Below the pieces are notes generated by a model. That model saw only the letters and a program-made list of their open reading frames with translations. It searched no databases and had not been told where the DNA came from. Below are positions 1 to 34,588 of a stretch of DNA of 34,588 nt, piece after piece. The stretch covers positions 1 to 34,588 of the IMG/VR virus record IMGVR_UViG_3300044821_000042; one strand, written 5' to 3'. The DNA is from a virus. The position numbers and the translations under genes are program-made. Positions within the stretch are counted from its first letter, which is position 1, and each line of letters opens with the position of its first letter.

Positions 1-127
1 GACCTTGATGTGTGTCAACTTGAGGGTAATTTTCTGGTTTTTCTCTTTTTAACCAATCAATAAATTTCTTTTTTGTAGCCCATAAACTTTTTTGCTCATA
101 ATGGTCTCTGCAACTTTCAAATATTTC
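1..127. repeat. Terminal direct repeat, left copy
   Basis: These 127 bases are identical to the last 127 bases of the window (34462-34588). The replication gene reads through the junction in one frame when the two copies are merged. An exact end overlap of this length is typical of a circular assembly graph broken at a k-mer of 127. It therefore more likely marks a circular or circularly permuted genome of 34,461 bp than a biological terminal repeat. A true direct terminal repeat cannot be excluded from sequence alone. Confidence 0.95.
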
Positions 128-775
128 CTGAAGGCTTACAGTTCTCCCTTCAAATCTTGATTTAAACAACTCCTGTACCTCTTCACTCTCCAATGCGTTC
201 TTTTCTGCCCTTTCTTTTTTCAGTTGTTTAAGATTAGGAGTGTGTGCTGTGGAGGCGTTAGCCTCCCCCACACAATCATTTGGATCAGGGTTTGGATCAG
301 TATCTGGTATAGTCATCCGAAATCCCGGAAATCCATTTCCGAATTCTCCGAGATCCATTTCCGAATTTTCGGAAATGCTAAGAAATAGGCGTTTTATATA
401 TTTTTCGGTCACTAAGTGAGGAAAATAAAAATAGGCTTCCGGGGTCAAAGCATACCATTGTGTTCGGTCGTAGCTCGTGTGGTTATAATTTCCACGTCGT
501 ACTAAACCGCACGAAACGGAATTATTTATCATGGTTTCAATTTGGCTTTTTGTAAAATAAGGAAAATAATCTCGAATGGCTTCAAGGGTGTCATAACACC
601 ATACAAGACCATCATGAATATGTTTGTCATTTGCAAGATTCTTTTCTGCCCAGAAAGCAAGGTGAGCCAGCCATAAAGCCATTGTTGGGCTAAAATCAAT
701 CGCTATTCCCACATTAAATGCATGACTGCGTGGGTCTAATGTTAATTTATTGCTGTTGCTTACAGGTGTTGACAT
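1..775 (-). CDS. Winged-helix replication initiator, 5' part (continues at 34588..34298)
   Basis: The ATG is at 775 and the frame is open to base 1. It continues without interruption through the circular join to a TAG at 34300-34298, giving 312 aa. The N-terminal ~110 residues, beginning MSTPVSNSNKLTLD, look like a winged helix-turn-helix DNA-binding domain of the kind found in phage and plasmid replication initiators. An acidic/Pro linker (PDTDPNPDPND) follows, then a charged, helical C-terminal half. The gene itself contains iteron-like repeats (279-376), the arrangement of phage lambda O, where the initiator binds an origin inside its own gene. A GGAG lies about 10 nt before the start. The domain type is moderately sure; the initiator role is inferred from the repeats and from the lack of any other replication initiator. 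A transcriptional regulator is the main alternative. Confidence 0.7.
   Translation of the reverse strand, partial: MSTPVSNSNKLTLDPRSHAFNVGIAIDFSPTMALWLAHLAFWAEKNLANDKHIHDGLVWCYDTLEAIRDYFPYFTKSQIETMINNSVSCGLVRRGNYNHTSYDRTQWYALTPEAYFYFPHLVTEKYIKRLFLSISENSEMDLGEFGNGFPGFRMTIPDTDPNPDPNDCVGEANASTAHTPNLKQLKKERAEKNALESEEVQELFKSRFEGRTVSLQEIFESCRDHYEQKSLWATKKKFIDWLKREKPENYPQVDTHQG
279..376. repeat. Iteron-like repeats inside the replication gene (candidate origin)
   Basis: The 15-mer ATCCATTTCCGAATT occurs exactly at 331-345 and again at 353-367, a 22-bp period. The second copy runs into a 9-bp inverted repeat with a 2-bp centre (357-365 and 368-376), and GGAAATCCATTTCC (328-341) is another palindrome. 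A shorter direct repeat, TTTGGATCAG, sits at 279-288 and 291-300. The 22-bp period is not a multiple of three, so the two copies are read in different frames; this argues for selection on DNA rather than protein. Position in the middle of an initiator gene matches the lambda origin. The 12-bp-period repeat simply encodes a DPNPDPN stretch and may be unrelated. Confidence 0.55.
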
Positions 776-874
776 GGTATAATCGCTCCGTTGTGTTCTC
801 CGCTAAAAGAACGTTGTATGGATGTACCCAAAGCTGGCAGGCTAAGGGGTTGGGCTGGAAGCCCTGCAACATTT

Positions 875-1039
875 CTAATCTTCCAATTTCTTACCAAATG
901 CTTCGTTATTAAAATCTTTATCATTCATAGATTGAACCGCTTTTTTTGCAAATGCCAAAGTTTTTAAAAATAAATTAAAAGTTTCGTCAATATCTTTTTT
1001 TAGAGGTTGATTTACTACTTTATCAGCTAAAGTATTCAT
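875..1039 (-). CDS. Small protein of unknown function (54 aa)
   Basis: A 54-codon reading frame begins ATG at 1039 (MNTLADKVVNQPLKKD) and ends TAG at 877-875, filling the otherwise empty space between the 1133 gene and the replication gene. The protein is charged and likely all-helical, with no membrane segment or Cys motif. Its own Shine-Dalgarno is weak (AGGA about 11 nt upstream). However, an 8-codon ORF with a good ribosome site (1041..1067) ends one base before this ATG, so translation may depend on reinitiation. The protein was not recognised. It could be a regulator of the initiator just downstream, but nothing in the sequence proves that. Confidence 0.6.
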   Translation of the reverse strand: MNTLADKVVNQPLKKDIDETFNLFLKTLAFAKKAVQSMNDKDFNNEAFGKKLED

Positions 1040-1040
1040 G

Positions 1041-1067
1041 CTAAATTGATCCTGTTGTATTTTTCAT
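1041..1067 (-). CDS. Possible 8-codon leader peptide
   Basis: On the minus strand AAGGA stands 7 nt before an ATG at 1067 that opens MKNTTGSI followed by TAG at 1043-1041. The next gene's ATG begins at 1039, one base after this stop. The good ribosome site belongs to the mini-ORF, not to the 54-aa gene, which suggests translational coupling. A chance short frame is possible. Confidence 0.4.
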   Translation of the reverse strand: MKNTTGSI

Positions 1068-1096
1068 AAGAACTTCCTTAAAGTTAAAAGTCCAAA

Positions 1097-1133
1097 AAAA
1101 AGCCCGTCATGTGTCTCCACTTGCGGGCTTTTT
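1097..1133 (-). terminator. Bidirectional-looking intrinsic terminator after the 1133 gene
   Basis: A 10-bp perfect stem pairs AAAAAGCCCG (1097-1106) with CGGGCTTTTT (1124-1133) around a 17-nt loop. On the minus strand it ends in a U-run of eight. The hairpin starts inside the stop codon of the 1133..1318 gene. It should end much of the leftward transcription before the replication gene, so initiator expression needs read-through or a promoter not identified here. Confidence 0.85.
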
Positions 1134-1318
1134 CAGTATTGGCCGTCATTGCGTTTCGTCTCGTCAAGTGTCTCTTTCAACCATTCTTGCACGATGGCTA
1201 CCTCTTTTAAACTAAAAAAAAATGGCTGCTGTTGTATATTCCCTTGGTCTCTATCATAAATTGAATTAGCCAAACGCTCTAATAGGTTCGATGCTTTCTG
1301 ATTTATATCAACAGACAT
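1133..1318 (-). CDS. Hypothetical small protein (61 aa)
   Basis: The ATG at 1318 is preceded by a strong AAAGGAGA ribosome site at suitable spacing, and the gene ends in a TGA that overlaps the terminator stem. The product (MSVDINQKASNLLERL) is a charged helical protein without recognised motifs. It follows a good promoter (1355-1383) and precedes the terminator at 1097, so it could be a single-gene transcript as well as the last gene of the early leftward operon. Function unknown. Confidence 0.65.
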   Translation of the reverse strand: MSVDINQKASNLLERLANSIYDRDQGNIQQQPFFFSLKEVAIVQEWLKETLDETKRNDGQY

Positions 1319-1354
1319 GAATTCTCCTTTACTTTTAGTTCATCCAATGAGTAA

Positions 1355-1383
1355 AATATAGCCAGTTACGCCCTTTCTCGCAA
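1355..1383 (-). promoter_or_regulatory. Sigma-70-type promoter upstream of the 1133 gene
   Basis: Reading the minus strand, TTGCGA (1383-1378) and TATATT (1360-1355) are separated by 17 nt, and the next start codon is at 1318. The same -35 hexamer with 17-nt spacing appears in the candidate late promoter at 33089-33117. Confidence 0.6.
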
Positions 1384-1415
1384 AATAGAGGGTGTACTGT
1401 CAGCGGCTTTCGCCA

Positions 1416-1450
1416 ACCGAATGCATTAACGGCAAATTAGTGCATTCGGT
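1416..1450. repeat. 10-bp perfect inverted repeat in the 1319-1475 intergenic region
   Basis: ACCGAATGCA (1416-1425) is exactly mirrored by TGCATTCGGT (1441-1450), with a 15-nt loop. It lies between the stop of the 1476 gene and the promoter at 1355-1383. No U-run follows on either strand, so it is more likely an operator, RNA stability element or weak terminator than a standard intrinsic terminator. Confidence 0.6.
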
Positions 1451-1475
1451 CATCTTAATCGAAAATAGAACCTTT

Positions 1476-1811
1476 TTACAGCGATTCGTCTAATTCTTCA
1501 TGGTTATTCACGCGGTTTGACGTGCGCAAATGCAAGTAAAATTCAATTGCTTTCAAGGGAAACCCCATGAAGTACAAAGGCTCGTCAGGCTCTTGGCGAA
1601 TCATATAATACATATACTCTTCACTTCCTAAAATCTGGCGAATATGCTCGATTCCTTGTAAGCGTGCTTTTAATTCCTCATGCGCTTGGATTTTTCGAAT
1701 GCTTTCCCAAAAAGCAATATGGTTTTTGTTGTCTAAAAATTTCTTTGCAATGTAATCACGTTCAACCAAGGCAGCTGCCAGCGTGTGATTAATGAGTCCT
1801 TCAATTTCCAT
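1476..1811 (-). CDS. Hypothetical early protein (111 aa)
   Basis: The ATG at 1811 overlaps the upstream gene's stop in a TAATG arrangement, a sign of translational coupling. The product (MEIEGLINHTLAAALVERDY) is soluble, helical and rich in charged and aromatic residues, with no signal peptide or membrane segment. It sits in the leftward early operon behind the Cro-like gene. No family was recognised. Operon position suggests host takeover or regulation, which is inference only. Confidence 0.75.
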   Translation of the reverse strand: MEIEGLINHTLAAALVERDYIAKKFLDNKNHIAFWESIRKIQAHEELKARLQGIEHIRQILGSEEYMYYMIRQEPDEPLYFMGFPLKAIEFYLHLRTSNRVNNHEELDESL

Positions 1812-2281
1812 TATTTCTCCTGAGAATCTACGAGTTGATCAATAAGGTAGTGGCACTGGTCTTCCATGTATTGATAAGTCCTATGTCTTCCATGTTCGCC
1901 AATTATGCCGTCGCTAAACGCCCTAACAATTTCAGGCTCCAAATCAGGAAAGTATTTTTTTGCCAAAACCATATCGTGCTTATCCATGTAATGCGCCGCG
2001 TCAAACCCTATCCACAAATCATTGCACGCAATCGGTAGTAAATCTTTAGCATTATGATCCGTACCCGAAAAAGTAACACCGCCGTGGCAGTCAAGGTCAG
2101 CGCAATCGCCCCGATGCCCATCAGGAATAGCAACGTAACCGCAACGAGACCCGTGCCGAGTAAAAGTAATAAGATACTCATAGCCTTTATAGCTACCGCC
2201 TCCCTCAATGACTGCTTGGCTGTGTATGGGTAATATTTCCTTGTCACCTTTCATCTCCAATAATTGTGTTATACAACTCAT
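1811..2281 (-). CDS. Conserved phage protein with GYVxIPxGH motif (156 aa)
   Basis: Residues ~48-56 read GYVAIPDGH, followed by DCHGGVTFSG (~64-73) and DLWIGFDAAHYMDK (~88-101). This pattern of His, Asp and Cys residues recurs in a family of uncharacterised proteins of phages and bacteria, usually GYV-IP-GHP, HGGLTYS, WWIGFD-AH-GD. The conserved polar residues suggest a metal or nucleotide site, but no activity is known to me. The start at 2281 is the first ATG, with a gene boundary only 9 nt upstream; a later ATG at codon 10 (2254) is possible. Confidence 0.75.
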   Translation of the reverse strand: MSCITQLLEMKGDKEILPIHSQAVIEGGGSYKGYEYLITFTRHGSRCGYVAIPDGHRGDCADLDCHGGVTFSGTDHNAKDLLPIACNDLWIGFDAAHYMDKHDMVLAKKYFPDLEPEIVRAFSDGIIGEHGRHRTYQYMEDQCHYLIDQLVDSQEK

Positions 2282-2290
2282 AATACTTCC

Positions 2291-2629
2291 TTAATTTTTG
2301 ATATTTTCATCTGCTTGGGCGGCTACCACTTTTTGAATGCAATCCATAAAAATGGCTTTAACCTTGTCGCTTATTTCATCGGCGGCATTCAGCAGTGTTG
2401 CATCGTCACCGTCATAGCATTTCAAAAACATATTTAAAAAAATGTTATTGACCATCATGACAATCAACGCCTGTGGTGGAATATCACTCAAACGAGTTGC
2501 GTCGTTTTGTATGTGCTTACCAACACGCTCCATGAAGTTCTCAAGTATATCCCCCATAGCCTTGGCGCAAGGGTGGTTTTCCTTAGTTACGTCCGTTGAC
2601 ATACGCACTTCTAAATCCGGTTTTTTCAT
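2291..2629 (-). CDS. Hypothetical early protein (112 aa)
   Basis: The start at 2629 overlaps the TGA of the preceding gene by 4 nt (ATGA). The protein (MKKPDLEVRMSTDVTKEN) is soluble and helical, with a hydrophobic helix around residues 52-70 (ALIVMMVNNIFLNMF) that looks amphipathic rather than membrane-spanning. A second in-frame ATG at codon 10 (2602) lacks an obvious ribosome site. No homologous family is recognised. Confidence 0.7.
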   Translation of the reverse strand: MKKPDLEVRMSTDVTKENHPCAKAMGDILENFMERVGKHIQNDATRLSDIPPQALIVMMVNNIFLNMFLKCYDGDDATLLNAADEISDKVKAIFMDCIQKVVAAQADENIKN

Positions 2630-2868
2630 TTAATCCTTCCCTTTTTTTCAATGGCCGTAAGCCGTTCAATCTCGTCGTTCAAATACCACGCCGCCTTTTT
2701 CAAGTCCTCTAAGCCGTTTTTATGCTTATAGCGCCAGACGTATTTGATGACGTTTCCGGCGTTGAATTCCATATGCCGCGTAATATCAATGCATTCTATT
2801 TGACGACCGCATGGGCATAGTACGCCGCTTGAATTATAGTGCTTTGGGTGATTGACATTGTCCGTCAT
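2626..2868 (-). CDS. DUF3310 protein (80 aa)
   Basis: The sequence carries the whole DUF3310 signature: VNHPKHY near the N-terminus (~5-11), IECIDITRHM (~24-33), GNVIKYVWRY (~38-47) and LEDLKKAAWYLN (~53-64). DUF3310 is common in phage early regions. It forms part of T7 gp1.7, a nucleotide kinase, so a role in nucleotide metabolism is possible but not established for stand-alone versions. An added CPCGRQ motif (~18-23) could hold a metal with other ligands. It sits between overlapping early genes; the start at 2868 is 2 nt after the previous stop. Confidence 0.9.
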   Translation of the reverse strand: MTDNVNHPKHYNSSGVLCPCGRQIECIDITRHMEFNAGNVIKYVWRYKHKNGLEDLKKAAWYLNDEIERLTAIEKKGRIK

Positions 2869-2869
2869 A

Positions 2870-3199
2870 TTAATCTCCGCATATCATGCTTTTAAGTTGT
2901 TCCTTGGCTATTCCAAGTCTATGGGTTCCGTCTTTATTGGCGATGTGACCCTTCCAATTTAAATACCAATCACCAATCTGCCAATTAATAAAATCAATTT
3001 GTTCACGGGTAAATGAGTTTTGAATGGATGTATCACGGTCATATCGGGTTTTTAAATCAGGGCAAGCAATCTCCATAATGCAAATAGCCTGCTGCCAATC
3101 CATAATTTGTTCGGCAATTTCGCCGTTTTCGGATAGTTCCATCGCCTTTTTAATGTTGTTTTGCGTGTTTTTATACCAACTGTACATCGATTCATTCAT
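2870..3199 (-). CDS. Hypothetical early protein (109 aa)
   Basis: I place the start at 3199 (MNESMYSWYKNTQNN), where ATGA overlaps the upstream stop by 4 nt; an in-frame ATG at 3229 would overlap that gene by 34 nt. The product is Trp-, Asn- and Lys-rich (DWQQAICIMEIACPD, INWQIGDWYLNWKGH) and predicted soluble. No recognised domain. It belongs to the operon led by the Cro-like gene. Confidence 0.7.
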   Translation of the reverse strand: MNESMYSWYKNTQNNIKKAMELSENGEIAEQIMDWQQAICIMEIACPDLKTRYDRDTSIQNSFTREQIDFINWQIGDWYLNWKGHIANKDGTHRLGIAKEQLKSMICGD

Positions 3200-3390
3200 T
3201 TTAATTCTTCTTTCAAACATATAAGGCATTCGGCAATAACCCGAAACGCCCTTATACTTATACCCGGATCGTAATGCGCCAAATCCAGTAACTGGTCAAG
3301 CCTTGCAAACGCCCTGTTTAGTGCTTTTCCCTCATGCAAATGCTTAAACGCCCTTAGATCCTCAAGTTCCTTTTGTTCGGATTCCGTCAT
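3196..3390 (-). CDS. Hypothetical early protein (64 aa)
   Basis: Short helical protein (MTESEQKELEDLRAFKHL), coupled by 4-nt ATGA overlaps both to the Cro-like gene before it and to the 2870 gene after it. The N-terminal third is very acidic/basic and could form a coiled coil. No family recognised. Being the gene next to the Cro-like regulator, it could act in regulation, but this is only positional inference. Confidence 0.7.
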   Translation of the reverse strand: MTESEQKELEDLRAFKHLHEGKALNRAFARLDQLLDLAHYDPGISIRAFRVIAECLICLKEELK

Positions 3391-3572
3391 TTTTTCTTTT
3401 CATCCCACTCCGCTTTTAAAACTCCGTTGGTAATGCGCTCAATTTTTAATTGCGAGGCTTCAGGCACAAAGCCCCAACGTAACCAATTGCCAAGCGTTGC
3501 AGCGGACATACCCGTTACCTTATGAAAATTATATTGTGTTTTAAAAAACTTCTTCACTTCTTTAGGTTTCAT
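3387..3572 (-). CDS. cro-like: Cro-like helix-turn-helix regulator
   Basis: At 61 aa this is the size of P22 Cro and resembles it along its length: a helix-turn-helix at ~13-33 ending MSAATLGNWLRWG, then VPEASQLKIERITNGVLK, which parallels the IPE-A-RLE-T-GALK pattern of P22 Cro as I recall it. The expected role is a small dimeric DNA-binding repressor of the early promoters. It is the first gene of the leftward early operon. A 17-bp palindrome (3618-3634) lies directly upstream, covers the -35 box of its own promoter and sits within the facing rightward promoter, so it probably autoregulates. No separate CI-type repressor with a protease domain is present. Confidence 0.85.
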   Translation of the reverse strand: MKPKEVKKFFKTQYNFHKVTGMSAATLGNWLRWGFVPEASQLKIERITNGVLKAEWDEKKK

Positions 3573-3595
3573 GTATTTTCCTCAAATTTTTGCAA

Positions 3596-3624
3596 AGTAT
3601 ATATCAACTCTTGACGTATTACAA
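3596..3624 (-). promoter_or_regulatory. Leftward early promoter (drives the Cro-like operon)
   Basis: On the minus strand TTGTAA (3624-3619), a 17-nt spacer and TATACT (3601-3596) precede the start at 3572. The -35 hexamer is one half-site of the palindromic operator at 3618-3634, so operator binding should block it. Confidence 0.65.
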
Positions 3625-3639
3625 TTGTTGTAATATTAT
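3611..3639 (+). promoter_or_regulatory. Rightward early promoter (drives recombination operon)
   Basis: TTGACG (3611-3616), a 17-nt spacer and TATTAT (3634-3639) form a near-consensus sigma-70 promoter 27 nt before the RecE-like start. The spacer is almost wholly the palindromic operator. Confidence 0.8.
3618..3634. promoter_or_regulatory. Early operator, ATTACAA-N3-TTGTAAT (copy 1)
   Basis: A perfect 7-3-7 palindrome fills the spacer of the rightward promoter and the -35 of the leftward one. An identical half-site pair occurs at 33211-33227 in the second rightward promoter. The Cro-like protein encoded next to it is the most likely ligand. Confidence 0.75.
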
Positions 3640-3665
3640 AGCCACAAGTTTTGAGAGGAAGCCTT

Positions 3666-4499
3666 ATGAATAAAACAGTTTACCCCGATGGCGTTTATGA
3701 TATATCAAACGATGAATACCATTCATCTGAGGGAATATCACGCAGCCGTTTAATGTTGTTGGATAAAAGTCCATATCACTTTTGGTATGAAGTATTGTCC
3801 GGTCAAGCCGTAAAAAGAACCGCAACGCCTTCGATGAATGTGGGCAGCGCGTTTCATACCCTTTTATTGGAGCCTGAAAAGTTCCCCAATGAATTTGCGG
3901 TCGCCCCGGTGGTTGATAGACGAACCTCCGCAGGCAAAGAGGTATGGGCGGCTTTTAATGAGCAACATTCCCACAAAATTATTTTAACCGCCGAGCAATA
4001 CCAGCAAACGTTTATTATGGTTGAGCAAATTAAAAAGCACGAAATTGTTCAAACGCTTTTAGACGAGGCTGTATTTGAGCAATCCGTTTACTGGACTGAT
4101 GAGGAAACAGGGCTGCAATTTAAAACACGCCCGGATATTTGGTCATCAAAGATGGTCGTTGACTTAAAGACCACTGCAGACGCTAACCCTTTCAGCTTTA
4201 CCCGTTCGGCTTTAAACTACGGATATTTTATTCAAGCAGGGATGGCTTTTGAGGGTTGCAAAGCCCTTGGTAAACCGTTTGAGATGTTTGTTATATTGGC
4301 CTGCGAAAAAGATGTGCCGCACGTTCCTGCCGTATTTATGATGGACGACGATGCGCTTCAGTTTGGTATTGACCAGTTTAATTCATACAAACGTAAGCTT
4401 AAAAAATGTATTGAGGAAAACAGATGGCCGGGATATCCCGTTCAAGAGCTAAGTGTTCCGAAATATGCAACCATTACCGAGGAGCAAGACGATGAGTAA
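3666..4499 (+). CDS. recE-like: RecE-like exonuclease (exonuclease VIII / DUF3799 type)
   Basis: The 277-aa product begins with the family hallmark YPDGVYDISNDEYHS, then ISRSRLMLLDKSPYHFWY (~24-41) and VGSAFHTLLLEP (~59-70). These are followed by a PD-(D/E)xK core: RPD with D157, DLKTT with D166 and K168, and an IQAG motif with Q190. These proteins degrade the 5' strand of double-stranded DNA ends, leaving 3' tails for the annealing partner encoded immediately downstream. The start at 3666 is chosen for its AGAGGAAG ribosome site; an upstream TTG at 3651 is less likely. It is the first gene of the rightward operon, overlapping bet by 8 nt. Confidence 0.9.
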   Translation: MNKTVYPDGVYDISNDEYHSSEGISRSRLMLLDKSPYHFWYEVLSGQAVKRTATPSMNVGSAFHTLLLEPEKFPNEFAVAPVVDRRTSAGKEVWAAFNEQHSHKIILTAEQYQQTFIMVEQIKKHEIVQTLLDEAVFEQSVYWTDEETGLQFKTRPDIWSSKMVVDLKTTADANPFSFTRSALNYGYFIQAGMAFEGCKALGKPFEMFVILACEKDVPHVPAVFMMDDDALQFGIDQFNSYKRKLKKCIEENRWPGYPVQELSVPKYATITEEQDDE

Positions 4500-5361
4500 C
4501 GCATTAACGACCCTTAACCAAAGTATGGTTATGTGGGAAGACAACAAAAAGCTCGAAGAGATACGCAAATTATTCGCCCCAAAGCTCACAGAGATGGAGT
4601 TCCAGTTCTTTGTAGGGCTTGGCAAGGCTTCAGGTTTAAATCCCTTCACGCGCGAAATTTGGTGCGTTAAATACGATGAGAAAGCCCCTGCGCAAGTATT
4701 TATCGGACGTGACGGATACAGGAAAGCGGCTCAAGCGCATAGCGAATATGATTATCACCAATCAGACGCGGTTTATGAGAATGATAAATTTGAAGTGATT
4801 AACGGGGAAGTAAAGCACTCTTATTCGTTAACCAACCGAGGTCAATTAATTGGCGCTTATTGTATAGCCAAGCGTCATAAATCATCACGTCCTTTGTATG
4901 TATTCGCGGAACTTAAAGAATACTCAACGGGTAAAAGCCTTTGGAACTCACAAAGCGGCAAGCCTGCAACGATGATTAAAAAGGTTGCTGAGAGCCAATG
5001 CCTGCGCGCATGCTTCCAAGACTTACTTGGTGGTACTTACGGCGAAGAGGAAATGGGCGAAGGCGCTGACCAACCGATGAACCGCCACAAAGAATCCAAA
5101 TCACAAAACCTGATGGATAAATTGCGTGCTGCAAAAGGTCAAGTTATTGACGCGGAGCCTGTTCATCATGAAGAAACTGGCGTGCTTGCATCAAGCGATG
5201 AACTTGAAGAAATACATGCGCTTTTAGCTGTTAAAGCATTTGATACAACCCGATTAAAAGGCGCAATGGAGCATTACAAAGTTGAAAAGCTAGCTGATTT
5301 AACAAGCGCCCAAGCTCAAGATTTTGTGACAATTTTAAACAAAACTGCAGATAAGGAATAG
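4492..5361 (+). CDS. bet-like: Bet/RecT-family single-strand annealing protein
   Basis: 289 aa with the Bet family core: LTEMEFQFFVGLGKASGLNPF (~25-44), EIWCVKY, then FIGRDGYRKAA (~71-81), and TMIKKVAESQCLRACF (~164-179) ahead of YGEEEM. Such proteins coat 3' single strands and anneal them, working with the exonuclease encoded just before. The C-terminal third is charged and variable, as usual. The start at 4492 has GAGGAG upstream and overlaps the exonuclease stop; a GTG at 4453 in the same frame is unlikely. The pair probably drives recombination-dependent concatemer formation for packaging. Confidence 0.92.
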   Translation: MSNALTTLNQSMVMWEDNKKLEEIRKLFAPKLTEMEFQFFVGLGKASGLNPFTREIWCVKYDEKAPAQVFIGRDGYRKAAQAHSEYDYHQSDAVYENDKFEVINGEVKHSYSLTNRGQLIGAYCIAKRHKSSRPLYVFAELKEYSTGKSLWNSQSGKPATMIKKVAESQCLRACFQDLLGGTYGEEEMGEGADQPMNRHKESKSQNLMDKLRAAKGQVIDAEPVHHEETGVLASSDELEEIHALLAVKAFDTTRLKGAMEHYKVEKLADLTSAQAQDFVTILNKTADKE

Positions 5362-5363
5362 AA

Positions 5364-5675
5364 ATGGCACGCTTAGATATTAAAACTTTGGTTTTAGCTT
5401 TTGAAAAACGGATCAATGAATTAGAAAAAAACCCACCAGAGCAAGTACCAACATCAGTGGTTTTGGTTCTTTTGGAAAAAGCAGTCGGCGAAGTAATAAC
5501 CGAGCATTTTCAAAATAATATCAAAGAGGAACTTAAACAAAGAGTCCGCGAGCAATTTGCGGAAAGCAAAGATAGATTTATAAATGAGGCGATTACAGAG
5601 GTTCTTGAGGACGAAGAATTTAAATTAAGAATGAGCAATCTTATAAAACATACTATCGAAAAGAATTTTTTATAA
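5364..5675 (+). CDS. Hypothetical early protein (103 aa), helical
   Basis: The gene begins 2 nt after the bet stop, with AAGGAAT just upstream. The product (MARLDIKTLVLAFEKRINEL) is rich in Glu, Lys and Leu over residues ~40-103, giving a likely coiled coil with no Cys and no membrane segment. No family recognised. Tight spacing to exonuclease and annealing genes suggests a DNA-processing accessory role, which is inference only. Confidence 0.75.
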   Translation: MARLDIKTLVLAFEKRINELEKNPPEQVPTSVVLVLLEKAVGEVITEHFQNNIKEELKQRVREQFAESKDRFINEAITEVLEDEEFKLRMSNLIKHTIEKNFL

Positions 5676-5684
5676 AGGAATAGC

Positions 5685-5918
5685 ATGCATAAAATTGAAG
5701 AAATGTATGCCTTTGTAGCCGTTGAAGAGCAAGGCGAAGGCATCATCGGGCAAACGGTGGTAATTGATAATCAATTGGTATTCATGCCGTTCGTATGCGC
5801 CGACAAAGCACGTATGGAATCCTTAAAGCCTTTGGCTCTTAAAATTCATATGGAATCAGGCAAAAAAATTAAAGTAATCAAAATGACGAAACGCACGGAA
5901 TTAGAGGAAATTGGCTAG
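5685..5918 (+). CDS. Conserved phage hypothetical protein (77 aa)
   Basis: The reading frame starts ATG 5685 after AAAGGAATAGC and ends TAG 5916-5918. It has a pattern I associate with a widespread small phage protein: MYAFVAVEEQGEGI (~7-20), FMPFVCADKARMESLKPLA (~33-51) and IKVIKMTKRTELEEI (~62-76), an alpha/beta fold probably with four strands. No enzymatic motif is visible. The operon position next to recombination genes is typical of this family. Confidence 0.8.
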   Translation: MHKIEEMYAFVAVEEQGEGIIGQTVVIDNQLVFMPFVCADKARMESLKPLALKIHMESGKKIKVIKMTKRTELEEIG

Positions 5919-6164
5919 ATGTTGCCTAAATCAATTAGAGACATGCGGCAGGAAGCAAAAAAGAACCTAGCCGCAATGAAGAGAGTTTTAAAAAAGATGG
6001 AAGAGTATCTATCAAGCAGCAACCCTGATTCAATTTGCGTGGCTTCCGCGTTCTTTTCCATACTTGAGCATCATATGGAGCATGGGGATTTGAAGGCTGA
6101 GAATTTGAGTCTTGCAACTTTGCTGCGCGGCGATTCACCTACAAAAAGGACGTCCAATGACTGA
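5919..6164 (+). CDS. Hypothetical early protein (81 aa)
   Basis: ATG 5919 follows the previous stop directly (TAGATG), with GAGGAAATT upstream inside the previous gene. The product starts MLPKSIRDMRQEAKKNL and is strongly basic and helical in its first 30 residues, followed by a Ser-rich turn and a second helix (SAFFSILEHHMEHGD). No known domain. It is part of the continuous rightward operon. Confidence 0.7.
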   Translation: MLPKSIRDMRQEAKKNLAAMKRVLKKMEEYLSSSNPDSICVASAFFSILEHHMEHGDLKAENLSLATLLRGDSPTKRTSND

Positions 6165-6333
6165 TTTGGAAAAAATTAATCATCAATTGCTTTTTATTTT
6201 AGGCGTAAGTTTGACTTTTGTTATAAAAGCGACAAGTGACACGAGTCGGGATGAGCAATTAAAAAAATGGATATTAAAAGCCGTCGACAATGTGGTTTAT
6301 AAAAATATTCCGATGCCGGAGTTTCCAAAATGA
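6157..6333 (+). CDS. Hypothetical small protein (58 aa)
   Basis: The start at 6157 is chosen because AAAGGA lies 8-13 nt upstream; it overlaps the previous stop by 8 nt. The product (MTDLEKINHQLLFILGVSLT) has one moderately hydrophobic helix (~10-24) that is borderline for a membrane segment. The end overlaps the next start by 4 nt (ATGA). Not recognised. Confidence 0.65.
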   Translation: MTDLEKINHQLLFILGVSLTFVIKATSDTSRDEQLKKWILKAVDNVVYKNIPMPEFPK

Positions 6334-6617
6334 ATGAATTGCAATCTCAAGACCCCGTTATAAACGCCCATGAATTTCTAAAGGCATTTTTGAATAAATT
6401 TGAAACAGCAAAACGCGGCGGCATTCATGATTTTATGGAAATAACCGTATTTAATATGATAAACCTTGCAATTGGCGAGGTTGATAAATACCTTAGCCAA
6501 GGGCATAAAGAAGTTAACGCCAACAATGTGATGATGATAGTGACTGATTCTTATCAAAAGGTTTTGGACAACATTAAGCGCAATTTGGAAGACTTGAAAG
6601 ACGTTAGAATGCGATAA
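6330..6617 (+). CDS. Hypothetical early protein (95 aa)
   Basis: The gene starts within the preceding stop (ATGA) and encodes a soluble helical protein (MNELQSQDPVINAHEFLKAF) ending in a basic helix (NIKRNLEDLKDVRMR). No Cys, no signal peptide and no recognised motif. It precedes the small membrane-protein gene at 6626. Confidence 0.7.
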   Translation: MNELQSQDPVINAHEFLKAFLNKFETAKRGGIHDFMEITVFNMINLAIGEVDKYLSQGHKEVNANNVMMIVTDSYQKVLDNIKRNLEDLKDVRMR

Positions 6618-6625
6618 GGAGTTCG

Positions 6626-6763
6626 ATGATGCATGACTGGTGGCCAACAATAGCATCGATATGCTTAGGCGTTCCAATAGCAGTAAGATGCCGTTTCGGT
6701 GGTCTTATGGCAGGAATGTTTTGCATGGGTTTAAATATAGTGATTACGTTATTTACTAAATAA
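6626..6763 (+). CDS. Small membrane protein candidate (45 aa)
   Basis: A strong AAGGAG sits before tandem ATG codons at 6626 and 6629, and the frame closes with TAA at 6761-6763. The protein begins MMHDWWPTIASICLGVPIAV and has two short hydrophobic stretches (~8-22 and ~28-43) around a Cys/Arg/Phe turn, which suggests a small integral membrane protein. It fills the gap between the 6330 gene and the helicase. Function unknown. Confidence 0.6.
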   Translation: MMHDWWPTIASICLGVPIAVRCRFGGLMAGMFCMGLNIVITLFTK

Positions 6764-6794
6764 AGTTTTTAAATATTTTGTAAAAGGATTTACA

Positions 6795-8549
6795 TTGAAA
6801 CAATTGCGTCCCTACCAGCACGAGGCTGTACAGGAATGCTGGCAAGCGTTACGTGAAAGTGATGCGCCAGTTTTGTTAATGGCAAGCGTAGGTGCTGGAA
6901 AAAGTTTAATGCTGGCATCAATATTGCATACCATGCAAAGGGTTGGTAAACGCGCTCTTTGCTTGGTTAATAACTCCGAGCTTGTCAGAAATAATTGCGA
7001 AACATTCATCCAGCAAGGCGGTCACGCTTCAATCTATTGTGCCGCCCTATCTTGCAAGGATTCATCTGCCCCCGTTGTTTTTGGTACGCCTCAATCGGTT
7101 TTAAATGGTATAAATAAAAACGAACCTATAGCCAACATACGCTTTAACATCATTGTGGTGGACGAAGCCCATGCCATTAATTACCTTAATCATCGCTCTG
7201 GATTTATGCGTATCTTGCGCCATTACAAGCAAGAATATTCCGATATGCGCCTGCTTGGAGCCACGGGTACAAATTTCAGATTCAAAGGAACTGCAATTGT
7301 CGGTGACGAATGCCTGTTTAAACGACAGGTCGGTAACATCACCACCGAGTCCCTTATCGACGCAGGGTATCTCATTGACCCAAACTTTGAGGTTGACCGC
7401 AACTTGGTAATCGACTTTTCAAAAGTCAAAATAAAACAAAACGGCCAATTTGACCAAAAGCAACTTGAAAAGGTCATTGATGAAAACACGCGCTTAACAG
7501 AGCTTATCTGTTATCAGATTATTCATATCATGAAAACCCAATCCAGATATGGGGTTTTTATCTTTGCCACCACCAAAAAACATGCTTTGGAAATAATGAC
7601 CCACTTACCGCCCGATGAAAGCGCGTTGATTTTAGGAGAGACACCGCAGGATGAACGAACAGATATCCTTAACAAAGCACGTACAGGACAAATCAAATAT
7701 TTGGTTAATATTGCTATTATTAGCGTGGGCGTTGATGTTCCTGCTTACGACACTATCGCTTACTTGCGACCCACAGAAAGCCTTGTCCTGCTTGTCCAAA
7801 CGATGGGCAGAGCATTGCGACTTTCAGATTCCACAGGCAAAACGTCCGCTTTGGTGCTTGACTTTGCAGGCAACATCGAACGACACAAAGATTGGGATAA
7901 TCCGATACTCTTAAAAGCTGTCAAACAAACTGACGAACCTGACAAGCCCAAAAAAATAATTTGTCCGCGATGCCAAGAACTCAATACTGATACGGCTCGC
8001 AGGTGTGTCGGGGTTCGTGAATATTCTGACAGACAGTCTGACAAGCTTGTCAAAGTGCGCTGCGATTATTATTTTGAGTTCAAAGAATGCCCAAATGAGG
8101 ACTGCAAATTAAAAAACGATATTGCCGCGCGTCACTGCCATACCTGTCAAACAGAAATCATTGATCCTAATAAAAAGCTAAATCTCAATAAAGTAACTAA
8201 TGACGACGTTTTGTTAAAGTATAATGTTATTAATGCAAAATACGCTATATCCGATACGCACACATCATTCCGGGTTAATTGCGTGTACCGTTGCAAAACC
8301 GAATCAGGCGCTATAAGAACCTTTTACGAATGCTATACCCCTTCAAGCGACAAGGCCAAGCACGTGTTTTACGGGCAATTCATTAAAAAGCATTGCAATA
8401 CTCCGTCTGATTGGTATAACCATTTGACTGACCGCGGGAAAATGGTCGACATGCTCAGCTTTGCCAACACGCCAGAGCAACTGTATATTAAAAAAGACGT
8501 TCAAGGTTATCGGATTAAGAAAAAGATTTTCAAGGAAGCAATTGCATGA
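6795..8549 (+). CDS. Superfamily 2 DEAH-box helicase with C-terminal zinc fingers
   Basis: The frame opens with TTG at 6795 behind AAAAGGA and encodes 584 aa. Helicase motifs are in order: a Q-like LRPYQHEAV (~4-12), Walker A SVGAGKS (31-37), DEAH (123-126), GATGT (155-159), VGVDVPAYD (~311-319) and QTMGRALR (335-342). After the two RecA folds comes a Cys-rich tract with pairs at C390/C393, C404/C423, C432/C437 and C448/C451, enough for two zinc sites, then a ~120-aa C-terminal domain of unknown fold. Such enzymes unwind or remodel branched DNA; in phages they serve replication and recombination. Downstream of exonuclease/Bet, a role in recombination-dependent replication is likely. It overlaps the next gene by 4 nt. 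Confidence 0.9.
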   Translation: MKQLRPYQHEAVQECWQALRESDAPVLLMASVGAGKSLMLASILHTMQRVGKRALCLVNNSELVRNNCETFIQQGGHASIYCAALSCKDSSAPVVFGTPQSVLNGINKNEPIANIRFNIIVVDEAHAINYLNHRSGFMRILRHYKQEYSDMRLLGATGTNFRFKGTAIVGDECLFKRQVGNITTESLIDAGYLIDPNFEVDRNLVIDFSKVKIKQNGQFDQKQLEKVIDENTRLTELICYQIIHIMKTQSRYGVFIFATTKKHALEIMTHLPPDESALILGETPQDERTDILNKARTGQIKYLVNIAIISVGVDVPAYDTIAYLRPTESLVLLVQTMGRALRLSDSTGKTSALVLDFAGNIERHKDWDNPILLKAVKQTDEPDKPKKIICPRCQELNTDTARRCVGVREYSDRQSDKLVKVRCDYYFEFKECPNEDCKLKNDIAARHCHTCQTEIIDPNKKLNLNKVTNDDVLLKYNVINAKYAISDTHTSFRVNCVYRCKTESGAIRTFYECYTPSSDKAKHVFYGQFIKKHCNTPSDWYNHLTDRGKMVDMLSFANTPEQLYIKKDVQGYRIKKKIFKEAIA

Positions 8550-8731
8550 ATACGGACAAAACCTTTTGCGCATCACCTAACTGCAAAAACGAATGCGGTC
8601 GCAAGATGAGCGACGAGCATCAATCAATCATTAAAAAAGGAGGCAATCCTTGGATATCTTACGCCTACTTTTGCGGTGAACCACCAAGCACGCAAGTTAC
8701 AAATAATTTCACATTTAAGGAAGAGCCATGA
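8546..8731 (+). CDS. Small Cys-rich protein (61 aa)
   Basis: Coupled by ATGA overlaps to the helicase before and the transglutaminase-like gene after. The N-terminus has C8, C13 and C17 (CASPNCKNECGR) with a further Cys at ~43, a possible single zinc site. The remaining sequence is polar. No family was recognised with certainty; a small zinc-binding partner of the helicase is conceivable but unsupported beyond position. Confidence 0.75.
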   Translation: MNTDKTFCASPNCKNECGRKMSDEHQSIIKKGGNPWISYAYFCGEPPSTQVTNNFTFKEEP

Positions 8732-9573
8732 AAAGGAATTTAAAACGATACGCTCTATTGAGTGCCGCGACCCTGTTTTCAATGTGCGGCATCTTATATG
8801 CCATGAACGACCCGTCCGTGAAACATTTCGTGAAACAAACGGTAACCGAATCGATAGGATTGCCCGTAGTTAACTTGGATACCATCAGCAAAGCCCACAT
8901 CATCAATTTGTCGGCCTCTAATAATATGGAATGGTTTGATAGGAAGTTTCTTGATGAGCCGCATATTTATACCTCAGATGACTTCTACCAACGCACGATG
9001 GATCATTACATTGAAATCAAAGACGACCTGTCACGTGAATGGAAGATAAGCGACGGCGACCTTTTGAAATCCCTTTATTTTATGAACGTCGTATCCAACA
9101 TGTGGGGTTATGGCAATAAAGGGCTTGATAAAAAAACGGGGTGTGCCTGTACCAATGAAATAAACGAGCACGCGTTTCCTTGCGAAACCCAATTTGTCGA
9201 AAACCCTGAAGCCTATATTTATACAAGAATCGGATGCTGCGCTGATTCAGCTCGCGTTTTAAAGTTTCTGTTAAGCAAAGCAGGCATCAAAAACAGGTAT
9301 ATGGCAAACCCCGGACATGTGTTTAATGATGTTTGGTTACAAGGTCACTGGCAATCGTTAGATGCAACGACCAACATGTGGTGGCGTGATTCTTGGGAAA
9401 ACATTCAAAACGCAGAAACACATTACAGTTTTAGCGTGACAATATTCCCAATGTATGGTGAAGTCCTAGGCCATGAATTTTATAGACCGTTTATTGGAAC
9501 GTTTCGCAATTACATGATTTTAGAATCGGTTTACAAGATGGCCAAGGATGTTAAGCACCCTGAAACTATATAA
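8728..9573 (+). CDS. Exported transglutaminase-like cysteine enzyme
   Basis: 281 aa. Residues ~7-26 form a hydrophobic segment after a basic start (MKRNLKRYALLSAATLFSM), so the protein is probably exported or anchored with its body in the periplasm. Residues ~165-215 match the transglutaminase-like core: GCCADSARVLKFLLSKAGI with C171, GHVFNDVW with H197 and WQSLDAT with D212, spaced as the Cys-His-Asp triad. Families with this fold include proteases, amidases and cross-linking enzymes, so the reaction cannot be named. Several other Cys (139, 141, 152, 170) could form disulfides or bind metal. It is the last gene of the rightward operon, coupled by a 4-nt overlap. A role in envelope modification, exclusion or lysis is inference. 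Confidence 0.8.
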   Translation: MKRNLKRYALLSAATLFSMCGILYAMNDPSVKHFVKQTVTESIGLPVVNLDTISKAHIINLSASNNMEWFDRKFLDEPHIYTSDDFYQRTMDHYIEIKDDLSREWKISDGDLLKSLYFMNVVSNMWGYGNKGLDKKTGCACTNEINEHAFPCETQFVENPEAYIYTRIGCCADSARVLKFLLSKAGIKNRYMANPGHVFNDVWLQGHWQSLDATTNMWWRDSWENIQNAETHYSFSVTIFPMYGEVLGHEFYRPFIGTFRNYMILESVYKMAKDVKHPETI

Positions 9574-9611
9574 AGTCTGGTTATTAGAATAATCAGACTT
9601 AGTGTGTTTTT
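9573..9611 (+). terminator. Terminator of the rightward early operon
   Basis: A 12-bp stem (9573-9584 with 9589-9600, one G-U pair) closes a TAGA loop and is followed by AGTGTGTTTTT on the plus strand. It separates convergent operons. The stem would also form in the leftward transcript. Confidence 0.85.
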
Positions 9612-9681
9612 AGTGTACATTTAATTCATAAATACTAATTTGGTATCAATTGGTAAGTTATTGTTACTGAACAAATTGTGC

Positions 9682-10095
9682 TCAACAAATTGGCATTGAA
9701 TTGTACAGCTTTTTTGGTTCATTATCATCTCTATTTGCAATGTAATCTCTCAAATAGGTCAATATTATTTCTTTTGCCGCTTCAAAGCCCCAAACAGCAA
9801 CCGCAATGTACCCTCTTGCTGTTTTTCGCTTAATAAACTCCACCTGTTCGGGTAAAAGCTTACCCTTTCCAACTTTAAGCTCCACCCATAAACCGTGTGA
9901 ACCGTTTAATGGAATTGCTAAATGGAAGTCAAGCACGCCTTTTTTAACCCCCATGCGCTTAAGGGTTCGCCCTTCATTAAAGCTACACTTTCTCTCATTT
10001 GCAAAATGATGCAAATCATCCTCAAGCTCAGGGAACTTTTCGTTAAACCAGTTAATCGTATTTATGTGGTCTATTTGCTCAGGCTTTAAACTCAT
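9682..10095 (-). CDS. VRR-NUC family nuclease (137 aa)
   Basis: The stand-alone VRR-NUC fold shows GVLDFHLAI (D56), WVELKVG (E72, K74), then LLPEQVEFI (Q84) and GYIAVAVWGFEAA (~95-107). This is the PD-(D/E)xK arrangement of phage nucleases that may cleave branched DNA or act with terminase. The ATG at 10095 overlaps the lysozyme stop by 4 nt (ATGA); an in-frame ATG at 10155 inside lysozyme is unlikely. It is the last gene of the late operon, after the lysis genes, which is unusual for a replication-type nuclease and fits a late DNA-processing role. Confidence 0.88.
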   Translation of the reverse strand: MSLKPEQIDHINTINWFNEKFPELEDDLHHFANERKCSFNEGRTLKRMGVKKGVLDFHLAIPLNGSHGLWVELKVGKGKLLPEQVEFIKRKTARGYIAVAVWGFEAAKEIILTYLRDYIANRDDNEPKKLYNSMPIC

Positions 10096-10496
10096 GCACC
10101 CTCGCGTATCATAGAGGCCACGTCCTTTGCTCTTTGACCGACTTGCGTTGCCCATTTACTATCAAGCGCCTCAAGAGCGGCGTTCGTATAGTCCTTATTG
10201 ATTAAGGCCGTTATCATTTTCTTGAACCCGGTAAGACGATGAATTCCTATATTGAAACACATATTCATCAAAGCCATCTTAACGTTATCGGGTTGAATCA
10301 AATACCAGCTGTATTGGGATAAATCTTTTTCGCATCGAGCCAAATCATTATCCAGCATAAATTCGGCCTCGGCTGCGGATATACCAAGGTCATCAATATT
10401 TCTCCCATATCCTATGGTTACTTTTCCAACAGTATCTAAATAGGGAAAAGCACGAAATCCTTCACATTTTTTTATCCAGTCCTTTAAATCTTGCAT
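10092..10496 (-). CDS. Endolysin, T4-type lysozyme (GH24)
   Basis: 134 aa, with the GH24 signature CEGFRAFPYLDTVGKVTIGYG starting at C11. The catalytic E12, D21 and T27 have the classic E-8-D-5-T spacing. It cleaves the glycan backbone of peptidoglycan for host lysis. The size is slightly short of typical (~145-165 aa). No signal or SAR segment is present, so release should need a holin; the one-helix membrane protein at 10665..10823 is the only candidate nearby. Confidence 0.95.
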   Translation of the reverse strand: MQDLKDWIKKCEGFRAFPYLDTVGKVTIGYGRNIDDLGISAAEAEFMLDNDLARCEKDLSQYSWYLIQPDNVKMALMNMCFNIGIHRLTGFKKMITALINKDYTNAALEALDSKWATQVGQRAKDVASMIREGA

Positions 10497-10505
10497 CTAA
10501 CGTCC

Positions 10506-10652
10506 TTATTTTTTCTTTTTCATTTCACGGTCAGCTTCCGAATATGCTATGGCTACGGCTTGTTTTTGTGGTTTGCCTTCTTTCATCTCACGCTTGATGT
10601 TTTCCGAAAACCCTGCGCGTGTTGATGCTTTTTTTCCTTTGACTAATGGCAT
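10506..10652 (-). CDS. DUF6496-like small basic protein (48 aa)
   Basis: ATG at 10652 behind AAAAGGAGATT; the product begins MPLVKGKKASTRAGFSENIK and contains EGKPQKQAVAIAYSEA, then a Lys-rich tail. This is the recognisable pattern of a short family common in phage late regions (DUF6496). It has no known activity; the charge suggests nucleic-acid or acidic-protein binding. It lies between the membrane-protein gene and lysozyme. Confidence 0.85.
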   Translation of the reverse strand: MPLVKGKKASTRAGFSENIKREMKEGKPQKQAVAIAYSEADREMKKKK

Positions 10653-10664
10653 AATAATCTCCTT

Positions 10665-10823
10665 TTATTCTTTTGATAGGTCAACGGTTATTCCCTCGGC
10701 CTGCAATACAACCTCTGCGGCCTGCTCTATCACGTTGTCATGTTTCTTGGTTATCACTATTGAAAGCAATCCAATAATGAACGCAGCTGTAATAACGGCA
10801 AATTTAATCCAGGGTTTTTGCAT
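10665..10823 (-). CDS. One-helix membrane protein, holin/spanin candidate (52 aa)
   Basis: The start at 10823 is chosen because GGAGAGCTT precedes it; the in-frame ATG at 10862 lies upstream of the terminator hairpin. Residues ~5-23 (WIKFAVITAAFIIGLLSIV) form one membrane helix. The tail NVIEQAAEVVLQAEGITVDL resembles a small phage family usually found by the lysozyme gene. With only one helix and a cytoplasmic-type basic flank, a pinholin-like or accessory lysis role is possible but unproven. Confidence 0.7.
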   Translation of the reverse strand: MQKPWIKFAVITAAFIIGLLSIVITKKHDNVIEQAAEVVLQAEGITVDLSKE

Positions 10824-10831
10824 AAGCTCTC

Positions 10832-10860
10832 CATAAAAAAGCGCCCAACTTAATGGGCGC
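10832..10860 (-). terminator. Intrinsic terminator between tail and lysis genes
   Basis: A 7-bp GC-rich stem (GCGCCCA 10841-10847 with TGGGCGC 10854-10860) is followed on the minus strand by six U (10840-10835). It lies directly after the 10869 gene and before the lysis module. Confidence 0.88.
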
Positions 10861-10868
10861 AATCTGCT

Positions 10869-11699
10869 TTATACAGTTGGGACTATGCGATACCAGACTT
10901 CAGCTTTCCATGTGCTATCACCAGTGGTAAATGCGGCAGTAGCATTTGACAAGTAAAGTCCTTTGTTTACGCAAGCTGTAAATGCAACGCTTGACAAAGC
11001 ACCAGCAACCATAATGCCAGTGCTTGCGGCATAACCATTAACAGTTGCTGCGGCAATAGTTGCGGAAGCTGCGGAACCTGCGCCATGAACAGTGCTATCG
11101 TATTGAGCAGCAACTACGCCACCTGCGGCGTATTGAGCAGATACGAAAGTCATGTTTAAAACGATCTTATCAACGACGATCATTTTGTTAGCGCCGGGTG
11201 CAGCGACAAGCAACTTAGGAGCCGCATACATACCGTTAAATTCAGCGGCTGAGATTGCAACTTCAGCGTATTGAATTAAGTTGGTAGCAGTTTTTGCGCT
11301 TGTTACAGCGTTGTTTGCAAGGGTTACAGCACCAGTATTGGCAATTGTCGCATCGCCTGACATAGCCACATCGGTTGCAATATTTGCCGCACTACCAACA
11401 AAAATATGCGTATTAAGCAACGTCTGGCTTAAAGTGCCTGCGGTTACTGGAAGGGCTACAAAAGTCGCGTTGGTCGCATCGTATGTGAACCAATTCACCA
11501 AACTTGGCGAATAAGCGATACATACTAAATCAAGACCTGCAGCGTTCCATTGAAACTCACCGTTGTTTAATAATTCAATGTTAGCAGCTTGTGCTGTAAC
11601 ATATCCGGCAGTGGTAATGGTAGCCAAGTTATCTGAGGTTACGATATAGACGATATTTGGTTGACCGTCAAAGTTTCGTAATATGCTGGTTATAGCCAT
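10869..11699 (-). CDS. Structural protein with fibre-like repeats (276 aa)
   Basis: The N-terminal ~80 residues (MAITSILRNFDGQPNIVYIV) seem to be a beta-rich module, and the middle has the phage-fibre stalk pattern SGDATIANTGAVTLANNAVT (~114-133). The C-terminal half is Ala/Gly/Val-rich beta sequence with few charges. This points to a virion surface protein, such as a head fibre, decoration or tail appendage. The start at 11699 follows AAGGAGATTTTTTC. It is the last structural gene before the terminator. A precise assignment is not possible from sequence. Confidence 0.7.
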   Translation of the reverse strand: MAITSILRNFDGQPNIVYIVTSDNLATITTAGYVTAQAANIELLNNGEFQWNAAGLDLVCIAYSPSLVNWFTYDATNATFVALPVTAGTLSQTLLNTHIFVGSAANIATDVAMSGDATIANTGAVTLANNAVTSAKTATNLIQYAEVAISAAEFNGMYAAPKLLVAAPGANKMIVVDKIVLNMTFVSAQYAAGGVVAAQYDSTVHGAGSAASATIAAATVNGYAASTGIMVAGALSSVAFTACVNKGLYLSNATAAFTTGDSTWKAEVWYRIVPTV

Positions 11700-11717
11700 G
11701 AAAAAATCTCCTTATAA

Positions 11718-11927
11718 TTATCTGGTTTTATGTTTTAGGTTCTTTCGCCTAATCCTATCTATATCATCCACACCCAAATAGCCCGCGCCCTCTGCCGCTG
11801 CATCGGTTCGCACGCCATACTGCCCAGAGTTTCCGGCGCGATCAATAAGTTCATCATGACCAGCACGTCCCTCCCCTTTTCCTTCTCTAACCTCTATTTT
11901 CTTTCGAGGCCTGTCATCATAAGCCAT
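11718..11927 (-). CDS. Small hypothetical late protein (69 aa)
   Basis: The start at 11927 (MAYDDRPRKKIEVREGKG) is set by the strong AAGGAGATTAAA just upstream. A longer frame from 11996 would run back through the neighbouring 40-aa gene. The sequence is hydrophilic, Gly- and Arg-rich (GRAGHDELIDRAGNSG, EGAGYLGVDDIDRIRRK) and probably disordered in part. One of a cluster of short charged proteins between fibre and structural genes. Function unknown. Confidence 0.7.
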   Translation of the reverse strand: MAYDDRPRKKIEVREGKGEGRAGHDELIDRAGNSGQYGVRTDAAAEGAGYLGVDDIDRIRRKNLKHKTR

Positions 11928-11937
11928 TTTAATCTCC

Positions 11938-12060
11938 TTATTTGCGACAGCCTTTTTTGACCATGTCCTTAACAAGCTTTTTATCCTCTTTGACATCAGA
12001 GTGTTTCATCGCTTTTTTAGGTTCTTTTTTGTCCATCATCTTTTTGGATTCTTTTTTCAT
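11938..12060 (-). CDS. Lysine-rich small protein (40 aa)
   Basis: ATG 12060 after AAGGACATTAAA; the product starts MKKESKKMMDKKEPKKAMKH and ends KDMVKKGCRK, with 16 Lys of 40 residues. Similar short Lys-rich frames are common in phage late regions. It is tightly packed between the 12071 gene and the 11718 gene, which supports it being real. A role in binding DNA or an acidic virion surface is inference. Confidence 0.65.
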   Translation of the reverse strand: MKKESKKMMDKKEPKKAMKHSDVKEDKKLVKDMVKKGCRK

Positions 12061-12070
12061 TTTAATGTCC

Positions 12071-12241
12071 TTATTCGGCAGCTTTGGCTTGAACTTTGCT
12101 TTCTACCCATTGTAATACTTCTTTTGCAAAAGCATCCACTTCCGCAACAAAAGCGTCTTTTAAGTCGCCTTCATGCGCTACAAATTGGTCTTCTAAAGCT
12201 TTTAATAATTGCGTTTGAATAAAAGATGAAATCAAGCTCAT
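12071..12241 (-). CDS. Small helical protein (56 aa)
   Basis: ATG 12241 overlaps the stop of the 12238 gene by 4 nt. The product (MSLISSFIQTQLLKALEDQF) is acidic, wholly helical and amphipathic, ending VQAKAAE. It is flanked by two Lys-rich small proteins and has opposite charge. No recognised family. Confidence 0.65.
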   Translation of the reverse strand: MSLISSFIQTQLLKALEDQFVAHEGDLKDAFVAEVDAFAKEVLQWVESKVQAKAAE

Positions 12242-12462
12242 TTTTTGCTCCCTTTTGATGATGGTTTTAAAACCTTATTGGCTTTGGCATCAATTTTGCT
12301 TTTAGTTGATGCGCTTATTTTGCCTTTTTCTTCCATTTGACTGGCGCGAGCTTTGGCATTCCTTGCATGCGCCTTATCTTCAATAGGATATTTTCTTTCT
12401 TTTGGTAAAGCAAACTCACTCTTGGGGAGCTTGTTCCGGCTCTTGGTGCTCAACGTCGCCAT
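12238..12462 (-). CDS. DUF6582-like small basic protein (74 aa)
   Basis: Residues ~11-40 contain the family pattern KLPKSEFALPKERKYPIED followed by KAHARNAKARASQ. This appears in many phages, sometimes at the C-terminus of prohead proteins (DUF6582). The C-terminal half is Lys/Ser-rich. The ATG at 12462 has AAGGAG 8 nt upstream, which fixes the start even though the gene overlaps the previous one by 47 nt. Function unknown. Confidence 0.8.
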   Translation of the reverse strand: MATLSTKSRNKLPKSEFALPKERKYPIEDKAHARNAKARASQMEEKGKISASTKSKIDAKANKVLKPSSKGSKK

Positions 12463-12634
12463 CTTGTTTTTCTCCTTCGGCTGGTTTTTCGGCTTCCTGC
12501 TTTTCTAATTCTGCGATCATTTCATCAACGACATGTAACGCACCGCATAGCTGGTTAAACTTAATTTTTGTTTGCTCAATTTCTACCATGTAAACATTTT
12601 TTTTAGTTTTCAAGTCTTCTAGCATTTGAAACAT
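12416..12634 (-). CDS. Small coiled-coil protein with acidic tail (72 aa)
   Basis: Starts ATG 12634 after AAGGATTACAAA. Residues ~1-46 (MFQMLEDLKTKKNVYMVEIE onward) form a likely coiled-coil hairpin and the last ~25 residues are Glu/Gln/Pro-rich (EKPAEGEKQDGDVEHQEPEQ). A second start at codon 16 (12589) is possible. It immediately follows the large fibre gene and may be an assembly factor for it, as many fibres need a small downstream chaperone, but this is positional inference. Confidence 0.65.
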   Translation of the reverse strand: MFQMLEDLKTKKNVYMVEIEQTKIKFNQLCGALHVVDEMIAELEKQEAEKPAEGEKQDGDVEHQEPEQAPQE

Positions 12635-12652
12635 TTTGTAATCCTTAATTAA

Positions 12653-15595
12653 TTATGAAAATTCCCAGACTATAATTAGACCGGAACCGCCTGCTCCACC
12701 AGCTTGTGCCACAGCGTTAGTTCCGAATGCGCCACCACCACCAGAGCCTGTATTAGCTTTACCGGCATTACCAGTAGCTGTTCCACCTAACAAAGCCCCG
12801 TTCCCACCTAATGCGGTAGATCCGCCCGCACCAGAGATACTTGCTCCACCACCAGTTAATATAATACCTAATTGTCCACTTTGACCACCACCATTTACAT
12901 CGCCGTTTGTTCCTGTGCCTCCGCTACCTGCGCCAATCAGTGCCACGGCAGATGTTGCTGTTGCAGCACTCCCGCCACCTCCAGTTCCACCTGTAGCTTG
13001 TAAACTTGCTCCAAATGTAGTAGTTGATCCAGTGCTTCCACCATTATTACCAGCCGTTCCACCAGCGCCCCCACCTCCTACCGTATAAGTATAAGTACTT
13101 GAAGCAGATGCAATCCATAATCTAGCATAACCCCCTGAACCACCACCACCAGCCGCAGCCGTTTGAGATGCGGATGTCGCAGCAACGCCACCACCACCGC
13201 CTCCGCCGCCCCACAATTCAACTAAAATTGAAGTGATGCCAGCGGGACGCGTATAAGTTGCACTTGAACCACTGGTTAATATTTGGAAGCTTTTTAATCC
13301 GCCAGCGCTTGTTGCAGGGTTTGCCCAAGTTCCATCGCCTCGCCAGAATGTGCTTGAAGATGCGCTGGTTCCTGAGTTTAAATTGGTTACAGGTAAGTTT
13401 CCGGTAACGCCGTTTGATAAATCAACTTGCGCCCACGCAGGGTTGTTAGATGTTCCAGTATTGGATAAATAACGTGTCGCGGTCGTATTCTTAGCAAGCG
13501 CGCTTAATGTATTGGCAGCACTTGCGTATAAAATATCGCCTTGCGTTAAGCTTCCAAGACCTGTACCACCTCTTGTTACTGCTAATTGCCCCGTCCACCC
13601 TAATGTCAATGATGTTGCTTGCAGTAAGGCCGTGATTGGTGTTCCACCCAAAGTAAGTGTTACGTTTGTATCATCGGTTTTGGTAAGCGCAGCGGGCGTA
13701 GGTAATTGAGATGTCGTTGCCAATGTTCCGCTGGTTGGGAATGTGACGCTTGTGATGCCTGTAAAAGTAAACGTCGAAGCAAAAGCACCTGATAAAGTAT
13801 GAGCCGCAGCAGTACTAAGGTTTCCCCCGACAGTTATGGTGTTTGCCCCGTTATTTACTCCGGTTCCACCGTATGTAGCACCGACAACCGTACCCTGCCA
13901 AACGCCAGTGCCAATCGTTCCCAAAGTTGTTATGGATGATTGACCGACATAGGACGCTGAAATATCAATGACAGGCGTTGTTCCACCTGTAGAAGTAATT
14001 CTGTTCGCGGTTCCTGAAACGCTGGTGACACCTGTTAAAGATGTTTCTATGGTTGCCCAAGTTGCCCCATCGACGGTTGCTTCAAAGACGCTGGTTTGAC
14101 TGTTAAAGCGCATGGTTCCTGCGGCGCCTGCTCTTGCTGCTGTATTACCTGATGGCAAAGTAAAGCCTGCTGTTCCCGGTAATATCGGGTTTGAAGCGAT
14201 TGCCAATGTAACAGCGCCTGTTGAGCCGGATGCAGTGATTTGATTTGCGGTTCCTGTAAGGCTTGTTACAGCGCCTGCTGAAGTCAAAAGGGTTCCACTT
14301 GTTGGGAAGGTTACAGACGTATTGCCTGTTAAAGTTCCTGTGAAGGTGAACGCGCCTGAAAACGTAACATTGCCGCCCATAGTAAAGGTGCTTGCTCCGT
14401 TATTAACGCCTGTGCCGCCTCGTGTACCGCTTAAAGTTCCTGTCCATCCCAAAGTAAGGGAAGCAGCGTTTACAAGCGCTGTCGAAGGACTGCCGCCCAA
14501 GGTTAGCGTGACGTTTGTATCGTCGGTCTTAGTTAAAGCAGCACCCGTTGGAATTTGGCTGGTCGTTGCAAGGGTTCCTGAAGTTGGAAAGGTGACGTTT
14601 GTTGCACCTGTCATTGTAAACGTGGAAGCAAATGCGCCTGACGTTGCCAAGTTACCTGCAAGAGTTAAGGTATTTGAACCATTGTTAACCCCCGTGCCAC
14701 CATATGTTGGGCTTATTAAAGTACCTTGCCACGTCCCTGTGCCAATAGTACCAAGGGTTGTAATGGAACTCTGCCCAACGTAAGACGCCGATATATCAAT
14801 TACCGGAGTCGTGCCTCCCGTTGAGGTAATGCGATTCAAAGTACCCGATACGCTTGTCACCCCTGTACTTGAAGACAAAGGCTGAATCCATGCGCTTGCG
14901 TTGGTATCGTAATACTCGAATGAATTTAAACTGGTGTTATAACGAATCATCCCATCGGTTGGTATTCCGGGACGTTGCGCCGTGGTTCCTAAAGGAATGG
15001 TTAAATGGGAATTACCCGCCATTTCAGGGTTTGCTGAAAATGATATTTGCGGGTCGCCACCTAATCCCGTGGGATTGGTTATATCAATCTGATTGGCAGC
15101 GCCTGTCAATGTTCTTGAAACAAGATTACCTGTTCCGGTTTGCACTGACATAAAGCCTGTTGCAAGGGATGACAAAGCAAATCCTGCATATAAAGCCGAC
15201 GTATCGTTTTTAACAATAAAGCTTGAGTTTGCCAAATCCTGAGCGGTTTTATTTAATACAGATCCTTGGTTTAACAAGCCTATCATGCTCGCGCCATCGC
15301 CCGGTGTATGAGCAGCAAGACGTGCAATCAATACCGCAACGTCGGAGCTACCGCTGATTTGCTCCCAAATTAAACCATCCCAAAATTCAAATTGTTCAAA
15401 GTCTGTATTATAGCGAATAGTAGGCGTTGCAGGTGAGACAGGACGCGATGCCGTATCTCCTGTTGCTGAGAATTGCAGTTGCGTTAATGCCTTTGCATTC
15501 GCGCCGCTTGATAAAACAGGAACCGTGAATCCCTCTTTAAAATCACCAGCAGAGGTCATTTCGCTTATTTTAATAGTACTTATGGTATCAACCAT
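12653..15595 (-). CDS. Large tail fibre/adhesin with glycine-rich C-terminus (980 aa)
   Basis: Three copies of a GT-RYN/RFN-x-FE module occur at ~58-80, ~215-239 and ~493-517. A ~150-residue block at ~246-393, starting [16 protein letters not shown], is repeated at ~523-678; both contain [17 protein letters not shown] and YGGTGVNNG. Residues ~768-980 form a polyglycine-rich domain beginning [18 protein letters not shown], then WGGGGGGGG. Such C-termini occur in receptor-binding fibres and adhesins. A GGGAGTTAACGCG ribosome site precedes ATG 15595. It is the largest gene and probably the host-range determinant. No sialidase, depolymerase or intramolecular chaperone domain is seen. Confidence 0.88.
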
Positions 15596-15621
15596 CGCGT
15601 TAACTCCCTGTTAACTTCAGA

Positions 15622-15960
15622 TTAAGATCCCTGAATTTGCCTTAATGATACACCTACATAAGCCGTCGCATCGGGTGTTATCAAATGAATTACATCACCG
15701 CCCCTAACATATCTTTTTTCAGGCTTAAATTCATTATATGGTTGCGTTCCAACGGTTCCAATAGGTGGAATAGTTGCAACGGCGTTTTTACAAACAAAGA
15801 CGTTAGAATTTGATGCGTATTCAAAAAAAGCCTGATATTGAATAGTATCAGAACCGGGAACAGTTACCAATTCATCAACATTTGCGCCAAGTCCGACTTG
15901 GAAGCATACATCACTAAAAGGCATTGTTTCGTTATAGTTGCTGTTAAATTGAATGGCCAT
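15622..15960 (-). CDS. Minor structural protein (112 aa)
   Basis: Beta-rich sequence (MAIQFNSNYNETMPFSDVC) with no charge clusters, ending VGVSLRQIQGS. It lies between the 689-aa appendage gene and the large fibre gene, all spaced by 20-26 nt in one direction. Size and position suggest an adaptor or small fibre-base protein. No family recognised. Confidence 0.65.
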   Translation of the reverse strand: MAIQFNSNYNETMPFSDVCFQVGLGANVDELVTVPGSDTIQYQAFFEYASNSNVFVCKNAVATIPPIGTVGTQPYNEFKPEKRYVRGGDVIHLITPDATAYVGVSLRQIQGS

Positions 15961-15980
15961 TTTTCATCCTTAAAAGTAAA

Positions 15981-18050
15981 TTATACAATCCCGAGTCGTG
16001 CATCTGCTACATATTGAAAACTAATTATAGTATTCGGATTCGTTGTGCTAACTTCCGCTGTTGTTCCTAGGTTTGAAGCTGCTGAAGGAATGCAATAAAA
16101 TCCTTTATCCCCCCCGTTTACAGCCCAATTTCCGGACAAAGAAACATTAAATTCATTTCTTGCAACCGCATTTGTATAAATATGACCCCTTACAGTATCA
16201 CCTAAACCTGTATCAGGAGAATACAAATTGACGTTTGGCGTCGTTCTTTTCGCGCTTCTAAAATGATGTGAAAACGGAACGGCATTTAATGATATGTTTC
16301 CTGCTGCCACTGTGAAATTCATAGGGCATATCACTTCGGATTGAGACGTTACAGCGCCCGCAATACTTCCTGTTTGATAGCTGGTTTCATAATAGGCTTC
16401 TAAAGCTGCCAGCGTTTGATTAAACGACAAGGGCGCAGGAGGGGTTGCTATATCACCTCCTTGTAGCGTTATATATTCGATTGCTAGACTTTGCGTAGAC
16501 GGCATGGCGTTGAAGCCTATGACTATGGCAAAGAATGTGGCTGTATCAAAACCTGTTGCTGATTCAAATTGATTAAAAGTTAATTCCTGATAGGTGTTGT
16601 TAAGCGTAAACGTAGCGCCACCCAATGAATTCGCACGCGTTACTTCCGTCCAGTTACCGTTGAAAGTCGCGGGCTTTCCTGCGGTCATCGTAGCCACTAA
16701 GGAATTATTAGTACCTGTTGCTATGTTTGGAAGTGAGCCATCGGTCGTCCAATATAGGCTGACGGTTCCATTCAAAGTTCCAGAATTAAGAATGCCTTTT
16801 AATCCGACGCACATCCTTTGAGCCAACAATTCTCGTGCTGTTCTCGAATCTAAGTATTGAATAATTGCAAATTGCGTCGTAGCACCAGTGAATACAGACA
16901 ATCCGTTAGGGCTGCTTATTGTGTAATTTAGAGTGTTGCTTACCGCTTCAAAAGCAATGGTTTGGTCGGCAATATAACGCGATTTATTTGCGCCCAATGC
17001 TGTGGCAGTAATCGTCGTTCCATAAAGCTGACTTGGATTAAAAGGGAAATCCCAACCAATCGCATAACTAGGGATAGGCTTGTATTCAAGTTGTGGCTTG
17101 TAGTAATGGAATGTATGGTCTACCCCTCTTTCAATTGTATCTTGCTCAAAAGTAAATGCTATGGGTAAAGCGGACGATTTAATTTGGAAGCTTGAAACGT
17201 AAATATCAATCGCGGTTGGAAGCAATAAACGATATTCAACCCACGCAGCAGGCGGTAAATCAGGGTTTGTGGTTGCAGGAACCAAGCCATAGCCTGTGTA
17301 TTCGTTGAAGGTATCATCAATTGGAACGCTTGCCAAAACGGTTGTTAATAGCGTGCCGTTTGAGTCATATAAAACGCCTGATATTGATTGCGGTGCGCCC
17401 TCAACACGCGCGGTTACAGAGTTTGACACGTATTTATTTGACCATAGCATGCCGTTTTGATCGAATCGTTGGCTTAAATAAGGCGTACCTGTCCACGTTC
17501 CTGATAGGGTTATCCGCAACGCATAAGGGGTATTGGTTATATTGGCCAAAGTATCGTTTAAAGATACTCTATCAATTGCAACCGTTCCTGTGCCTGTAAG
17601 GTTCAAAAACCAACCCGGTGCAACTTCTATCGCAGGAGGGTTAGTAGCCGTTAAAGAATAAGGCACTCGAACGTTTAGCAAAGAGAATTGTGGGTTTGTA
17701 ATTTCATTATCGGTATCAAATGCCACGGTATCAATTGGCGTACTGCCACCGCTTCCTGGCTGGTAATTCTCAACCAAATAAATTAATGGGTCGGATTGCG
17801 AATTGCCCTGCCTAAATTCCAAGCGGTAGATGACGCTGGTATCGAAAAATATATCGATTGGGAGCGTTCCGTTTGCATTAAATTGTATAGGAAAGTTCCA
17901 AGGGATAGTGCCATTTATGTCATGGTAAACCACTGCTGGCAGGTAAGGTATTTGGTTTTGCAACACGAACATATAAAACGTGTCGTCAAATGCATGCGCT
18001 GTCAGGTCAACTTCGAACCATATCGGGTTACTTCCTCTTGCAAATGGCAT
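15981..18050 (-). CDS. Tail appendage/fibre protein (689 aa)
   Basis: The N-terminal ~105 residues (MPFARGSNPIWFEVDLTAHA) end in a flexible PGSGGSTP linker, like a virion-anchoring domain. The body is Asn/Thr/Tyr-rich beta sequence with several carbohydrate-binding-like segments (TYQELTFNQFES, SLAIEYITLQGG), and the end SFQYVADARLGIV resembles other phage tail-protein C-termini. No glycosidase active site can be named. It lies immediately after the ejection-protein genes, where P22-like phages carry their tailspike, so it may act as spike or fibre. The start at 18050 is the first ATG. Confidence 0.75.
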   Translation of the reverse strand: MPFARGSNPIWFEVDLTAHAFDDTFYMFVLQNQIPYLPAVVYHDINGTIPWNFPIQFNANGTLPIDIFFDTSVIYRLEFRQGNSQSDPLIYLVENYQPGSGGSTPIDTVAFDTDNEITNPQFSLLNVRVPYSLTATNPPAIEVAPGWFLNLTGTGTVAIDRVSLNDTLANITNTPYALRITLSGTWTGTPYLSQRFDQNGMLWSNKYVSNSVTARVEGAPQSISGVLYDSNGTLLTTVLASVPIDDTFNEYTGYGLVPATTNPDLPPAAWVEYRLLLPTAIDIYVSSFQIKSSALPIAFTFEQDTIERGVDHTFHYYKPQLEYKPIPSYAIGWDFPFNPSQLYGTTITATALGANKSRYIADQTIAFEAVSNTLNYTISSPNGLSVFTGATTQFAIIQYLDSRTARELLAQRMCVGLKGILNSGTLNGTVSLYWTTDGSLPNIATGTNNSLVATMTAGKPATFNGNWTEVTRANSLGGATFTLNNTYQELTFNQFESATGFDTATFFAIVIGFNAMPSTQSLAIEYITLQGGDIATPPAPLSFNQTLAALEAYYETSYQTGSIAGAVTSQSEVICPMNFTVAAGNISLNAVPFSHHFRSAKRTTPNVNLYSPDTGLGDTVRGHIYTNAVARNEFNVSLSGNWAVNGGDKGFYCIPSAASNLGTTAEVSTTNPNTIISFQYVADARLGIV

Positions 18051-18070
18051 GATATATCCTTATATTTTGC

Positions 18071-18100
18071 TTGTTTTTTGTCCAACACCCATTTTATAAT
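18071..18100 (+). promoter_or_regulatory. Promoter for the lone rightward gene in the tail region
   Basis: TTGTTT (18071-18076), an 18-nt spacer and a perfect TATAAT (18095-18100) lie 20 nt before the ATG at 18121 on the plus strand, opposite to all neighbours. Confidence 0.7.
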
Positions 18101-18120
18101 CTCATTTTTAGGAGATTATT

Positions 18121-18267
18121 ATGTTTTATGTTGCATTTATCGCTTTTCTAATTTATCTGATGCGCGATGACATTTACAGTTATTATTGGTCACGCAAGTC
18201 ACGTGAAGCTCAAGAAATCGAATATCACCGACTTCAAAAAAAATACGCAGACGAAGGCTACCTGTGA
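18121..18267 (+). CDS. Small membrane protein, moron candidate (48 aa)
   Basis: On the plus strand, AGGAGATTATT precedes ATG 18121. The product begins MFYVAFIAFLIYLMRDDIYS: one membrane helix (~2-14), then a charged cytoplasmic-type tail (SRKSREAQEIEYHRLQKKY). Its own promoter, opposite orientation and placement between two structural genes are classic traits of a phage moron, an accessory gene expressed independently of the lytic program. Its last 10 bases overlap the end of the convergent 18258 gene. No matching family recognised; superinfection exclusion is a common role for such proteins but is not shown here. Confidence 0.7.
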   Translation: MFYVAFIAFLIYLMRDDIYSYYWSRKSREAQEIEYHRLQKKYADEGYL

Positions 18268-20045
18268 CCGCCAACAAGCTCAAGCTCTAAAGGTTTGCGC
18301 TCTTGCTGTCCAACGCCTTGGCTTACGCCCTTGCTTAATGCCATGGCAATTGCCGCCATCTTCATTTGCTTGTCAGGTATTTTGTTTATCTCTTCCATTT
18401 GCTTGAGCCAATCTTTACTGGTAATGAACGCAACAGCCTCTTTGTCATGCTTGCCGCCTGTAAATATACTGTCCATTAGGCTTTCAAGGAATGCGCCCGT
18501 GCTTCTTGATTGATTCATGCCGCGCTCTTCAGTGCCTTTTGCGGTCTTGATAGTAGGCGGTGGCATAAGGTCTTTAAACAACAAGCGCATCGCTTTCAAG
18601 TTCTCTTGAGCTTCAGGCGCATTTTTTAAATGCCCCATCAAATCTTCAAATTTCTTCTCTGAAGCTAAAGCCCTATAAAAGTTTGTACCGTTAACTTCTT
18701 TTTGGTCAAATACTTTCTCAAGTCCTTTACGCACCATTTTACGTTCATATAAGGCACGTGCTTCGGCGTATTCAGGATAAGCAGCGTCCATTTGGTCGCG
18801 CATTTTTGCGCGCGTTTCTGACATAATACGCGCCTCATTATTATTACCAGCACGCTCGGCTTTGCTTATCATATCATCCATAGCGCGCTTAACATGATCC
18901 CAATATACGAGGCTTGTTGGTTGTACGTCTGTTTGGCCTTCTTTCAATTCAGCATTTTTAGGAAGCATCTCTTTTAAGCTTTCTTTATAAGCAGGCGTGT
19001 TCTCAACCATGCTTTTTGCTTCATTGATAATAGCATTATTTTTATACTGCAATGGGAATTCTTGGGGTAAATTAACCTCACTCAATCCCTTGTAAGCCTC
19101 TTTGACTTTTTCATCCATCAAACCGGGTGAATAAATTTGATTTAAAGTATGCTCAATAGCGCGTCGCTCGCTGTCTTGACGTTGACGGCCTTTTTCATAA
19201 AGCATTTTTCCGCCTTCTTCAGTTTTTCCAAGTTGCCCCTGACGTTTTGCAATCCAAGGATTCACCGTGGCTTCGGCAGGCGTTAAGTAATCAAGACCTA
19301 ATTTTTCAGCCGCTTTCAATCGTTCTTCAGCAATCGGAGGATATAATCCTTCGGTTAGCTTGCGCATCGTGTCGTTTTTATTAGTGAAGTGTCTGCCACC
19401 AAGTGCGCCTGCTAAAACCGCTGCAACGTCGGAACCTGCTTCACCAAATCCCAAACCTTGCGCAGCCTCCCTTCCTAAAAGCCCGCTTAATCCTATAGCC
19501 GCCGTTTTAGCGATAGCCCTTACTTTCTTACTAGGGCTATTCATAAGCTCAGATAGCATACTCAATGGAGCCATAGTAGCCGCTGTTTCGCCAGCTGCTT
19601 TGATTTGATGTTGAGGTGCTTGCGCTGCACTGTAAGCCGCCTGTGGAATTGACTCTGATACGGCCTTAGATATAAAGCGTCCTGCCCCGGGAATTTTACC
19701 CAAAGCCTGACCAGCGCGCCCTAATCCAACACCGGGAATTGCTAAAGATGGAGCATATTGGCCTGCAAATTGAATTAATTTATCGGCGCTTTCTGGATTC
19801 TCAACGCCCAAAGCCTGACCAAAATCAAACTCTGATGGTGATAATTCAGGAATGTAGCCACCCGATACTTTGTTTGGTAAGTTTGCAAACTCGCGACCCA
19901 TGTTTAAAACGCCAATAGCCGGGTCTTTGATTCCGTAATGGACGATTTTTTGCAACAAGTTTTCATTATCTTCAGGTTGCTGTTGTCGTCTGGCCAACTC
20001 ACGACGCGCTAATTCTGCACGAGCTTGTTCAGGTGTAATAGCCAT
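18258..20045 (-). CDS. Internal virion / DNA-ejection protein (595 aa)
   Basis: Begins MAITPEQARAELARRELARR and has a long Ala/Gly-rich hydrophobic region (~85-215, e.g. YAPSLAIPGVGLGRAGQALG), followed by a charged helical C-terminal half. This profile and the position, third in a row after two other ejection-type genes, match the P22 gp16 role of entering the host envelope with the DNA. No lytic transglycosylase motif was found. The ATG at 20045 lies at the stop of the 20045..21076 gene (1-nt overlap). The assignment is by composition and order, not by clear homology. Confidence 0.75.
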   Translation of the reverse strand: MAITPEQARAELARRELARRQQQPEDNENLLQKIVHYGIKDPAIGVLNMGREFANLPNKVSGGYIPELSPSEFDFGQALGVENPESADKLIQFAGQYAPSLAIPGVGLGRAGQALGKIPGAGRFISKAVSESIPQAAYSAAQAPQHQIKAAGETAATMAPLSMLSELMNSPSKKVRAIAKTAAIGLSGLLGREAAQGLGFGEAGSDVAAVLAGALGGRHFTNKNDTMRKLTEGLYPPIAEERLKAAEKLGLDYLTPAEATVNPWIAKRQGQLGKTEEGGKMLYEKGRQRQDSERRAIEHTLNQIYSPGLMDEKVKEAYKGLSEVNLPQEFPLQYKNNAIINEAKSMVENTPAYKESLKEMLPKNAELKEGQTDVQPTSLVYWDHVKRAMDDMISKAERAGNNNEARIMSETRAKMRDQMDAAYPEYAEARALYERKMVRKGLEKVFDQKEVNGTNFYRALASEKKFEDLMGHLKNAPEAQENLKAMRLLFKDLMPPPTIKTAKGTEERGMNQSRSTGAFLESLMDSIFTGGKHDKEAVAFITSKDWLKQMEEINKIPDKQMKMAAIAMALSKGVSQGVGQQERKPLELELVGGHR

Positions 20046-21076
20046 TAACCACCTCCGGCAATTTTTTGTAATTCTTCATCCGACATATGGCTATAATCTT
20101 CCGGTGCGTTGGTGTTTATTTGTCTCGTTTGCAAAACACCTTGAGCACGCTGCCGTCTTTTCATCAAATCGTTTTTCAAATCTTTCAGACGCGTTTGATA
20201 ATCTTTGACTGTTTCGCCCGATTTACGACGTATTTGTTCCTCTACCAAGTCAATACTTGCTTGTACTTTGGGTAAACTTTGAGCAGCCACCAAGGTATCG
20301 ATCATGCTGCTAGTCTTGGCATTGTAAGCGGCTTTTTTTCCGGGACTAAAATCAAAAATACCGGGTACGTTTTTGGAAGTAATCAATTCATCAAGCATAG
20401 GCAATACAGTATCAATTCCTTGAATTGCCTGTTGAGTTTGCGTTAATACGGCGTTTGTTGGAGCGCTACCACCTTTGCTTTGAGCTTTGATGGCTTCTTT
20501 CTGCTTAAACAAATCTAATGCCGCCGCTTGCTTTTCTTCGGGCGTTTGTGCCGCTTGCGCCAACGGGTCGAATCCAAATTTCTTTTTAAAGAATCCACGC
20601 AACATAGGGTTTTGCTTTAATGCATCAAAATTAAATCCCATGCCGTTATCAGGAGCCGTTTGTGGCGCTTCCTGCTGCATTTGGCCTAAACCTTCAGGCG
20701 TAAACATGCCCATCCCTTCGCCCATTTCTTGCGTAGGCATAGGCGCTTGAGGCATTTGACCGCCACCTGTATTGCCACCGCCCATCATTCCCATAAGGTT
20801 TTTGAATTGATTAAATTCATAATTGGGATCGTTAGCGTGTTGAGCCGCTAAAATTTGCTGCTCAAGTAACGCCCGGCGTAAATCAGAATTGGCACCTGCG
20901 CGTGCTGCTGCGGCTTTGCTCAATTTTAATTGTTCTTGAAAATGCCGTTCAAGTTGCGCTTGTTTTTCACGCTCAATTTTAGGCTGAATCATTCTCGTAA
21001 ACATGGATGAGCCTGTATCAATGCCTTTTAAAAAGCCTGTTCCGGGTGAATCAGGCATAGGGATGTTTATAGCCAT
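20045..21076 (-). CDS. Internal virion / ejection protein, coiled-coil (343 aa)
   Basis: The start at 21076 (MAINIPMPDSPGTGFLKGID) is chosen because it forms a TAATG overlap with the upstream stop. A Gln/Lys/Ala helix at ~20-75 is followed by a Met/Gly/Gln/Pro-rich low-complexity segment (~85-125, MMGGGNTGGGQMPQAPMPTQ) and a helical C-terminus. Middle member of three likely ejection proteins, at the P22 gp20 position. No enzymatic motif. Confidence 0.72.
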   Translation of the reverse strand: MAINIPMPDSPGTGFLKGIDTGSSMFTRMIQPKIEREKQAQLERHFQEQLKLSKAAAARAGANSDLRRALLEQQILAAQHANDPNYEFNQFKNLMGMMGGGNTGGGQMPQAPMPTQEMGEGMGMFTPEGLGQMQQEAPQTAPDNGMGFNFDALKQNPMLRGFFKKKFGFDPLAQAAQTPEEKQAAALDLFKQKEAIKAQSKGGSAPTNAVLTQTQQAIQGIDTVLPMLDELITSKNVPGIFDFSPGKKAAYNAKTSSMIDTLVAAQSLPKVQASIDLVEEQIRRKSGETVKDYQTRLKDLKNDLMKRRQRAQGVLQTRQINTNAPEDYSHMSDEELQKIAGGG

Positions 21077-21690
21077 TATCCGCCCCCTGTTGTCCATGCT
21101 TGTTGCGCTGGTGACATGCCACCGCCTAAGTAACTGCCTGCTAAACCTACACCACTTCCTAGCAGTTTACCGAATAAATCGCCTTGAGCATTTTGTTTTC
21201 CAAAAGCCATCTGCGCGGAATTTTGCCCTTGATTCATAGCGTTTTGCCCCATTTGCCCTGCGGACGATGCGCCTGTGTTAAATATTCCTTGACCAATTCC
21301 AGCCCCTGCTAAATATTTTTGCATCAAATTATCAAGGTAGTTTTGGCGGTCATTCATGCTTATTTGAGATGTTCCGGCCTGTATAGCTTGCAATGCTGGC
21401 GCGGAACCCATCAAGCCCATAGAGCTTGCGGCATTTAATCCGTGTTCTTGCGCCATGCCTTCAGCTTGCTTTGCAGCAGGGCTTTCTTCATAGCCTTGAA
21501 TCCATTTATTTTGCAATGCTTCAGGGTTTAATAAAGCCTGCATGGCCTCATTAATGTTTCCATAAGCGTTTTGTCCATATTGATTATAGGGCTGCAGATA
21601 GCCTTGGCCTTGCTGGTAATATTTATCCAGCTGCTCTTGGCCTTTCTGATATCCTTTTTCCGGATGTAAAAAACTTGAAAGCCAACTCAT
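21076..21690 (-). CDS. Internal virion / DNA-transfer protein (204 aa), P22 gp7-like position
   Basis: Starts MSWLSSFLHPEKGYQKGQEQ and is rich in Gln, Gly, Tyr and Met, with repeated GQ-YxQ motifs, then AGAGIGQGIFNTGASSAGQM (~128-147) and a Gly-rich end. P22 gp7 is similar in size and composition. These proteins are ejected to help DNA cross the envelope. The ATG at 21690 follows AAGGAGATTTGT. Confidence 0.75.
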   Translation of the reverse strand: MSWLSSFLHPEKGYQKGQEQLDKYYQQGQGYLQPYNQYGQNAYGNINEAMQALLNPEALQNKWIQGYEESPAAKQAEGMAQEHGLNAASSMGLMGSAPALQAIQAGTSQISMNDRQNYLDNLMQKYLAGAGIGQGIFNTGASSAGQMGQNAMNQGQNSAQMAFGKQNAQGDLFGKLLGSGVGLAGSYLGGGMSPAQQAWTTGGG

Positions 21691-21700
21691 ACAAATCTCC

Positions 21701-21994
21701 TTATGGGTATGCGGCTGTAGTAAATTTAACCAACGACCCGCTTTGCATCCCTACATAAACATTATTGGTCGTGTCATATAACAATATACCATTCGACAAA
21801 CTTCCTGCCACGAACAAATTGTTAATTTCAACCGCCGTATAACTTTGAGCGGTTAAAAAATTCAATGCGTTTTGAATATCAATAATGTTTTCGTTTAAAG
21901 CGTCAACGAGTACGGCTATCCATTGATTCAATTCAAAAGTAAAATCGCTATCGGCAAGCGGTGCGGCATCTATCCTATCTAAAAAATACGTCAT
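21701..21994 (-). CDS. Small structural protein (97 aa)
   Basis: A helical N-terminal half (MTYFLDRIDAAPLADSDFTF, ~25-48 coiled) is joined to a beta-rich C-terminal half (SNGILLYDTTNNVYVGMQSG). A TAATG overlap couples it to the gp10-like gene. The helix-then-beta layout resembles short tail-associated or fibre-tip proteins. In P22 the gene after gp10 is the tail needle gp26, but this protein is too short to be called that with confidence. Confidence 0.65.
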   Translation of the reverse strand: MTYFLDRIDAAPLADSDFTFELNQWIAVLVDALNENIIDIQNALNFLTAQSYTAVEINNLFVAGSLSNGILLYDTTNNVYVGMQSGSLVKFTTAAYP

Positions 21995-23763
21995 TAATTT
22001 GCTCCTCCGCTTACCCGTCTGGTATTTCTAACACCACCCAAAATAACGATGGGCGCTGAGCTTACACAAACGAGCTTATAGCAACGATTGCGGCTTGCCC
22101 CTAGCTCATACCACCTCATGCGCCATCGGTATTGCCCAAGAGGGCTAAATTCGCGTAAATCGGCGGTTGTAAAGGTAACGCCACCATCATTGCTGTAGTA
22201 AAGCTCGATATGCGGCTTGAATAAAGTGTTATAGAACGTGTCATCGATGGATGGGTTGTTTGTTCCTTCCTTGATGATGAACTTGCCATCTTCGGTTACT
22301 AAAAAAATGGGGTTTGTAGGCGTACTGTTTTCGGCCACAATAAATACCGTATCTAAAAACGGTGCGTTGCTTTTATAAAAAGACTGGTCGCCAAAGACAA
22401 AATCAATTTCGACGTAATCATCAACGAACTCCGAATAGTCCTCGTGAATGATTTGCTCGGTTACCAATTCATACCGCATGGGGTTTTTTATAAAAGCATT
22501 CGCAGCTTGCGGGTCGGTTCCTTTATTACGAATCTCGTTATAGTAAATATTACCTGCCATTTCATACATTGCAGGGTCGCCTGAGAGTGTCACCAAGTGC
22601 TTACCATCAAAATAAACGTGCTTTTGAATTCGGTTGCGCTCGCCATCAAGCTCAATGCAACGATGCCATGTCTTGGTTTCAAAGTTGAACTCAAGGCAAT
22701 TTGCATGCGTTGTAATATCCAAGTCTTGCGTCTCAATAAATGCGCCTGCCGCTACCCGATAGAAAATCGTGTTTTCGTATTGATACAAAAACCCTTCGGA
22801 AGTTTCGGCTAAAAACGGGCTTAAATTAGATGTGTTTGCGTCATTTTCTAACAATACGTTAATCGCTTGGCTGGATATATCTTCAGGTTGCTGGCCTGTT
22901 GAGGCCATAAAGCTAACAAGTCCGTTTGAGTTTCTTGCAAGCCATACCATTCGCCCGAAATCCGTATCAAGGCTGAATGGATCGGCTATTCCATAATCCC
23001 AGTTATAGGAGCTGTTTAGCTTCCAAGGGAATTCGCGCGTAACGCCTGCGACCGTAATCTGTGTTAAAATATTTGCCCAAATATCGGTCGTATAATCGCA
23101 GAATATATAAAGCTGTTGATGCAATACCGCCATTTGACCAATAACACCCGATGCTCTGTTGAATAAAGGGCTGCCGTTAATGGTAAAGCAGTTACTTAAA
23201 TCGCCGCCATCCGCAAATAAATTGATGCGCGTTAAATAATAATCTGGCGAATTTTTAAGGCTTACGACAAAACGGTTACCGAAGGCAGCAACATAGAGAG
23301 GTTGTCCCCCGGTAGTGGAGCCACCGGGTGCGTTTGTATCGGTAACCGTACCCATTGTGACTGTGGTTGAGTTCTCTGTAATGACAAAGATATTTTTTTC
23401 ATCAGTCAATAAACCATAAACCAAATTGCCCACGGGTAAGAATGCAAACCATAAATTACCCGTAAGACTTACGTTTCCTATCTCTTTTCTGTTATAGAAT
23501 CGGTCAACTTGAAAAACTCTTGTACCGTCTACCACATAAAAATAATTAATTGTCTTGAATACGGCGCGAGGCTCGTTATCAAAAATCAATTTGTTTTGGT
23601 TAAGTGATACGACATGCTTTCTACCCATAGCAGGATATAGCGCTTGTTTCTTTTTGCCAGAGGGTACTTGAATGCCATACCAGTTCGCGCAATCCATTGA
23701 ACCAAATTGCTTGAAACGTTGCTGGTCGTAGTAACAAAATATCGGGAGCTTTTCGACTGGCAT
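21994..23763 (-). CDS. P22 gp10-like packaged DNA stabilization protein
   Basis: The start at 23763 (MPVEKLPIFCYYDQQRF) gives a TAATG overlap and the MP-x-LP opening typical of gp10; the frame also extends to an ATG at 23787. The 589-aa protein is beta-rich throughout, as expected for a propeller-like neck protein, and ends with YRWRMRWYELG...YKLVCVSSAPIVILGGV, parallel to the RV-RIR-GFKLRV-SPVTLSG end of gp10. The role is to close the portal-neck channel and join the tail needle. It is about 115 residues longer than P22 gp10. Confidence 0.85.
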   Translation of the reverse strand: MPVEKLPIFCYYDQQRFKQFGSMDCANWYGIQVPSGKKKQALYPAMGRKHVVSLNQNKLIFDNEPRAVFKTINYFYVVDGTRVFQVDRFYNRKEIGNVSLTGNLWFAFLPVGNLVYGLLTDEKNIFVITENSTTVTMGTVTDTNAPGGSTTGGQPLYVAAFGNRFVVSLKNSPDYYLTRINLFADGGDLSNCFTINGSPLFNRASGVIGQMAVLHQQLYIFCDYTTDIWANILTQITVAGVTREFPWKLNSSYNWDYGIADPFSLDTDFGRMVWLARNSNGLVSFMASTGQQPEDISSQAINVLLENDANTSNLSPFLAETSEGFLYQYENTIFYRVAAGAFIETQDLDITTHANCLEFNFETKTWHRCIELDGERNRIQKHVYFDGKHLVTLSGDPAMYEMAGNIYYNEIRNKGTDPQAANAFIKNPMRYELVTEQIIHEDYSEFVDDYVEIDFVFGDQSFYKSNAPFLDTVFIVAENSTPTNPIFLVTEDGKFIIKEGTNNPSIDDTFYNTLFKPHIELYYSNDGGVTFTTADLREFSPLGQYRWRMRWYELGASRNRCYKLVCVSSAPIVILGGVRNTRRVSGGAN

Positions 23764-24704
23764 TATATCCCTGCTCTTACGCGCCACGCGCCGTTAAGTA
23801 ATGATTGCTCGTCGCCTGCAATGGATAAATTCACCTCGCTTGCAGCTTCTATTTTGTCCTTAGCTTGAATATACATATCTTCGAGCTTTTCAGTCCAAGC
23901 ATCAGCGCGACCTTTGTACATAGCCACATCTTTGGCGCAGGCCAATAAAAAGAATCGAATGTAATACTGAGACAAAACGCTCATATCATCGTTTGACGTA
24001 AGCTCGCTTAATTGGAACTTGCCCCGACAAAAGAATTGATAAAATTGACTAGGAGCTGGGTAAAGTTGAACCTTTCCAATTTGCGTATCAGGGAAGGTAA
24101 TAATAAACCGTGGTAAACCCTTTAAAGGCTCGTATTTCCAAGCAGCCAAGAAATCATCGCGGTTCTTGTCTATCAAGGGGTAAGTCACGCCGCTTAATAC
24201 AAGCCATGCGCTGTCTAGATTTGCAAGCCTTCCCTCTTTGATATAAGCAACCGTCGGGTCTGTATTGTCGTGCGTAAAGGTAAGCGACGATGCCCCGGTA
24301 AATGTTGAATTCTGGTTTAATGTAATCACGTCACCAAATATGGTTAAGATGCTGGTATTGGCAGGGATTCCTGTGCCTGTTACGGTATCGCCAATATTAT
24401 AAAGGCCACCGTTTTCAACATTAAACGATGGTGAGCCTGAAGTTAACATCACCACTTCTTTTTGCGTGGTAATCGTTGGGAAACTTCTATCGGTAAAATA
24501 AATCTGGTTAATAGGCTGGTTAATTGGAACCGATACGGTTTTAGCAACGGTAATCATTAAGCCATCACTTGAGTAATATTGCAGCAATTGATTCAAGACT
24601 AAAATGCAAAGCTTCTCATCATCACCGTGAAGCGGCGTTGTTGGATTGTGTGCATTAATTAATCGGTACACTTGAAAAGCAAAGTCTCGAACCGTATAAG
24701 CCAT
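23763..24704 (-). CDS. gp4-like head-tail connector with an inserted beta domain (313 aa)
   Basis: The N-terminus (MAYTVRDFAFQVYRLINAHN) and helices at ~31-55 (KLCILVLNQLLQYYSSDGLM) match the first segment of P22 gp4-type adaptors. The C-terminal helices (YYIRFFLLACAKDVAMYKGR, EKLEDMYIQAKDKIEAA) match the rest. Between them, ~75-150, is an extra beta module with NIGDTVTGTGIPANTSILTI and a VITLNQNST stretch, a motif widely found in phage tail proteins. The protein seats under the portal. P22 gp4 is 166 aa, so this version is nearly doubled. Coupled to both neighbours by TAATG-type overlaps. Confidence 0.82.
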   Translation of the reverse strand: MAYTVRDFAFQVYRLINAHNPTTPLHGDDEKLCILVLNQLLQYYSSDGLMITVAKTVSVPINQPINQIYFTDRSFPTITTQKEVVMLTSGSPSFNVENGGLYNIGDTVTGTGIPANTSILTIFGDVITLNQNSTFTGASSLTFTHDNTDPTVAYIKEGRLANLDSAWLVLSGVTYPLIDKNRDDFLAAWKYEPLKGLPRFIITFPDTQIGKVQLYPAPSQFYQFFCRGKFQLSELTSNDDMSVLSQYYIRFFLLACAKDVAMYKGRADAWTEKLEDMYIQAKDKIEAASEVNLSIAGDEQSLLNGAWRVRAGI

Positions 24705-24925
24705 TATTTGCTCCGCTTTCTAAGAGGTTCCGTTTTCATTTCTTCTTTGGGTTGTTCGCATGGCACGTCATCAATTGATGCAAACCAAATCCCTGAAGCC
24801 ATATGCGCTTCAAATTCATCCCAGCTGTTAACAAGCTTCTTTGCGTCATTTGCGCCATAAATAAAGGCTCTAAAGCCCTCCTTGGCAATTGAACGTCCGT
24901 TATACTGCACTTGCGTTCCTTGCAT
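24704..24925 (-). CDS. Small late protein (73 aa)
   Basis: Starts MQGTQVQYNGRSIAKEGFRA, with a YGANDAKKLVNSWDEFEAHM segment and a Lys/Pro-rich end (EEMKTEPLRKRSK). It lies between coat and connector genes, behind the strong hairpin at 24946-24969. Position suggests a head-completion or head-decoration role; no family is recognised. The ATG at 24925 has GGAG upstream. Confidence 0.65.
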   Translation of the reverse strand: MQGTQVQYNGRSIAKEGFRAFIYGANDAKKLVNSWDEFEAHMASGIWFASIDDVPCEQPKEEMKTEPLRKRSK

Positions 24926-24945
24926 AACTAACTCCGTTTAAAGCT

Positions 24946-24969
24946 GGTTCCCTCATTTACGAGGGAACC
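24946..24969. terminator. Strong hairpin after the coat gene
   Basis: GGTTCCCTC (24946-24954) pairs perfectly with GAGGGAACC (24961-24969) around a 6-nt loop. No U-run follows on the minus strand, so it is likely a partial terminator or an RNA-stabilising 3' end that keeps coat mRNA abundant over the genes downstream. Confidence 0.65.
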
Positions 24970-24978
24970 AAATCGAAC

Positions 24979-26226
24979 TTACGAGCAGATACGCACCGCA
25001 AACTCAGGGTTAATTGCCACACCGCATATAACGTCAATACGGTCTAACTGTTCGTAGTTACGGATGTCCGCACCTAACGAGTAAGTCATAGACAATTTGT
25101 AGAGGTCGCTGTAACGGGTAACCGCTTCGACACCACCGCGTAGTTCTTTGATTGGAGGAGCGGCAAAGACTACTGCTTGAGTGTGGTAAGCCAAGGACAC
25201 GTTATGGCTGGCACGTAGCAACATTTGAGCGCCGTTTGGAATCGCAGCAGAAATGTTTTGACGAGCGCCGTCAATAACGATAGTTGGGTTAACAGGAATA
25301 TCCGCTGTATTACCACCTGCAGAGATAACTTGCGCAGTAACAACGAATTGAGCGCGTTGCTGTAAGGCTTCATAAGTCAAAGGGTTAACCATGAATACGC
25401 CTGCAGCATCATCAACTTCAATGATATCGCCTTCGTTGAATACAACAGTACCAGGAGCTTGACCAAGACCTGTTACGGAGATGGTATTGCCGCCTGTAAT
25501 TGGGCCATTTGTGACCGTTCCGGCTAATAAGAAACCAGCAGGAGGCGAGCCACCTAATTGTCCAGCACCTGCGATTTGACGAGCCAAGAAATTGGTTTTG
25601 AAGAAATCAAAGCCAGATAAATGACCGATAAAGCCGTCAATCAACGCGCCTGTGTTCACAGTGTTGTTGAATACGTTGTAAAGGTCATTTGACAGGTTCG
25701 CTGCAACGCGTGGAGGCACAGCTGCATAACGCTTACCGTCTTCGGGAATTGCAAGCTCGGTCATGTAAGCATCAGCGCTTAGGATGGTATTGAAATCGAC
25801 AGGCACGCCCGGTGTTCCCACGGCTTGGTAAGTTTGCTTTTGGAAGTTGTCCTGAGCAATAAACTTCTCTACCAAGTTCGCAAGACGCTTAGCACGTGGC
25901 GCGTTTGCCATTTCAAGGTAAGGTTCGTCGCGAGCACGATCGAAAGTCAGGTTAAACCCTGTGTATTCAATCATGGTGCGGAATTGTTTAGTAATTGATA
26001 AAGGTCTGATTACCTGAACACGAGCCTCGGAGGTCGCTGTAGCGCCTTCGCCTGCCAGATATCTTTCTTCTAAACGGTAATCAAGTGTTTGACCTGTTGC
26101 GAATCTTAGGTTCTTAAAGTCACCTTCAAGATTGCGGTTTGCGGTTCTTGCAAAAGCAAGTGAGTTCCAGAATCGGACGAACACGTCGTCCAAGACATAC
26201 TGGGTCTCTCTAAAGACGTTAGCCAT
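24979..26226 (-). CDS. Major coat protein, P22 gp5-like
   Basis: The start at 26226 (MANVFRETQYVLDDVFVRFW) is set by GGGAGA 8-13 nt upstream; an in-frame ATG at 26307 lies inside the promoter region. The 415-aa length is close to P22 coat (430). The sequence matches the P22-coat pattern: RNLEGDFKNLRFATGQTLDY (~29-48), a variable insertion-type region with VSVTGLGQAPGT (~249-260), and an end VICGVAINPEFAVRICS. It has a dedicated promoter (26361-26390). It forms the HK97-fold capsid with the scaffold encoded upstream. Confidence 0.88.
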   Translation of the reverse strand: MANVFRETQYVLDDVFVRFWNSLAFARTANRNLEGDFKNLRFATGQTLDYRLEERYLAGEGATATSEARVQVIRPLSITKQFRTMIEYTGFNLTFDRARDEPYLEMANAPRAKRLANLVEKFIAQDNFQKQTYQAVGTPGVPVDFNTILSADAYMTELAIPEDGKRYAAVPPRVAANLSNDLYNVFNNTVNTGALIDGFIGHLSGFDFFKTNFLARQIAGAGQLGGSPPAGFLLAGTVTNGPITGGNTISVTGLGQAPGTVVFNEGDIIEVDDAAGVFMVNPLTYEALQQRAQFVVTAQVISAGGNTADIPVNPTIVIDGARQNISAAIPNGAQMLLRASHNVSLAYHTQAVVFAAPPIKELRGGVEAVTRYSDLYKLSMTYSLGADIRNYEQLDRIDVICGVAINPEFAVRICS

Positions 26227-26329
26227 TATTGTTCTCCCTGAACAAATAATTAGAAAAATTGCTCGAAATTGAGCGCCTTTGCTTCTCATTTGTCCGACGG
26301 TCGACAATAATTACACGTCTGAATGTGTT

Positions 26330-26401
26330 GGGTGATGGAATCCCTTACTCATCAAAGTGAATCTTAGAACAAGTATTGACAAATTGTCAATTCCATCACC
26401 C
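26330..26401. repeat. 12-bp inverted repeat framing the coat-gene promoter
   Basis: GGGTGATGGAAT (26330-26341) and ATTCCATCACCC (26390-26401) are exact inverted copies 48 nt apart. They enclose the -10 box and touch the -35 box of the coat promoter. The transcript from further upstream (scaffold) would fold into a long-range hairpin here. Confidence 0.75.
26361..26390 (-). promoter_or_regulatory. Coat-gene promoter with overlapping palindrome
   Basis: On the minus strand a perfect TTGACA (26390-26385), an 18-nt spacer and TAAGAT (26366-26361) precede the coat start. The palindrome ATTGACA-AAT-TGTCAAT (26375-26391) covers the -35 hexamer. It shares the 7-3-7 form of the early operators but not their sequence. 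Confidence 0.72.
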
Positions 26402-26407
26402 GTTTAT

Positions 26408-27337
26408 TTACCCTCTACCTCTTCGAGCCGTTAATTGCGCACGACGTTTTGTATCAGCTTTAGCAATCAAATCCTCAATGCTATCGCCCTCTTGTTTCTT
26501 TTTAGCTTGCGGCATTCCGGTATCTTCTTTGGTTCTTGCTAAAGGACGCGGTGCTTTTGTACCTTGCGTGGTTTTTCTCATACGTTCCTCTAATTTCCCC
26601 ATCTCAACCATTTGAGCGTAAGGGTCTGGCAAGCTTGATATACGTTGCAATTCGGCAGGATGGCGCTTGCTTGCCGCATATACGAACGCTGCTGGGTCTT
26701 TCATGCCACGTAACGCTAAAGTCATCGGGTCTGTAATCGGTTGCGCACCAACCACGTCTCTAAAGTCGCTAAATCTATCCATGCCGTTAACAAATTTCTC
26801 TTGAAACTCATTATGGGCTGCGGCTTCTTTTTGTTGTTGGGCTTGGGTAACTTGGCGCTGACTTATTTTGTTAAAGGTTTGCTCAACAAAAGATTCCAAT
26901 TGTTGCTGCCAGTTTCCTTCGGCGTTTGGATTATATTCAAAGTTTTGTTGCGCTTGCTGGACTTGCTGCACGGTTGGAAGTGCTTGCTCTTGGGATTTTA
27001 AACGGGATAAGCGGTCACGAATAGCCTTATTAATGCGGTCGTTCACTTCCTCTTCGGTATAAACGCGCGGCTTTGCTTTTGGGTTTCCATACTCGTCGTA
27101 TTCAGGAGACTCAGGAGACTCCCTCTCCTCTCCTTGAGGTTCATCTAAATCAGATTCGTATGAATTTTGATCATCTTGTGAATTTTTTTCACTATTAACT
27201 TCTTGTTGGTCTTCATATTGAACCTCCGGCGCATCAGGTTCGAGGTTATCCTCGTATTGGTGCTCCGGCGCTTCAGGCTGTGATTGCGTCTTGCCTGACA
27301 TCAATAAATCATCAATGCTGCTTGTATCTGTAGCCAT
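26408..27337 (-). CDS. Scaffolding protein (309 aa)
   Basis: Acidic, low-complexity N-terminal ~90 residues (MATDTSSIDDLLMSGKTQSQ; many Glu/Gln/Asp), then helical Gln-rich segments (QQVQQAQQNFEYNPN), and a basic C-terminal helix (LIAKADTKRRAQLTARRGRG). The length and the basic C-terminal coat-binding helix match P22 gp8 (303 aa). The protein chaperones coat assembly and leaves the prohead. It lies directly between portal and coat, the P22 order. Confidence 0.85.
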   Translation of the reverse strand: MATDTSSIDDLLMSGKTQSQPEAPEHQYEDNLEPDAPEVQYEDQQEVNSEKNSQDDQNSYESDLDEPQGEERESPESPEYDEYGNPKAKPRVYTEEEVNDRINKAIRDRLSRLKSQEQALPTVQQVQQAQQNFEYNPNAEGNWQQQLESFVEQTFNKISQRQVTQAQQQKEAAAHNEFQEKFVNGMDRFSDFRDVVGAQPITDPMTLALRGMKDPAAFVYAASKRHPAELQRISSLPDPYAQMVEMGKLEERMRKTTQGTKAPRPLARTKEDTGMPQAKKKQEGDSIEDLIAKADTKRRAQLTARRGRG

Positions 27338-27357
27338 AACGTCCTCTCTCTATGTTG

Positions 27358-29580
27358 TTAAATCTTATGCGTCAAAATTTTTACTAAATTATCGGCATGA
27401 GCAATTTGTACATCGCTCTGTGTCCTTTGTGTTTCAGCTGAATAGCGCAACTCTTGTTCTTGTAGCTTGGCAGCGGCCTCCATCTTCTCCGTTTCCAATT
27501 GTTGTAATTTAAACTGAGCCTCCATAATAATTTCTTTTTCTTTAAGCTCAATTTCTTTGGCTTTAAGCGCCATCTCTTGCTGTTTGAATTGTGCCTCTTG
27601 AGCCATAGCCTGTTGCTCTGGAGACGGTTGATTTTGTCCACTCTCGTTTGGCATTTTTCCGGTTTTTCCGGCTTCGATGATTTGCGGTGGAACCAAAGTT
27701 TTTAAACGGTTCTTAATTTCAATCGTATTCATAAGCGGTAAGTTTTCAGCATAAAGGTCGGCAATCAATGCAAACGCTTGAGGGTCAGCCTGTAATACTT
27801 GCTGTAAGCTATCAAGGGCTTGTTGTTTTTGCCCTTCAAAACTCGGTCCGGGTTTCAATCGAACTTCATACGTGCCTTTACGAATATCGTTTTCAATAAG
27901 CTCGCCATACTCATCGGCGGCCTTATTAACGGTGATATTTTTTAACCCCTCATCAGGTGTCATAAGCGCTATTACACGCTCGGTATCATAAACACGCGGA
28001 ATCATTTCATTAACAATTTCGCCGCCTGTAGCAATAGCACGGTTGATAGAATTAAAAGCGACATACGTCGTATAGCTTCCTTGTCTGGTTCTCGCATCAA
28101 TTGCTGCTCCCGATACTTCGTTGCCTTGCTGCCCCATTCTCGTAGGGTATAAGCCCGTTGATGTGTAAAGGTCTTCTATAGCCAGCTGGTACTGCGTTAA
28201 AAGCGATTGTGATAGCTCAGGCGGCCTTATTTGCTCAGGTTTATGACCGTTCGGGGATTCGTCGTAAGCCAGCAAGCCCTGCGTCGATGCCGGGTCGCGC
28301 CAATTGCGCTGCGTATCAAGCCCTGAGACGTTCTTTTTGCTTCCGATAAATTGGTCATAACGGCTGATTTTGAGAATATAGGCTGATTGTGTTCGCAAAT
28401 AGTTAATGTAACGCTGCGTATCTTTGCAATCACCAAAGAATGAACGGCATATTTGCTTGCCGTTTTTGTCGTAATAGCTGTTTTGGTCAACGAATATAAG
28501 CGGCAATTGGTCGGAAGGAAACTCGGTTTCATCCAACACGTAGTCGCCTGCAATTTTGTAATGCATGATTTTGTGCTTTTTGGACTCGCGCTTTTCTTCT
28601 ATCCGAACGACTTCGCCTTCATCCCAAAGCGTCATCAAATCAGGGTCTAATTCTTCCTCGCTTTCGACAACTTCGGCCTCGCCTTCCGCGTTTTGAGCAA
28701 TAGGCATTTCATCGGTTTCGCCATAGCCTGCGGAATCAAGCATGTCCATGTTCATCATGTCATTGGAATCATTGATGCCACGCGACTTTTCAATCAACTC
28801 GTCAAGTTCGTCTTGGTTTAATATTTTACCATTTGATAACTTATATAACATATCCTTTTCGTATTTACGCACGAAATGGTCAATGATGGTTACCGCTTCA
28901 TTATCAGCCCAAGTAAAAGGGTCGTCGCCTTCGTTTGGTTGTACGGCTAGCGCTATTTCTTCAGAGGTCTGGCTTGGCGACATAGTTTTGGATATTTTTT
29001 CTTCTAAGTCTTTGCCGTAAATTTCGCGGAATTTAACGCGCGTCATTCGGGTTATATAGCCACATACGGTTCCGTCGGTCTTGTTGACACGCTCAGCGCC
29101 CACATCAAAGTAAGTTCGCGTCGCATCTTTAAAGTGCCTGTAAACGATATCAAGCTCAAATGATTTTTGATGAACGTAATCCGTATCGATGGCAAAAGCT
29201 GAAAACCCACCAATAAACGCTTGAGAGGCTGCAACTTGGTAAACGGTATGTGCGCTCGTTGAGAACATAATATCTTTAACAATAAGCTCGCGAATCTTTG
29301 CCGTTTGCTCATCGCAATTAGCAACGGGAACCACCTGCAACTGAGGGGTATTTTGTTGCTGCTCACCGCATAAAGAGTTCGCCATAGTAGCCAGCTTATT
29401 CGATACAAGCGGTACTTTTTTGAAGGTTTTAAGCATATCCTCTTCGTCATCAGTCCACTGCTGGCCTAAGACAAACGTATGCATCATGTGGTATTGGTCA
29501 ATATTGTATTTGAAGTATTCTCGCCACTTTTCACAAGCAATACGTGCTTTGTGAGCCAGCTTCTCTGCTTTCTTGGCCAT
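27358..29580 (-). CDS. Portal protein, P22 gp1-like (740 aa)
   Basis: Begins MAKKAEKLAHKARIACEKWR, then FVLGQQWTDDEE (~37-48) and VPLVSNKLATMANSLCGEQQ (~56-75), the typical P22-portal opening. The last ~100 residues are a long Gln/Glu/Lys coiled coil (MAQEAQFKQQEMALKAKEIE) like the barrel of P22 portal, which is 725 aa. It forms the dodecameric DNA gate at one capsid vertex, docking terminase and then the gp4/gp10-like neck proteins. An acidic internal tract at ~307-333 (Glu/Asp-rich) is notable. Confidence 0.92.
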   Translation of the reverse strand: MAKKAEKLAHKARIACEKWREYFKYNIDQYHMMHTFVLGQQWTDDEEDMLKTFKKVPLVSNKLATMANSLCGEQQQNTPQLQVVPVANCDEQTAKIRELIVKDIMFSTSAHTVYQVAASQAFIGGFSAFAIDTDYVHQKSFELDIVYRHFKDATRTYFDVGAERVNKTDGTVCGYITRMTRVKFREIYGKDLEEKISKTMSPSQTSEEIALAVQPNEGDDPFTWADNEAVTIIDHFVRKYEKDMLYKLSNGKILNQDELDELIEKSRGINDSNDMMNMDMLDSAGYGETDEMPIAQNAEGEAEVVESEEELDPDLMTLWDEGEVVRIEEKRESKKHKIMHYKIAGDYVLDETEFPSDQLPLIFVDQNSYYDKNGKQICRSFFGDCKDTQRYINYLRTQSAYILKISRYDQFIGSKKNVSGLDTQRNWRDPASTQGLLAYDESPNGHKPEQIRPPELSQSLLTQYQLAIEDLYTSTGLYPTRMGQQGNEVSGAAIDARTRQGSYTTYVAFNSINRAIATGGEIVNEMIPRVYDTERVIALMTPDEGLKNITVNKAADEYGELIENDIRKGTYEVRLKPGPSFEGQKQQALDSLQQVLQADPQAFALIADLYAENLPLMNTIEIKNRLKTLVPPQIIEAGKTGKMPNESGQNQPSPEQQAMAQEAQFKQQEMALKAKEIELKEKEIIMEAQFKLQQLETEKMEAAAKLQEQELRYSAETQRTQSDVQIAHADNLVKILTHKI

Positions 29581-29608
29581 GTTCAGTCCTTTGTTAATAA
29601 TTTATAAC

Positions 29609-31138
29609 CTAAATAAACATCCCCGCTGCTTTATCAGGTATGCGATTCACAGAAAAACCGCCTTGTTGCAAATAATCGCCAACATGAAAAGTTAATGCTA
29701 AACTATCTGCCGTATCAGGTGACTTCATCCCACGCTTTCGCAAATCGTCCTTTGATTCAATTTGCAAACGCGCCGAGCTATCAAACTTGTATCCTAAACT
29801 GGTCAAATCGCCCAATAGTTCATCACTATCGGGTATTTGAACGGGCATATCCTGCGCCAACCACTCACGCATATCATGCCAAAGTTCGGCTCGAAGGTTT
29901 TTAAACTTATCGCGATCGTTTGCGGAACGCGCAACATTCACACCTTCCACCATATCGTAGCCTATTTCAAGTAATCTATCGACAATCCCTGCACCAATTC
30001 CTATACAATCAATACAGACTTTTGCCGGACGCTCTTTGTCAATGATGCGCCTGATTAAGCCAACAAGCTCCATCGTATTTAAATTAAAATGCGTTTCGCA
30101 ATTGTAAGCTAAGCGTCCTTTGCGGCGAATTATTGCCGTTCTATCGTGGTCAGATATTGCCGGGTCGATGCCAATTACCAAAGGCGATTCGCTTGTAACC
30201 TTGGTTTTACGAGCTTTGTTGACTATATCAGCTTTAATAAAGCGGTCAGCAACCGGGTTTCTAAACGCATCAAGGGCTGTCATTGGGTATTCGACGTTAA
30301 ATAGCTCGACCGCTGTTTCGTGGTCATTGCTAAACTCTTTTAGCTTTTTACGCCGCCAAAGCAAATGCTCTTCGGTCAATCCCTTTTGTTGATGCTCGCC
30401 TAACAACGCCTGCTCTTCGTCGCTTAAAACGAATATTACACCCAATTCTTTTGGTATTTTATATTCCGGTTGCCAATACCAAGGAATGAATATGGCCTGA
30501 AAGTCTGATTGACCCGTGACCGCTGCCATCCACATGTTGTAAAAGTAATTACCTATACCGTTTGCCGTTGATTCGAGTATTATCTCTGTACCCGGTTCAT
30601 TGGAGATGGCTTGGAGTATTCCCTTGGCGTGCTCTTCAGCATGAGGCCAATATGCAACCTCTGAGCCGTGGAATATTTGAATGGTTTGCGAGCGCCCTAC
30701 GCTTTTGTTCCCAGCCGTTCCTACCGCGTAACTTGAGTTTAATGTATTGAATTTTAACTCTTTGGCGCTTGATGTATCAGGCACAGGGATTAAGCCTTCA
30801 GGAAGCTCATCGTTATAGCGCTTGGTCATCTCAAAAAGGTTTTTTGTGGCTTCCGCTTCATGTGTCAAGATAAACGCTTTCATGCCACGATGCGTTGCCA
30901 CTATGTGAAAGTCACGTGCTTGAACATAAGTTGAGCAACCTTGTTGCCGCCCTTTTAAAATCAATGCGCGTACCTTGCCCGTTTGTGTCTTTTGAGTTTC
31001 AAGCCGTTCGTGCAAATATTCCTGTGCTCTATTGAACACAAAAGGTTCTATTCGCCCGGACTTTGTTCTAATTCTCAAAAAGTTTTTGGCAAATGATGGT
31101 AAGTTCCGCAAAATTCTAATCAAAAGTTCGTCAGACAT
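29609..31138 (-). CDS. terL: Terminase large subunit (509 aa)
   Basis: The ATPase has a deviant Walker A, LKGRQQGCST (~61-70), in which the usual Gly-Lys is Gly-Cys and the lysine (K62) is at the front of the loop, as in lambda-type terminases. Walker B with the catalytic carboxylate is EIILEST (~185-191). The nuclease domain has VIGIDPAIS (D325), VCIDCIG (D377) and SPDTADSL (~473-480). It pumps DNA into the prohead through the portal and cuts concatemers. The start at 31138 overlaps the tiny zinc-ribbon gene by 8 nt. Confidence 0.95.
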   Translation of the reverse strand: MSDELLIRILRNLPSFAKNFLRIRTKSGRIEPFVFNRAQEYLHERLETQKTQTGKVRALILKGRQQGCSTYVQARDFHIVATHRGMKAFILTHEAEATKNLFEMTKRYNDELPEGLIPVPDTSSAKELKFNTLNSSYAVGTAGNKSVGRSQTIQIFHGSEVAYWPHAEEHAKGILQAISNEPGTEIILESTANGIGNYFYNMWMAAVTGQSDFQAIFIPWYWQPEYKIPKELGVIFVLSDEEQALLGEHQQKGLTEEHLLWRRKKLKEFSNDHETAVELFNVEYPMTALDAFRNPVADRFIKADIVNKARKTKVTSESPLVIGIDPAISDHDRTAIIRRKGRLAYNCETHFNLNTMELVGLIRRIIDKERPAKVCIDCIGIGAGIVDRLLEIGYDMVEGVNVARSANDRDKFKNLRAELWHDMREWLAQDMPVQIPDSDELLGDLTSLGYKFDSSARLQIESKDDLRKRGMKSPDTADSLALTFHVGDYLQQGGFSVNRIPDKAAGMFI

Positions 31139-31283
31139 CGAAGCTCGTTGCTTTTATTCGTTTACCACACTTAAAACATTGCGAGGCTTCAATAACCCCG
31201 TTCGCATCATATTCGTCAATTAAATATTTGTGGCCTTTCCTAAAACAAAGCCACCTGTTTTTCAATAAAGCAATCCAGCGCAT
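31131..31283 (-). CDS. Tiny zinc-ribbon-like protein between terminase genes (50 aa)
   Basis: The ATG at 31283 directly follows the small terminase stop (TAGATG) and the frame ends in a TGA that overlaps terL by 8 nt, so it fills the gap exactly. The product begins MRWIALLKNRWLCFRKGHKY and has C13, H18 and a CFKCGK pair (~36-41), a likely single zinc ribbon. The same C-x4-GHK then C-x2-C layout occurs in the 45-aa protein at 33699. Probably DNA- or protein-binding; a packaging accessory role is inferred from position. Confidence 0.75.
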   Translation of the reverse strand: MRWIALLKNRWLCFRKGHKYLIDEYDANGVIEASQCFKCGKRIKATSFDV

Positions 31284-31625
31284 CTATTCCACCAATTTTC
31301 CAAGCAATAATTTTTCGACAACGGACTCAAGTTTTTTATTGTCGTCTTGGTCAGCTGTTCGCCATCTACCACGCGTTTTAAGCCAAAAGACCTGCGCTGA
31401 TAAGTCGTCTTGATTAACGGCTTTATTATACAAAGCACGCGCCACCTGTGCGTTTGCCTTAATAACCGCCGTGTCTAATTCATGCCGATAGTATTTCGCA
31501 AGCGTGTCAACGCATATGCCTAAATACTTGGCCACTTCTTCTTGAGTATTTCCAAAGCTCGTAAGAGCTAAGACTTCCGCGCGGCTTTTTTCCGTCGGAA
31601 CATGGGGAGTCGGGTCTGGCATCAT
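31284..31625 (-). CDS. terS: Terminase small subunit (113 aa)
   Basis: An N-terminal helix-turn-helix (~15-45, KSRAEVLALTSFGNTQEEVA followed by KYLGICVDTLAKYYRHELD) is followed by KANAQVARALYNKAVNQDDL and a C-terminal helix. This is the usual layout of small terminases that recognise the packaging site. ATG 31625 overlaps the methyltransferase stop (ATGA). The product is short relative to P22 gp3 (162 aa). Confidence 0.88.
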   Translation of the reverse strand: MMPDPTPHVPTEKSRAEVLALTSFGNTQEEVAKYLGICVDTLAKYYRHELDTAVIKANAQVARALYNKAVNQDDLSAQVFWLKTRGRWRTADQDDNKKLESVVEKLLLGKLVE

Positions 31626-32827
31626 GCCTCCAATATCGCTTTATTTCCGCTATAGTTCTCGTATCGCTTTATAATAACATCGCAGTATTTTGGATCAATC
31701 TCCATCATTAAAGCGCGTCTTTTGGTTTTTTCGCAAGCTACCATCAAAGTGCCTGAACCTGCAAACGGATCGTAAACGTACTCTCCCGGGTTCGTATGAT
31801 GGTTAATTGAACGAATAAACAATTCAGCAGGCTTTTGTGTTGGATGCGCCGTTTTATCCTTCTCGTATACAACGCTAGGAACGTCCCAAACGGTCATTTG
31901 GGTTCGTCCTCCTTTCCAGTTTCTTTCGCCTTCCTTTTTGACAGCATACCAACAAGGCTCATGCTTCCAATGATAGTCAGAACGCGATAAAGCGTGGACG
32001 TTCTTATTCCAAATAATTTGCTGCTTAATATCAAAGCCTGCGCGACGTAAACCGTCCATAACCACGTCTGTAAAGCTTGAGGCATGCCAGACATAGGCCA
32101 CAGAACCTGTAAATAGCACATAAGCGTCAAACCAATCAGCTTCATCATCGTTTTGAAGGTTTGAGTTCTCTTCGCGCTTGGTTTTTTTAACACCCTTTGC
32201 TTTCGCACGCCAGTCCGCTTCATACTTCACCCCATAAGGTGGATCGGTAATCATCGTATTGGGAGCTTGCCCGTTCATCAGCTTATCAACATCCGTTTGA
32301 ACGGTGCTGCTGCCACAAAGCAAACGGTGATTGCCTAAAACCCAAACGTCTCCGGGTTTCGTTATAGGCTCCTCTGGAAGTTGCGGAACTTCATCATCGC
32401 CGCAAAACGCTTCAAATTCATCTTGCGGTAAGATATCGCAAAGCTCTTCAATTCCAAACCCTGTTAATTCTAAGTTATAGTCGAAGCCTTTCAGATATTC
32501 AAATTGGTCGCGCAAAATATCAAAATCCCATCCTGCGTTTAACGCCAATTTATTGTCGGCAATGACTAAAGCAGCCTTTTGGGGTTCGGACAAATCGTCA
32601 ATGATGATGCAAGGCACTTTAGTTAGCCCAAGGAGGATGGACGCTTCTAAACGGCAATGCCCTGCAATAATGGTCTTGTTTTCGTCAACAAGAATGGGGT
32701 TTGTAAAGCCAAATTCTTTGATTGAATTAATCACCTGTTGTATTTGGTCAGGTGAATGAGTTCGGGAATTGGCCTTAAACTTGACCAATTCCTGAACAGA
32801 TATTTCTTTATAATCCCGAAGCGACAT
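31622..32827 (-). CDS. ParB-domain / DNA methyltransferase fusion (401 aa)
   Basis: Residues ~8-130 are a ParB/sulfiredoxin-like nuclease domain (VDENKTIIAGHCRLEASILL; GHCRLEA at ~56-62). Residues ~190-395 are an amino-methyltransferase of the beta class: DPPY (195-198) comes before HPTQKP (328-333) and DPFAGSGT (353-360). The order and motif predict N6-adenine or N4-cytosine methylation. ParB-methyltransferase fusions are common in phages and may protect phage DNA from restriction or mark DNA for packaging. It is the first large gene of the late operon, coupled to terS by a 4-nt overlap. Confidence 0.93.
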   Translation of the reverse strand: MSLRDYKEISVQELVKFKANSRTHSPDQIQQVINSIKEFGFTNPILVDENKTIIAGHCRLEASILLGLTKVPCIIIDDLSEPQKAALVIADNKLALNAGWDFDILRDQFEYLKGFDYNLELTGFGIEELCDILPQDEFEAFCGDDEVPQLPEEPITKPGDVWVLGNHRLLCGSSTVQTDVDKLMNGQAPNTMITDPPYGVKYEADWRAKAKGVKKTKREENSNLQNDDEADWFDAYVLFTGSVAYVWHASSFTDVVMDGLRRAGFDIKQQIIWNKNVHALSRSDYHWKHEPCWYAVKKEGERNWKGGRTQMTVWDVPSVVYEKDKTAHPTQKPAELFIRSINHHTNPGEYVYDPFAGSGTLMVACEKTKRRALMMEIDPKYCDVIIKRYENYSGNKAILEA

Positions 32828-32830
32828 AGG

Positions 32831-33007
32831 TTATGCGCCCGCTTGCTCGTTTCTTTTCTCACCACGCATTTCGCCACCAGCTTCACCGGGTTCGCAATAC
32901 TTGGGCTGTTGCTTGTTTTGTTCATTAACCAACCTGCCGTACATAGATGGCACGCCGTTGTAATGGGTATCTTCTTTGCCTTCAGTGTAATCTTTGACTT
33001 CGCTCAT
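32831..33007 (-). CDS. Small hydrophilic protein, first gene of the late operon (58 aa)
   Basis: ATG 33007 after ACGGAGAG; stop TAA 3 nt before the methyltransferase start. The product begins MSEVKDYTEGKEDTHYNGVP, is highly charged and lacks hydrophobic core, with one Cys. It may be disordered. Not recognised. The perfect palindrome 33025-33042 lies in its leader. Confidence 0.65.
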   Translation of the reverse strand: MSEVKDYTEGKEDTHYNGVPSMYGRLVNEQNKQQPKYCEPGEAGGEMRGEKRNEQAGA

Positions 33008-33024
33008 GATAACTCTCCGTGTAA

Positions 33025-33042
33025 ATTATTAATCGATTAATA
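33025..33042. repeat. 18-bp perfect palindrome in the late-operon leader
   Basis: TTATTAATCGATTAATAA reads the same on both strands, centred at 33033/33034. It lies between the candidate late promoter and the first late start codon, so it may be an operator or form an RNA hairpin in the leader. Confidence 0.7.
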
Positions 33043-33072
33043 ACAGCAATACAAAGATACCACAAGCGTTAG

Positions 33073-33081
33073 TTATCCACA
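33073..33081 (+). promoter_or_regulatory. DnaA-box consensus match
   Basis: TTATCCACA is an exact match to the bacterial DnaA box. No second exact copy was noticed in the window. It lies in the 247-nt intergenic region between the divergent late and 33255 operons, next to AT-rich palindromic DNA. Confidence 0.45.
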
Positions 33082-33088
33082 AAATCTG

Positions 33089-33117
33089 TTTATAAGCATG
33101 TGTTAGAACGGTCGCAA
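33089..33117 (-). promoter_or_regulatory. Candidate late promoter
   Basis: On the minus strand TTGCGA (33117-33112), 17 nt and TATAAA (33094-33089) face the late operon, about 80 nt before the first start codon. It is the best leftward match in this intergenic region. Control of late genes by a phage factor cannot be excluded. Confidence 0.5.
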
Positions 33118-33200
33118 AGCCTTAGTATTGGCGGCCTGTTCTTTCCCGATGTTACAAGTCGTCAACTCGCATATATTTTACACAAAAACTATTACAAGAC

Positions 33201-33229
33201 TTGACATAGTATTACAACATTTGTAATAT
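33201..33229 (+). promoter_or_regulatory. Second rightward early promoter
   Basis: A perfect TTGACA (33201-33206), 17 nt and TAATAT (33224-33229) precede the 33255 start, with AAGGAG as ribosome site. The operator 33211-33227 overlaps the -10 box. Confidence 0.82.
33211..33227. promoter_or_regulatory. Early operator, ATTACAA-N3-TTGTAAT (copy 2)
   Basis: The half-sites are identical to those at 3618-3634 with a different central trinucleotide (CAT instead of TTG). An additional ATTACAA half-site stands at 33191-33197, just upstream of the -35 box. Confidence 0.75.
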
Positions 33230-33254
33230 GTAATTGTACTTTTAAGGAGACAAA

Positions 33255-33491
33255 ATGAACAAAACAACAATATGCGGCATAAGCCTTTATGACATGATGG
33301 CAGAGGACTTTAACGTCTGGCTTGGCAAGAATTCAAAGTTCGGTTACGACTTACACATTGAAGGCTATGACAACGATAGCCCGTTAATTGAAGACGAATC
33401 GATTCACCCTTGCGCTATTGATTCATTCGCGGAATTTTGCCGCAGGTTCGTTAGCCAATATGACCGCTTGCAAACAAAAGAGGCGGCGTGA
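33255..33491 (+). CDS. Hypothetical early protein (78 aa)
   Basis: First gene behind the operator-controlled promoter; ATG 33255 after TTAAGGAGACAAA. The product (MNKTTICGISLYDMMAEDFN) is acidic with an Asp/Glu-rich middle (GYDNDSPLIEDES) and a basic C-terminal helix. No domain recognised. The strong promoter, operator and small acidic product fit an immediate-early host-takeover or anti-defence gene, which is inference. Confidence 0.75.
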   Translation: MNKTTICGISLYDMMAEDFNVWLGKNSKFGYDLHIEGYDNDSPLIEDESIHPCAIDSFAEFCRRFVSQYDRLQTKEAA

Positions 33492-33697
33492 TGACCATTG
33501 AAAAATACAGCTGTTACGAATATAAAATAATACATTGCGACCACGGGCAAAATTTGTGGAGCTATGAGATTTATGGCGAGGGATGTAAGCCATATTTTGA
33601 CGGCAAAATAGAATCACCTGATTGCTATGAGTCGCAACAAGAGGCGCGCTACGCCGCAATAGGACACATTTCTTTACTTGAAAACGGAGAGGGATAA
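33491..33697 (+). CDS. Hypothetical early protein (68 aa)
   Basis: The start at 33491 (MTIEKYSCYEYKIIHCDHGQ) overlaps the previous stop as TGATG; a GTG at 33488 is an alternative. It is aromatic, small and soluble, with four Cys at ~8, 16, 35 and 47. The C-terminal part (CYESQQEARYAAIGHISLLE) looks like a short alpha/beta domain. Not recognised. Confidence 0.72.
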   Translation: MTIEKYSCYEYKIIHCDHGQNLWSYEIYGEGCKPYFDGKIESPDCYESQQEARYAAIGHISLLENGEG

Positions 33698-33698
33698 C

Positions 33699-33836
33699 AT
33701 GATAGCAAAAATCAAATGCTTGCTTAAAGGGCATAAATTCTTAATGAGCTATAATTTTACCACGCATTATTATTCATGCCAGCCTTGGGATAGGTGCAAA
33801 ACCTGTAACAAGTTACGAGGCAACTTAGGCAAATGA
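33699..33836 (+). CDS. Tiny zinc-binding protein (45 aa)
   Basis: ATG 33699 is two bases after the preceding stop, with GGAGAGGG just upstream. The product starts [20 protein letters not shown] and ends with [12 protein letters not shown] plus a short tail. C7, H12 and the last Cys group suggest one zinc ribbon. The CxxxxGHK opening is shared with the 50-aa protein at 31131, so the two may be distant paralogs. The last 12 bases overlap the convergent cold-shock gene. Confidence 0.72.
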
Positions 33837-34022
33837 TACGTCTTTAGCGACCAAGCCTTTATCTGACGTGGCAGGGGTAAATTGAACCTTGTCACCTTCT
33901 TTCAGCGTTTTAAACCCTTCCATTTTAATTTCTTTGAAGTGCACAAAGTAATCTTTTTTATCGCTTTGTATGAATCCAAACCCTTTACTTTCGTTAAACC
34001 ACTTCACAATTCCGTTTTGCAT
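33825..34022 (-). CDS. csp-like: Cold-shock domain protein (65 aa)
   Basis: The single cold-shock domain begins [18 protein letters not shown] with RNP-1 KGFGFI (13-18) and RNP-2 DYFVHF (24-29), where the first position is Tyr-containing instead of the usual VFVHF, then [10 protein letters not shown]. These proteins bind single-stranded nucleic acid and melt RNA structure. A phage copy may favour translation or act as an antiterminator. About 90 nt of leader precede it. It is probably transcribed with the replication gene upstream. Confidence 0.95.
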
Positions 34023-34112
34023 CTCAAATCCTATATTAATTTCAAAATTTTGGCGGTAAATCCTTCTCAGGTTGAACGATGTACCTTTGACCTATGCTAC
34101 CCTACCACTTTT

Positions 34113-34340
34113 TTAATACGGTGGCCTGTATGGGTCTGTATTTCCGTTTGCGTAATCAGGCATTTTGTTTTCAAGCCAAACTTTGACGTGACACTCCAAA
34201 GCCTCATCGCTGATTAACCCGTTTAACATATCTTGTTTGTCTTCCGCGCTCAAGAGCCTTGTTGAGATAAGTTTAGGTGAGACACCGAATTTAATCCCTA
34301 ACCTAAAGAGCTTTTTTTGGCATTCTTCTCTTGTAGGCAT
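34113..34340 (-). CDS. Hypothetical protein downstream of the initiator (75 aa)
   Basis: The start at 34340 (MPTREECQKKLFRLGIKFGV) is preferred because GAGGA lies 6 nt upstream; ATG 34346 is too close to it. The gene overlaps the 3' end of the replication gene by 43 nt. It is a small helical protein with LISTRLLSAEDKQDMLNGLI and a polar, Pro-rich end. In lambda-like phages the gene after O encodes a helicase loader, but this product is too short to claim that. No family recognised. Confidence 0.7.
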   Translation of the reverse strand: MPTREECQKKLFRLGIKFGVSPKLISTRLLSAEDKQDMLNGLISDEALECHVKVWLENKMPDYANGNTDPYRPPY

Positions 34341-34588
34341 ATCCATTCCTCATACGTTAAAGCAATTGAGTCGCTTGGAATCAATTTGAAAAATATGTCG
34401 TTCTTAAATTGGGATAAGTAAGCATTGTATTCAATTGTAAACGGTAAAGCGGTGCGCTTTTGACCTTGATGTGTGTCAACTTGAGGGTAATTTTCTGGTT
34501 TTTCTCTTTTTAACCAATCAATAAATTTCTTTTTTGTAGCCCATAAACTTTTTTGCTCATAATGGTCTCTGCAACTTTCAAATATTTC
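34298..34588 (-). CDS. Winged-helix replication initiator, 3' part (continues from 1..775)
   Basis: This is the C-terminal end of the same 312-aa protein, in frame with 775..1 once the duplicated 127 bases are merged. It runs through TLKE-like charged helices to KRTALPFTIEYNAYL and ends in a TAG at 34300-34298. The first 127 nt are the same bases as the left end of the window. Here it is shown as a partial gene only because the circle is cut at this point. Confidence 0.8.
   Translation of the reverse strand, partial: EIFESCRDHYEQKSLWATKKKFIDWLKREKPENYPQVDTHQGQKRTALPFTIEYNAYLSQFKNDIFFKLIPSDSIALTYEEWICLQEKNAKKSSLG
34462..34588. repeat. Terminal direct repeat, right copy
   Basis: Exact duplicate of bases 1-127. 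Removing one copy gives a 34,461-bp circle with an unbroken replication gene across the join. Confidence 0.95.

Follow-up and report, generated by a model that had tools for sequence, protein, structure and literature searches.

Both LapG and HvyA are cysteine proteases of the transglutaminase-like type that reside in the periplasm, and LapG cleaves an adhesin (PMC4241560). HvyA, a BTLCP of Caulobacter crescentus, is an exported protein of 272 amino acids with a transglutaminase-like domain, and its gene lies in a capsule-export locus (PMC4241560). The catalytic triad of HvyA is needed to suppress the capsule, so that cells are sensitive to phage phiCr30 (PMC4241560). In the open-licence literature that we searched, no transglutaminase-like phage exclusion factor was found. 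The phage gene described here encodes a protein for which sequence and model together support membership of the transglutaminase superfamily of cysteine enzymes.

The window, that is, the complete stretch of 34,588 nucleotides analyzed (IMG/VR record IMGVR_UViG_3300044821_000042), has a direct terminal repeat of 127 bases (1-127 and 34462-34588 are identical), which indicates that the record is probably circular, with a length of ~34.46 kb, or terminally redundant. Early-type genes for an exonuclease, a RecT-like annealing protein and a helicase are on the + strand, and the resolvase, endolysin, tail, scaffold, capsid, portal, and terminase genes are on the - strand. The portal and capsid proteins are 25–29% identical to those of phages that include Shewanella phage X14 and several Vibrio phages of 33–37 kb. 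The features surrounding the gene of interest are as follows.

6795..8549, + strand: DNA helicase (phrog_16, E=1.9e-75), the left border of the slot discussed below
8546..8731, + strand: 61-aa Cys-containing ORF, function not assigned, with ATGA overlaps to both the helicase and the enzyme gene
8728..9573, + strand: predicted transglutaminase-fold cysteine enzyme, 281 aa, with a hydrophobic segment at residues ~8-26 and Cys171, His197, and Asp212
9196..9366, + strand: match to Transglut_core, the catalytic core (residues 157-213)
9573..9600, no strand: 28-bp hairpin AAGTCTGGTTATTAGAATAATCAGACTT directly after the enzyme stop, a likely terminator between convergent operons
9682..10155, - strand: Holliday-junction-resolvase-like gene (phrog_824 / phrog_5702), the right border of the slot
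10092..10496, - strand: endolysin (lysozyme; phrog_7, E=2.9e-22)

The enzyme was identified as transglutaminase-like in the initial annotation, and several weak but consistent lines of evidence support this assignment. The Pfam Transglut_core profile aligned to residues 157-213 with a score just under its curated cut-off (20.1–21.8 bits vs 23). E-values for the phage protein and its relatives were 7.8e-4 (phage protein), 3.2e-4 (a relative with 74% identity, which at 23.1 bits scored just over the cut-off in a genome-level search), 1.8e-3, 2.8e-6 (a more distant homologue), and 2.5e-3 (homologue G520); homologue G098 scored 28 bits. The proposed triad of Cys171, His197, and Asp212 is complete and invariant across six homologues. 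Only 10 alignment columns are invariant in these six sequences, which are as little as 20% identical, and the three triad positions are included, such that conservation of the triad in the alignment is beyond chance. The neighboring residue, C170, is also a cysteine; we take C171 to be the catalytic one because the alignment places it at this position. No family for the enzyme was found in PHROGs, a BFVD fold search returned nothing significant, and NCBIfam gave only one sub-threshold chance match.

Structure prediction and fold searches gave a similar picture. The AlphaFold model built from six sequences had a mean pLDDT of 72.5, with the core mostly at 80–96 (the first model, built from four sequences, reached 61), and the papain-like core is retained in the predicted fold. 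In the model, a helix (171-184) that has the cysteine as its first residue is followed by a strand (189-194), a strand starting with the histidine (197-204), and a strand ending with the aspartate (207-212). Nearly all top rows of the VIA-align search were transglutaminases, PNGases, arylamine N-acetyltransferases, the amide synthase GdmF, and vasohibins, with a best Z of 8.3 for the six-sequence model and 7.8 for the first model. Foldseek E-values were weak (best 0.03, likewise for a superfamily member), and comparison of the sequence profile with PDB sequences returned superfamily members only, also with weak E-values. A Z near 8 is weak alone, but we assign the fold because the uniform match list, the profile match, and the triad all agree.

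The protein begins with MKRNLKRY followed by ~17 hydrophobic residues, resembling a Sec signal or an anchor, and AlphaFold places a helix at residues 2-26. These features support the N-terminal export or anchor segment proposed previously, and the enzyme is likely to be exported or anchored. We say only likely because hydropathy of the segment is moderate (1.62); that of the 74% relative falls below a simple cut-off. A lipoprotein was considered and rejected: Cys20 lies in FSMC-G, which departs from a canonical lipobox, and the corresponding position of the relative is not a cysteine. Synonymous sites are saturated between the two phage copies of the gene (pS about 0.84–0.85), and pN drops from 0.48 upstream of codon 50 to 0.11 downstream, compared with 0.20 for the core helicase. 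Strong purifying selection thus acts on the catalytic domain, whose constraint equals or exceeds that of a core replication protein, whereas the N-terminal segment is free to vary, keeping only its character. The basic and hydrophobic character of this segment persists in the homologues examined even though the sequence itself changes fast, which argues against a function in the virion or as an injected protein, or as a cytosolic host-takeover factor, in which the N-terminal segment would not be an export signal. The gene is also located away from the structural genes, and we regard such a role as improbable even though its early-strand position and ATGA coupling to the helicase gene in this phage would suit it.

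The enzyme ORF is real, running from ATG to TAA. It starts 4 bases before the end of the 61-aa ORF, which has no family match and itself overlaps the helicase stop by ATGA. Given these overlaps, all three reading frames (helicase, 61-aa ORF, and enzyme) very likely share a single mRNA in this genome. The coupling suggests that the enzyme gene is read through from upstream, and no promoter of its own was found that is clearly above chance. Placement in an early operon with recombination genes, as originally described, thus holds for this genome but does not characterize the gene as such. In its nearest relative, the phage genome G002 (IMGVR_UViG_3300037188_000016), the gene is found in the same interval in the inverted orientation on the late strand, after a ParA cassette. 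The two genomes are collinear across nearly all shared genes except for the enzyme gene, which is inverted relative to its neighbors; in G002, where it is on the endolysin strand, ParA, 68-aa, and 80-aa genes precede it and tRNA-Tyr comes next. The G002 protein is 74% identical and was the only close relative found. A ParB-like/DNA methyltransferase gene (31622-32827) near the terminase genes of the window had no matched counterpart in G002.

Using the helicase as a guide, 36 further contigs were recovered, 31 of which have both borders of the slot (some are near-duplicates). The helicase-resolvase interval ranges from -4 to 5115 bases across these 31 contigs, and its contents vary, with many small ORFs, ParA, IS66 genes (TnpB, PF05717), and signal-peptide proteins. 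Proteins with signal peptides evident by eye were present in L100, L109/L110, L114/L123, and L117. As judged from gene content and these apparent signals, the interval is a cargo site of variable makeup in which genes for exported proteins turn up repeatedly. Together with the inversion in G002, this means that the early-strand orientation is not fixed. The enzyme gene is absent from all 31 related slots, and a tblastn search of phage and plasmid collections uncovered no real relatives. The known phage copies number just two. Like cargo (moron) genes, the enzyme gene occurs sporadically and at a variable site.

Several other elements of the slot were noted. A ParA-like ATPase gene is present in three loci (L002, which is G002, at 4844-5476; L101; and L126), a sign that some members of the phage group may be maintained like plasmids. 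Thirteen related contigs (L095, L097, L098, L101, L102, L104, L105, L106, L107, L115, L116, L118, and L130) carry a conserved palindrome, AAGTCTGATTAT...ATAATCAGACTT, or half of it, between helicase and resolvase, related to the hairpin at 9573-9600; apparently located between the convergent operons, it may be a terminator or a recombination site. In L117, 1343 to 2761 bases past the helicase end and beside IS66-type genes, the slot encodes a protein of 472 aa whose N-terminus is signal-like; it belongs to no Pfam family and contains the Cys-containing motif KCGKFRCDTFV. The phage-borne tRNA-Tyr of G002 (L002 6898-6983) lies beside the enzyme gene. It was considered as a host attachment site and discarded: the longer matches in 143 Legionella-related genomes were only ~70–77% identical, with no host copy found among them.

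We also looked for indications of lysogeny. A P22 Cro-like repressor is encoded at 3387-3572, just below the family cut-off. Tyrosine integrase genes were found neither in this phage nor in 13 other records (the control was positive in 14/14 genomes), and no capsid-gene match was detected in the 143 Legionella-related genomes, a result that is uninformative alone. A prophage state was rejected on these grounds, and lysogenic conversion is not supported.

Bacterial homologues bear on what the enzyme may act on. A pattern scan of GTDB yielded one clear homologue, G001, with 37–38% identity, in the MAG "Legionella sp. FW.3.37" (L003 9782-10816). It is bordered by a partial Mutator-type transposase ORF on one side and a polysaccharide flippase (PF13440) on the other, and the locus also contains asparagine synthase, glycosyltransferase, and nucleotide-sugar genes. 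A second homologue, G098 (26% identity), was found among 143 genomes of the same order, flanked by two ATP-grasp proteins, an amidotransferase, and a ComA-like phosphosulfolactate synthase. Reading the translations, we found a nucleotide-sugar dehydrogenase, an oxidoreductase, and a hexapeptide transferase common to both loci. The two homologues from these Legionella-related genomes thus both lie inside surface-polysaccharide loci. The phosphosulfolactate synthase gene (ComA; L011 14366-15115) near the polysaccharide-type locus of G098 is unusual for an O-antigen-type cluster. A phylum-wide sample added G520, adjoining a group 1 glycosyltransferase, and G538, whose neighbor is a large protein with no Pfam match. 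All four proteins have N-terminal hydrophobic segments. Three weaker candidates (G799, G867, and G864) matched over only ~50 positions (E 5e-5 to 3e-4); the G867 and G864 regions, which resemble common cytosolic alpha-E/transglutaminase operons, were not used. By these genomic contexts, taken from two clear and two distant homologues, the phage enzyme appears to belong to a small, largely uncharacterized group whose bacterial members are in O-antigen or surface-polysaccharide loci.

This context favors envelope modification, one of the activities originally suggested for the enzyme, and bears on two alternatives. Action on peptidoglycan crosslinks, also suggested originally, finds no specific support. 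An enzyme that cuts or makes peptide cross-links, or otherwise aids lysis, would fit a gene that adjoins the resolvase/endolysin operon and is on the late strand in G002. We nevertheless think it very unlikely: the phage already has a lysozyme endolysin, related phages that lack the enzyme retain theirs, Pfam identified no cell-wall-binding domain, and the bacterial homologues are in glycan-coat rather than cell-wall loci. A second alternative is an envelope protease like LapG or HvyA that hydrolyzes, in the periplasm, a surface adhesin, a receptor, or an export protein, leading to receptor loss or cell dispersal with no glycan as substrate. The superfamily and triad order are those of LapG and HvyA, and sequence cannot tell the chemistry. 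On the other hand, the homologues are found among polysaccharide genes and not adhesin or secretion genes, and the BTLCP family gave no Pfam match at E<=1 for the phage enzyme or at E<=0.5 for three homologues. We regard an envelope protease as a fairly unlikely reading.

Our leading explanation, held tentatively and at somewhat less than even confidence, is that the gene encodes a horizontally acquired, periplasm-facing transglutaminase-fold enzyme that modifies a surface glycan or the process that assembles it and in doing so probably changes how phages adsorb. After infection, the enzyme would become lodged in the inner membrane, its catalytic domain facing outward. Cys171, assisted by His197 and Asp212, would attack an acyl or amide group to form a thioester. 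The acceptor of the acyl group would then be either an amine, as for transglutaminases and amide synthases, or water, as for proteases of the HvyA/LapG type. The enzyme may target a surface glycan while it is in transit, or else a protein involved in assembling that glycan, and the altered coat could change adsorption such that a second phage is excluded or progeny are released without re-binding. We prefer such an effect during infection to lysogenic conversion because no lysogeny genes were found beyond the Cro-like repressor. A block to superinfection, as proposed initially, is plausible. In a more specific and rather doubtful version, an acyltransferase derived from polysaccharide loci would covalently remodel the host glycan by amide transfer and block adsorption of other phages. 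A glycan-directed transamidase acting as a phage exclusion factor is chemistry not described for phages in the open-licence papers searched. If the leading explanation is correct, the almost unstudied transglutaminase-like proteins of bacterial polysaccharide loci would be tied to competition between phage and host at the cell surface, and the phage protein would offer a single compact enzyme in which to ask the substrate question. Further surface-active genes can be sought in the cargo slot identified here, which belongs to a group of small phage genomes that is abundant but uncultured.

Compared with the superfamily profile (PF01841), the phage enzyme has an aligned core with its Cys, His, and Asp, and its predicted fold matches transglutaminases, PNGase, NAT, and GdmF. 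It differs in scoring under the Pfam cut-off and in having an unmatched region between the anchor and the core as well as an unmatched Cys-rich insert (residues 139-152). The Legionella sp. FW.3.37 protein resembles it across the whole soluble domain, with the same triad and C-terminus, but is chromosomal, has three predicted membrane segments instead of one, and is missing part of the Cys-rich insert. With superinfection-exclusion and other cargo genes, the phage gene shares accessory status, location in a variable interval, independence of core functions, and an apparent envelope protein as its product. HvyA has a Cys-His-Asp triad with the same 15-residue His-Asp spacing, and its surface-polysaccharide export locus parallels the loci of the enzyme's bacterial homologues. 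Its Cys-His spacing is 34 instead of 26, its gene is a chromosomal one tied to the cell cycle, and the protein carries a Sec signal but lacks a membrane anchor. At best it is a distant superfamily member relative to the phage enzyme, and because the BTLCP family did not match, we view it as a precedent for mode of action and not as evidence of membership. HvyA activity prevents capsule formation and makes cells phage-sensitive, not resistant, so the effect on adsorption proposed here could go in either direction.
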